Part shown: piece by piece, positions 1-64,000 of the stretch
Layout of the letters: each line of letters begins with the position of its first letter
Position numbering within the stretch: position 1 is the first letter of the stretch
Assembly: GCF_001619985.1 (NCBI RefSeq)
Contig: NW_017264203.1
Location: 744,001-808,000, forward strand
Direction: 5' to 3'
Origin: Xylona heveae TC161
Lineage: Eukaryota; Ascomycota; Xylonomycetes; Xylonales; Xylonaceae
DNA: 64,000 bases
Translations under genes and position numbers: made by a program
The notes under the pieces: model-generated
What the model saw: the letters and a program-made list of their open reading frames with translations, nothing else
Database searches by the model: none
What the model was told of the DNA's origin: nothing

Positions 1-409
1 ACATCTCCATCTCAGAGTCTCACGGCTTCTGCCTGAGCCCTGAACGGTCGAGCCTACAATTTCACGAGCGTCTTATGACATGTTTGGGACTGCATAGAAC
101 TTGTTCGAGCACGGGAGGAAGAGTTTGGATAATACTTGAGATCTGGACAAAGGATTCTTCAAAAGTTAAGGCACTCCGAACGCCTCCAGGTAGGGGATCA
201 ATAGATTCTGGATTCTTAGATTTTATCAAGCTAATACAGTTCGTTCATAGGAATTGAATGGACTATATCAATGAGAAAACCCTAGTAAATGACGAGATAA
301 AACCTTAAATTATCATCCGGGAAAACATCAGTTATTCAACCTTCGCTCGCCCGATGTTCCACAATTTGAACCAGATCTCAAAACCAGATCTCGCTCTCTT
401 CCCCGCTCA
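1..409. other. 3' flank of the methyltransferase gene; no gene seen
   Basis: This stretch lies downstream of the stop codon of the minus-strand methyltransferase gene. I see no reading frame with coding character and no RNA gene. A neighbouring gene could begin beyond the left edge. Confidence 0.5.
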
Positions 410-3400
410 TCAAAGGTCATTCTGATCATAAGTAGCTGCTCGAAGACGTGCCAAATCCTCAGTACCCAACTCAGATGCTCCAGCTGCCAAATCGCTCTCG
501 GGAGCTACGAGTTCATACGAGTCTTCAGTTTGGACAAGCTTTCCACGTTGGCGGGTTTGGAAGACATTGACGTCGATTGTTTTGAGAGACAAGAAGTGGT
601 AGATATGAACCAGTTTCTTTTGTCCGTACCGGCGGGCCCGACCAATCGCCTGAGTCATCACCGCATCGTATTTGGACTGCGTTTCGGCTACAAGGGGCGA
701 CAGGAATATCAAATGATTTACGTTTGTCAAGTTTCTGCCAGTACCCGTCATGTTAGTGGTTCATTATTAAAAGGGATATAAGAGACCTGGACTTACGCGC
801 CGCTGGCAGATTCGTTTGCCACGTTGATCACAAGCACCTTCTTCTTTGACTGAGTTTCATCGTTCTGAAACTTTGTGATGATATCGGCAGCTTTTCTACC
901 ATTCTGGCCCAGCATCGCAAAGTGACTGATCTTGTTCTCCTCTAGCGCCTGAGAAACTCGCCACATCAGATCTTCATACTGCACAAAGATAATGATTTGA
1001 TCATCATCCGGCGTGCCTTCAATAAGTCTGATGACTTCTTCCAGTTTTCTTCCATAGTGGCGTCCGCTCTGAACGTTCGCATCTTCTTCACCTAATTCGG
1101 TCCCTCTAATTATTTGGAAGCTCATCGCCATTGCCTCACAGCCAGGAACGATGCAAGTCTCACCGCTGTGGAAAGATTCCCAGCATTTGTTGCACACTGT
1201 GTGTCCACAGACTGAAAGGACAGAGACTTGAGAGGGTCCGAAGTTATTGTTTCCGCAACGGGAGCATTGACAACGCTTCGCGTTCTCTGTTTTCCGGGAC
1301 ATTGTGTCGAGCTGAATGGCCCTCACTGCCTCAAAGAATCTTAGAGAGCGGATGCGCGACACCAGCTCCGTTGACAGTCGGCGTAAATCATGTGAGAGGC
1401 TCCTCAATGCTGCCACAAACTCTTTGAGTTCTATCAACTTTGGCAAACGAGTGTCTTCCTCGACTGTACTCAGTGTCGTCTTTCTCCGTTTCGCCTTAGC
1501 TCCTCTATCGTCCGCGGAATCGGAGAATCCAAAATCGCTCTCGTCTAGATCCTCAGCATTGTCGCTGCTGTTGTCCGTTGCAGAGTTCCCATCAGCTGAA
1601 CTGGAAGAGATACGGGGGGCTATCTGACGACGTTTAAAGCCTGCTCCGAGCTTGGTGTGCCGCGAGCTAGGTTTCAGGGACTTCTTAGTCACCGGCTTAT
1701 CGAAACTCTCATTGCCTTTTCCCGGGTCCGTCGTCGAAACTTTATAGAACAAATGCTCATCTTCCGGGCTGTAACCTCGCTTCGATTCCTCAATGAGCTC
1801 TCGCAAGATATCCGTGGCGCCATCATCGCCGAACTGGTTGGTCTTGACTGTCTGCACCCAAGCGGCATAATGAGCGTCATGCACTTGTCCGTTCGCATCC
1901 TTACATTTGTGCCGCAGCCAAATGGCGTGTTTCAAGTGGCTCTTCAAATCATCAAGCAGGTCCAGATACTGCCTTTTGCGTTCCGCAATAATGACCGTAC
2001 AAGCTTGCGCGGCATTTTCGTGACCTTCTTGAAGATCCTCAAGAGTAAAGTGCGAGCAACGTTTGATGAGTGCCTCTTCCGCTGTCTTGCTGTCCCCCAA
2101 AGCCTCAAGCAGGCGCTTTTCACGATCACTCTGAGCTTTCGCTTGTCCTCGGCGAAGTTTCATGTCTTGAGCAAGCAAATAGGTCTGCAGCTCCAGATAT
2201 ATTGCTCGTTCAGCAGCAGGAAGCGTAACTGGTCGTAAGTGAACAACGGAGGGGATTTCATCAATCTCAGCCACATTCTGTACCAATCAGCAGCCTGACC
2301 GCAAGGAAGTAAAGAGAACACGTACCTGGCGCACAAACATGTCAAGGAATTTCTGAGCCACCACTTGTCGGTGCAAGTGCCATGCGGTTGATTTGCTTTC
2401 TCGAAAGGCATGAAACTTCTCCGCTTCTATTAATTGTTAGAAACTTGGTGGCAGTCGCAACAGGTCTCCGAGCGTCTTACCTGTTAATTCCCTGCCAAAT
2501 CTGCCACGTCTAACAAAGTCGCCCGCATCGTCAACTCCAAGATTGATATTGAGAAAACTCGCAATCGATTTGATGTCAACAAAGTCATCTAACGGGGGAG
2601 TCCCTGAAAGGATCCAGCGGATATTAGATGACAAGCTTCGAACACAGGTATGATTTCTCCCGTCCAAATAACTAAATTCATCAATAATGATGCGATGAAA
2701 GTGAAACATTTGGAGTAAAGGACAACGCAGGTTCTTCCAATCAATGACGTGGCTCAACCCGAACGGATCTTCAGTGCGCCTACGGAGCTTTGGAAGAGCA
2801 ATGTCGGTGCCCGAGATGTCTCCCTCGGAATAATCACGCATTTCAGCATCTCCCTTTTTCGATTCACCACGGCGAGCCTTTCGCTTCTTTCCCGATGCCT
2901 CTGATTCAGAGGGTATGGTGGCTGCTGCTGCGGCCTCCGCTGCTTCTGCCAGTTTCTTGTGCCGATAGGCTTTACCCCGTAGCCTTTTCGATGGGACGGT
3001 ATATGTCAGCTGTTCGTCAGCCTTGGTCGCAGCTAGTTTCTCTCCGAGAATGACTTTTAAAGATTGCGGAGATTTATCTTTCAGCTCCTCCACATGAGCT
3101 GCTACACGTTCCAGGGCATAGCTATACCAAGCATCAAAGGCACGACCGGTACTAGCTGGCTTCTCCGGCAACGCAGCCAGATAAGCCAACTTGCTTAGAT
3201 AAGTGTCATTGTTAAGAAGAGCCCACGGAACGACGATCAAGTCGGCTAGCAAAAGATCTCGGAATTTGACATTCAAGAGGGCTATTTGCGTTTTGATCAC
3301 GATTACCTTGTACGAAGTGCCCAGGAATTTGTATATCTCGTCATGCCACTGATTGGTCAGATGCTGAGGTACAACAATCAAGGTGGCCTTGACGGGAATT

Positions 3401-6400
3401 TTCCCTTTCAGATCCGGAATAGGCAGCTGCTGGTCTGCTTCGTACTGCATGTCAAAAAGCCCGAGCGAGATGGCAGTTTTGCCATAGCCAACTTGATCTG
3501 CTATGACTCCACCCCTCACTTCTTTCAGCCTCCCAACTCTTGCTTCGGCACGCCATTTCAAGTTGGGAAGAAGGGCCTCTTCTATCTCTTCCTCCTCAAA
3601 TGGCTGCGGGTCATTTTCTTGAGAGGCCATCCATGCGAGTGACCTCAGCTGCTCCGGGCGAAGCTCAAATTTGAAGCGAGGTGGCCGTGCGGAATGTGGA
3701 TCTGCACGATTACTTTTCAGGACAAACTTCGGCATAGAGCACTTTGGGGGCTGAGAAAAGCCTGTTGTCAGTCTCCACGCACATGTCAGCTCGGTAGCAG
3801 ACAGTTGCCGTTGAAGAGTTGCGGCAGCCCTATGAACAAGGGACGATATGTTGAGGCCAATGCGGATTAAGAGACATTCCTTGCCTTCAAGTTTTACCTG
3901 AATGACGAAAGGATGCGGTCGATGCTTGAGAGCTCGCTCATATGGTCCGGCTTTTTGAGGATCTTCATAGGGCTTGAAAGTATCCTTCTCCAGCCTCCAT
4001 CTCACGGATGGCGGCATTGGCGCACAGCTGGCGCAGTCTCCTAGCCCTGCATGGGGAGCGAGTGTGTTCCAAGAATGGAGGCACGGAATCGACTTTGAGC
4101 GCTCAGTTAACCAAGAAAATGAAGCAAAGAAAGACTGTTGGTCAATGGCGCTGATTTCGGTCCATTCGTTTAACTTCCAAGGCAAATTTCCAATGGCATC
4201 ACCCCACACCCTTAAGCTCAGGATCATGTTTGCTGCATGGCATGATTTCTCCTGAAGATAAACAGTGGGCGCCTGTTCTGGGGAAGCGAACACAGCGATT
4301 GCTTTTGAAATTGCTTCCAGAGTAGCACTTTGGAAGTCCACCCATTTTCCAATGACGGAGGCCGAAATCTTTTCAGAAACTTTTGCGTCAGACGGCCGCC
4401 AATTGGCACTCAGTTTTGCAAGTGTAACGCGCGATTCGCCAAAATTCAGTCGTCGAATGTCCTCGGAAAAAACAAAGCAGTCCTGTTTTGGATCGCCATA
4501 TCTAGAAGGATCAAGAAACAAGAAGACTGGTCGTGAACCGTCGTTGCTAACTTTCTTATGAAGACTGTTTGCTGCTTTCCCACAGTTTGGCAGCGAAACG
4601 TAGGTTCCAGAAATGTCACGCCCCAAGAGCGCTAAGTCTTCTTGCCCAAGCGAGACTTCGTACGACGACCAAACATGTCTCTTGGCATATCGATCCTCCT
4701 TGAGACCAAGCCACGCTTCCCAGGCTGGTACCCGTTCTCCGATGCCTTTGAATATTATTTCAAATTTCGGACTGATGGGCAAACAAATTTGCCATTTGCC
4801 GGTCAAGAAGTCCTGACCCTTTGGCTGCATTCGCGCAAAAGGATACTGTACTAGGGCTCTTATGGGGCTGTTAGCCGGTTCCTTTTCGGCAGGTTTGGCA
4901 TAAGCGCGCCATTCAACTTGGTCTTTACAAATAACAAGTTCCAAAAACGCCGTTGGTGCATCGTATCTGACAGTCCAGATATCTGCGCGAATGACTGACT
5001 GGTAATGGAACTCTACGGCCAAAGCGGGGGATATAGCTTTCTCGAATAGAGTCCATTTAGCCTCCTTTCCGGCTTCAACAAAATTGGACTCTAAGCTTTT
5101 TAGAGTATCAATTGTCAACCCGGTCAACTTGAGACTCATGGGCAGAGAATTTTTGAGCTCGGTCTCAAAGCTCATAGGACTCAGGCGCAACTTTGATTCG
5201 TCCTCCGTAACAAGGCAATACTGGTGAGACGGCACACCACCACAAGCTTGGCAAGTGGAATGTCCGCAGTCAATGCAACGCTGCAATCGTTTAGACGTCA
5301 TCGTTTCTCTTCCTTCGCAGAGGCACAGGCGCGCACTGCGTTCTGCACGAGAACGAATGGCATCCATGCCAGGTCTCTCGAAGCGCGCAAGCTTGACGCC
5401 TTTACTTGACAAATATTTATCTCCGCCAATGGGAAAAAGTCGAACAGGCATTTCTTCAACATTAGGGACATCGACACCGCCATGGTCCAAGTATCTGGAA
5501 GATGCAATCAACGCGGCAAGCATGGCTGAGCCGACGACTGTGGTACTCATTGCATTTCCTGCAAGGTCTTGAAGCTGCCTCTGATTTTCCCGAGTGAGAA
5601 GCAGTCGGTCAAAAGGGAGACCCTGCATAGCCAATACTTCAAGCCCTACCATAGGACCGCCACGCGTCGTAATGAACGGAGCACCGGTCGGAGTTACACA
5701 ATTGGTGATACCAAAGGGCGTGGTATCCGTAAAGCGATCTACATTTTGAGACAGCTCCCAAACTCGTCTAAAAAACAAGAGTAAGTCTCTCTCTGATCAG
5801 GTGGGGAGATCGGCGTCACTTACGTCTTGTACATGGAATCATAGGATCGTCTAGCATTTCGGAGAAATGCGATGTCCAACGTATCCCAGATCCTCTCTAC
5901 CTGAGCTTTCCCCCAATCGGCCCACATATAGTCAGGCAGTCGGCAAGAGCCATTGTCCTGCCATCCAGTGACTGGCCTCCTGGTTCCCAGAGAATTGATC
6001 TCGCGGTACGTCATGTGCCTTCCTTGGCAGATTGTCCAGTCAACTTCTTTGTTTGCTCGACCGTCACTGCGCGCGATGTCCTTTGACAATTCAGTTCTTC
6101 CGCGTTGGACCCTCGGGTCATCATCGGGCAGCAAAAATGCTTCCACTGGTGAGCTTGCTTGTCGCTCAAAGTTCTTCATGAGCGTGACCCATTTCTGTAC
6201 TGCACCACTGACCCTCGGCCCTAGGGAGTTGTCGATACAAATCATGTATCCTCTTTGCCTAGTGTGGGGGATGTAGTATTGCTTGGTGTCCAATTTGATA
6301 TACTTTGTGGAATAGCCTGCATCGGCAAACTGTTTTTCCATTTGGCTCCAAGGTGCAGAAATCACATTCTCCAAAACAATCAGCTTTGGGCGCCATATCT

Positions 6401-7296
6401 TGGCATAATGAACAACCGCACGAAGCGTATCTTTCGACTCGCCAGGTTCGGCCCCTCTACCGTTAGGGTTGCTGTTCAACGTGGAGTAGTCGACGCAGGA
6501 TGATCCAGCGACGAGAAGATCGACACCCCCTGGGATAGGAACCTTTGCACCATATGCGGTGGTGCTATTGTCATTAGCATCAACAACTTTACCTCGCACG
6601 AAAGGTCAAGAATGGACTTACGCTTCTTGTTCGGCGACCATCTCCATGATATCTCGAAAAATGATTGGCGGGCTAAAGTTTCGCTCAATATAGGCTTGTT
6701 TGAACGGAACGATTTCGGCACTGAATAAATGATCTATCTGGAACCGGAGTCCGATGTTCTTCAAACCTGCAACCCAAATTAGCAGACTGCAGTGTATCTG
6801 TTACTGTCCTCTGCAGAAGCTACTTACTTTCTGTGACAAGCTCTAAAGCTAGAAGTGGACTCTCAGTGCCAGAGCACATTGTGGCCACTTTGAGCTTTTG
6901 ACCCCCTAACTGATTGATGACATCTTTGAAACCAAGCTTCAGAGCTTTCTTGCTGATATCTTTGAAGATGGCGTTGATATCATAAATGGGGGGGTACTTT
7001 TCACAGAGGCCGCTCTTATATGTCCAATTCATCTCTGCTTTTGCAAACAGAGCTTGGCTGACTGGAGCGTGCACCTTCCTCCCTTTGTCAGGTTCGGGGG
7101 TTGGCTCAACGCTGGCAAGCCCCTCATCATTAGAGGTATCACCAGCCTGCTCAGTTGAAGGAGGATCAGCAGCAGTAGCCCCGGCAGCAACTTCCTCTGG
7201 CGGAGTAGGGGGTCTCACATTGGAAGGAGCGAACGAGAGCGTCGTCTGGCGTAGCGGACGCGTAGAATGAGCAGGTTTGGGCTTTTGTCGCTTCAT
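410..7296 (-). CDS. DNMT5-type cytosine-5 DNA methyltransferase with RING finger and SNF2 ATPase
   Basis: Predicted ATP-dependent maintenance DNA methyltransferase of the nucleus, about 2182 aa. Seven exons keep one frame: 7296-6828, 6766-6622, 6564-5824, 5767-2481, 2426-2326, 2277-797 and 734-410. The start is the ATG of MKRQKPKPAHSTRPLRQ. Order of parts: a low-complexity N-terminus; methyltransferase motif I (KVATMCSGTESP, about residue 135); the catalytic Cys motif GSSCVDYSTLN with Cys at about 228; ENV at about 270; and the final motif around LAGNAMSTTVVGSAM. Then comes a cysteine-rich patch (about 600-640). The SNF2 part has GGVIADQVGYGKT, IIIDEFSYLDG and LSGTPPLDDF, a RING finger at about 1915-1960 (CQCSRCG, CGHTVCNKC), and the helicase C-terminal QAIGRARRYGQ. 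In Cryptococcus, Dnmt5 keeps CpG methylation through cell division. All key motifs look intact. I do not recognise a chromodomain, which the Cryptococcus enzyme has. Family assignment is firm; exon edges are inferred from splice signals. Confidence 0.92.
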
Positions 7297-8648
7297 CGGA
7301 AGCCGAGAAGCTTTTAAAAGAGTAACCTACTGAAATCAAGGAGGGCTCGAAGAATGAAACAGGGAAAAGGAAACAGTGAGCAAAGCGGGGGTTGAAATTT
7401 CTTCTATTGGAAGCTAGAAGTTGCTTTTCTCAGCGCGATGGATGATGGAACAAGTGAGATGGGAGCGAACACAGCTCTTGAAAGGATTGAACAAGCCCCG
7501 TTTTCATGAAGCGGGGGGGCCTAGAGTGAATCAATGTGACTGCGATATTCCCGCCAGCCACTCAAACGGGGAGACATAGCCTGACCGTCCTGAACGGGAA
7601 ATATCAAAGAAATCATGTCACGATGAATGCCAGAACATAAACGCAGGCGAGCAACTCAAGCGCCAGTCAGATACGCTTCCGGGCAAAGAAGCAAACATCT
7701 TCGCGGGGTCATCTCTATCTGACAAACTTCTTAGCGCTGGATCTTTCCAAGCGCGGTAGACGCATGATTATCTTGCCTTGACCTGCATCAAACTACGCGA
7801 TCAAAGGGCTTGGCCTCATACATATCAATTTGGAAATCGGTGCTATTGGCCAACTTGACGTGACTTGAGATTGGAGATTTTTGCACCCGTATCCACCATA
7901 CCTCATATTGCGAGGATGGCGTTGATTCCAACGACCGATCTCATGTCGAATGCCTCTGTAGGCTTTGTTCGGATTGTTTGCTCTTATACTTTATGCAGTA
8001 TATATGCACTCTCTCTAGTCATATCAAATTTTGCCAGGAGACATGCTTCGCCGGATCATATATTCGTGACAGCTTCTTGTATATGTTAAAGACCAACGTC
8101 ATCTTGTCACACAATGACGATACCTGGATACCATACCACAAATATTGTCAAATTTTTCCTCTTCTTTTGGAGATTTTCACTCTTTACTAACGATTACACG
8201 TCAAGTTCAAAAGCAGACGTTATATCAAATAGTCCCAAAACGGCAGAACCAAAACAAGTCCCACGTGGGGGATATGCTCATTGGCTTCTACTCCGTAAGC
8301 GAACCGCAAGCCGCGAACCGCCTTTCGCGACAGACAAGCGGGCCGCGGTCCCTGGATGTCTGAGGCCCCCGGTCGCCCCCCCATCAACCCCACCAACATT
8401 TCCACACTGTTCCTCAACGGAGGTTTATATCTCCGCCGACAGATACAGAACAGTAACTATAAGTTACTCCGTAGAAGATAAACAGCCTACGAATACAGTG
8501 TACAATACCGCAACGCCCCCGTCTCTTATCATCTGATACCCTCTTCTTCCAGCGATTTGCAAATCTTCATTGTTTACAAAGCGCTTGATATTCCGACCGA
8601 TTTCCCGCAACACGAAAAGCAATATATCTTACGAATTACGAACAGACC
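7297..8648. other. Divergent intergenic region, about 1.35 kb
   Basis: It separates the starts of the methyltransferase (-) and the 2H phosphoesterase-like gene (+), so it should hold both promoters. I see only short frames without coding character. A copy of the 9-mer TACTCCGTA lies at 8465-8473. Confidence 0.5.
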
Positions 8649-10136
8649 ATGACGATTGGTCATCCAGACTCATCTGACGCGCTGAACAAGTTTGAGGACT
8701 TGACTGGCATAGTCTCGAGCGGAGCATTTTCCAATCCATACGATGGGTTAATTTCTGCTTCTAATGACGATCCTGTCAGTCTCCTTCTCCTTCTCCCTCT
8801 GCCTCTTCCCCGCCTTCAATTTCCTCCCCGTTCCTGTCTGTGTTAGGCCTCCGCGGACAATCCTATATATCAAGCTTTAGCCTTTGCTGTACTACTGTCC
8901 ACTGTATTGCTGCGCATAATGTCTGATAAATAAGGGAAACGGAACAGGCACAACTCCAAGCACTGTACTCTCGACACAGAGATACCCGCAACGAGCAGCA
9001 GCGCAAATACATTCTCTCGGACGATTTCAAGGGTCCGAATATCGACGGGATTTTATACAAGTTGGTCAATAAGTCAGAGTACCCTGGCTTTATCGACCCG
9101 CGATATTGTCTTGTCTTCTGGGCCCGGCCGCCGCAGCATATCAAGGATTTGATTTCTGCGATTCAGAAGAAACTTTTGGATGCTGCGCCGAGTGCGTTTC
9201 TTTCCCCTCCCCCGCTCTGCTTTCCATTATCAAACTCTGAAATTAAGCCAGTCAGTGCTAACATACCACCTCCGTTCAGGTCTATGGCTCATGCCAATCG
9301 ACTCTCTACACTTGACCGCTCTCGAAATCACTCATTCGCGCACATCCCACGAGATCCAGCATCTTCTCGCGACACTCGAATCCAGCATTCCTGCTATTAC
9401 AGACTACACACTAACGCATCGCGCGCGGCTGATCAAGCCACGACTAAGCTACGATGCCGCAGCCGTAGCTCTGTCATTTGTTCCTGCTGCCGGTGAAGGT
9501 CTATCTTCATCTTCATCTTCATCTTCATCTTCATCTTCATCTTCATCTTCATCTTCATCTTCATCTTCATCTTCATCTTCATCACCATCACCATCACCAT
9601 CATCTCCTTCATCCAGCAACAACACACTACTCGATAACGGCGACGGAAAGAACAGCCATCACCGTACAGCCCGTACCGCCACAGACGACAAATACACATA
9701 CCACCATTTACGTCGGGATTTGTACGCGCTCAATGCCGCAGCCGGAGTGGCCATCGATAGCAGATATACAGTTCCCTCGGCCCATCTGACTGTCGCGCGA
9801 TTCGTGAGTCATGCCGATCTATGCGGTAGCGGTGAAGACCGCGAAAAGGGCGAAAAGGCATTGTTGCCGCCAGCGCCAGACAAGAAGAAGGTAGCAGCGT
9901 GGATTACGCAAATCGATGAGATTAATCGCTGGCTTGAGGAAGAGTATTGGCCTCTGCCTCTGCCTCAGCCTCAGGTTCAGCCTCAGGCTGACGTCGGTAA
10001 TGGCTCGTCTAGGGTCCAGTCCACGATAAAACGAGGCGGCGAATGGGTCGTAGGCGACGAAAAAGGTCTCGATTGTCGCTGGGGCACATTGTGGTATGGT
10101 GGAGGCGAGACTGTTCGTCTTGGAACGGGATTTTGA
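8649..10136 (+). CDS. 2H phosphoesterase superfamily protein (RNA ligase/cyclic phosphodiesterase-like)
   Basis: Predicted 408 aa in three exons: 8649-8774, 8948-9191 and 9280-10136. The joins restore the frame and give the segment DPRYCLVFWARPPQHIKDL followed by SLWLMPIDSLHLTALEITHS. The two HxT motifs that define 2H phosphoesterases are seen as HLTALEI and, near the C-terminal third, HLTVARF. 2H enzymes act on 2',3'-cyclic phosphates or related ends of RNA and small molecules; the substrate here cannot be told. The first donor is GTCAGT, weaker than usual. Between the two motifs sits a long Ser run encoded by a TCTTCA hexamer repeat, followed by Ser-Pro repeats, which inflates the protein relative to its likely core. 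Sequence similarity is to uncharacterised fungal members, so the function is a superfamily-level guess. Confidence 0.83.
9504..9583 (+). repeat. In-frame (TCTTCA)n microsatellite encoding poly-Ser
   Basis: About 13 uninterrupted TCTTCA hexamers lie within exon 3 of the 2H gene and are read as consecutive serines. A CACCAT-type tract follows and gives Ser-Pro repeats. Copy-number change in steps of six would keep the frame. Confidence 0.95.
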
Positions 10137-10783
10137 TTTCGATTCTGTCACCATTTTTATTTTCATCTTCAGGTCCACTTTCATGTCCACCTTTACTTTC
10201 ACTTTACTTTCACCTTATTTTCACTTTGAGGTCCACTTCTACTTTCATATTACTTTTACTTACTCTGCATACACAACATAGATATATAGATAGGGAGATG
10301 ACGAGTAGATAGATAGATAGATACCGTTTCCACGAGATTTACGACAATGCATTTATTCATCTTCATATTCATCACCAGGTCGCGTATAGAAGCGTTCTGC
10401 ATTCTGAGATAAAGATACTTTATATAAAAAGATCTGTTTCATTCATCCATTCATCAAAGTCCCGTCCATATCTGCGTACTTTGTATATCCATGCAAAGGC
10501 GTGAAAAGCGTAAACATTAAAAAAGAAAATGGACAGTATAAAAAAAAGAAAAAGAAAAGAAAAGAGAAACACGCAACGCCCTAGTTCATAAAATCATAAA
10601 CGCCCCGAGATGGAGAAAATGAGAAACAAGGAATAGGGAGATAAAAGCCAATTGATCCGTGAGATAGAGAGGTGGACGCCATAAGAGGTATAGGTATATA
10701 TAATAAAATCAATCACGAAAAAAACAGTGACAAAACAAAATATAAAAAACAATAACGATAACAAAAAAAAATGATCAAAAAAA
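10137..10783. other. Convergent intergenic region with decayed simple repeats
   Basis: It lies between two converging genes. Positions 10140-10265 are made of variants of CACTTTCA and ATTTTCA, a decayed pyrimidine-rich simple repeat. An A-rich stretch follows at 10500-10570. No gene is seen; both 3' UTRs must lie here. Confidence 0.6.
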
Positions 10784-12556
10784 TCACATAACATGAGCAG
10801 GCTGAGATTCGCCCACGCCTCGAGTGGTCCAGCGCTTCGAGCGGGTTCCCTCAAGTGGGAGCCAATTGCGCAAATGGCACTGGCCATTTCCCTGACAGAC
10901 CCGCTTGCGGCCGAGGTTTTTGAAGCGCGGTCCAAAGGGGCCATTCACATAGTGATACTGGCCTGCGAAGCGGTACTGGCGGTGGTCGCTGAGGGGATAA
11001 AACTTGTCGCCCCAGTGGCCGGAATAGTAGAACCAGTCGGTGGGTGCGTGGGGGGTGAGCTGCGAAGAGCGGAGGGTATCATTGATATAGTCGTAGGTGT
11101 ATGCGTGAGAGTTGAGGAGGGGATCCCAGAGGGGACCGCGATCGGTCAAGTCGTGAAGCATGCCCCAGGGGAGAATGTATGAATGGGTGCCGGGGGTGGC
11201 GTACATGGCGTGGGTACCAACGGCGGAGTAGGCGACGGGCTATAGAACGGGGATATTAGCTTTTGCAGAAGAAGAAGAAGAAGAAGAAGAAAAAGAGAAA
11301 TAGAAAATTGCGGAACATTGAGAATGGGAAAAAAGGGAATATAGGAAGATGGAGTATGCTGATATAGAGTAAAAGGTGCATACCCTTTTTCCGATTTTCT
11401 GAACGGCTTCGTAATTGTAGGCTTCGCCACCACTGTGTTCACTAAAAAAGACGGCCTTGGGTTTGCCCTTGTGGAATCGAATGACGGTGTGTTCCCAGTC
11501 GCCGACGTGATTGCCAAATCGCACATTGAGCACGACATTGCCCAGGTTATAGCTGTAGAAAAAGAACCAAAAGGCGTCGACGACACCATCGCCCTTGTCC
11601 ACCACTAATAAGACGGCCGGTGCGTCACTACGACCTCCTTGGACTCTCTTGCCCAATTTCCAGGTTGGCGCAGAAGCTGCTCGTCTTCGCAGGGTTTCTA
11701 CGACATCCTCCCCTTCCGCCTTATTAGTGGGTACAGCAATATGCTCTGTTGCAGTCGGGTTTGGTCTCCTGCCACCTCTGTCCTTGGTGCTGCCAATTCC
11801 AACGTCCCACCATTGGTCCAGCTTGCTGTCCGGTTCATCTGGGACATCGCCGTCGATCCGTCCGTCCCATTCTGCCCAGCTCAGCTCCTTGCCATGGTCC
11901 TCGCCACCTTCAGGCAAGTCTCCAGGGCTGGGCACATTCTTCTCCCCGCCAAGCCATTCGGGCCGGCCCTCCACGTCGTCATCGCTCTGGAGGTAGACGT
12001 GTCGGCCATTGTCCCACTTGTTCAGCTGGCTAAGGTTTGTGAGATTGAGATGCTCTGAGAATAATGGGGTATAATTGAGATGCGGTGTAACATGATGTAG
12101 ATGCTCTTCAATGTCGCATGGCCAAAACTGTTCTCCAGAAAACAAATGCACAAGCGGAGCATAGTCTAATACGTATTGCGGGATCTCGCGCAAAACTCGC
12201 TCGTCGTCGCTCCAGTCTTCTGGTCTTGTCTTGCCCTCTAACCAGGATGATGCCTGATGACCGCTATCTTGTGTGTTTTCGGAATCCTCCACGTTCATCA
12301 TAGCCACTTGCTCTTTCCGCTTCTTATCTTTTGCCCGGCGTATCTCACTCGATGCTGTGCGAAAATGGGCCACACCGCACATGCCGAGCCATTGGCACGT
12401 TTGGCGGTCTAGCCATGAATGTGACGATGCAACCCATCGCACCTCTTCTTGGCCCTCCTCGCCAGGAGTCGGGGCGTGTGTGCTCAGTTGACCAAAGGTG
12501 AAAAGACCCAGTAACGTCGAGAAAATGGCGAGCGTCGCTCGCCGCCGTGTCGGCAT
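10784..12556 (-). CDS. Vps62-like vacuolar protein sorting protein
   Basis: Predicted 542 aa in two exons, 12556-11384 and 11239-10784, joined in phase 0 as EAVQKIGKR|PVAYSAVGTH. Vps62-family hallmarks are plain: YVLDYAPLVHLFSGEQFWPCD, VVDKGDGVVDAFWFFFYSYN, FGNHVGDWEHTVIRFHKGKP, DRGPLWDPLLNSHAYTYD and SGHWGDKFYPLSDHRQYRFA. In yeast, VPS62 is needed for protein traffic to the vacuole; its biochemical activity is unknown. The start chosen is the first in-frame ATG, giving MPTRRRATLAIFSTLLGLF, a hydrophobic segment that should act as a signal peptide or anchor. The frame stays open upstream to 12988, but that end begins with GTG and has no other ATG, so I exclude it. The last exon carries the most conserved part. 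The intron contains a CTT-rich tract. Confidence 0.9.
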
Positions 12557-15500
12557 GAGGCTTGCAGAAGCTAACGAGTCATTCAATCGGTCCGCTCCCA
12601 CAAGATCAGTACAGGGCGTTGGCGTCAAAGTATTGGGGACGCAACGCTGGGGTAACGAGTCAGATTCAGCGAGCGGCGAAGAAATCAAGTCTTTCAAAGG
12701 CTGCAACTGCAAAGGCTCCTGGCCGTTGCGATCGCCAGCTAGAACGACAGAAGGGGTTTGAGCGAGAGGCTGTTGAGAGTTTGCATCAATCAAGAGAAAA
12801 GGTGGGCTTTCATCGAGCTGGGGATTCTCGTCTGGATATAGGATCGGGGCCCCCGGAATTGAGGAGCGTGAAGTGGAGCATGGTACCGGAGTTGGCAGCG
12901 ACGAGGGGAAGAGCGTCGAGGTCGTGATTGCCCATGAAGGAAGCCGTGGCGGAGGTTCCTGACCGCCATGGGTTGCCGTAAGAGCCACTATATTTTTTCC
13001 GAGTAATCACTCAGATTAGCAAATCATGCCCGCATCTGAGTCAACACATGTACGAGACTAGAGGAGGGGGGAAGCTACCTAGCATGGCCATTGATTAGTC
13101 TTTGCGTGTGATATGATGATGCGATTACTCTATTTGGGCCCAGGGCAATGGCGTGTACGGCAAGTGGCCGCCCAGCATCAAGAGGGGGCCGGGGGGGGGA
13201 GGATAGAAGCCTGAACCCAATTTGGATGACAAGGGGGATCCGTCGGCAAGAACAACCGTCGCGTGGTTTACGTGAGAAAAGAAGGGTATCGAGTAAGATG
13301 AGGAATGAACGTGACAAGAAGGATAGCAGGGTACTCAGTGAAGGGGACGGGGGTTGTAGGCGTAGAGCACAGACACCCCTACATCGGAACAAGCGGATGT
13401 TGAATGTTTTGAACGGCTACGTCGGGAATAATAACGAGAAGAAACTTGCATAGAGTACGAAGGATACCTAGAGTAAGTTCTACGAGCCGCCGATACTCTG
13501 TATAGTAGGGTGAAAAGAGCTTCCCGCATGCGTCAGCAACTGCAGACATGCCAACCGCTCTGGAAAGCTTGTTATGTGATGATCCGGCCTAGGGGAACGA
13601 TGGAAGATCCTGCTATCAGAGTATATACACACATTATAGCTCAGGCGATCGTGAAAAGGCCCCGGGGCTATTGTTTTGCGATGTAGATTGTGGAGATATC
13701 ACCTACAGTAATATTCCCTTGTCCTTTTCTGTTGAAACTTGTTGAGCTCAACTCAAGACCCTTCATCGCATTTATCGAACCATGTTAAGTGCAGTTAGCT
13801 TGCATGATGTCAAGAGCGGTGTATAGGTTATCAAGCAAGCTATGGGCTTATCTGTTGATAAGTCATACAAGAGCGAGGGGAGGGGGACACCACCATCGAC
13901 TCATGTCCATCTACGCAGTAAAGTTAGGTGGTTGGACTGGCCGAAAAATCCCCTCACGCTGCCCATCTGAACAAATTTGCGGCATCTACTGTACGCTACG
14001 GGAGCAGTGGAGCCTCTAAGTGCTCTAGCCGAAACGCCGACGAGGAAGCTACAGCACCTATAGCTGTTATGAGCACACACCATTGATTGGTTAACGGAGC
14101 ACAGTATTCTTCAGAAGACATTTCTCTCGACGCCAATCATTTGAAGCCACAGTGGGTTCTTACATTGCCGGTCCGAGGGTCCATACAGGCAGAATCCTTG
14201 AACAGCAAATTCAGAAACGATTTGATGATGGAAGCCTTCGCTCGGGTCAAATGATACATAGTTGGCTGAGATGGACAGTGTCATTCTTTAATGTCGTCAT
14301 AGCTCGCGGTCGGGGAATGTTTTCGGTCTGGATTCTCGGCCGATAGAACATCCCATGTCCAGCAAGTACAGAGGTACAGCATAACAAAAAGTCCGTAAGA
14401 CCCGGTTAAGGCCAGAGCCGGTCTTGGCGGCCGCAGGGACGGAAGTTCGGTAAGCGACGTTCTAAAGTCGCGCACTACTGAACGGGATTTACAGTTAAGC
14501 CCTCCCATATCGTTCGCGGACTATTATCACCGCGCGTTGAAAGTCTTCTTGTCCATCTCTTTCTTGATGATCACTGATCGCTACATGCATCAGGACTGGG
14601 GGAAAAAAAGATTCTCAGTATCAGCTTTGCTAAAAACAACGCAGCATGGGTTTTGATAATTTAACCTGGGTCCAAAGGTGTTAAAAGGAGCTTCGCCGTT
14701 CCCGAAGATTCCCTTCACTTCTTACGCATTTGTCGCTGGGAAACCCTTGGGCCAACAACCCGGACAGGCGCTGTCAGCAATTCGGCAATTTGTCATTTGG
14801 GTTTCCTTTGATATGATGTCACATGCAAGGGCTTTCTCATGCATCAAATGCATATCAAATGACTCAATAAATAACAAAAATCAGAGCTTTGGGATACGAA
14901 AACTTTAATGCATTTTTGACTAACGGTAAAGGATTACTCCCAGATGGCTTACAATGAAGTTTATTGACAATTGCTTATGAACATGCCCATTTCACTACAA
15001 GTGCTTACATACACGTTGGCCATGACCTCTTACGATTAGCCTGCTCTGCCCAAGCTGGCTAAGTCCTGGTGGCTGACAGATCCACCTTATCGTAAGGTGG
15101 AGGAGGAGACCAGGACTTGTGAAAGCGCCAATGGTCTGACTGTAATGACTCTTGGAATTTTCCAATGATATTACTACGGCATGCAGTTGTTGTGGCTTTT
15201 CTTTGCAGTGGCGTCGGTAATTGTTTCGTTGATGCATTCGAGCAAATGACAAGCACGTGCCACGCTATCGATCACCAATAAAGTGTCTGCCGGCGAAAGG
15301 TGCAGCTTGCCCCGGCATTGTCAGCCGAGAAATCCCCGTCTCTGGCAGCAATATCAGCCTTTGGGTTCTTTGCAGATGCTGAGGTTCCCTTCGCAGCTCA
15401 TGCTATAGCGTAGGTGATTTGAGTTGAGCCATACATATCTTCCACCTTCATCAATCAATGGGGAAAATGATTTTGCTCAAAATGTAAAGAGAATATTTTG

Positions 15501-15874
15501 TTTTAATAGAAAAAAAAAAAAAAAAAAAAAGAATATAAAACGAGCAAATGAATGAGTGCCATGAATCATTCTTGTGAGCCTGCTTTTCTCTCCACTTGAT
15601 ATTCCTTGCTTCCTTCTAAACCCGCCATATCCGTGCCTCCAGTGCAAGATCTCACGACATGAGGCTACAAAGCTCGGCGAGAAGCGAAGTTGGCTCCCCT
15701 TGGCTCCTCATTTGGTAGCCCTATCGATAAGAGCTCATCCACCTTCGCTCCAATTTGGTTAGCGAGGGTTCCAGACGCTGGAGCCAACGAGCGAGGGGAC
15801 AACGGAAGCTGCTTTAGCGCCACAAAGGTCGTGTTATTTCGTCCAGATGATGTCGAAAGTTTGTTTCATCCATA
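12557..15874. other. Gene-free stretch, about 3.3 kb
   Basis: I find no frame with ATG start, coding character and spliceable extension on either strand. The frame open upstream of the Vps62 start (12557-12988, minus) lacks an ATG and may be 5' UTR. The stretch contains a pure A tract at 15510-15530. It may hold promoters, non-coding transcripts or decayed sequence that I cannot identify. Confidence 0.5.
15510..15530 (+). repeat. Poly-A tract (21 nt)
   Basis: Twenty-one consecutive A residues about 345 bp upstream of the TFIIIC subunit start. It may be a poly(dA:dT) promoter element that keeps nucleosomes away, a common feature of fungal promoters, or the tail of an old retroposed sequence. 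No flanking repeat was identified. Confidence 0.85.
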
Positions 15875-17344
15875 ATGAGAAGCTTCGTTGGCAACAGCAA
15901 AGATGGCATGTCTCAATATTCTGCCAATGATATAACCGCGCCAAGTAGTGCCATCGGCTCATCTGCCCTTAGACCAAACCCAATGGAGCTGGATGATGAG
16001 GAATGGGAGTACGAGTATGACGAGAATGAGACAGAGGTATGATTGCAAAACGTTTCACATGTTCTGTTGCACTGCAACTTTCGGCATTGAGAAATTTGAA
16101 ACTTATATTACTGGTAGACTTTCTACGTAACGATTGATCTCTCGTCCAGAAGCGGACCCGCGCGATCGAAAAGGAAACTACCCCCACAGACTCAAGAGGA
16201 CGGAGAAGAAGCTGAAGGCGAAGTCAATGAGGGGGAAGACGGCAACAATGATGACGGAGTCGATGCGGATGATAATGATGAGGAGAGAGAGCAAACGCCG
16301 CCTGGTTCACCGGCTCCTAGCCACGGAGGGGGAAGAGATGAAGCTTTAGAAGCTGCTCAGCGACATCCCCCGCAAGACTCAGATCCTGGCAATAATGCGC
16401 AAAAGCAGCAAAAAGGCGTACAAATCCTCGATCTACATACTTCTAATCCCATCATTTCTTATGATAATCAAATATTCAATTGCCATTGGTCATCAACGAT
16501 TGGCACAGATATGCTTTTCTCCAAGCCTTCTGCAAATCCCTCTCACCCTGTCGTGCGGTCCACTCACGGATACGACTTGGTGGCACTAACGTCAGCAAAA
16601 TTGATAGGTACGAGCGCACATCTGGCGCCCCGAAAGGAGGTACGGGTGAGCCGAAAAGGGGAAATAGCTGCTGCACAAGGAAGACAGCTTGAGAGGGGCA
16701 CTCACCCCACCTCTGGAGGGGCTGCAGAAGAGCCTATCATACCAGTGGGGTCTGGAGCAAGTGCAGCCAGACACAGTCAAGCACGATTCCTGGAACGCCT
16801 TATGAGGGCCAAGGACGCAAAAGGCGAGACAGACAGCGTTACTGTGTACAGCAAGAAAAGACTCACGCAAACCGGCTGGAGGGCATTGCAGAGCGAGCGA
16901 CGGAGAAGAGTTGAAGACATTGAAATTCTCCGTCATCTCGCTGAAGAAGGAGACGAGGAAGCCCAGTCCCAGCTAGAGCAGCTTGTCCAGGCTGATCCCC
17001 TAGGGAGCACTCACGGAGATACTCCAAGTGAGGCAGGGCCGTCTTCTCAACCTCAATCTTACGATGGTAATCTTTGGAGATCTGCTCTTGGAACGCCATG
17101 GGGAGACGATATTTTGCGAACGCCACGACGTGGCCCTGGACGACCTGGATCAAGACGGGGGAGAGGAAGTGGCAGAGCTACTCGAGGTTTTACGACGATG
17201 GGTCATTCTTTGATGACTTCAGAGTCGTCACCCCAAGATCCAAGCATTGACCAAAGTAACACAGCCACCCCCGCAGCTCGGTCCGAGTTCAGCACGCCTC
17301 AACCAGGAACCTCACTTCCCCCCGATGACGGCGCTCAAACTTAA
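15875..17344 (+). CDS. TFIIIC subunit of the sub6 (tau55/GTF3C6) type
   Basis: Predicted 462 aa in two exons, 15875-16036 and 16118-17344. TFIIIC binds the internal A and B boxes of tRNA genes and recruits TFIIIB and RNA polymerase III. The family signature is split: an N-terminal acidic-aromatic segment EWEYEYDENETETFYVTIDL (residues about 45-64, spanning the intron) and, after an acidic low-complexity linker, GVQILDLHTSNPIISYDNQI followed by FNCHWSSTIGTDMLF (about 154-190). Together these form the beta-barrel half that pairs with the large TFIIIC partner. The C-terminal half is charged, with a Gly/Arg-rich stretch (RRGPGRPGSRRGRGSGR) that could bind nucleic acid. No phosphoglycerate-mutase-like domain as in yeast Tfc7 is seen. 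The palindrome array begins 361 bp downstream. Confidence 0.82.
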
Positions 17345-17705
17345 GGAATCAGGGATCCAGGTTATCTGAGAATTTCGTTTCTCTCTATTTCAGAGGTTTC
17401 CCACCACCTGGTCTTTGTCAATATTCATTGAGGTAGACAACTTTTCATTTCTCTATTCAATTAGATGATCTCTTTGGCCGACGCTTCGTTAGAACCCTAC
17501 CTTTTCATCACCAAATATTCCTTACTAACACTGCGTTCATTGCAGAAAGTCTGTCGACGATATACATATGAATCAAGTTTCCGGAGTCACCGCGCTAGTA
17601 CCAATTACAGCCAGCGACATTCGAGACGGAGGCTCTGGCAAGCAAGCATGAAATTGCGCAGAGGGAGGGGTGCGCGCCTTACCCAATTAGGCAATCAGAC
17701 AATTA
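17345..17705. other. 3' flank of the TFIIIC gene up to the palindrome array
   Basis: No gene is seen. The last 30 bp (from about 17676, CTTACCCAATTAGGCAATC) are the conserved outer flank of palindrome unit A in inverted orientation, so the element proper begins slightly before the 167-bp core. Confidence 0.5.
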
Positions 17706-17872
17706 TCGTCGGACGTCTACGAGATTTGAAACGCCATACAAAGCCACCAGGGCTTCGAGAATTTAATTCCTCCTTTTGAAGTGTCGGATTCCAACACTCC
17801 ATAAGACCTATTTATCTCAAACTTGAGCTAGAGGAATTGTATGGCAAGTTGAATTGCGTAGACGTTCGACGA
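17706..17872 (-). repeat. Palindrome unit A (inverted)
   Basis: 167 bp. The arm with GAATTAAATTC and CTTTGTATGG, which is the right arm in the other units, is the left arm here. The unit is therefore inverted, which is why strand is given as minus. The right end reads GTAGACGTTCGACGA. Confidence 0.9.
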
Positions 17873-18067
17873 TCATTGAATGGTGAGCCTTTTGGGGTTG
17901 CCGAGGGGTGACCCTCTCTGGCTTATGGCGGCTATGAGAAAAACCCTCTAGTCCGGAAACGCTTGCAGCACAATATGCACTAGTCTTTCCAGAAGCGCCC
18001 TGTCGCTTGAGATATTCGCGCGCATACACCATATACACAGACTCCCTAATCGGGTAATTTTCAAACA

Positions 18068-18234
18068 CCGTCGAACGTCTACCAAATTCGAATCCACATA
18101 CAATTTCTCCAGTTCAAGGTCTTGGTAAATAGGTCTTATGAAGTGTCGGATTCCAACACTTCATAAGGAAGAAATAAATTCTCGAAGCTCCAGGGGCTTT
18201 GTAAGAGAACTCGAATTGTGTAGACGTTTGACGA
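18068..18234 (+). repeat. Palindrome unit B
   Basis: 167 bp. Centre GGTCTTATGAAGTGT, CGGATTCCA, ACACTTCATAAGG. The ends read CGTCGAACGTCTAC and GTAGACGTTTGACGA. Confidence 0.92.
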
Positions 18235-18392
18235 CATTTCAGGATTACTGTTTTGGGACATACCCTCGTGTATGTGAACGAAGCACTAGAAGCACGCGAC
18301 ACACTAGACGCGCCAAAACTAACGTGGCAACTGGATACTTGGCGCCCAAGCTACCTTCTCCCTGGATTCCCGGATTCGGAAATACAAAATCG

Positions 18393-18559
18393 TCGTCGAA
18401 CGTCTACAGAATTCGAATCCCCATATAATTCCTCAATCTCAAGATTCTGATAAATAGGTCTTATGAAGTGTCGGATTCCAGCACCTCATAAGGAGAAATT
18501 GAATTCTCAGAGCTCCTGGAGCTTTGTATGGGAACTCGAATTCTGTAGACGTCCGACGA
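18393..18559 (+). repeat. Palindrome unit C
   Basis: 167 bp. The ends read TCGTCGAACGTCTAC and GTAGACGTCCGACGA. The centre is CTTATGAAGTGTCGGATTCC followed by GCACCTCATAAGG. Confidence 0.92.
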
Positions 18560-18694
18560 ACTTTTGAGGATTACCCGATTGGGGATGGCTCCTAATAAAA
18601 TGGACGAAACGCCAGAAGAGTAGCCCTACTACTGGCGCTTGAGACTTAGCAACGTGGCATAGCATGAAATGGCTATATTTGGAAATGCAAAAAG

Positions 18695-18861
18695 TCGTCG
18701 GACGTCTACAGAATTGCAGTTTCCATACAATTTCTTCGGGACAAGATTTTGATAAATGGGTCTTATGAGGTGCTGGAATCCAACACTTCATAAGGAGGAA
18801 TAAAACTCTCGAAGCTTTGGGGACTTTGTATGGGGTTTCAAATTGTGTAGACGTCCAACGA
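18695..18861 (+). repeat. Palindrome unit D
   Basis: 167 bp. The ends read TCGTCGGACGTCTAC and GTAGACGTCCAACGA. The centre is CTTATGAGGTGCTGGAATCC followed by ACACTTCATAAGG. Confidence 0.92.
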
Positions 18862-18974
18862 ACTTTCGTGGATTACCAAATCGGGAATGGCTCTCAAATT
18901 GGATGGATGAAGCGCTAGAAGCGCATCATAGCGCGTGGGATTCGGTGGGCTTGCGGCCAGCATAGGTTCGATTC

Positions 18975-19139
18975 TCGTCGGACGTCTACCAAATTCCAAC
19001 TCCCATACACTTTCTCCAGGTCCAGATTCTGGCAGATGGGTCTTATGAAGTGCTGGAATCCAAAACTTCATAAGGAGGAATCAAATTCTTGGGGTTTTGG
19101 GGGTTTTCCACGGGGTGCAGATTCGTAGACGTCCGACGA
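18975..19139 (+). repeat. Palindrome unit E
   Basis: 165 bp. The ends read TCGTCGGACGTCTAC and GTAGACGTCCGACGA. The right arm is G-rich (TTGGGGTTTTGGGGG) and has drifted most from the left arm. Confidence 0.9.
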
Positions 19140-19230
19140 TAATTGTAGGATTGCCGTTTTGGGACAAATGGACAGGCGCAGCGTCAGACGCGCTAATAGT
19201 GCTTGGCACTTCATGTCCTACCGCAGAGTA

Positions 19231-19397
19231 TCGTCGAACGTCTACCAAATTGCAATCCCCATACAATTCCTCTAAAAGGAGTCTGAGACAAATGGGTCTT
19301 ATGAAGTGTTGGAATCTGACACTTCATAAGGAGGAATTAAATTATTGAAGCCCTGGGAGCTTTGCGTGGCATGTTCAATTTGGTAGACGTCCGACGA
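19231..19397 (+). repeat. Palindrome unit F
   Basis: 167 bp. The outer 22 nt of the two arms (TCGTCGAACGTCTACCAAATTG against TCGTCGGACGTCTACCAAATTG after reverse complementing) differ at one site. The inner 12 nt CTTATGAAGTGT are perfect. Confidence 0.93.
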
Positions 19398-19513
19398 TAA
19401 TTGTAGGATTACCGGATTAGGAACAGGCTGGAGTGAGTGGATGGAGCAGTACACTCGGCAGGTGTTGAGGCTCTACGTGTAGTCCGTAGTTGCCTGATTA
19501 GGAAAATGCAAAA

Positions 19514-19692
19514 CACCTCCAACGTGTGCATAATTTGCGTCTCGGTGAAGACTCCTAGCACACCAAATATATACTCATACTCCAAATGGAGTATTTGACT
19601 CTTTATTCTCACAATATCTAAATAGTATTCATTAGAATTTTGCGCGTGGTTATATGGGAAATGCAATTTGGCATCTTTAGACGTCCTCTGCT
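19514..19692 (+). repeat. Decayed palindrome unit G
   Basis: The left flank GATTAGGAAAATGCAAAAC and the start CACCTCCAACGTGTGCATAA resemble the left side of unit C. The right side, TTATATGGGAAATGCAATTT ending in TTTAGACGTCCTC, resembles the right arm. The centre is replaced by ATACTCCAAATGGAGTAT, itself an inverted repeat. It is recognisable only in outline. Confidence 0.65.
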
Positions 19693-20030
19693 GGAGAGCG
19701 CGGAACTGATCAGATTGATAAGATAAATTTGCTTGATCGGTCATTAATCCCCGATGCCGACGCGGCGTCGCTTTTGACCACTGTATTCCATTTAACCACG
19801 TGTAGACAACTTCCAACAGAGTCTCAGATTGGAACGGGCGCCCGATGAGATCACTCTGTCTTTATGGCCATTTCGATAGAGTAACTCCAGTGTGGTAGTG
19901 ATACTCGTTCCGTCTTTTGAAAATTCGGACTCAATCAGCACCAAGCGTTCAGCAGAACGCATTGGCCGTTGAACGTTGACAGCAATTGTGTTTCGCTGTA
20001 GGTGTAGCGAGCCTCAACCTGAAAGCAAAG
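19693..20030. other. Upstream region of the Scj1-like gene
   Basis: About 340 bp without a gene, presumably holding the promoter and 5' UTR of the ER chaperone gene. I see no convincing unfolded-protein-response element by eye. Confidence 0.45.
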
Positions 20031-21525
20031 ATGCTTTTCTTTTCAAGCTTTTGCCTGCTCCTTTGCATTCTGCCGCTGGCGGTGCTATGTGCGGAGGATT
20101 TTTACAAGGTGCGTAATTAGCTGACCTGCTGGATTTGTCTGCTACAATTGTGCATCTTTATTAATTGCGCTGCGGCACTTCTGCACCGCTTTGCATCACT
20201 TTGCATCTCATCAGCATTGTCATGATGACATAACAAATCGCTTTATACAACGGTCCATCTCAGGTATCTGCTTGTGGATAGAAGCTGACTCTTACTAGTT
20301 ACTTGGAATAGACAAATCTGCATCGGATCGCGAGATCAAAAAGGCATATAGAACGTTGAGCAAACAGTTCCATCCTGATAAGAACCCGTATGGTGTTTCA
20401 ATCTTGCATAAACAATAGTCTGGACTAGGAAGCTAATAGCAGATACCGCGTCACAGAAACGATGAAGCTGCGCACCACAAGTTCGTCGACATTTCCGAAG
20501 CATACGAGGTTCTAATCGACCAGGAGACACGCAAGATCTACGATCAATATGGTCATGATGGCCTCGCGCAACACAAGCAAGGTGGTGGCCCGCAGCACCA
20601 CGATCCATTCGACCTCTTCTCGCGCTTCTTTGGCGGAGGAGGGCATTTCGGACACGGCGGTGGTCAGCGGCGCGGACCTGACATGGAAGTGCGGGTCGAT
20701 GTACCACTACGAGACTTTTACAATGGACAGGAGACTGAGTTCAGCATTGAGCGTCAACAAATCTGTGAGGACTGTGAAGGTTCTGGCTCGGCCGATGGCC
20801 AGGTGGAGACGTGTTCCGTTTGTGGAGGTCGAGGCATGAAGATCCAGAAAATGATGCTGGCGCCGGGCATCTTCCAGCAGATGCAGAGCATGTGCGATTC
20901 ATGCGGGGGCAAAGGCAAGACAATCAAGCATGCATGCCCCGTGTGTAAGGGATCCCGTGTCGTCAAAAAGGCGTCCTCGCACAGTCTCCACATTGAGAAA
21001 GGAATGCCAAGGGACATGCGCATCCCCTATGAGAATGAAGCCGACGAGAGTCCAGACTGGGTTGCCGGCGACTTGGTCGTCCATCTGTCTGAGAAAGAGC
21101 CTGAACTGGGCCGGGAAGACGAGGAAAGAACCGATGGAACGTTCTTCAGGAGAAAAGGAAAGGATCTCTTCTGGCGAGAAGTTCTCAGCTTGCGCGAGGC
21201 TTGGCTCGGCGATTGGACTAGAAACCTTACACATCTGGACGGGCATGTCGTTCGTCTCGGACGTAAGCGCGGCCAGACCGTGCAGCCGAATTCCGTCGAG
21301 GTTATTCCAGAGGAAGGTATGCCGATTTGGCACGAGGAAGGCGGCCATTCTGCCGAGGAATTCGGTGCGCTGCACGTCGAGTACGTTGTTGTGCTGCCTG
21401 ATCAAATGGACAAGGCAATGGAAAAGGAGTTTTGGGGTGTCTGGGAAAAGTGGAGAAAGAAGTCGGGCGTGGATCTGGCAAAAGACAGCGGAAGGCCTGT
21501 TAAATCCAGCCATGACGAGTTGTAG
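20031..21525 (+). CDS. scj1: ER-lumenal DnaJ (Hsp40) chaperone, Scj1-like
   Basis: Predicted 411 aa in three exons: 20031-20108, 20299-20387 and 20457-21525. Scj1 is the J-protein partner of BiP/Kar2 in the ER lumen and helps folding and disposal of misfolded proteins. A signal peptide ([20 protein letters not shown]) leads directly into the J domain, with HPD seen in [10 protein letters not shown] Gly-rich stretch follows ([19 protein letters not shown]). The cysteine-rich zinc region has four motifs: [24 protein letters not shown] and CPVCKGSR. The substrate-binding domain follows. The protein ends in HDEL, the fungal ER-retention signal, which settles the location. Length fits the family. 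The fourth zinc motif ends in R rather than G. Confidence 0.94.
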
Positions 21526-22662
21526 AGAGTTTCCCATCAGTTCAGGGGGCGAAGAAGCAGCGGTGTAAGGCGTGATGAATCCTGGTGAGCGTAATGAATC
21601 GGTGTATGTTCTTTCTTTTTCTGCGTCTCGAGGCAAGCTCACTATAGACTCATTTGTACAAGTAGCATATCAAGGCGCATTGTCTTTTATTTGTCCCATG
21701 TGAGTTGCAGCACGGTCTGTACCATCAAGTATTGTTGTGGAGTATTGCATGTGATATTCCTTGCAAGCTGGAATCTACAATGTCTTGCTTAAACATTGTT
21801 TCGACCTTTGTAGGTTTCCAAGGTGATTTATATCCTTGGGTTATTTATTATTTATGTTTATTCCCGGTCTACAACCTAATGACGACATGGATATTCCCCA
21901 TTCGAATAGAAAGAATGCTTTGATAAATAAAATTGGAATGAATAAATAGGTGAAGAGAAAATCTGTCTTCATCAGTTGTCGCGCACTCTGTAGACGACCT
22001 CATTCCCAGAAAATGGAGATCCGGGTTAAGAGTCTCGTGGGAGACAGGCTGAGACATCCCGAAGCAGCTTAGCGTAAATAACGAAACAATCTCTTTGAGT
22101 TGCTATGACTTCATAACGAACAACCCGCTGGGGCTATGTAATACGGAGTACCTGAAACTCATCATAGTACTGCATTTCCCATCCAGCCCTAATCATGGAT
22201 TATAAGGCCTAGTATACCGTAGTAGACTTGTAGCCATCTTTTCTGCTTCTATCAGAATAGACAGGTGCAACAAATTCAAAGGTAAAATGGTATGGTATTC
22301 GCTAGTTTTGCTTTAGAACAGGTAAAATAGTAGGCCGCAGCGTTTGACTCTTGTTCCTGTTCTCTTTAGCCTGCCAACCCATAACGTATCCATATTATCA
22401 ACTAGGCTTAGTAGCAGGTCAGAAGCTATTCGCCAGCTGTCATATCCGTCCATACCAGTACGAGTCTGGTAAATCGACGGGAGTCAAAAACTTGGCCGAA
22501 GCCTCTTCGCTTGGATCAGGCACCCCGGACGGAGCCGATCGACCTTGGTTATTACTCCACTGTAGATCCGGCAGTGGGCCAGCCGCTGGTCTTTCCTTTC
22601 GCTCATCTTTCCTTGTGCCTGTGATCTCCCTACGGTCATTGGCAAATTACCAAAAATCCACC
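21526..22662. other. Intergenic region, about 1.1 kb
   Basis: No gene is seen. A frame open from about 22351 runs into the App1-like coding region but has no ATG before 22663, so it is probably 5' UTR. A copy of the 9-mer TACGGAGTA lies at 22142-22150. Confidence 0.5.
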
Positions 22663-24429
22663 ATGATTCAGCTGGTGATTCCGGTGTTGGCGTTTCTCGC
22701 CCTGACGAGCGCCTCACCTGCACCTCTTCCGGCCGTGACACCTTCGCCGACCGACAACAATCCTACGCAGACGTACCAGCGCCGCGGCATCATCAGCAAC
22801 GTTGAAAGCGACATCAACTCGGTGCTCAGCAGCCTGGGCTCAAATATCCCCTCCTACGTCGCCGATGGCGTTGCCAATTTCTTTCAGGATTTCCCGTCGG
22901 GCTCCGCTGTTCAGAGCTCTCTGGGCCTGAATGACCAGCAAGTGGCAGCGCTTCCCACAAATGTTTTGAACCTCCCGTAAGCAATAGACCTGAAAACCCT
23001 CCTTCGTTTGCATTGCTCTTGTAGTAGGATCGATTTCAATCAGCTAACTTGCTCTATTTCTAGTCCGTATGGTAATTGGACGGACCAAGGCTGGAACGTC
23101 CGGTTTCATGGCAATGTCTACAAACAACCTAATACGAGCGAAGCCGAGTTGAATAAGCTGGCCAATGTCTTTCTGATCGGCACCTCGGTGGAAGACCTTC
23201 CCCCGTCGCAAGCTGACCAGGCGCGCAACTTGACGGCAGAGATCTTTGTTGTTCAACAAGGAAACCAGAGCGTGTCGATGCATCTCGAGCCCGCGCCATC
23301 GGCGGGGTCGAGCGGTCAAGAAGGCGGCGGAGGCGCCGTGACGCCCAGCGGTGGTGATCAGAATGTGACCCTCCCGTATCGCACGACGGGCGAAGGAGAC
23401 TTTGACGCGTTTGTCCCGATCAAGAATGTAACTGGAGGCGGAGTTGCGGCTGGCAACGAGACAAATGACATTCAGCGGATGAATGTGTATGCCACGGGAT
23501 CCGAGATTGGCAACGCAACTGCATACCTCGTTCCGCCAGAGGGGCTCACAATCGTCAGCGATATTGATGATATCCTTCGGATAACCAAAATCTACGAGCC
23601 CAAGGAGGGCTTGCTCAATTCGTTTGCGCGGCCCTACACGCCGTGGCTCAACATGCCTGACATTTATGCCAATTGGTCTCGCAGCATCCCCAACTTTCAT
23701 TTCCACTACCTCACCACGACCCCAGAACAGGTCACGCGCAACTACATGGACTTTATCTACAAGACCTATCCTGGCGGATCCTTTGACACTCGGCCTCTCA
23801 ACTTTAGTGATGTCAGCGCCACCTTGTCCATTCGAAAATACCTCCTCATCAAAATCTTTGAGACTTTTCCTCAGCGAAAATTCATTTTGATAGCGGATAC
23901 AAGCAACAGCGATGTCATGACGGATTATCCAGAGATGGCCACCCTTTTCCCTAACCAGCTCCAATGCATCTTTCTCCGCAACACATCGTCAACTGACTCG
24001 GGTGACCGCTTCCCATACAACACCAAGGGGTTCAAGGATCTCAATCAAGAACGATACATGTTCTTTAACGTTCCGGTACGTACAGTTCATCATCTCTTCA
24101 TTCATATATGATCTTTGTTGTTTCTTTATTCCAGATACGATCTCTGTTGCATTCGTTGCTGACCCCTCTAGGACGACCTGACAAACCTCGACATTGTAAA
24201 CGGCCAATGCTACAACCAAAGCATCCGGCAAAACCTCACCTTTGGCGACCAGGGTCTGCCTTTTGGAATCAACTTGGGCAAAGGAAACAAGACCAGTGCC
24301 GCCTCCTCCTTTTTCTCCAAACATTCGACTCTTCACCACAAGTCGCACGGCCCGCTGAGTGTGGCCAAATGCATCTTGCGCGATCACTGGCATCTCGGCG
24401 TCGGCATTGGCGCCATGCTCGCATTATAA
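22663..24429 (+). CDS. Secreted App1-type phosphatase domain protein
   Basis: Predicted 527 aa in three exons: 22663-22976, 23064-24075 and 24172-24429. It begins with a signal peptide (MIQLVIPVLAFLALTSASPA) and carries 14 N-X-S/T sequons, which strongly suggests passage through the secretory pathway. The App1 catalytic-domain signature is present as IVSDIDDILRITKIYEP (about residue 275), a HAD-like DxDx core, followed by FHYLTTTPEQVTRNYMDF and RKFILIADTSNSDVMTDYPE. Yeast App1 is a phosphatidate phosphatase acting at actin patches, and its motif is DxDxT; here the fifth position is Ile. The secreted fungal members form a separate branch, and their substrate is unknown to me. The C-terminus has a short hydrophobic end (LGVGIGAMLAL), possibly a GPI-type tail, though too short to be sure. 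Confidence 0.87.
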
Positions 24430-24537
24430 TGCATTTGATTTTCTGCACCGCATGCAAGATCAGGTCATGACATGTCGTCTAGGCGTTGGAATGGCCGTGA
24501 CCTCCCCCGCTTTTGTTTCACGTAGATGCTTCTCTCC

Positions 24538-24602
24538 ATTAGGCTTCTCTGCATTAGGCTTCTCTGCATTAGGCTTCTCTTCATTAGGCTTCTCTGCATT
24601 AG
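24538..24602 (+). repeat. 15-bp minisatellite, 4.3 copies
   Basis: Repeats of ATTAGGCTTCTCTGC with one internal variant (TTC for TGC) lie about 110 bp after the phosphatase stop codon. The unit is nearly perfect, so the array is probably recent. Confidence 0.95.
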
Positions 24603-24915
24603 AATACATGAACACACTCCTTTGTATATACCCTAGACAATTAAAATCTATAATTCACCAGACCCTATGAACGTGGCTTATACTGTCGAGATTTTGGTAT
24701 CTCCTGAGTCTCTATCTTTTGTCCTGTAGTGTTTATCGTATCTCCTAGAATCTTTATCGTATCTCCTGAGTCTTTATCACATGATGTCCTATGGTCTGAC
24801 TCCATACTCTACAGACTTCATTTATACTCTTCTATACTCTTCTATAGTCCGACTGTGTAGTTTGACTGTATACTCTGACTGACTGTATATCTGGCTGTAT
24901 CCTGTATATCTGACT
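24603..24915. other. Convergent 3' region with decayed simple repeats
   Basis: Variants of TTTATCGTATCTCCTGAGTC and of GACTGTATACTCT recur through this stretch between the converging phosphatase and cytochrome b5 genes. No gene is seen. Confidence 0.6.
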
Positions 24916-25933
24916 CTATAGTCGCGCCCGCTCCTCAAGTTCGCCGACTTTTAATCGCTCGCCGTATCGCTGCAGCACGGTCTCGTTGTGGAACTGTCGT
25001 TGTCATTTGTTAGCTTTCTTTCTTTTGTTTTGTCTTTTCTGTGATTTTGTCTCGTTTCGCAGGCTCTTTTTCTCTTTAACTCTTCTCTTTCATCCACTCA
25101 TCCCGAACATCTTCTTCTCTCCTTTTCTCTCCTCTTTTTTTTCTTTCTTTCTTTTTTCTTGTTTCTCCCCTTTACCATTTTTATTCTCTTTTCTTTTGGG
25201 TGAGCGTGTTGGGGGGAGTTCGTCCATCCAGATCATGCCATGTACACAAGTAACATGTCAAGTCGAACCACCGCCTCTTCTCCGTTGCGCGTCCTCTGCG
25301 CCTTTCAGTGTTCCTTGCTCCCCCCGCCCCCCACCCACGCCTCCGTGTTTTTTTTTTTTAATGCCAGAGAGTCTAGCCAGCACAGGGCATGGCATGTCGA
25401 AACGCGAGGCTTCTCCGTTGCGTGTTCCACCGCGGGAGATCAAATAAGAGATAAAGACAGGTGAAGAAAGGTAGAGATAAAGATGAACACCAACTAGAGA
25501 GAAAAATGTACCGAAGAAAAACAGAAAAAAAGGGACACCAAATAAGAGATAATGCAAAGAAAGGTAGATATAAAGTTGAACATCAAATACAGAGATAAAT
25601 GACAAAAGATACCGAAGAAAGGCAGAGACAAATAAAGGCAGGTATAGGCGCAGATAAAATGCAAGTAAACTCACCCTCCAAAACATCTTGGTTGCGTCCT
25701 TGCCGCCGAATTTTTTCAATATCACGGACCCACCGGGATGTTCGTTCAGGAAGCCTAGCCGTCGGTCATGGTCAACATAGGGTTGGTTGTGTCGTAGCAT
25801 GGCATTGTAGCATGTATCGTTGTCTTGTTTCCAGCCCACTGCCCCCTCCCCTTCTCCCTCTTCTTCTTCTTCTCTTCCTTTTTTGCGTAAAGGGAGGGTG
25901 GAAAGTAAATAAAACAAAAACAAAACAGCAACA

Positions 25934-25971
<38 letters not shown>

Positions 25972-26169
25972 ACATGGGTCAAGTGACGAAAGCAAAAATG
26001 AATGGGGCGAGGTCTTTGGTCCAAAAGAAAAAAAAAAAAAAAGAGGGGAAGGAAAGAAAAAGACAAACGTACTAGACATTTCATATACATTATTATCGAT
26101 GATAATCAGACATCCCTTTTCCACAGAGCCACGGGCTTTGACATCTGCGCGGGAGAACAGCCGGGACAT
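24916..26169 (-). CDS. Single-domain cytochrome b5
   Basis: Predicted 84 aa from three small exons: 26169-26073, 25754-25675 and 24993-24916. Joined, they read as one heme domain: MSRLFSRADVKARGSVEKG, LIIIDNNVYEMSSFLNEHPG, GSVILKKFGGKDATKMFWR, FHNETVLQRYGERLKVGELE and a final RARL. The two heme-ligand histidines are in HPGG and FHNE. Cytochrome b5 shuttles electrons to lipid desaturases, hydroxylases and other oxidases. No membrane anchor follows the domain, so this is a soluble form. Phases agree (97, 80 and 78 nt). Introns are unusually large for this window, 318 and 681 nt, and are full of pyrimidine tracts and a GTC repeat. Both acceptor sites follow plausible signals; a GCTAAC branch site precedes the last exon. 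The gene is easy to miss because no exon exceeds 100 nt. Confidence 0.85.
25935..25971 (+). repeat. (CGA)n trinucleotide microsatellite
   Basis: About 12 CGA units inside the first intron of the cytochrome b5 gene, read as TCG/GTC on the transcribed strand. Confidence 0.95.
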
Positions 26170-28134
26170 TTCTTTGTCTTTTTTCGTTTTGTTTCGTTTT
26201 GTTTCGTTTCGTTTGACTGAAGAGAAAATACAAAGGCGGGCGATGATGGCTCAAGAGTCGATAGTCGATAGTCAAGGTATCTATACTCTCAACAAACAGA
26301 CTGCCGGCAACGACGCTCGAATGCAGAGACGTAATATCAATGTAGTTGGAGATGCGTATACGAGAGACAGTAATGATAAACAACAAAGTACGAATGCAAA
26401 GAAAACACGACGATATACAGACGAAAAGTCACCAGCGAGGCATGAAAAGAAAGAAAGAAAGTCGGAGACTCGGATGATTAAAGGACTAAAGAATGAATAC
26501 GAAGTGCGAGAGGACCTGGGGTGTTGGTTGCTGGTCGCTGGGATTATCGTGCGATATTCGGGCGATATGCAAGTGTGATATGCAAGTGCAATGTGCAGTG
26601 CGTAATAGCTAACGGGTCAACGGTAAATGGTCAACGGTCAAGGAGCGAGGGTCCAGGGAGCAAGGTCCAGGTGCAGATATAGGATATAGTACGGTGTAAA
26701 TCCCAGTGCGTCCAGCGGGTTGGCGCACAGCAGCAACGCAGCCGAACTCCGCCCGAGCAAGGGAACAAGGAACGAGGGAACAAGGAAGGAAAGCGAATGT
26801 GAATGCGAAAGCGAATGACCGAATGACCGACGAACAAACGACGAATGAACAAACGAGGGAAAACAAGCAGACTGGCAGCCCGAGGCGGCGCCGTGCGCCG
26901 TTGTAGCGTCATTGTGGGGTGGAGTGGAGCGGAATGCACAAGTGGGGTGATTTTCTTTTCGCTCCCCTCGTTCAATGTCGGGATAATGACGAGCTAGGTT
27001 GGGAACAGACTCATTATATTCTTCCCCGCAATTGCAATTTGTAGTTTGCAGTTTGTAGGCTCGCGATACTAGTATAATCGCTAGGGCGAATTTAATGCGC
27101 AGAAGAGAGTTGCATATTGAGTAAGTGATGTTGAGATGAGATAGGTAGGAACATAATGTCAGGGTGTTATATACTGTATAAGTACGGGAATGGAAAAAAA
27201 GGCAAAAAGCAAAAGGCAAAAGACAACAGAACAAGGACTTGACTGGAGCAGAGATATATACTCCGATAATAAAGAGTGGTTCTGCATGGACACATCTAGA
27301 TTATCGTCCTGGCGCATGTAGATCACAGGGCAACTAACGCGAATAGGACGTGAGAAGAATACAAAGTACTAAAAAGACAATGGACCGAGGGGACGATGGG
27401 CAATTGATAATATGCCGGGGTTGAGATCCATGTCTGGTATTCTACGGAGTATATACCTGGGGAGGAAGAGTAAGGGAGTATACATTGCGCATTATTGGCC
27501 CGGCGATCAACGGAAAAAAGCTCTACGATATTCGGACGAAGTCACCATGTCCAGCGAAAGAGATTTGATTCATGACATTTCATGGGATTTGTGCCTATCA
27601 ATTACCTATCCAATATGTTTAACAGCCATCACGTACCAGGCAAACAAGGCCTGCTCGCTCCCCCAAGTCAAAAGCAAACGCCTGCCCCGAGCCTCAAAAC
27701 AAAGGAACATGGGCGGTGCCACTCCAACCACACGACCCGCGAAATAGGTACATACAGGCTAAAGAATACAACATACGCGAAAAAGCAATGTTTGGGTGAT
27801 TGCTTTTGTTTTCTGGAGAAAGGCGAGAATCTTCGCTGTGACGGTCGAAGGTGGTGGTCGACGAGAGAACCGACTCTGGCCAGAAAGAGGAGACGGTAAA
27901 GGCATTCATATACCCTATTGTCTGTCTTGTCTTGACCAAACTGCTGAAGACTAATTATTGCCCTTGCCCCTACAAGAACAGGGTAATTTTCAAAGTGACA
28001 AAGTTCTGGTGGTAATTTCTAAAGAAATAGTTGGCCCATGCCGGCTACTCCACACAAGTTCTCGCCAATCCGGATTGATTACTGGGACTTGATCCTTGGT
28101 CATCGTCCGAGGAAAGGCAACATGAAGGATTGCG
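26170..28134. other. Gene-free stretch upstream of cytochrome b5, about 2 kb
   Basis: It holds the presumed promoter of the minus-strand cytochrome b5. Notable contents are GAAAGAAAGAAAG at about 26449, a decayed GAAC/CGAA simple repeat at 26755-26870, and one TACGGAGTA at 27443-27451. No frame is convincing as a gene. Confidence 0.5.
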
Positions 28135-28584
28135 CTACAGCGCTCCACTGTATATGGCTTGGCGAAGAGCTACAGCAGAAATACCATTCAGTCCCTTCAC
28201 CTCTAAAAAGAAGTTGGGGAGCATTGGAAGCTCCTCCTCAGGAGTTGGTCGGATGAGCGTACTCAATTGAGTACGGACTCCACTGTCCAACTGCAGTGGC
28301 CTCGCCCCATAGGAAAAGTCAGGGTTCTCCGGAACAAGGGTCCCATCTGTCAGGGCTGCAAGGTGTCTAAAGAGTATCCCACACCCCTGGCACTTCTCGT
28401 CCAGCAGGCCACTCTCGATGATCGCGATGACCCTTTCTGAGATCCGTTTCTCCTTGGGTGCATTGCTATCTGCACGGCGAAACTTGCGGAAGTCTTCCTT
28501 TCGAAATCCTGTCGGTGAAAGGGAGGCGCGCGACGGGTTGCAAGTCGGCGCCTGATTTCTTCCCCATTCTCTGGCTCTTGTCCC
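28135..28584 (-). pseudogene. Truncated relic of an uncharacterised fungal protein family (DUF7924-like)
   Basis: A 149-codon open frame with no suitable start reads through a conserved block. It includes EDFRKFRRADSNAPKEKRIS, RVIAIIESGLLDEK, SYGARPLQLDSGVRTQLSTL and PMLPNFFLEVKGLNGISAVA, followed by LRQAIYSGAL and a stop. This resembles the core of a large family of fungal proteins of unknown function, which I know as DUF7924; members usually continue with a GARGMH-like block after this point. Here the frame stops and I cannot find the rest, and it is closed upstream by a stop codon. It is therefore most likely a fragment. The family assignment is from memory and only moderately sure. Confidence 0.6.
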
Positions 28585-30591
28585 TCAAGACTTTCGTCGT
28601 CAAAGCGATCAGTGAAGTATATCCCTGCAGTCTCCCAATTTTAGCTCAGAATTTGGATCATAGACACTGGTTGCCTTTGTCTGCCTTGTTTTCTTGGTTC
28701 TGGATGGCCTTCCTGTCTTGTTTGTCGTCGACTTTGCTGTGGTTTTCGTCCTTGTTGACCTCAGAGTCTTTGACGACCGTGGTGTCAAACAGCTCTCGAG
28801 GGAAGCACCTCGCTTTGTCCCTCTGGGAATCGTTGACTCGCTTTGATCCTCCGAGGGATAAGAAAACTAGAGATAGATCTTTAGTATCGATATAAGAAAA
28901 TATTTAGTTATACATCCTCCTCTGAGGTCTGTCAGATCCGGACCGCCCTGGCTTATCTCTTTCAGATCGCAGCGCGAAAAGTCAGCTAAGGCTCAAGAGA
29001 CCCGCCACTGAAGCACCTGGAGCAACTTCCGAGGGCCAGTGCTGAGATCGCGTGTTGTCTCGTCGTTCAAATCCTTCTACGGCGCGCTTGGTGAGGAAAA
29101 GAGCGGAGAGTTGTCGTAGAAAGCTGAGCACATTTGCGGTTGTCTTGCACGATACTCTCTAGAAGAGCTTTCTGAGATGACTGTGGAATCAGACAAGGAT
29201 GCCATGTTATAAAAAGGCCATAACCAGATCCACCATTGGACGAGCGCCATTAGGAATCGAGCCCAATATCAGTTATATAAACAGCTCTTGGAACAATAGT
29301 GGCCGAGATGGCATGTTTATGTTTGTTTTCTGAGTGGCGAAAACGGAAGTCGTAGATGAGTCGCTGCGACTTCTGCGGTTTCCTCGGTTGAGACAGTTTC
29401 TTTAAAATTGTTATGCCCAAGAGCTAGCTGCCCTTCCATTTGATAATGCAGGTACGATACACAGATCTAGCGCAGCGGATCCGAACGGGGAAGGACACAC
29501 TTCAAGAGAGCCCTTTCATTCTCCAAGGCTTTGTTGGCAGAGATACTATGCCAATACTGTCTGGTAAACGGATTGAACGTGGATTTTTTCCCCATTTCCA
29601 AAGGGCTTTCCATGCAGGACGAATGGAGGCTATTTAAAAGAATTTTGTGCTCAGCGCGGCTGCCAAGGGAATAAAAGAGTCACTTTAGACTCCACCTTCA
29701 CTGTGAGAAGGTCTTTGATGAATCTTCAAGATAAAGCCCACCGAAGATAACTGAATTCATTGGTTAGCAAAGATATCATGAGAAGAATAGCAAGTGAATT
29801 GGGTTTCTGGGGTTTTGTCAGATTGAATATTCTTTTTTCCGGAATAGCCCTTGATCAGGAATCCGAATCCCATTTGTTGGATGTGATGGTCTGGCTGTAT
29901 GTAGATCCTTTACGTCTGTCTGTTCGTTCCACTGTTCTTCCAAGGGCTTCGCTCCCGAGGCTAGTGGCGGGTATCTCTCACCAAACCAGGGTTTGGCTTT
30001 CCATCAGAGTGACCTTCTGGCCTCTGCTTCCCCTATCTCGTTTTGCAGAAGTCATGCATCCACTCAATTTACTTCACCAGTATTGTTCGAAGAATTGTTT
30101 TATGACAAGATTGCACATGGGTTTGGCTGTATACAGCCTCGGGCTATGTAATGCTCATGGCCAGTTATACTTGACTACGTCCTTAATATGATAGAATATA
30201 ATAATTTTAGTCTTAAATAAACAAAACATATAAATTCAACACTCTAAAAATGTTTCAATTTGCTTGTAGGATATATATACCCCTAGAAATTATGTATGTT
30301 GAATTTCAAGATAAATTGCCTCGTATATGTTGAGATATAAATACTATAAAAAAAAATTAAAATCCATTGGATTCATACTTTTGTATGGGATTTCTACCTG
30401 TTCGGGTTGGCTGATTACGTCAAGTTAGCTCATCTCGCTAGCTGTGTCCCCGGCAGCTCCCAAACTCGGATCGTTGCCCGAGTACGCGATCAAAAAGTGT
30501 TGCACCTCCATTCTTGTCCGAAATATAAACAACCAACAATTAGCTACCTAGTCAACTGTTACAACACCTACAGCCACTAGACTTGTCAGTC
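28585..30591. other. Gene-free stretch, about 2 kb
   Basis: No supported gene. A 143-codon frame at 29760-30191 (+) has no recognisable family features. The last 400 bp (30190-30420) are AT-rich. Parts may derive from old, unrecognisable repeats or more of the relic upstream. Confidence 0.45.
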
Positions 30592-32007
30592 ATGACGGCG
30601 GCACCGCCGTTTTCACAGACGGGTTCACAGCCTGACCAAGGACTCGGATACGCTACCTATCCTGACTTGAATGGCCAGCCTCAAACAACGCTCTCTCCTG
30701 ATACTACATCATCACAACCACAACAGCCCCAGTCAAACTCGCAGACAGAAACACAAACACAGACGCAAGCTGCGAGACGACAGCAGCAACAATCGAAACA
30801 AAAGCAAAATCAGAAACAACAGCCAAAGGCAGCGCCATCGACGCAACGCCTCGCGTCACTTATCGCTGCGCAAAGTGTCCGAAAGACTTTCCGTCGAGAA
30901 CTCACGCCCTTTGAGCGCGGTCAAATTGTAGGCGCCGCATGTATTGGCAATGCCTCCATACGCGACATTGCTCGCGTCTTTGGGATAAACACGAGCACCG
31001 TGCAGCGCACCCTGAAAGCCTGGCGTCTTACACAGGAGCAGGAGCAGGAGCAAGCACAACCCGCAGGATCTGCCCAGCCCGCTGATGGCGCAGAGGGCGC
31101 AAATCCCACCACGGATAGCGATATCCTTGATGCCGACGGCCATCATAATAACAACATCAATGCCAATGACGGGCACGACGCGCAGGTCAACGGAACCGGG
31201 ATCGGGAGTGGACTAGATACATTAGTACCTGCCCACACAATATCTGGCGCTGAGCAGCCCGGTACAGCGTCTCCAACTACAACTAGAACTAGTCCTACAA
31301 ACGATACAAGCACAAAAGCACTGACGTCGACATCTACAGCTGCACCTACAACAGCACCTACAGCATCAACCCCGCAGAAACTCTACGACGGGACATCCAA
31401 GCCGCGAACAGGCCGGCATCGCAAGACGACCCTCGAGCAGGACGAAGCGATATGGCGCGCTGTCACGGACCATCCCGGCATGGGCGTCAAGACGCTGCAC
31501 GCGACTGTGCTGCAGGGCATGGGCATTAGTTTGTCCACGGTCAAAGGACGCATGAAGGAGGTGCAACAGCAACAGCAACAACAACAACAGCAGCAGCGAC
31601 GGTCGAAAGCGCGAGGCGCGGCAGGAGGAGCGAGCGTTACAGGCGCTGGGGTAAGTAAAGGGAAAGGCAAGGGCAAAGGTACGGGGACAAGGACGAGTAC
31701 AGGTACATTTACGGCACCAACAACAGATGGAGCTGCAGGAACGGAAAGGCAGAATCCGTCGGCTGCTACTGCTGCGGGAGTAGATGAGAATGGAATAGGC
31801 CTCGCGTTCGCAGCGCACCAGTCTCATGCGCCTTCTCTCGACCCTGTTCCTGGTCCTGGTCACGCTCCTGGAAGCGTGCAAAGCACTGGGACTATGCAGG
31901 ACCACGTTCCAGAAATTCATCTCCATTCTCGAATGTATCCCGATCAGAGCCTTCTGCCGTGTGGAATCATGACACTCAAAGGGTATGGCGGCGGGTCGGA
32001 AAAGTAG
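30592..32007 (+). CDS. Gln-rich protein with two transposase-type helix-turn-helix regions
   Basis: Predicted 471 aa, one exon, starting at the ATG of MTAAPPFSQTGSQPDQGLGY. After a Gln/Thr-rich N-terminus comes a helix-turn-helix (residues about 104-147) with ELTPFERGQIVGAACIGNAS and IRDIARVFGINTSTVQRTLK. A second comes at about 272-325, opened by the basic turn TGRHRKTT and continuing EQDEAIWRAVTDHPGMGVKT and LHATVLQGMGISLSTVKGRM. This paired arrangement with a GRPRK-like linker is that of the DNA-binding half of Tc1/mariner transposases. No DDE catalytic domain follows; instead there is a poly-Gln run (about 325-337) and low-complexity sequence. It could be a domesticated transposase DNA-binding domain acting as a transcription regulator. 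Alternatively it is the intact N-terminal piece of a degraded transposon, but the open frame and Gln-rich tails favour a host gene. Confidence 0.7.
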   Translation: MTAAPPFSQTGSQPDQGLGYATYPDLNGQPQTTLSPDTTSSQPQQPQSNSQTETQTQTQAARRQQQQSKQKQNQKQQPKAAPSTQRLASLIAAQSVRKTFRRELTPFERGQIVGAACIGNASIRDIARVFGINTSTVQRTLKAWRLTQEQEQEQAQPAGSAQPADGAEGANPTTDSDILDADGHHNNNINANDGHDAQVNGTGIGSGLDTLVPAHTISGAEQPGTASPTTTRTSPTNDTSTKALTSTSTAAPTTAPTASTPQKLYDGTSKPRTGRHRKTTLEQDEAIWRAVTDHPGMGVKTLHATVLQGMGISLSTVKGRMKEVQQQQQQQQQQQRRSKARGAAGGASVTGAGVSKGKGKGKGTGTRTSTGTFTAPTTDGAAGTERQNPSAATAAGVDENGIGLAFAAHQSHAPSLDPVPGPGHAPGSVQSTGTMQDHVPEIHLHSRMYPDQSLLPCGIMTLKGYGGGSEK

Positions 32008-32394
32008 AATTTGGTTCCTGCGCAGAATATGATTTATACCCCTGTAGTATTTGTCGAGGAGTTCCGAGGAATTTTTTTTTTTAAAAAAAAATTGAAGGTA
32101 GATGGAGAAATCGAATATCTCATATTCAAGTTCATGTTCGTATGGCACGTTCACAAGAAAAGTTCGTTTGGAGAAATAGACAAGAAAAAAAGTATCGTCA
32201 CATCGTGGGAACCCGGTCAACTTTGTTCGACGCTATGCACAGATGATATAGCTAAGTGACCGCGAGCGGTCTTCTCATTTGAAAAAGAAAGAGCCCACAT
32301 GGAACCCGCCAGTCCAAGTTTTTCCTTTCCCACATATGCATGATCCGCAAGAGCAAAGCTGCCGAGAAAGAAGATGAAACAATAGAGAAAGCGT
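32008..32394. other. Convergent 3' region
   Basis: About 390 bp between the helix-turn-helix gene and eL42. It contains a TTTTTTTTTT/AAAAAAAA junction near 32078. No gene is seen. Confidence 0.5.
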
Positions 32395-33479
32395 TTAGAA
32401 AACGAGAGCAGCACCCTTGGTCTTCTTGTCACCACTGTTGAAATCAATTAGCATTCGTTTCCAAAAGAATATCCAGAAGATGGGAAAGGAGTTATGATTG
32501 CATACCCAAGCTCGAAGTGCTTGCATCTCTTCAGGGCAAGCTGGGCCTTGGTCTTGCACTGGGTGCACTCCAGTCTCAACACGACCTTCTTGGTGGTCTT
32601 GGCCTTCTTGTGGAAGACAGGCTTGGTCTGACCACCATAACCGGACTGCTTGCGGTCATAACGACGCTTACCCTGCGCAAAAAGGGAGGCCTATTGTGAA
32701 AATAATATGTATAAGCTTCCGTTCGTTTGTACATATCTTCAATACCAATTCGTTTGGCAGACGAGCCCTTTCCCCAAGAAAAAGCTGGTTGGAGGCCCTT
32801 CGCCGCGGAAAAGGTATTGGTGGGATGATGGTGTCTCTCGTACCTTTCCAGCCTTGTACTGGGTGACCTTGTGCTGGGTGTGCTTCTTGCAGTCCTTACC
32901 CTTGCAGTAGGTGCGACGGGTCTTGGGAACGTTGACCTGTGAAAAAATGGCCATGTCAGCGACTGATTTCCTTGGCAGACTGAAACACAGCTCGAGTAGC
33001 GAAGGAAGCGCCCAATTTGCGATCCATTTCCATCAGATTTCAAATATTCAGCGCTTGGCAAATCGGTGACGGCTCGGAGGTATGTGACGACCGGCTCGGA
33101 GGGAAAGTCTTCTTGAGGCTTCCTTGAGATTTTCATAACTGGGTGCACGATCGCGACATGACGGCTCCGTATAGTTGCAATCCGACCGTATCCCTCACAC
33201 AAACTGACGGTTTCAAAGTTCGTTTCCCCGCTCGCGATTTGACAAGGGATGGAGTTGACCGTGTAGGGGTTTTTTTTTTTGGAATTCCAAACTTTGATAT
33301 CGTCGTCTTCCGTTTGCCGTTTATTCTCTCAAGGGGAAAATATCGAATATGCCGTCACCGTTTTGCCAATAACCTCCTGGAAAAAGTCCCGAAATAATAC
33401 CCAAAATCCCGACTCTTGCGATCGCATCTCCTTCCGCAGACTCGAAATAACATCTCAAAACCACAAAAGCGCTTACCAT
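32395..33479 (-). CDS. rpl42: 60S ribosomal protein eL42 (L42/L44)
   Basis: Predicted 106 aa, the same length as the yeast protein. Four exons: 33479-33477 (the ATG alone), 32936-32844, 32690-32506 and 32434-32395. Joined, they give [60 protein letters not shown], then [17 protein letters not shown] and [20 protein letters not shown]. The four cysteines of the zinc site (CKGKDC and CTQC...C) are present. eL42 sits at the ribosomal E site. Residue 56 is proline; in yeasts proline here goes with cycloheximide sensitivity and glutamine with resistance. The third exon start was placed so as to restore ASLFAQ, which every homologue has. The first intron, immediately after the start codon, is 540 nt long. 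Confidence 0.96.
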
Positions 33480-34769
33480 CTTGGCTGATTTTTGAAGGTC
33501 GCTGGAGAGGTGCTGGAGGATTGTTTGCCGTCGACGGTGAGCAAAGGTGACAGGTTCGAAATTGGATGTGTGCGGCTTTCCTCGCTAAAGCCCTATCCGA
33601 TATGTTTTGTGCTCACTGATTGGCTAGACGAGGGACATGAGCAATGAGAGTCTCTCATAGGAATTGCTGAGTCATGCATCAGTTACTTAATTTGGAAAGG
33701 CCAGAATTTGCGAAAGAACGACCATTTCAGGCTTAGCTTGCTGGGTGCTCCATCCTCATTCTGGGGTTTGTGTACACTTGCTTAGCCCGCAAGTGGATAA
33801 ATTTCGAGGTTACGGAATATCCAGAAGCAATCTGTTTCGTGGACATGGAATTGTGAAGCTTTCCCATTTTTGATTCACTATATAACTCAGGTTAAGACCA
33901 AACCAGAATTGTCCACTTTGCTTGTAACTATCCTAGCGGACCAACGCCTGTCAAGTCGGGACTTTACTTGAGTGGGTACAGGAATTTTGAACAGACGTGT
34001 TATATCTGAACCTCCTTTTTTATTGTCAAATTCGGTGAAGTATGTTGGATTCCTACAGGACTAAACTTCATAAACTTCTGCCAGCGATACGCTGGGGTTT
34101 TGCTCCTTTAAAAGGGTAGTTAAAAGTGGACTTCTTGTAGACTCCAATCCGTGGTTTAGTGAATATCCTCAAATCATGAATGTTAGGCCTAGCGGTGATT
34201 CTTTAAGATATGGTCTCCTCCAAGCCCGTTTGAAAAATTCTTTATCATACTCATATCGTTCCGCGAAAATATTACGGATCCTATAAAGAAACACCCGTAT
34301 AATCATAACTTTCAAATCATGAGATGCTCTTTCCCTGAACTAGTCCAGTCTCGAATTCAATCACGATGAAAGTCACCTTGACGGCGCAAGAACAAGCCAT
34401 ATGGTCTGTAGCATGGCCACTTGCCTATATCGAGCGTTCTGTAACAAGGTTGAACTAAACGATTTTCCAAACTTTACCTGATGCTTACAGCTTCAAAAAT
34501 CCTCGAAAGAGAACGACCAATATGGACTGGCAATAGAAAACCATACCTGAGAAGGAATCTGCTCGCGTTAGAAACAATCTGGACAGCTATGCAACATCTT
34601 CCATATTTATTGGCAGCGTTCCCCCGACCTTCCCAACTTATTTCTGCTTTTCCTAATTCCTTGTTAGCATCCTCAATTGATTATACCTCGTTGAACATTC
34701 TCTTCGCCGCTTGTCTTTGCATTATCAATTGTCATACAGAACATCATAACCGAAATCACACATAGAAAT
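33480..34769. other. Divergent intergenic region, about 1.3 kb
   Basis: It holds the promoters of eL42 (-) and the F-box gene (+). It also contains a diverged copy of the palindrome element (33953-34148). No other gene is seen. Confidence 0.5.
33953..34148 (+). repeat. Possible diverged solo copy of the palindrome element
   Basis: Three parts occur in the right order: a left end AGTCGGGACTTTAC (compare TCGTCGGACGTCTAC), a centre GAAGTATGTTGGATTCC with AACTTCATAA, and a right end TTGTAGACTCCAATCCG (compare GTGTAGACGTCCGACGA). Spacing is about 196 bp against 167 in the array. The match is by eye and only partial. Confidence 0.4.
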
Positions 34770-36283
34770 ATGAGCATCCAAGCCCGAGGTTTCCAGAAGC
34801 GTGCTGAGCTTTCGCAATTTACAAGCGCACTGTGGTTCGTACTTCTCATTGCTGACCATGTAAGTAAGCTGTTCTTTGGCCTGTGTAAAGGCCGTCTGCT
34901 CACAGTAAGTAGATTGAAGATGATGCCGACTTACTCAACTTGGCACTGGCTTCGAAACGTTATTTTCACGCAGTCATCACAAAGGCATTCCGCAAAATCG
35001 ACGTGAAATGGTCCAACGGTGACGGCAAAAGACGAAGGTATAGACGCGAGGACATAGCCAAAGAGGACGAGAGCGAGTTTGAGCAGCAGCCAATGTGCAA
35101 CCAATCCTGGATCCTAGATCAGCTGTCCGGCTACGCAAAGCTGGAAGCGTGTCTGGCAATGGGCCACGGCGAAGCAGTTAGAAGCGTGGAACTCTCTGGC
35201 TATTGTTACCCACCCTACCATATGATGACGGACGAGGAACAACGACAAGGGGTTTGCGTTGCGCCATATTTTCAGTCGCTTAAACGACTTACCCGCCTCT
35301 GCGAATTCAAGTAAGTCAGCCTCCGTTTTGGGGAAAAGCAGACAAGGAAGAATTCTAACAGCGAATCTAGATTTGCAATGACTTGGGACCAGTTCGATGC
35401 CAGATTTCTCGAGCTCCTGAACCCCGAATGCATGACATCCCTAGATGTCCCTGTTCGGCTATCATCGGATGTCGTGGCGCTTGCAGAAGCACTGGGAAAG
35501 TTTTCAAAAATGAAAACTCTCAAGCTCAGACATGTTCCGGCATATGCGACTTTCTCCGCCGGTTTTTCAGCTTTGGGAAGCGCTATTAAAGGCGTTGCCA
35601 GAACTCTGCGGCATCTGACCATAGAATTGACCAGCCGCAACCGGCCATCAACATGGGATGTAGATGATTTTGTTCTTGTTGAATCGGCGTTGGAGTCTTT
35701 TAGACTCTTCTTTCCTGCATCCCGACGCCCCCGACATGAAGCTCATCTTCCAAGTTTGGCAACCTTTAACTTAGAAACTCTTCGGCTGAAGAATTTCGTT
35801 TCAGTGTCCAAAGACAGTTTCGCCAAAGGAGGCTTGTTCGAGCCAAGTTGCCTCCGATCCCTAGAGCTTCCACGATGCACAGTTGAGCCTGGTTTCTGGG
35901 ACGCAATGTCTCGAAACACAAACAGTCTTGTCTCTATCGGGGACGTTGATTACAACGTCCTCGATGAGGAGATGGCTGAATTTCTGGCCGGCTGTCATTC
36001 GCTTAAGGCTCTTTCGTTGTCGCGACCGCGGCCCGTGGTGGAGATAATTGCTAATGTTGAGGGATGGTTGATAACGAGCCCGCTTCCCAGATCCCAGCAA
36101 CCAAAGCTGAGCCACGAGGGCTTGATTAGGTTCATTGACATTGCTTTGGAAAGGCCAGTAAGCTTGACGAGTTTGAGGCTTCCGTGGCCTTTGGAAGATC
36201 TCAGCACACACGAGCGTATCTGGATGATTGACCATCTGCATCTCATCTTCAAGGTGGACTTCGAACCAAAGGAGAATTTTTGA
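34770..36283 (+). CDS. F-box/leucine-rich repeat-like protein
   Basis: Predicted 466 aa in three exons: 34770-34859, 34913-35310 and 35371-36283. Splicing creates the F-box-like segment SALWFVLLIADHIEDDADLL followed by NLALASKRYFHAVI near the N-terminus (about residues 18-55). The remainder has irregular leucine-rich repeats, for example MTSLDVPVRL, MKTLKLRHVP, LRHLTIELTS, LETLRLKNFV, LRSLELPRCT and LKALSLSRPR. Such proteins usually recruit substrates to SCF ubiquitin ligases or, in fungi, belong to large families of unknown role. The F-box is divergent (it lacks the usual leading LPPE). No homologue of known function is recognised. Confidence 0.75.
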
Positions 36284-36988
36284 AACTATGATGGAGGATG
36301 CTCGAAAAGCAGAGCCTGGAAGAGCTCAGCGGAGCCCCACTAAATTGTATTCAGCGTTTGTTCCAAGAGGCAAAGGAAATGGACTCAGTATATATAAAAG
36401 CGACTCATAGCATCTTATATAGGCACAATTGGTAAAGGCCTATCGGAAGATCTTTGACTAAAGAAGGAGAGCTCGGCGATAGTGTACCATTGCTGGCGAA
36501 AGGAATTGTAATATAGAATAAAAATCAACTATAAGTTTCAATCAGTAGTTGTCTTAAAATCAAACGTGTATCCTGTATAAAATCAAGCACGAATAAATTC
36601 ATGTCATCTGAAGCTCACGGGAGGGCTGAGCGAATGAATGTAAGTCCTGGCTCATTTGAAACAAAGATATCATTTTTTGTAGGGCCTCCTTGAGCCGTAT
36701 AAGATCAACATCAACAAATATTTATTTATAGCAGATATTAATGGGAAGAAAATTTAAGTGTCAATAGAGCGAAGAACAAGATCATGAAAGTATGACGCCA
36801 GAACGTCGGCCCCTGTGTTTGCACTGAGGTACAGAAACCCGCATCGCGTGGAGCGATACAGAGTTGTTCCCAAAGCGGAAAAGGCGGACGGACCGGCGAG
36901 ATCGCATAACTACGGAGAATAATACTCAATGTTTGCGACCTTTGGCCGGCACGCAGGTGAAACAGCGAGAGGATAATTACCGATAACA
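36284..36988. other. AT-rich intergenic region upstream of Prp2
   Basis: About 700 bp, AT-rich, without a gene. It contains TATATAAA at about 36391 and TATTTATTTATAG at about 36718. Confidence 0.5.
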
Positions 36989-39900
36989 ATGGATCAACGA
37001 TTATGGGTATCTGATAATTTAATAAAGGTGAGTTGTATATTTTGCCAGGATATAATAATTGATGCTAACGCTGTTCAGCTCTCCGGCGCCTCGGATCCCA
37101 CGGTCGTCGATTTCGTCCTCGCCACTGCGAGCTCCGCAAAATCATCCTCAGCCTTGCACGAGAAGCTCCAGGGCTTCTTAGACGGGGCAGAGGCAGATAT
37201 TTATAAGTTTAGTCATGATCTTTACCATCGATTACCGAAGAAGCATGGATCAACGAGCGCGGACACCAGCAGGAGGAAGGAGAAGGAGGCCGAAACAAGG
37301 GAAGTGAAAAAGCGGTACAAGCTTCTCGATATGGAGGATGATGAGGCTAGTTTGGGCCCGGCGAGGGTTGAGAAGGCCGAATACAGTGAGCGTCGAGCAC
37401 GAAAGCAGAAAGACGGCGCGGAGAAGAACGGCGATTCAAGGCGAGATAGAAGCAGAGATCGGGAAAGGAGACGCGATCGTGACGCGCCTCGATCAAAGAA
37501 GCTTCGTCGACGAGGGAATGATGACTTTGAGGACCGATGGGGCGATGAAGAATACTTTGAGGAAGAGGAGGGAGCGGAAGATTTCGAAGAGTCGCCGGCG
37601 AAGCGTGTCCGGCTCGACGAGGACCCCGAGGACTTGCGTTCGGAGGAATCTGATCTGGACGAGGAGACAAGGGCAGAACGAGAGCGCGAAAAGGACTTGG
37701 AAGAAAGGCGAGAGTTTGAGGAACGCCTGAAACACAAAGATGACGAGAAGACTAAGAAATTTGTGGAGGATCGTTCGTCGAACAATGAAGGCAGTGCTTT
37801 GGCTCAGCGAAGAGCCCTGGCAGAAGATGCTGCCGCAAGAAGCGCTGCGCTGCCTGACTTGCGAGAGAGGTCACGGCAAGAATATCTCAAAAAGCGTGAA
37901 ATGGAGCGACTAGCTTTACTCAGAAAGCAAGTTGCCGAGGAGACCGAGGAGCTGAGAAGCAACCCGGAAGGACTCAGTCGACGGGAGAAGGAAGAATTTG
38001 CCAAGAATCGGGAAGTTCTCCGACTCGCGGAGGAGAGACTTCGGGTGGACGATCATCTGGATGGCTATATGCTCCCAGAAGATTATATCACCGAAAAGGG
38101 CAAGATAGATCGGAAACGAAAGGAGGACGCCCTCTATAAACGTTACGTCGATAGGGATGAATATGGGCAAGAAAAGTTTGTCACTGAACAGGAAGAATGG
38201 GAAAACGAACAGACGGCCAAAGCCAAAGCTCAGATATCACGTCCTGAGCGGGTTAATGAGGGTGACTACGAATATGTTTTCGATGATGCCCAGAAGATTA
38301 GCTTCGTTATGGATTCAAGGATGGAAGGCACTCAAAAGCCTATGACCCAAGAGCAAAGAATGATGGAACTGAAACTCAAAGCCGCTGAGCAAAAGGCTGC
38401 CACTATTGAAGAGACAAGAAAAAGTCTGCCAATGTATACTTACAGAGACGAATTGTTGGCAGCAATTGCTCAACATCAGGTTCTCATCATTGTTGGTGAA
38501 ACTGGTAGTGGCAAGACCACACAGATTCCACAGTATCTGCACGAGGCAGGTTATACTAAGGGCGGCCAGAAGGTTGGATGCACTCAGCCTCGGCGAGTCG
38601 CAGCTATGAGTGTTGCAGCGCGTGTTGCGGAAGAAATGGGGGTGAAACTGGGCAACGAGGTTGGATACTCGATTCGATTCGAAGATGCTACGAGCGACAA
38701 GACGATTCTCAAGTACATGACCGATGGCATGCTGCTTCGAGAATTTTTAACGGAACCTGATTTAGGTGGATACTCGGCCTTGATGATTGACGAAGCCCAC
38801 GAGCGGACCTTGCACACAGACATTCTCTTTGGTCTTGTCAAAGACATTGCAAGATTCAGACCCGAACTCAGGCTGCTTATTTCGTCGGCAACAATGGATG
38901 CACAAAAGTTTGCCAAATTTTTCGACGATGCCCCTATTTTCAATATTCCTGGACGCAGGTATCCAGTAGATATTCATTACACGCCCCAGCCGGAAGCAAA
39001 TTATCTGGCAGCTGCGGTAACCACCATCTTCCAGATTCATGTGACACAACCCAGAGGCGACATCCTCGTGTTCCTCACTGGGCAGGAAGAGATTGAAGCT
39101 GCCGAACAGAATTTGCAAGAGACGGCTCGCAAGCTAGGGAGCAAGATCAAGGAACTCATCGTTTGCCCAATTTATGCCAACCTTCCAACCGAGCTACAAA
39201 GCAAAATTTTCGAGCCCACGCCTGAAAATGCACGAAAAGTGGTATTGGCCACGAACATTGCCGAGACGAGTCTGACGATTGATGGGATAGTATACGTTAT
39301 CGATCCTGGTTTTGTCAAGGAAAACGTGTACAACCCGCGAACCGGAATGGAAAGTTTGGTCGTTACTCCGTGTTCTCGAGCATCTGCAAATCAACGCAGC
39401 GGCCGAGCTGGCCGTGTCGGTCCCGGAAAATGTTTCCGTCTATATACCAAATGGGCATTCTACAATGAGCTTGAGGAAAGCACAACTCCCGAAATCCAGC
39501 GTACGAATCTCAATAGTGTCGTTCTTCTTCTCAAGTCTCTTGGGATCAACGATCTCATCGACTTTGATTTTATGGATCCTCCGCCGGCGGAGACCCTCAT
39601 TCGTGCTCTCGAGCAGCTTTATGCACTTGGCGCGTTAAATGACAGAGGAGAACTCACTAAGATCGGTCGACAGATGGCTGAATTCCCCACTGATCCCATG
39701 TTGGCCAAAGCTATCTTGGCTGCCGACAAGTACGGCTGCGTGGAAGAAGTGCTCTCCATTATCGCCATGCTCGGAGAAGCTTCTGCGCTCTTTTACCGAC
39801 CAAAGGACAAGAAGATTCATGCCGACAGTGCGCGAGCACGCTTCACGATCAAGGACGGAGGGGATCATCTCACCTTGTTAAACATCTGGAACCAGTGGGT

Positions 39901-40375
39901 CGATTCCGACTTCAGCTTCGTGTGGGCTCGGGAAAACTTTCTCCAGCAAAGAAGCTTGACGCGTGCCAGAGACGTACGGGATCAGCTTGCTAAGCTTTGC
40001 GATCGTGTCGAAGTCACCGTTTCGACATGTGGAGCGAACGACCTTGTGCCTATCCAGAAGGCAATCACCGCCGGTTTCTTCCCCAACGCAGCTCGATTGC
40101 AGCGAGGCGGAGACAGTTACCGAACTGTCAAGAACAGTATGACTGTCTATCTGCATCCCAGCAGTACTCTTTTCGAAGTCAACCCCAAATGGGCCATCTT
40201 TTATGAACTGGTCCTCACAAGCAAGGAATACATGCGAAGCAACATGCCCTTGCAGCCAGAATGGCTCGTTGAAGTTGCCCCGCATTATCACAAGAAGAAG
40301 GATCTCGACACTCTTGGTGTCGACAAAAAGATGCCGAAAGGGCAAGGCGCTTCTGGCGAGCGGGGTAGACTCTAA
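36989..40375 (+). CDS. prp2: Spliceosomal DEAH-box ATP-dependent RNA helicase Prp2 (DHX16 type)
   Basis: Predicted 1111 aa in two exons, 36989-37027 and 37079-40375. Prp2 activates the assembled spliceosome before the first splicing step. The first 450 residues are charged and rich in Arg, Asp and Glu. The helicase core follows: Walker [10 protein letters not shown] (about 484), DEAH in [14 protein letters not shown] (about 583), SAT in [10 protein letters not shown], and [19 protein letters not shown]. Helicase-associated and OB-fold domains come last ([40 protein letters not shown]). The conserved wording matches Prp2/Cdc28/DHX16 rather than Prp16, Prp22 or Prp43. The 51-nt intron has a GTGAGT donor, a GCTAAC branch site and a TTCAG acceptor. 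It is a multiple of three and has no stop, so an unspliced message would still be read, with 17 extra residues. Confidence 0.94.
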
Positions 40376-40788
40376 AGTGGACATATTCATCATTTATACT
40401 GAATGGCTCGGCGTCTGTTACATTGCCTGGAGTATTTATTTGACACAATGGGATATCTTGTATCGTACAGTATGGAGTAAAAGCATTCATGTTGTCCATA
40501 ATTCTGTTTTCTTTACATTTTTTCTTCTTCTACATATAATCTATGTTTGTCTTGTCAGAAGCGGAATATGCCAAAATGTTATGCTCGATACTAAATGTTC
40601 AGTCGAGTGTTCGAGGGTTGTGATAATCCAGGAGACCATCATCGTGATGTCATGTCCCGCTTCGGTCCGAGCCGTCTTATCGCGAAGAGAATTACATTAG
40701 CGAGGATTCCCTTGAAGCATGAATAGAGTGTAGATATCTTCGGACTTCGACTTGATAATTATCAAGGCGCGGGGGGCCGAGGACGGTG
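40376..40788. other. Short intergenic region
   Basis: About 410 bp between two genes on the same strand. No gene or repeat is seen. Confidence 0.5.
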
Positions 40789-41661
40789 ATGATCGTGATT
40801 CAGCTGCGCTATCTCAGGCTGTTCCCGTTTATCGCGGGCACGGCCTGGATAGGAACGCTGCTGACCTTGCTCATCTACTGGCTGGCTCACGATCGGCCTC
40901 GATATCCGGGGCAGACAAACCCATATGTTGCGTAAGTCAAAAGATCCCACAAACCTTCATCCGATCCGATGAGCTGACAATGGTCTCGTTGGTTTCAAAA
41001 GATTCATTTCTGACATTGGCGCGTCGTCGTTGAAACCGTTGTTTATAACTGGCGCTGCATTTACTGCTGTTTCCGTCATTGGCACCGCATTTTCAGTCTC
41101 ATTTGTTCGACACGATAGAAAAATATATGGAGTTGGCGATATCAGTCCCTCTCTGCATAATAAAGTGCTCTCGGCGCTCTCTGTGCTGTTTGCCATTGGC
41201 GCCGGCATCTGCTATGTTTTGCTTGCCGTCTACGACAGTCATCGGCATACGACCGTCCATCGTCGGTACTTGTCGGCATCCCTGATCCAGACTGCCCTTA
41301 GTTCCATTTGCATTGCAATAGGATATGTTGCGCCAGCAAGAAAGACGTCGAAATACCGTTCCCTCAGACAATGGTGTCGCCTGAGCAATGCGCTTGTGGT
41401 TATAGAGTGCTGCCTTGGCGTGCCCTTTTTTGTTCTGCAGTGGATATCATATTACCGTGTGGCCGGCATCCTCGAATGGATCATGGGCTTCGTTTTCGGA
41501 TTATATCTGTGGGCATTTGTCGGGTTCCTTGCGTAAGGCTTACTTGTGTTACCCAAATTATAAAACCTCTTTGCTCCTTTTGCTGACTTTGATATAATAG
41601 CCTCCCTGACGAGACGTATGCACATGCTCGGCTTGAAGAAACAGCACCTCTCTTGCGTTAG
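40789..41661 (+). CDS. Sfk1/Frag1/DRAM-family membrane protein
   Basis: Predicted 244 aa in three exons: 40789-40931, 41002-41532 and 41601-41661. Six hydrophobic segments are seen, starting with LFPFIAGTAWIGTLLTLLIY and including PLFITGAAFTAVSVIG, VLSALSVLFAIGAGICYVLL, ALVVIECCLGVPFFVLQW and ILEWIMGFVFGLYLWAFVGF. The family motif is the loop between helices 1 and 2, RPRYPGQTNPYVAFISDIGA, spanning the first intron. Yeast Sfk1 helps phosphoinositide signalling and lipid asymmetry at the plasma membrane; animal DRAM proteins act in lysosomes. Which role applies here cannot be told. The cytosolic tail is short (YAHARLEETAPLLR), with a dileucine-like end. Confidence 0.86.
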
Positions 41662-43037
41662 AATATTTGGAAAAGGATAGATCCGATCCTCTCCTGATTT
41701 GCATTTGATTATAGATTTATACCCTAGATATATGCGCTTCCTCACACGATATGGCTTTAGTTGAGTGTTATTCCCGGACATACACGACTCTGTTTACGAA
41801 TTTATGCACCACGTGGGATGATTTGCTGGCAAGTATTAGATTGGCTTTATAGTAGACGATCAGGAGCTTTGGTTTTAGAGTATTTTCGCATATGTCACAC
41901 TAGATTCGCTATTTAATTTACGGGTTTGCCTAGACATGGGCTTTTATGTCGGGCTTGGACGATGAGGATTGAAAGAGAAAAGGTGCTATAATTGTGGAAA
42001 AAGGCGTCATTGATCAAAGTCTATTTCCTTTACGCTTTGCTAGTCGCAAGGAAAGATTAGTGGGGATAATACCAATGAAACCGATCAGCATCACTGAAAT
42101 GGATCGGTCAGGTATTGTGCAAATGTACCTTTGTATACTCTGACATGGCGGAAAGCTGCATGATGGTGGCCTGTTAAATTACTGTTGGGAGAAACCTACC
42201 TTACCTATAGGTAGGTATGAGGTATAATAGTTACATATGTGCTGGCCATGCGGGACGCCGTCGGACACTTGCATGACTTTGGTTGGGATGCTGATGTTTC
42301 ACCCTGACCTGCCCATGCGAGATTGTGCATGACACTTGTCGCGGATTAAATTATGCCATGGTCACAGTAAACTGTGGTGACGATTACAGAGTACATCCTC
42401 ATGTTACTGATTTAGCTACTCTGTACAAAGGTGTGAGTTGAAGGTTCCAATCTCTGCTCATTGGCATTGTAAACAGAAGGTTTAACTTTCGGTTTAGTTT
42501 GGACCAAGGGAGGCTAGTTTACTGATAAAGTGCCGCCCATGGTCACAACTTAGTTGAACTTCCCCCGCCCCAGCTATAATCGATAAGCGATTGACGTCGA
42601 CCAAAGATGCGGGTTGAAGCCAAAAGGGACGAGGGGAGGGGTTGAGGGATCACGGTGCAGCCACATTTCCATCAGAGGCGCCCCCTTTTTGCTTTCCCAG
42701 CGATTGATGGTGGCTAGTTGTGAGGGATCTTACCTTGTCACCGGACAAGAACCTGCTCATCATTGTATTTTTTTTCCCGGGTTCCTTTATTCCTGGGATA
42801 CCTTGATCTGGTGCCTGCGTCAGCTATTGGGCTGCGACCGTGCCAGCTGCCACACCTTCCCCCAGTTGGTCTGTCAGTTGCCCTATTCCGAGCCCAATAC
42901 AAAGACCTCAATCTGAGAGGACTTTCCACAGGAGTTTCACGACAACTGTTTAGGGGATTCGTTCCAGGCTACACTATTACGTTTTGCATTCTCTAGAGTA
43001 TTTTGCCTGGGCCAGGCCATACTCTTGTAGTCCAACA
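41662..43037. other. Intergenic region, about 1.4 kb
   Basis: No gene is seen. A short direct duplication, TACCTTACCTATAGGTAGGTA with internal symmetry, occurs near 42197. The final 400 bp are the presumed promoter of the next gene. Confidence 0.45.
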
Positions 43038-45074
43038 ATGGCTCTTCGCCAACCAACCCGCGCTCCTCTTCGCCATGTCCCGGTCAGTACTGCTCCGCAG
43101 CCGACAGAGTCTGCGGCCATCGCGCCCGATCCTCAGCAGCAGAGGCTTCTCGATACGCAAGAATGGGTCGTGTTTTCTCCATCTCTTGCACCGTCAGAGC
43201 GAACCGCCACCGTCTTATCGGATCAGACCCACCCGACTGGTGTTCATTCGCGCTTGAGTGATTTTGGCTCTCTAGGAGCAACAGCCCAGTCGGAAGAAGG
43301 AATTGAGAACGATATCTCTTCCGTGGCTGTTGAATCCGAAGTGGGAGGCGCTATAGGAGAGCTAGAAGATGAACAAGATGCCGACGACCTCGATAGCTTG
43401 GACGATGGACTGCATGACTTTCGGGAGCCATCCGTGTATCGCTCGCCGTCACACAGGCTGGGAGATGGCGGCGATACTGTACTACCCACTCATGATGGTT
43501 TGGGAATGTTTCCCGCCAGTGGGCCCGCGGTTCAAGCACAGCTTTGGCGGTTTGAGCAATCGAATACAAACGCGCCCTTTGCCCGCCAAAGGCGAGCGTC
43601 TAGTGTACAGCGACGGTTGGATGCGGCTGAGGAAGAATCAGAGGCAGCTGCGCGGATCAAGGAAAAGACGGAGCGCATTGAACGGTGGCGATTAGAACAG
43701 AGCATGGCGCTGCTCGAGGAGATTGAAAAGGAAACCAGACGAAGACGGAGAAGAAGGCTGAGCAGGGCAAGCGAAGGACAACAAAGGGTGCCAAGTGCAA
43801 GTCTGGCCGCCGAAGAGAGCGACATGCTCGAAACTGATGATTTGCACGCTGACCTGGGTGATGCTCGGGACGACTCGGAGGACTCCTCTGAAGAGGAATC
43901 GCTATGGCAACGCATTACTCGGCATTTCCTTCGTGATCTCATGAGAATTGACGAGAATATACTGAGCGTGATTTTCGGCGAAGAGCTGCCAGCAGAAGCT
44001 AGAGAATCAGACTCTTCATCAGCGGACATTCATACGGAAATGCAAAAGATATTACAAGAAGAAGGGCCAGCCTCGGAGTCATCAGCTCTCTGGGAAGAGC
44101 GATTACTTGCCCGTATTGCTCGGGAACTGGGGCTGCTTGTTCACCAGCTCTCGGATCACCCAGGTGCATTTTCAACCTATCTGCGAACACACCAGGCTCC
44201 ATCGTATGCTGGTCTCACGCAGGACGCTGAATATCAAGACCAACATCAGGAATCATCCATTCCAGCGAGCCAGGCGTCAGTGGCTACTCTGGAACCCGCA
44301 GCCTCCTCTACCAAAGACCCCCAATTCACTCCAACACTCCAGCAGCAGCCGCAGCCGCCACATACATCTTACGCCTCACGATGGGGAATTGACGATGACG
44401 ACTACGAGTCCCTACTCGACCACCGTTCCACCTCGGAGCTCATGGTTGACGAGAATGAAAACGAAGCGCATCAGCTCCAGCAGGAGCGCGAATACTGGGA
44501 GCGTGACCTCGATATCAAAATGGTCTTTTCCTTTCTCCGGAACCGCTTCTCCAAATCTCCTCGCCCAGCATCAGCCGCCGGAGAACAACCCCCTCTAGAC
44601 TCTTCTGTACCGACTGCCCGCCGATCTGGCCGACCTACATTTACGTCCCCTCCTATGAACCCCTCTGCCACTGCTTCCAACCCTAGGTCTCGTCCTCCTT
44701 TCCGCGGAGCAGCGTCTTCCTCTTCTCCTCCTAATGCCCATGTTTCCTCAGCGGCTGCTCGTCGAGCCGCCATGATCCGACAGCAGCACCCGCTCGTCTC
44801 GTTACGCAACGCCCAACACCATCACCATCATCATCACCATCTTCACCACTCTGAAGCCAGTCTTGCCGGCTTACGACGATCGGTCGCCACTTCACGCCTC
44901 CCGCTCTCTCACCACCAGCTCAAGCGTCGCGGGAGCGGCAGCTGCGCGAGCCAAAGTACCAAAGCCTCGCGTACGGCTAAGAGCGGCAGTAGTCGCAATT
45001 ACTGGGACCTCGGAGGCAGCGTCGGCAGCGGCAGCCTCACCACTGGCGGACTCGGTGCCTGGGGGGAGGTCTAA
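43038..45074 (+). CDS. Uncharacterised acidic, low-complexity protein
   Basis: Predicted 678 aa, one exon, from the first in-frame ATG (MALRQPTRAPLRHVPVSTAP). I do not recognise the family. Visible parts: an N-terminal segment TQEWVVFSPS and LSDFGSLGA; a predicted coiled coil at about 184-250 (RLDAAEEESEAAARIKEKTE, then ERIERWRLEQSMALLEEIEK) ending in a basic run RRRRRRRLSR; an acidic Ser-rich stretch; then two helical, hydrophobic blocks, LWQRITRHFLRDLMRIDENI and LLARIARELGLLVHQLSDHP, which look like the conserved core. The C-terminal third is Ser/Pro-rich with a natural His run (about 593-604) encoded by a CAC/CAT repeat. The blend of conserved helices and disordered tails suggests a cytosolic or nuclear scaffold, but this is a guess. 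Confidence 0.72.
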   Translation: MALRQPTRAPLRHVPVSTAPQPTESAAIAPDPQQQRLLDTQEWVVFSPSLAPSERTATVLSDQTHPTGVHSRLSDFGSLGATAQSEEGIENDISSVAVESEVGGAIGELEDEQDADDLDSLDDGLHDFREPSVYRSPSHRLGDGGDTVLPTHDGLGMFPASGPAVQAQLWRFEQSNTNAPFARQRRASSVQRRLDAAEEESEAAARIKEKTERIERWRLEQSMALLEEIEKETRRRRRRRLSRASEGQQRVPSASLAAEESDMLETDDLHADLGDARDDSEDSSEEESLWQRITRHFLRDLMRIDENILSVIFGEELPAEARESDSSSADIHTEMQKILQEEGPASESSALWEERLLARIARELGLLVHQLSDHPGAFSTYLRTHQAPSYAGLTQDAEYQDQHQESSIPASQASVATLEPAASSTKDPQFTPTLQQQPQPPHTSYASRWGIDDDDYESLLDHRSTSELMVDENENEAHQLQQEREYWERDLDIKMVFSFLRNRFSKSPRPASAAGEQPPLDSSVPTARRSGRPTFTSPPMNPSATASNPRSRPPFRGAASSSSPPNAHVSSAAARRAAMIRQQHPLVSLRNAQHHHHHHHHLHHSEASLAGLRRSVATSRLPLSHHQLKRRGSGSCASQSTKASRTAKSGSSRNYWDLGGSVGSGSLTTGGLGAWGEV

Positions 45075-45581
45075 TCCGTCGTCCGGTTCGTCGTCCGGTC
45101 TAGCCCTCTCGGATCAGTTCACTGTGATTCAGTGCTTTCTTCGAGGTGTGAACACATGGTTCATGGTCCATGGTAATGGTATAACATTCGGCATGGGAAT
45201 GTGACGACCTGGCGTTGGTGATTTTTTTTTTTTTCCGGTGGTATAACGCATGTAGGGATAATTGCCACTTATGACTGTATTGTACGAGGTATGACGATTC
45301 GTTACGGTATTTGGGTATGGGTATAGCTTGAGCATGTCCATGACTTTCTTTCTTTCTTTCTTTCTTTTCCATCTCCACATCTTTTTTACTTTTATTTTTT
45401 ATTGTCATTTTACTCTTTTCTTTGGTCATTTTTTTATTACCATTTTACTCTTTCTTCGGTCATCTTTCATTACCATGTTACTCTTTCTTCGGTCATTTTT
45501 TTACCATTACTCGTACCGCTCTGGTACTTTCTCCACATTTACAGAGTACTCCGTACTTCTCTTGGTCAATGTTTATACTAT

Positions 45582-45595
45582 CGGAGTATACTCCG
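45582..45595. repeat. Perfect palindrome CGGAGTATACTCCG
   Basis: Two head-to-head copies of the dispersed 9-mer core (CGGAGTA and TACTCCG) meet at 45588/45589 to form a 14-bp perfect palindrome, a plausible dimeric binding site. Confidence 0.9.
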
Positions 45596-45999
45596 TATCT
45601 TGATCACTAATATCTCCGCTTCCCGCTTCCCGCTTCCCGCTCTCCGCTTTCCGCTTGTCGTCCATTTCCTGGAATCGTCTAGAATAATATACATTGTTTA
45701 TAGTCATCTATTTATCCTTTCGTCTTTAACTCGTGCTATTTTTATTATTCGTCTTATCGTCTCCAATTCATTTTACTTCATCTCTATTCATCTCTATTAT
45801 CCTGACACTGTCCCCACTCTTACAATCTACTATCTACTATCTAATATCTACTACCTATGTACCATCTCAATCTACAACTCGCTGGGCGTCCCTGTTTTCG
45901 AGCTCCTTGTTTCGGGGCTTCCAAGATCCGTTCCAACTTCCAAGACTGGGGACTGGGATCGGGACTGGGTTTGGGACTGGGATCGCGATTCAAGACACG

Positions 46000-47280
46000 A
46001 TGACTGATGCTAATGCTGAGTTGATACTGATACTGAGCTGATTACTCATTCAGATTATGATTACGGACATGATTACGGACATGATACGGATATGATACGG
46101 ATATGATACGGATATGATTACTGAATGCCGTTGACTGATTATGAGTGCTGCTGACGGATATGATTACGGATCGTGGATCGTGAGTGATTATTGATAGTGT
46201 ATTACGAGATGCTGTTATGGATTACGAGATGCTGTTATGGATTACGAGATGATGTTTATGGATTACGAGATGATGTTTATGGATACAGTACGGATTACTG
46301 ATTGATTACAGATTACAAATATTGAGTAGTGATCGCGGATCGTGGACCACGGATTAGGATACAGCACAGATACAGACTACTCTGTATGGATACGGCATGG
46401 CTGCACGGATCTGGATACAGACTATGGATACTGATCAGTCATCATGCATCACGATACTGAGTATTGGAGTACGCACCATGATACGGAACGATACCGAGTA
46501 CTACAGTCTACGATACAGCTTCCCTGCCTGTCCGCCAGCCACTCAGTTTATCATTTTTCGGTTCCTCTCAATTGTTTAGTTTAGTTTATTGAGTCGGTCC
46601 TACGGAGTATGCATCACGATTCATGATACTGAGTACTATGATACAGCTTCCCTTCCCTGGCTGTCCGCCATTCAGTTTAGTCTTTATCCCTTTTTGGTTC
46701 CTTTCAGTTTCTTTTTCTTTTTTTCCCTTTACAGAGCCTGATGCTGTACGACGTCGATAGTCAATAGTCGATAATCAATACGTCAAGACTGAATAGTAAT
46801 CACACATCGTGATGACAGAGACCAGTACTAGTATGGAATACAGAATACAGTCCCACGGAATACTTTGTACGGTCCTACCGTCTACGAATACAGATGATTA
46901 CTATCATCACTATGATTACTGTCGTGATTACAGATATGATTACTGATTACTGATTACTGAATAGCACTATGGATGATGTCTTGGATTACGATTACAGATT
47001 GGACAATGGATTACTGATTACTGATGAGTTATGATTACTGATTTGATTACACATCACGATTCATGAATACTGAATACTGATCAGGGATACAGGTACAGGC
47101 TATAGATACAGACTATAGTCATGGATACAGAGTACAGATACAGACTGGATATATCATACAGCATGGATCAAGAATACTGAGTATGGGCACTAAATACAAA
47201 TACATATTACAGATCGCAGATCAAGATGACGGATCACAGATACAGATACAGATACAAAAGACTGAGAATAATATATTAAT
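46000..47280 (+). repeat. Decayed GATTAC/GATAC-type simple-repeat zone
   Basis: Variants of GATTACTGATTACTGA, GATACGGATATGATACGGAT, GATTACGAGATGATGTTTATG and ACAGATACAGACTATG recur over nearly 1.3 kb, with short perfect stretches separated by drift. Cytosine is scarce on this strand in places. It looks like several microsatellites that expanded and decayed. Confidence 0.75.
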
Positions 47281-48167
47281 ACTACGGTACTACAGACTAC
47301 AGTACGACAGGACTATCCAAGGACCAACGAGGGCAAGTATTATCTGAATTACTGCACTCTGCACACTGCACACCGTACACAATATAGCATACAGCATACA
47401 GCGTACAACCGTACGCAGTATACAGTACACGGTACACCTCGGTCCTCGAATACGCATAATTTCTACTATGTAGGATCCAGAGCTACGAACACTTGCTGTA
47501 CGGAGAGCATGCTGTACAGAGTGCACTACATAAAATAAAAACATGTACACCTGGGTAGCTCCAGCTCCTCATCGAGAGTGATTAAGTTGAGTATATGAAG
47601 GTACGCAGATACGAAGGTATGAAATGAGTGTATGAGATATGAATATATGAGTACGTGAGGACATGAGGAGTTGTGTACAGGAGTGAATCAGTAAAGGAGT
47701 AAAGGAGTATCGGTGATGCAGATATCTTAAGAGTAGTCGTGTACCTTCTCAATAACAAAGAAAAATCAAGAAAAAAGAGAGGAAAAGAAAACAAAGAACA
47801 GAGAGGAAATAGTAGTCTCAGTGTGGATCGTAGTGTCATTGCCAGTGTACGATTGCTCAAAGTGTCCATGCTGGGTCTCATCGACCATACAAGATTACTG
47901 AGAGGTAGGACTGGCTACCAGTATTGAGCAGGAGGGATTCTTTTCACTTCACTACAAGTGGCATGAACGACACGAGCGTATGATCATCACATCAATCGAA
48001 ATGAGAAACTTAAAACCGAGTACTGATACCGAGTACTGAGTGCATTGATATCTACTCGTACTGCCAAAGCCCTGTTTTACCCCAGAAAGAAAAAGAGATG
48101 ACGTCAACGAGATGCAAAGGGAGAACAAGCATGCGCGCGCAGACGAAAGAAGGATATATTCCATCAT

Positions 48168-49294
48168 CTAAGCAGCGGTCTCGAAAGCGTCAGGGAATCT
48201 CTCCAGGTTGTAGGCAATGGGGCCGTGGCTGGAAAGGAACTGCACGTAGGCACCGTCCACACGGACCTTGCCCTCCTGGCGCTTCTGGACGTACTCCTCC
48301 CGGCGGAGGGGAGTGAAACCCCAGTTCTTGGAGACAATGATCTTCTGGCGACCAGGGAACTTGTACTGAGAGCGACGGAGAGCCTCAATAGCGATGGCAA
48401 GGTCTACAATATGCGTTAGTCATACAACTCCAATCATGATATCTTGGCTGAACATACTAGAGTCTCTGGTGCGGACAGACAGGAGGATCTGGCCAATGTT
48501 GACACGGGCGACAAGACCGTTGGGCTTGCCGAAAGCACCACGCATACCGGTCTGAAGACGATCGGCACCAGCGCACGACAACATCTTGTTGATACGGACG
48601 ACGTGGTAGGGGTGGGCACGGACACGAAGGTGGAAACCTTCCTTACCGGCCATCTTGACGAGGTACCTGGAGGTTTGAATGTCAGAACCTTTGTTCCTTT
48701 CATATCCCGCAGAGCTCAAAACGAAAGAATCCTAGATGGAAAAGTAGAGAAACACTCCCAGATGGTGTTGAATGGTCTCGTTTTTCCCAACCCAGAAATC
48801 CTCGCTATTCCTCGACGCTCGGCGGTCTGATTTCTTCCAGAAAGACTCACTTGTTGGCGCTGATACGGGCAGCCTCAAGAGCCTCAGAGGTCAACTGCTC
48901 ATACTCGTTGGAGACGAGGTGGACGCAAGCAGGGAACTCGTCAACGTTGGCACGCTTACGGCCCAAGTCGAAGATACGAATCTTAGGGTCCGGTACACCA
49001 CGGTTGTACCGGGACTTGGGGTAAGGCTATATAAAAACCAAAAGAATCAGCCATTTTGTCCCAAAAGCTCCAAAGATCACTGAAAATATCAAAGACGGGT
49101 TTTCGGGCGCCGAGCGACAGCAGAGATTTCCCTCGTTGAGTCGACAGCAAGCTCGAAACGTCCCCGAATCCCCTCTTTCAAACGCGGAGCATAAATGACC
49201 CCGCGATAATCGTTTCGTGATGCCGGAAATTTGCTGAAATCGCACGAACCTTGTTCTTGCAGTAGCGGTAACATCTCGCGGGGCGGCGGGCCAT
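48168..49294 (-). CDS. rpl10: 60S ribosomal protein uL16 (L10)
   Basis: Predicted 221 aa in four exons: 49294-49250, 49026-48851, 48666-48458 and 48403-48168. Joined, they give [80 protein letters not shown] and the C-terminal [20 protein letters not shown]. uL16 completes the peptidyl-transferase region of the 60S subunit and is loaded late, in the cytoplasm. Length and sequence fit the family. Around the last splice join the model reads [15 protein letters not shown], about three residues shorter than I expect; either the species is shorter there or the join differs slightly. The neighbouring eL30 gene follows on the same strand 463 bp upstream. Confidence 0.95.
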
Positions 49295-49756
49295 CTTGTC
49301 GACTTGTCTCCTTGACGGATACTCTTCCAAGTTGTCGAAGGGAAGGGGAGATGGGTATCGCTTTTCTCTCAACGATGCCGTCAGGTCTGTTACGCTTACC
49401 AAGCGGGCTAGTGGCGAGATTAGAAATCGCAGTCCGGATTAAGCGAGCCCTACCCACAAATGATTACATGCTCAGGGCCGACAATTCCGAGCTGCGGTAC
49501 GTAGCGAGTACCTACCCAAAGCAGTAACTTTTCACTTGACCAAGGAGAAGTACCAGAAGTTATGATACAAAGTATGATTCTGCATTTCTCTAATTTGAGT
49601 GATCAAAGCAGTTTCGATATTTTGGTAGTTCGATAATTTGCGCTAGAACGGTAATACAGTCACAGAAAATCGCAATATGCATGTTCCAATTTAGAGAATC
49701 GACTTCATTTCTAGATTACATGTTTTAAACTATAACCTAGCAGAGCCAGAACTCAT
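49295..49756. other. Spacer between two ribosomal protein genes
   Basis: About 460 bp holding the promoter and 5' leader of uL16 and the 3' end of eL30. No other gene is seen. Confidence 0.5.
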
Positions 49757-50372
49757 CTAAGAGCTGCTGGAGAGGATGTCCGAGTCACCAGCGTCGAGGA
49801 CAGCCATGGTGGAGCAGCGGAAGAGCTTACCGCAGGCTGTACCAAGCTCAATCTATCATGAATTGTCAGCCAAATCTGTTGTACCCTCCAAAGTCTTACA
49901 TGAAGACCTTTTCGCTGGGTACGGCCCTATAGGCCGTGAAGCCTGGTCGTTGGGCCGGGGGTAAAGAGTGAGGAATATGAAAAAAGCACAGCGGCACTTA
50001 CGTTGTTTCCGGAGAAGTGGTGGACGTTGGTCTTGGAGAGCATCGAGTAGTCTGCATGGATTATTAGAAAATTGTCCGAAAAATATCAAATTCGACAGTT
50101 TCGGATTGGCAACTTACACTCGAGCTCGCTCTTCCGGAGGGGAGGAGTGTTACCAGCAATGATGACCAGCTTGGCCTTGCCAGAGCGGAGGGTCTTCAGG
50201 GTGGACTTGTAACCAAGGGTGACTGTGAAAAAACTGCAGTCAGTAAAACTTCTTCCAAGCCATGCGCTGAGACGTGTATTGCAGGCATACCCTTTCCGGA
50301 CTTCATCACAAGCGCAAGGCGCGAGTTGATGGAGTCGGCGGTCTTCTTCGACTTCTTGGTGGTAGGGGCCAT
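49757..50372 (-). CDS. rpl30: 60S ribosomal protein eL30 (L30)
   Basis: Predicted 110 aa in four exons: 50372-50291, 50222-50118, 50051-50002 and 49852-49757. The joined product reads [80 protein letters not shown] and [20 protein letters not shown], which is eL30 throughout. It binds kink-turn RNA and is part of the 60S subunit; in yeast it also represses splicing and translation of its own message by binding a kink-turn near the first intron. Whether such a structure exists at this first intron (50290-50223) I could not tell. Confidence 0.96.
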
Positions 50373-51230
50373 CGCTGCGCGTCGGGAATCTGTAGTAATT
50401 CCTGAAGAGATGTTGAGCGCTCCGGACTGCTGGTGATGGAGACAAGAAATTCAAATTTCAAGGTGGATGGATTTGTGGGCTACTGGTTATGTAATCCGCT
50501 AAGCTGCCGGATATTCGCTTTGGCCAATGAGAACGTCCAAAATTACTGAATTGTGATTGGGCAGTCATCATTTAATTTATTTCTCTGGAGTCGCCGCAGC
50601 CTCAACTTTAGAATCTCAAAAAATTATTGCTTTCCCATATGACGGTCGTCAGCTAGATTGTCTCTAATGATTAACCGTTCAATTTGTTTAAGATACGATT
50701 ATCATGGCATGGTGCAGCAATTTGCAGTCTATATTCACATGCTCTCGGCCATGCGTTGGAATGCGAGCGATGGTATCCTGTACAACCATTTGTTTTCCAT
50801 GTCCCGCAAACTGACGCAACCGTCGGATGACTAAAGTGCAAGTATCTAAAATATAGTCTCCAACCCTGAAGGAAATGATCATGCATTGAAAGACTTCAAA
50901 ATCTATTCCTTCCTTGTTCCTTCCACGATCTTCGGTCCTGCAATCAAAAGACAATAAAGAACACAAAGGGCGGTGGAAGGAGATTGTGGAACCCCCTGTC
51001 CCCTATTTTCCCCTCCGCCCCACGCATTTGGTCCACGTATCTTAGCGAGAAAGCAAGCCTTCCAGCTAACTTTCTTGACATTAAACTGTCTCCCGCGCCG
51101 CGCTTATCAAAAGAGAGTTGTGAGCGAGCCCTGGTCCGTTCGTCAACAATTGACCCTTTTTCTCGAAAACGCGTACCCAACTCCTACGTCTGTTTTTCTT
51201 GACGGCAACAAGAGAAGAAACGTCAAAAAC
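50373..51230. other. Divergent intergenic region, about 860 bp
   Basis: It contains the promoters of eL30 (-) and the coiled-coil gene (+). The frame of the coiled-coil gene is open back to 50973 but has no ATG, so that part is 5' UTR. No other gene is seen. Confidence 0.5.
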
Positions 51231-53573
51231 ATGTCCACTCCAAGCAAGCGGCCTCAGAGCAGTACCAATCGACGAACTCCGGGTTCCTCCGCCGCAGCAA
51301 CTGCATCGCCCTCTGCGCGGTCGCCAACGCCGTCAACCGCATCCTCGGGGGCTAACCTGAGTAGGACCCGTTCAACCCGGGCATCAACAAACGCACCTGT
51401 CTCAGCTCGTGCAGCGGTAAAGCGTCCAGGTACGACAGGAAACAGACCAAACTCAATTTCTGTATCCTCTACCTCTGCACAAGCACCGTCTTCCTTGTCC
51501 GGAAGCCATGGAGAGGAAGCCGAGGCTGCCAGAGCAGAAACGGCCGCCGTTATGGAGGACCTGAAGACGCGGTTACAGAAAGCGGAAGAAGCCTCGGAAG
51601 AATACCAACGTCAGGTAGCAGTGCTTCAGGCAAAGCTGGATGATGCACTCCAAGAGCAGGCCAAATTAGAAGAGCGTGTTCACGAGGGCGAGGAGCGGAT
51701 AGAAGGATTGGAGAACGAAAAGAGAGAATTCATTCGGCAGAAGCGAGAATTGGAAGTAATTTACGAGGCAGAGAGAGTGGCGGTGATGAGAGAGAAAGAA
51801 GATCATGCCGGTCGTGAAGAGGATCTGCACGAAGTGATCCAGCGGTTGAAAGACTCGCTAGCACAAAAGGACAGTCTGAGTGGTTCAATTGACGACGGCA
51901 GATTATCGAGAGGAGGTATACATTTCCCAAGCCTCTACAGCGTTCCATCCCAAGACCATATCGTTAACAAGATTACAGCCAGTTATCGAAGCAATTCATC
52001 GCCCACTCTCGACCACGGCCAATTTGCACCTCCGGCATCGCTCGAGCGAAGCAGTTCAAAGAATAGTTCCAAGCTCATACTTCAAAAGGACAAAGTCATT
52101 GAGTCGCTCCGCTTGGAGCTGGCAGAGGCCCAGATCAAACTCGTCGAAGTGGAGAACATGGGAGGAAACCACTTGCAAGAGGTCGAGAAGATGCTACTGG
52201 AAACCCGCATGACAAACGCTCGGCTCATGGAAGACAATGAAAGCTTCCAGCTCCTTCTCAGCGAGCGCACGCTCAATGGCGATTTCTCCAAAGCAGAATT
52301 TCTGCAGAACATTGGAGGCGGAGGCAGCAGCTCTGACGGCGCGGATGACGACACTCAAACCTTGCACAAGCGGCGACACAATTCCAGCCTGGCAGACGAG
52401 CTCTACTCCATCAATCTCGAGGGCGAACATGAAGAGGACGACGAAAAGAACATTTGCCGCCGGCTTGAAAGCGAAGCCAAATCCCTACGCGACCAGAACA
52501 AAGCCCTGACGCTGTACATTAACAACATCATCGAGCGGCTCCTGTCGCACAAGGATTTTGAAAAGATTCTTGACCGGACACCAAATACTGCGCCGGCACC
52601 ACCTGCCCCAACACATGCCTTTCCAAAGAACCAACAACAACTGCAACCGCCGCAACAGCAGCCGCATTCGCAATCGCAGCCAGAACCACAACCCTCCTTA
52701 TCCACAATAAACGGTACTTCAGCCGTAAATGTCGACAAAGACCTCCCGCCTCCTCCGCCCGTCAAAACGACTGGCGGCGATCCCTTCGACTCCTCCCCCT
52801 CCTCCTCCTCCATGGACCCCCTTCCTCCCCATACTACTACCGGTCCCCCGCCTCCCGCTGCCATCCAATCCCTACAACAAAAGCGTCAATCACTCGGTAA
52901 CCAAATCCCTCCTCCTCCGCCGTTCTCCTCCTCATCCTCCAATTCCACATTCTCCAACATCGAAAACCCCGCCACCGCGCCCCGCGTTCCTCTTGCCCGA
53001 TCCCAATCTCTCCGCTCCGACGGGCGCCAGCACAAGCGCGCCTCCTCCGAATGGTCACCGAGCCTATCTTCCATAGGAGGCGGCAGCAATCGCACCCACA
53101 CCGGCCCCGGCGGGTCCGGAGGGGACGCAATAGGAGTAGGAGGAGTAGGAGGAAGGTCATCTTCATCCCGACCACAATCCGTCTTCTTCTCCCCGCCCCT
53201 CGGCGGCACCAGCTCTTCTTCATCTTCTTACGGCTTCCCCTCCGGCTCTGCCGTCGTCGTCGGCCGACCCGCCAAAGACCGACTCAGCAGCTCAAACAGC
53301 ACCGTGAGCGACGATACCACTGGCGACGGCAGCGCACCCAGTCCGCCGCGCAGCGTCAGCGGAAGCTTTGGCAGCACCGGTACTTCTTCCGTTGGCGGCG
53401 CCGGCAACAATGCAGCCAACGGAGCAAATGGAGCTATAGTGTCTGGAAATAGACTCCGTCCGCTCCGACTCGTGGAAGAAAGTACTACGGTCAAAGACGA
53501 CGACAAGAGAGCCAAGCGTGGAAGTTGGATGGGGTGGCTTAGTCGCGCTTCGACGGCGCAGGAGGGTTCGTAG
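51231..53573 (+). CDS. Coiled-coil protein with Ser/Pro-rich tail, function unknown
   Basis: Predicted 780 aa, one exon, from the first in-frame ATG (MSTPSKRPQSSTNRRTPGSS). The N-terminal 90 residues are Ser/Thr/Arg-rich and basic. A long coiled coil follows at about 95-225 (AAVMEDLKTRLQKAEEASEE, LEERVHEGEERIEGLENEKR). A second helical block at about 285-345 contains SLRLELAEAQIKLVEVENMG and EVEKMLLETRMTNARLMEDN. A third contains RRLESEAKSLRDQNKALTLY and NNIIERLLSHKDFEKIL, probably the best-conserved region. The C-terminal half is Pro/Ser/Gly-rich and ends in a basic, aromatic KRGSWMGWLSRAST. Basic ends around coiled coils suggest a cytoskeleton or membrane-associated scaffold. I recognise relatives only as uncharacterised fungal coiled-coil proteins. 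Confidence 0.75.
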   Translation: MSTPSKRPQSSTNRRTPGSSAAATASPSARSPTPSTASSGANLSRTRSTRASTNAPVSARAAVKRPGTTGNRPNSISVSSTSAQAPSSLSGSHGEEAEAARAETAAVMEDLKTRLQKAEEASEEYQRQVAVLQAKLDDALQEQAKLEERVHEGEERIEGLENEKREFIRQKRELEVIYEAERVAVMREKEDHAGREEDLHEVIQRLKDSLAQKDSLSGSIDDGRLSRGGIHFPSLYSVPSQDHIVNKITASYRSNSSPTLDHGQFAPPASLERSSSKNSSKLILQKDKVIESLRLELAEAQIKLVEVENMGGNHLQEVEKMLLETRMTNARLMEDNESFQLLLSERTLNGDFSKAEFLQNIGGGGSSSDGADDDTQTLHKRRHNSSLADELYSINLEGEHEEDDEKNICRRLESEAKSLRDQNKALTLYINNIIERLLSHKDFEKILDRTPNTAPAPPAPTHAFPKNQQQLQPPQQQPHSQSQPEPQPSLSTINGTSAVNVDKDLPPPPPVKTTGGDPFDSSPSSSSMDPLPPHTTTGPPPPAAIQSLQQKRQSLGNQIPPPPPFSSSSSNSTFSNIENPATAPRVPLARSQSLRSDGRQHKRASSEWSPSLSSIGGGSNRTHTGPGGSGGDAIGVGGVGGRSSSSRPQSVFFSPPLGGTSSSSSSYGFPSGSAVVVGRPAKDRLSSSNSTVSDDTTGDGSAPSPPRSVSGSFGSTGTSSVGGAGNNAANGANGAIVSGNRLRPLRLVEESTTVKDDDKRAKRGSWMGWLSRASTAQEGS

Positions 53574-54132
53574 GTCGTAGAGTTCGATTCGGTTCGATTC
53601 GATTCGAGATCTCTCTTTTGCGGCGTTTTTTGTCGATAATAGGGCCCTTTTTTTTCACGGATGTATTTGCATGGAGAGAGGGGAAAAAAGGCCCGGGAGC
53701 CCCGGATAATGAATTGAATGATATGGATGCATACATGCATGGGATCAGACCATGGTTGATAATACTCTGCCAGCGGGGTACAATTTTCTTTTTTCTTTTT
53801 CGCCGTCTCTCTTTTTTACTCGCGATACTATACCACCCCCCTGTTTAATCTGTTTCCAACCTAGTTCTGGTCGATTTTATGAAAACTTGGCATTGTCAGA
53901 TATCAAATGAGATATAATACGTAGGTAGACTGCATTACAAAGAGAATCACTGAATTCAAGCTGGGAAAAACTACCATGTATATCGATACAGTGATGCTCG
54001 TAAATACGCCATGGAAGTAGAGAAAGATCTGTGGAATGATAAATGATACGATCTGGCAAATAAAAGGGCATAAAGTCTAATTGAGAGATGCTGTAGTACA
54101 GGAAAACGGTCCAGACTTGTGGAAATCAAAGC
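53574..54132. other. Convergent 3' region
   Basis: About 560 bp between converging genes. It starts with a short GATTCGATTCG repeat at 53583-53607. No gene is seen. Confidence 0.5.
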
Positions 54133-55194
54133 TCAGAGTTCTCCGTCTGTTCTCAGCTTCTCGGTACCCCAAGGCTCGCTCGTTAAGCTTGTCAAGCCGG
54201 CTCTGGGCTCGCACGAGCTTCGACCACTTCCTTGAGGACCTGGCGCGGGAAGATTGACTCCATGGGCGGTATATTCTGGGTGTTTTGAACCCTCGCGGTC
54301 CCATGTACTTTGCGGCTGTTCATCGCCCTGAGTCAGGCCCGACGCGCCGGCGCTAGTGCCAGTGGCTTCAGCGGAGGCTTGTAATGCTTTGAGGAGCGAG
54401 ATCATGGATTCGGGTGTCAAGTCCTCGTAGTAATCGTCATTGATCTGAACCATTGGCGCGTTGACGCAGGCACCGAGACACTCGACTTCGGAAAATGTAA
54501 AGAGACCGTCTGCTGTGGTTTGGCCAGGGTGGATGCCCAAGTGTGTTTCGATTGCTTGCATGATTGCATCAGAGTTGCACAGCTGGCATGGCGTCTGTTG
54601 TTAATTTTTGTTGTCAGTGAGCTGGAATATGCAACGGTCAAATTCACGTGGAGTTACAGAAAAAGGCTGGCTTACTGTTGTGCAGACTTGCAGATGAAAC
54701 TTGCCCACCGGCTCACGGTTGTACATGGTATAAAACGTCACGACCTCGTATACTCTCATTGGCGGCATCTCCAGCAGCCGTGCGACCTCATTCATGACGC
54801 TAATGCTCGTGAATCCGTGCTGACGCTGGCCCAAGTCAAGCAGTGGCATGACTGCCGCTTTCTTGTATTGTGGCGGGTATCGTTTGAGGATCTCGTCAAT
54901 GAGCTTCATGTTCAGGCTGGAGAATTTGAACGGAATAGAGGGATTGTTGTATGACGTGTCCCGGTGCTATAGTTTTCGAATTGTCAGTTGATCGTGCCTT
55001 TTCCCCTGAGAAATACTGCTTCATTCTTCATGGAAGGTCACGTAGTGACATACCACAGGCGGCGGACCAGCAGATGCAAGTCTCGCTGAAGCACTCAAGT
55101 ACCGGCGAGACTCCTGTTGTCCATGATATCGAACGTGGAACGCGGCTTTTCTCAACGCGGCGCGCGAGATAGCTGGGGGTATAGCTGAGACCAT
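54133..55194 (-). CDS. nuo24: NADH:ubiquinone oxidoreductase 24-kDa subunit (complex I, NDUFV2)
   Basis: Predicted 297 aa in three exons: 55194-55054, 54966-54676 and 54594-54133. It belongs to the peripheral arm of mitochondrial complex I and carries a [2Fe-2S] cluster next to the NADH-binding subunit. The N-terminus is a typical import signal ([20 protein letters not shown] with Arg and few acids). Conserved blocks follow: [60 protein letters not shown]. The cluster ligands are CTTTPCQLC (spanning the second intron) and CLGACVNAP. The C-terminal extension ending [20 protein letters not shown] is typical of fungal members. Nothing looks damaged. Confidence 0.96.
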
Positions 55195-55862
55195 TGTATA
55201 TGAGGAGGCCGTTGATGGGAATTTTGTTCTCTTGGGATCTCGTCGGTGTTGCTGGTCGAGTGGACGCACACTAGACGTTTCGTCACAACTTAGGGGGGAA
55301 AGGAAAAGGAAGTAATATCTGTTGTAATGGCGTAATGTCTATTCGAGCACACAGGGTGTTTCGCTCTGGGAGTCAATGGATAGTTAGGCGTTTAAGAGGA
55401 GCCTTTAGCACTGAAGCGCAAGTGGAACTCTACGGATCTGGGGTCGGCAGAAGTGGAGTTGGAGTGGCGTGGGATAGCTAGTTGACCTTTAGGTCGTTGA
55501 GCTCACCTGCTATTCCCGCCTAATAACCGGACCCCTGGACAAAACAAGCGTAGGACGTCCTACTCCGTATGTGGTCACCCAGTCACAAAGTTCCCATTGG
55601 TTATACAGAGGTCCTGCCCAGAGATATACTTCACCACTAACTGCATATGCCATTATGCAGCAGTATAAATATTAGATTGAACATCTGCCTATATTACAGT
55701 GGGAATAAAAAAAAAGGCTTGAGAGTAAAACTGGCAAAGCAAGGCAGCGTGCCTTAGACAAGAGTGTGGGGATCAAGAGACGAGTACACTATGGTACTTG
55801 TCCCGCAATTCACTAGCGATAGATACCCGCTGGCACCAACCCGCACAATGTGGAGGTGGAGC

Positions 55863-55896
<34 letters not shown>

Positions 55897-56970
55897 GGAC
55901 AAAAAGGGTCATGAAAATCTCCGAGTCGCTGATTGGTTAAATGAAAGTCCCACCTCCGTCAGCCAACCACTGCCTGCATACAACTACTCTTAATTAACCC
56001 TGGGAAACATCGTGAAAGTGATGATATATCATCTTTTCGTTGATCACTCGAAGCATTGTGCGATCCCTGACGATGATTGTCAATAATTAATTTCACCCCT
56101 ATTTTTTGCCAGCGTCAAATCAATTCAATTGACTTGCTGAATTCGGCCTCAAATTACTCATCAAAAACTTTTGCCTCGTGGGCGACACGCCACATGTTTC
56201 CCGGGTTGGTTACCAATGTGCCCATTGTCCCGACCCTTATGGCGTCCTTGTAGGTTGATTTGATATGGATTGCTCCTGGTCAGAACTGTCACCTGCCTTC
56301 CTAAGCCCATGTAAGTATTTGAGAATACCGATTGTTCGAAGGTCCCAACCTGTCGCTGAGGATCAATTTGCAGAGGCCGCCAACAAGGACGAGAGTCAGA
56401 TGATAGAGGAGGTCGTATTGTCCAATTGATTCCGGAAAGGGAAAAGGGTTATCTGTGCGAAATTTGCCATATGCTGACTCTGGATCTTTCAACTGTTCCA
56501 TGCTTCAGGGAGAATGCTGAGCGGAAACTGAATCTGTCCAGCACTGTTGACTTTGAAGTATTTCAATCCAGACAAGGAAGACCCGAAGCTGCTATTTGTA
56601 CTTTTGTGGTAGAAACTGATGCCGAAAGATGAGAATAATTGCAAAAGGAAAGAAGGTTTATCCTCTTCAATTGAGAGAGCGGTTTCCTTGGCTACGCGTC
56701 AGGCCTGACTACGCGAGAGCAATATCAGTCACTCATTCACTGAATCGCCTCAAGGCCGTGGTTTCTGTTTTTGCTTGGACCCCGAACTTTTTTTTCACCT
56801 TGTTCTTCATGTCAGCCTCTTGTTTTCTTCTCTCAATCAACTTTCGCTTTACATCCATTGTCCGCAAAGGCGTCGCCTTCGCAGTCACCACCTGGCGGCA
56901 AAACAGTCTGAAGACACATAATATTTCAGCCCCCCTATTCTAAGTCACGTCTTTCATTTGCACAAGAAGG
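55195..56970. other. Divergent intergenic region, about 1.8 kb
   Basis: It separates the complex I gene (-) and the RRM-like gene (+). A TACTCCGTA 9-mer lies at 55561-55569 and a GA microsatellite at 55866-55895. No gene is seen. Confidence 0.5.
55866..55895 (+). repeat. (GA)15 microsatellite
   Basis: Fifteen uninterrupted GA dinucleotides in the divergent intergenic region. Confidence 0.97.
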
Positions 56971-59073
56971 ATGGGTACTGCGCCACAAAGTCTACTAGAG
57001 GACTTTCTAGGAAGTGTCAATACTCAGAGCAATGGTGTGTTCTATTGCCATTCTACCATAGGTAAGTCTAACTCATTCATTCAACAAAACTTTTCCCCAT
57101 GCACTCTCACGAGATTCGAAAGCAGTCTGCTGTCCTATTTCGCATGAATCCCTTCCTAGTTCCCAGCAACACTTTCTCCTGCGGCAGGAGTCTATAATTG
57201 AGAGTAGATCATTGACTTAACAGTAGGAGATGACGAGGATCTTATGGGGTTTAGCTCAGAGGAGGAAGACGATAGACAGAGCAATACCGAAAATGAGGAT
57301 AATGATGCACAAGACTCGCAGGCTAGGGGCTCTGAGTCGAGTTCCACGGTGGTGGATCCCGCGCAAGAGCTCAATGAACAGCAGCAATCAACTGAATGCA
57401 AGCTTACCGTAGAGAGTCATGCGGACATTGCCGGTCCAGTGGTTGCTGCTCCGGCTACCCAGGACGACCGTACTGTGCCTCAATATCGCCACTTTTTTCA
57501 AAACTCAAAGTCGTCTGACATGGTATCGAAAGATTCGCCGTTGGCAACGGAAATCCATTTGAAAGCATCACAGCCCGACACCAAAACAGCCGACATCCCC
57601 AGCCCAATGGAAGCAGAGAACCAAGAACAAGATGCTGATGCAGATACCAAAACCGCTTCAGTGAAAGTCGACAAGTCGCCTGAATGCAGCGAACCAGAAA
57701 TTATTGTTTTACGAAAGGGTTCTCATGAGTTTCCACCAGGTATTACTTTTCGCGATGTTCCAAAATATGCCAAAATTCGAGATGTCCTGACCATGGTTCG
57801 CGTTCTGCATGCTCGAATTCGCTCGATTCTTTTCTCACCAGGCCCAGCTGCCACAATCAAATTATACTTTGCTGATCAAGCGGCTCACGACCTCTTCCTC
57901 GACCAAGCAAGAAAAGGTCGAGTTAATTCTCCGTGGAAGAGAGACTTGAGTATTGTAATTGACAAAGAGGATCAGCTCGTTCCAAGTGACGAAGAGTTGG
58001 CGCCGATGCACGCAACTCGGATTCTTCAAATCACTAATATTCCCACGAAGAAGTTGAAGTTTGATACTGTCCTTCAAAGCTTACAGTGCTCCAACCCTGG
58101 TCACGCCTTCCAGTTGGAAAGAGCTTTGATATTCAAACGCGGCAACACTGGCGACGCTTCAATTATGCAACTCAACTTTTTGAGCATCCGTGATTCGGTC
58201 AAAGCGAAGATAAGCTTTGAGAGGGGAGACTTGTGCATTCGTTTCCCATTGATCAAGGTGGACTTTGCAGAGGATGAGTGTTCTAGCACTGCCAAAGTCG
58301 TTCCGCCCAAGCTCATCTTGCAGTCTCGTGGCTCTGACGTTCCGGAGACGAGTCCAGATAATCGACTATCAGCTATCGGCCTTTTAATACTCCCTGCCGT
58401 TTCAGTCGCTCAGCCCGCTCCTGCCAAAATACTGGTTGCCAAGCCTATCCCGGTTGCGGCGCCAGCTCAGGCCCGTAAGAAAGGCCCATTGCCAGGACCA
58501 GTCAATGGCATCTACATCAGATCATTGCCAGACCTGACAACTCCAGGCCAGCTGCTCTCATCCTTTAGAGGAGGAGCTGTGTTGTGTGTAGAAATGTTTA
58601 AATACGGCGACCGTCAAGCCATCATTTATTTAAAGGATCCAAACAACCACAGCGCATCAGTGACGCGTATGAAGAACAATAAAGGATTTTTGCTTTTGAA
58701 GGATCATGGACAAGCCGGAAAACGCTATGCAGTGTGCGGGACAGCGCATCAATGCCCGATAGGACGAATCAACGACCCTTTATCCACGCGCCGAGTCTCT
58801 TTCGTGTTTGACAACATCGTTGCCAATAATGTATTTGGAACAAAGTATCTTGAGCAATATACTCAAAAACACGGCGCCATCAAAATGGAGAGCGCTGAAG
58901 CTCCGGAGCGCCGTTTGATTGCGAAGCCGACGTCTCGGCAGGAAGTGATTTTGAGCTACTCGAACATTGCCATGGCAGTTGAGGCCAAGCGCGTCCTCGA
59001 AACGCTAAAGGTTGTCGGAGCTACGCCCGTCATCAAGTTTGCGCCAGATCCTTGTGCCGGTCCTTGCCGCTAG
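56971..59073 (+). CDS. Uncharacterised protein with RRM-like regions
   Basis: Predicted 646 aa in two exons, 56971-57061 and 57224-59073. The first exon (MGTAPQSLLEDFLGSVNTQS) joins at a strong GTAAGT donor to VGDDEDLMGFSSEEEDDRQS, so the N-terminus is acidic. The middle and C-terminus contain several segments of RRM-like pattern: ITFRDVPKYAKIRDVLTMVR (about 198-217); TRILQITNIPTKKLKFDTVL; GIYIRSLPDLTTPGQLLSSF with RQAIYLKDP-like strand QAIIYLKDPN (about 459-500); and VSFVFDNIVANNVFGTKYLE with EVILSYSNIAMAVEAKRVLE (about 553-625). RRMs bind single-stranded RNA. The canonical aromatic RNP residues are weak, so these may be degenerate or protein-binding. I do not recognise a named homologue. 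Confidence 0.68.
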
Positions 59074-60149
59074 AGGCGCTCATAGCGTCGATCGTTCTGA
59101 TATCTTTGCAGATATTTTGAATGTATGCTATCTTGGCCATTCTTGCTGATTTCTCAAAAATGTATATGCGACATGGGTTGTTCTATTATTTGCATCGATT
59201 GTATTTTAGAAAATCTCTGATATTCGTCCAACACATTCAAATTTAAACCGGTTCTGCAGAGCATTACCAATTAGATAGTAATGAAATTCCTATGTGCGCC
59301 TACAGTAGAGAACTACATTTCAGACCAAGTTTGTTATTCGACCTTCCAGTCCCTCCTCTTCGAAGGATGAAAGCTCCTTGACATGCTTTCATTTGCGTAT
59401 AAAACGAGGGAATTGGGTCTAGCTGACCATTTAACGGATTGAGTCCCCCCTCACTCCCGCATGGCGTGAGACGCTATAGTTGAAGACCCCTGACGGGAAA
59501 GTACCTCTACCTCTTGCACACGTCATCATAGCCTCGAAAAATGGTACAGTTACTTTTACGGCTGCATCAGCCATGGTTCAGTGTGGAAACGGCTTCTTTT
59601 CCCCGGGCGGTAGTGGTTGCGTCCCACTGTCTCAGTGAAGGCGCTTCACCAATCACGCGCCCTCGAGATTGTTGATCAACTTGATCCTTTCTGCACTTTC
59701 GTTGCCGGTGCATCTTCAACATCCCTGAAGTCCCAGGGAAAATGGTCCAAATCGGAAAAGAATGGGTTAATAAACTTTAGGCGGTCAAGTTTCCACGCCT
59801 GCAGCACCACCCGCCCGCGCACTCTGCTTTTGAGTCTCGCTCTCCAGCACCGGTCTAACTAACGTTTACCCGTTCCCCTATCGATCATACTATTATCGAT
59901 GCCCGATCTCTGTGTTGTGGTCCTTGACCTTCACAACCTTTTCCCCTCCCACGCGAGCATCTCGTCGCGATTTCTTGCTCTCTGGAAATACTGTCTGATT
60001 GAACGTGCGATTTGTCCAGCTTCTTACTGACATCGGATCGAGAAAAGCATCATTTAGCACTCATTGCGATCGATCATTGTCGAGAGCTAGAGCATGCTTG
60101 CGATCTAAACGATTTTCGTCGCTCCATTGGCATCCGTGGCCGAGGGCCA
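59074..60149. other. Intergenic region, about 1.1 kb
   Basis: It contains the presumed promoter of the large gene that follows. The frame of that gene is open back to about 60012 but without an ATG. No other gene is seen. Confidence 0.5.
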
Positions 60150-63100
60150 ATGGCCACCGTTGCCCAGTATCCGCTGCCTGCAACTACTCCTCGAGAGTCT
60201 CTGACCAGGCGCGATCGAATATCCCCAGAGGGGCCATGCAACTTTCGTCACCTCACGTCTGGATCTAATGCCCCTCTGTGCGGCTGTAGGCGATTTTGGG
60301 ACTCGAGCTTGGACCCGCACACAAATCGGAATGATCAGAGTATCAGTGCGGCGCAAAATGGCTGGTGCATGTGTGGACATCATGCCTGCTTTCATGATAT
60401 GGATTCCGGGGTGCAACATTATTCGGTGACTGGCTTCCCCTCGAAGACGAGCACAAGCGGGATTCGCTCTGATCTCCAAGAGCTTGCGGATTCTAACCAG
60501 AAACATGGCCGAAATCCATCAGCGGAAGGCGACAAGGTTAGTAAGGAGGATGCTTTCAGGCCGTATTTTAAACCTCCATCGGTCGGCAGGAGCAATTCGG
60601 ACTGGGCACACGAAGCAAATGAGAAAGATGCTGGGGACTTGAAGAGCAGTCCTTTCCAGAAGCGGCATAATACTCAAGAAAACCCGAGCGCGGACCCTTT
60701 TGCGCTGGATGGTCTTTCAGCTCTTCAGACTAGACGCGGAATGAGAAGCGTGTCTTCGCCATCCGTGGGCGCATCCCACCTTCCTCCCATACCATCGCAA
60801 TGCCTTCTTCGACCTGGAGAGCTCGAACCGCTCAACATCCATCTCAATTCTCGGTATAATGGTGCAAAGAACTTAAACGAGAGCCATTCTACAGCTCTAA
60901 ACTCTTATAATCCTCATGAAAGAGACCTGGCGACGCCAACACAAAGGATTGAAGATGATACTCTGCGGCTGTTCTTGGCAGCACATACAGCCAAGGGAGA
61001 CTCACACCGGGAAGCTCAGGTTGAGAGATCCAATGGACTCGAGGAGAGACAGCATCTGCTTCCTCGTCCACACGAACTCTCGGCCTTGCCCACCAGTCAA
61101 CGATATGACTGGGCTGCTAAAGGTGGCAATAGCCAACACTCCCAGCATGGGTCGAAAAGGGCAATTAATGATGTCTTCAGCTCTGGGAGAGCGTCTATTA
61201 GGCCTGGGCTTAATTCCACAACCATCAGGCAAAACCCACGATGTGGGAGTCGTGAAACGCCTAAGCCCATGGATGAGTTTAATCAAAGTGCTACTGAAAT
61301 TGCCACTCCAACTCGGCTCGAGTTCTCAAATTTGCCCCCCTTCACAAAGGCGTTGGACCATGTCAAGGCATGGGTAGATGCTCACAGTGAGGAAGCAAAA
61401 GGGTCTCATATAGAAATAGGGAAATCCGAGGCTCAAGTACTTCCAATAATATCAGCCCCGCTGGTCAACGATAAATGTGGAACCCATACCGAGCCCACTG
61501 TAAATCAGAAGGGAGCAACTCATGCCGACGATACGTGGAAATTGGATCCTAATGTGGCTTCCCTTTCCAGTCTTTTACCTCATTTACAGCTGCTGGTTAG
61601 CAGGCTGACAGAATACCCAGCTCTGTGGTCGGCTCTGGAAGCCTACAAACATCGTCTGGATGCCCTAGAATGCGCTTCCTACTCTCATGGAGTGTCTGAG
61701 GAGCTTCAGGAAAAGTTTGATATGCTTGACGGGCGGCTTACTGAACTGGAAGGGAAAGTTGAGGAGCACGAAAAGCTGCATGCAGATTTTGACTTTCTGG
61801 AGGCGAGCCGGCCGAGTCGGACCTCGGTACGAAAGCGAGTTCATGGTGGAGTTGCTGGAACCGAGTGCTCCGTCAGTTCGGATGGCTCTTCTGATGCTCA
61901 CTCGGAGCTATTATCTTCGGCGAGGGTCTCTGCTGCCTTAGACCGGAGCGGGCTCCCTGATCGCCTTGAAGACATGGGATCCCGAATACAAGCATTAGAG
62001 ACGTCTGCGCCTCCCTCATACGACAATCCTTATGAACTCGAAGTGATCTTCTTGCCCTGGGGTCCGGGTTTAAAAGGCATCTGGTACCCCCCGGAAGAAT
62101 TATCCAATGGTGAACTGAGTAGCACAGCGATCACAGAAGAATGGGCTGATCCGCAATTTCGTGATTCCCTGAGCAGCTCTCTCAGTAGATCGCGCTCAAG
62201 CGGATATGACGGATGGGACGGTGATCCGATCCGGAGTTGGGCAGATGGCCCAGATGAATGGCTAGTGCCGCGCGCCAGCGCTCAAAACAGTACGATCTAT
62301 CGCCGGTTGCAAAGTAGAGGGTTCGTTCGAAACGTGCAGATTCTAGGATCAACGGCCAAGGAAGTCATTAGTGCTGTGAGCAGTGCTTTTGGCGACATTC
62401 TGGATGATCGGACTTTTGAGAACCAGTCAAACAAAGAAGATATCGGCGAGCTCAAGAAGCCTAAAAGCTGTGATTCAGATTGCATGGTTGAAATTGAGAG
62501 AACTGATGCATATGAAAGACAAGGTACCTGCCAAGGGATGAGGAAACAGTCATCGAAGAACAAGATTCCACTTCTCGGGCTCCGGGCGCCTTTTATACCT
62601 CTCCGAAAAATTCATAAGGATTCGCGACTTCGTTTCTTAGATCCGGATGAGCTTGTTACTCCAGCTGTTTGGACAAGTGATTTTCTAAGCCGAACCGTTG
62701 TGATGCGGGCCGCCGGTGGAGCACGAAGGCTGTTTATAACTAATCGGCATGGGTACCTGCAGCCTCGCCCTCGCGACTGCTTGGCTTGGACGTGGCAAAT
62801 GCTTAGAGAGCTCCCGCGAGTTCATCTGGACGAAAATGGTGAGCAACGAGAAGAGGCGGTCCCCGAAGCGGACGCCAAAGAAGCTTGTTGGCAGTGGGAT
62901 CCTCGTTTGGACCCTCCAACGAGCGCAGCCTCTTCATTTGCATCTGATTCATCTTTGTACTCAACGTTAAGTATTCGTCCTTCGCGATTGGCCCAGTCTG
63001 TACGCTCAAAAAATTCCCTTTCGCCGTCACCGAAGCTTCGGGAGCCTACTCCGTGTGGGGATGGTCATGCTATGCCCATCTCTCCTCTCTCAGAATTTCC

Positions 63101-63710
63101 TGTTGATCGTTTGGGTTACCTTCGACGAACAAATTCTCTCAGTCTGGGCGATTCTGGAAGCGCGCTCAGTCCATCGTTCAAACGACGCTTGGTCGCTTCG
63201 CAGGTGGAAAGTGCCCCTTCCAAAACATTGTCAAAGCGGAGGCGCGTATCATATTCACCAACATTTATCCCATCACGAGATCAGAATATCACCGAACCCT
63301 GGCGGCAGCGATGCAAGTCTCCTAGCCCATTCTTCTCCGAGGTCGCGGATGGGCGAAGCCAACTGGCAATGGCAGGCGTCAAACGGGGCACAACACCTTT
63401 TGCGTACGCAACACCTCATAGTGGACCGGTGGCAATGATATCCGAGCCTTCTTCAGGAAAACCTGCATCTGCTGTCGCCAGCGACAACAACACAGAAATT
63501 CTCATTGACAACTTTTGCCACAAGACTGAGCCGGAAGAGGAGGTGTGGGAAGGAGTAGCCGACGAGGATGCTAGCCAGCATTTGGCATCGCCAGAGGCTG
63601 CTCACAGTGATGACGACAATATGCTGACATATTCACCCTCTTTGTCGGAGCAATCATACAGCGCTTATGAGAGCGACTACGACAGTAGCGATGATAGTGA
63701 AGCCGAATGA
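60150..63710 (+). CDS. Large uncharacterised protein with N-terminal Cys/His cluster
   Basis: Predicted 1186 aa, one exon, from the first in-frame ATG (MATVAQYPLPATTPRESLTR). Near the N-terminus lies a Cys/His cluster, CGCRRFW (about 43) and WCMCGHHACFHD (about 72-83), which could bind zinc. A disordered Ser-rich region follows, then a coiled coil at about 480-552 (KFDMLDGRLTELEGKVEEHE). Two conserved-looking blocks come next: ELEVIFLPWGPGLKGIWYPP (about 629) and LRAPFIPLRKIHKDSRLRFL with FLSRTVVMRAAGGARRLFIT (about 811-865), followed by RPRDCLAWTWQMLRELPRVH. A candidate nuclear localisation signal (LSKRRRVS, about 1028) precedes an acidic C-terminus rich in Ser and Asp. The layout suggests a nuclear regulator or scaffold. 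I recognise it only as a protein type found in related fungi. Confidence 0.74.
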   Translation: MATVAQYPLPATTPRESLTRRDRISPEGPCNFRHLTSGSNAPLCGCRRFWDSSLDPHTNRNDQSISAAQNGWCMCGHHACFHDMDSGVQHYSVTGFPSKTSTSGIRSDLQELADSNQKHGRNPSAEGDKVSKEDAFRPYFKPPSVGRSNSDWAHEANEKDAGDLKSSPFQKRHNTQENPSADPFALDGLSALQTRRGMRSVSSPSVGASHLPPIPSQCLLRPGELEPLNIHLNSRYNGAKNLNESHSTALNSYNPHERDLATPTQRIEDDTLRLFLAAHTAKGDSHREAQVERSNGLEERQHLLPRPHELSALPTSQRYDWAAKGGNSQHSQHGSKRAINDVFSSGRASIRPGLNSTTIRQNPRCGSRETPKPMDEFNQSATEIATPTRLEFSNLPPFTKALDHVKAWVDAHSEEAKGSHIEIGKSEAQVLPIISAPLVNDKCGTHTEPTVNQKGATHADDTWKLDPNVASLSSLLPHLQLLVSRLTEYPALWSALEAYKHRLDALECASYSHGVSEELQEKFDMLDGRLTELEGKVEEHEKLHADFDFLEASRPSRTSVRKRVHGGVAGTECSVSSDGSSDAHSELLSSARVSAALDRSGLPDRLEDMGSRIQALETSAPPSYDNPYELEVIFLPWGPGLKGIWYPPEELSNGELSSTAITEEWADPQFRDSLSSSLSRSRSSGYDGWDGDPIRSWADGPDEWLVPRASAQNSTIYRRLQSRGFVRNVQILGSTAKEVISAVSSAFGDILDDRTFENQSNKEDIGELKKPKSCDSDCMVEIERTDAYERQGTCQGMRKQSSKNKIPLLGLRAPFIPLRKIHKDSRLRFLDPDELVTPAVWTSDFLSRTVVMRAAGGARRLFITNRHGYLQPRPRDCLAWTWQMLRELPRVHLDENGEQREEAVPEADAKEACWQWDPRLDPPTSAASSFASDSSLYSTLSIRPSRLAQSVRSKNSLSPSPKLREPTPCGDGHAMPISPLSEFPVDRLGYLRRTNSLSLGDSGSALSPSFKRRLVASQVESAPSKTLSKRRRVSYSPTFIPSRDQNITEPWRQRCKSPSPFFSEVADGRSQLAMAGVKRGTTPFAYATPHSGPVAMISEPSSGKPASAVASDNNTEILIDNFCHKTEPEEEVWEGVADEDASQHLASPEAAHSDDDNMLTYSPSLSEQSYSAYESDYDSSDDSEAE

Positions 63711-64000
63711 GGGTTTACTTCTGTGATATATCCACTTGTCATGAGGGATATGTTTGCACATTCTATCACCTCGACTCTTCAACTTTTTCAGCTCTCTCAT
63801 CTTTTCTTATATATATCACTACGCATCTTTGGCCATCACCTGTATATGAAATCCTGCGATACGTTGACTCCACTCAAGCATCTCCTATCATCAACATTTT
63901 CTTCTTTCTCTCATCTACTCTTTTTCAATTTCATCTCTACTTATTGTACTTCACCTCCCAAAACGCGCGTTATCTTTTTAGTTCGCATTCTCTGTGCTGT
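63711..64000. other. 3' flank of the large uncharacterised gene
   Basis: Pyrimidine-rich sequence without a gene; the window ends here. Confidence 0.5.

Follow-up and report, generated by a model that had tools for sequence, protein, structure and literature searches.

What an array of six long palindromes of nearly equal length is doing in a fungal genome is the question raised by a 64-kb stretch of Xylona heveae TC161 DNA (contig NW_017264203.1, positions 744,001 to 808,000; hereafter the window, in which positions are counted unless a contig or locus is named). An earlier note on this stretch had read the array as uniform 167-bp palindromes without a known counterpart, and had suggested a hairpin-RNA or small-RNA locus, a structural DNA element or a multimer of a non-autonomous transposon. 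Among these suggestions the structural DNA element comes nearest. Judging from its sequence patterns, the array is probably (we put the probability at roughly 0.6) a homotypic cluster of composite predicted protein-binding sites that would act in cis as a regulatory or chromatin element. The note had also taken the host for one of the Eurotiomycetes; X. heveae TC161 belongs to Xylonomycetes.

Results

The array is flanked by a TFIIIC subunit 6 gene on the left (open frame 16118-17344, + strand) and a DnaJ gene on the right (open frame 20440-21525, + strand). Its six palindromic units, found at 17706-19397 with the shared ends and centre that had been described, are 167 bp long in five cases and 165 bp in one, exactly as reported. 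Units 2 to 6 (18068-18234, 18393-18559, 18695-18861, 18975-19139 and 19231-19397; unit 5 is the 165-bp one) are on the + strand, and unit 1 (17706-17872, - strand) is inverted relative to them. The unit ends consist of TCGTCGRACGTCTAC and its complement, so placed that two 15-mers face each other: 17706-17720 (+) and 17858-17872 (-) in unit 1, 18068-18082 (+) and 18220-18234 (-) in unit 2, 18393-18407 (+) and 18545-18559 (-) in unit 3, 18695-18709 (+) and 18847-18861 (-) in unit 4, 18975-18989 (+) and 19125-19139 (-) in unit 5, and 19231-19245 (+) and 19383-19397 (-) in unit 6. With up to two mismatches, TCGTYRRACGTCTAC was matched 12 times in the window, all 12 within the array; dinucleotide shuffles averaged 0.48 matches and never exceeded 2. 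The unit centre, CTTATGAAGTGT...ACACTTCATAAG, was found with minor changes and forms a conserved 33-bp palindrome around CTTATGAAGTGT (18135-18167 in unit 2, unstranded, with equivalents in the other units).

The repeat period takes in the spacers, with 256-362 bp between unit starts. From left to right, the gaps between successive units (17872-19231) measure 195, 158, 135, 113 and 91 bp, the final three decrements being 22-23 bp each, or about two helical turns. The array had been drawn as far as 19692, but its last unit stops at 19397, and beyond it we found only a decayed seventh site (19493-19529, + strand), in which the box CCTGATTAGG (19493-19502) is intact and the 15-mer (19515-19529) carries five mismatches. 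On frame length, a coding array was rejected, the longest stop-to-stop frame within the array being 121 aa. Elsewhere in the window, a 487-aa open frame at 30544-32007 with glutamine runs scored above the cut-off for HTH_23 and below the cut-offs for HTH_38 and HTH_32; it is possibly a domesticated transposase DNA-binding protein. A stretch dense in short tandem repeats of many different kinds (45395-48039; periods 7 to 41) may be a repeat-rich gene.

The units are uniform, as had been claimed, in length but not in sequence, since the six differ pairwise by 17-27%. When three further units on contig C13 were included, divergence reached 17-38%, yet all nine units were 165-167 bp long. Invariant columns among the nine were concentrated at the ends (23 of 30) and in the centre (16 of 33) compared with elsewhere (16 of 104; Fisher's test, p = 6e-10 for the ends and 2e-4 for the centre). 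Gap openings also differed, at 37 per 327 mismatches in the units and 110 per 263 in the spacers of five same-oriented repeats, although these figures come from 10 pairwise comparisons whose pairs are non-independent. The array thus has what characterizes a homotypic cluster, namely several copies of a site conserved above their surroundings.

Related loci were sought throughout the genome, which comprises 24.28 Mb in 17 contigs. Among the best candidates scored, the only matches of unit 3, and of unit 1 taken together with its flank, were to this array and C13, and unit 3 had no further match at E up to 10 outside these two arrays; such a unit search had been proposed earlier as a check. The C13 array comprises three units, the third of which was seen by 15-mer mapping. 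The absence of a known counterpart therefore does not hold within the genome, where C13 provides one, but it stands in that no described family was found. The 15-mer itself was more widespread, with 54 matches at up to one mismatch across the genome against 10 for the reversed control.

Mapped in 15 sequences, with L048 added later (16 in total), the 15-mer occurred as facing pairs 150-152 bp apart, as direct repeats at about 150 bp, as back-to-back pairs at 55-57 bp and singly, with 1 to 17 sites per locus. Facing pairs were found in this array and on C13, and C8 holds a decayed pair with the same centre and a 24-bp pair beside it. Direct repeats occurred on C10 (intervals of 150, 150 and 315 bp) and C1 (148, 153 and 138 bp), and back-to-back pairs on C6 and C5; facing pairs on C6 are 159-201 bp apart. 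Over the 16 sequences, adjacent intervals below 400 bp were convergent in 17 cases (24 to 201 bp), divergent in 17 (55 to 210 bp) and direct in nine (138 to 315 bp). Support for a spacing of about 150 bp comes from perhaps two independent lineages.

The direct-repeat loci have two additional blocks in common, GGAGACGTGTCGACG and TGACATCA or close variants. In L034:3943-4630 (C10) and L028:4135-4588 (C1), modules of about 150 bp contain the 15-mer, GGAGACGTGTCGACG and TGACATCA, the last two sometimes as near forms, in one common order, and the TGACATCA block resembles the complement of the 15-mer with one inserted base. At up to two mismatches, GGAGACGTGTCGACG had 12 matches, which is below the 17 of its control; its three exact matches are all on C1, and eight of the 12 matches fall at 15-mer loci.

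When 58 sites were stacked, a second block appeared upstream of the 15-mer, consisting of A-rich positions -5/-4 and a CArG-type box, CCN6GG, starting at -27 to -22. Such a box started in this range at 41 of 59 sites, compared with 1,068 of 55,476 background positions (1.9%); because the loci were chosen by 15-mer matches and sites inside one array are related by descent, 41 of 59 overstates the number of independent cases. At least one box was present in 12 of the 16 loci, and none was found at -27 to -22 in L035, L037, L038 and L039. In many of the boxes at least one of the six inner positions is C or G, so that they fit CCN6GG rather than the strict CC(A/T)6GG. In this array, boxes lie at 17682-17691 (+) and 17888-17897 (-) beside the left and right sites of unit 1, at 18044-18054 (+; two overlapping CCN6GG registers) beside the left site of unit 2, at 18370-18379 (+) and 18574-18583 (-) on the two sides of unit 3, and at 18876-18885 (-), 19154-19163 (-) and 19412-19421 (-) beside the right sites of units 4, 5 and 6. 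A strict box was lacking at 18 of the 59 sites, including four of the 12 here: the right site of unit 2, the left site of unit 4 (relaxed box only) and the left sites of unit 5 (none in range) and unit 6 (none).

The combination of box and 15-mer also recurred genome-wide. A pattern of core plus box gave 25 matches against one in the reversed control, and core plus half box gave 34 listed matches (29 distinct) against none in the control. Conversely, looser patterns without the box barely exceeded their reversed controls (94 against 78 and 104 against 83), indicating that isolated weak 15-mers are mostly due to chance. Among 20 stretches with extra matches, the box was present in L048, L049, L053, L054, L055 and L056 and absent from 14. 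In L053, L054 and L055, a variant 15-mer ends in GTC rather than TAC, and the box precedes three of the four sites read. Altogether, about 20 loci including this array have a box or half box, some of them with a variant 15-mer. The composite occurs in convergent, divergent, direct and single arrangements, with surroundings largely unrelated between locus kinds, and in five divergent pairs at 55-57 bp one box is common to each pair, as judged by eye. The C6 array (L032:4255-6432), which adjoins an SRA-domain gene, has 17 sites, among them four back-to-back pairs at 56-57 bp with one common CArG box each.

Alternative origins of the palindromes

The earlier note had predicted that each core folds into a long imperfect hairpin, and folding bore this out, giving -59 to -74 kcal/mol and z of -5.0 to -10.1 for the six units (for unit 1, the reverse complement was used). 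All nine units, those on C13 included, yielded stable hairpin precursors (z of -3.1 to -10.1). Such folds, together with the conserved unit length, would suit an hpRNA/milRNA locus, in which a transcript forms six 167-nt hairpins from which Dicer cuts small RNAs, and arrays of long hairpin folds are likewise a feature of known fungal loci of this type. This explanation is nevertheless improbable. Compensatory change is absent here: paired cells amounted to 65.0% against 65.2% in shuffles, and pairs changed on both sides numbered 13 against 14.7. Arms paired no better within a unit than across units, and chimeric units folded about as well as real ones (mean -64.5 against -65.2). In six direct-repeat units (C10 and C1) the 15-mer is retained but folding resembles that of shuffles (z of 2.0 to -1.6), such that the conserved ends recur there with no hairpin; two facing pairs on C6 fold moderately (z of -4.4 and -4.6). 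Outside the two arrays, no genomic target for unit 3 was found at E up to 10 among the best candidates scored, another difference from the known hpRNA/milRNA loci. Rfam gave no match at the gathering threshold in the window and 13 related loci, which led us to reject a known structured RNA, and ARAGORN (bacterial code) detected no tRNA in the same set. The palindrome itself is real, because sliding the arms past each other lowers pairing to 33-41%; it reflects a similarity that the two arms have inherited and that is greatest at the ends and centre.

A multimer of a MITE, with the 15-bp ends serving as terminal inverted repeats of a non-autonomous DNA transposon, would account for the inverted ends and uniform length, the copies on two contigs and the decayed facing pair on C8 that shares their centre, but we regard it as very improbable. 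None of the six unit edges has a target-site duplication of 3-12 bp (two have a 2-bp identity), the spacers belong to the repeat and were duplicated along with the units, and the CArG-type box sits outside the supposed transposon ends. Furthermore, these ends stand elsewhere singly or as direct repeats around unrelated interiors, and by sequence search whole units occur in two arrays only, rather than dispersed as entire elements. More remote still is a neutral, minisatellite-like relic in which an old inverted duplication was multiplied by slippage. The tandem repeats that include spacers, the shrinkage of the spacers from 195 to 91 bp and the decay of the seventh site are consistent with such a history, but the ends and centre are conserved far above the rest of the unit, the spacers carry about four times as many gaps per mismatch as the units, and the 15-mer with its box recurs at otherwise unrelated loci.

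Discussion

A box at a preferred distance from the 15-mer is the arrangement of a composite site of an SRF-type MADS protein, and a protein of this type is the most likely binder of the CArG-type box, going by the base pattern. The 15-bp element would be the site of a second DNA-binding protein. The genome has a Mcm1-type MADS gene of two exons (C9:972053-972334) and a MEF2/RlmA-type MADS gene (C1:885494), both classes being assigned by eye. In published work, McmA of Aspergillus nidulans is described as recognizing CC(A/T)6GG and acting cooperatively with ClrB (PMC5468973), and in three yeast lineages Mcm1 and Rap1 sites are a fixed distance apart (PMC6173580). The composites here resemble the SRF/Mcm1/McmA operators (McmA-ClrB, Mcm1-Rap1 and Mcm1-alpha2) in having a CArG-type box near a second site, and those on C6 and C5 resemble the symmetric form, in which a single box is flanked by two partner sites. 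The composites differ from these operators in their putative partner site of 15 bp, in a distance that spans a 6-bp range and in numbering 1 to 17 sites per locus.

In the homotypic-cluster reading that we prefer, a full site would consist of a CArG-type box followed 12-17 bp later by the 15-bp partner site, and two such sites would face each other at 150-152 bp, about one nucleosome. The DNA between them would be an old, decaying inverted duplication, and the array looks palindromic because its paired sites face each other across this duplication. The MADS protein may mark or open the place and its partner bind beside it; repeated pairs could then bracket a nucleosome and recruit cofactors that determine how the interval is packaged into chromatin or transcribed. 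What the sequence shows directly is the sites, with their co-occurrence, recurrence, spacing and conservation; that two proteins bind them, that a nucleosome sits between them and that genes respond is our inference. The length of a chromatosome is 167 bp, and its agreement with the unit length may be a coincidence. As in the homotypic transcription-factor site clusters of enhancers, many copies in a short intergenic stretch are conserved above their surroundings; the differences are the facing pairs at 150-152 bp and the location of two clusters between convergent frames.

No common theme was evident among the neighbouring genes at the loci whose flanks were examined. The C13 array (cupin/DBR1) and the C6 array (SRA/MFS) both sit between convergent open frames, these being Pfam-supported frames picked by the analyst rather than gene models. 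A simple promoter is therefore unlikely at these two loci, and promotion of an adjacent gene is doubtful as a general role. Moreover, at none of the seven loci with a Pfam-supported frame on both sides were the frames divergent. These observations would also suit a role in chromosome architecture or replication instead of transcriptional enhancement, with the sites serving as boundaries, origins, condensin-loading sites or polar fork barriers. We regard this explanation as possible but unlikely; seven loci make too small a sample, and genes that escaped notice may intervene between the frames. According to published work, condensin is recruited at RDT1 in yeast by a Mcm1 site with a Fob1 site next to it (PMC10132618), and forks stall at Sap1 sites arranged as direct repeats (Ter1) but not at those arranged as inverted repeats (SAS1; PMC6053445). 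The yeast recombination enhancer/RDT1 is like the predicted array in placing a MADS site beside the site of a second protein within an intergenic chromatin element, a resemblance in arrangement; yeast has one such locus against about 20 here.

The genome also encodes an Abp1/CENP-B-type protein, a further point in favour of an architectural element: PF03221 had five matches, and one of these genes, on C12, is an Abp1 homologue (PDB 1iuf, E = 1.4e-22). Arrays of CENP-B boxes and Abp1 sites are repeated long sites at nucleosome-like spacing, as are those described here. However, when set by eye against the CENP-B box consensus, the 15-mer shows only TCGNNNNA in common, and the present arrays are small and intergenic; a CENP-B-type protein as partner of the 15-mer would be a guess. 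In general description, the MATE/AMA1 repeats of Aspergillus nidulans are similar, being palindromic units that recur within the genome of a fungus. It is conceivable, though doubtful, that the roughly 20 loci make up a new class of fungal chromosome element, in which Mcm1-type and 15-bp-site proteins would sit side by side and organize chromatin without being tied to promoters. Some arrays of this hypothetical class would be facing pairs one nucleosome apart, possibly serving as boundaries, fork barriers or condensin-loading sites.

As far as we checked, no described family matches the array. Four 15-mer strings did not occur in the literature texts searched, one 12-letter piece of the motif occurs in an unrelated paper on plants and bacteria, and no description of the element appeared in the titles and abstract openings among the matches listed. 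On the preferred reading, a striking array of palindromes can arise from facing protein sites and not from RNA hairpins. A composite of about 40 bp with strict pair spacing, recurring at about 20 loci of a 24-Mb genome, would give access to regulatory or chromatin elements of a fungal class that has received little study: a 15-bp probe could serve to retrieve the predicted partner of the 15-mer, and changing the spacing by half or whole helical turns would test whether it matters.
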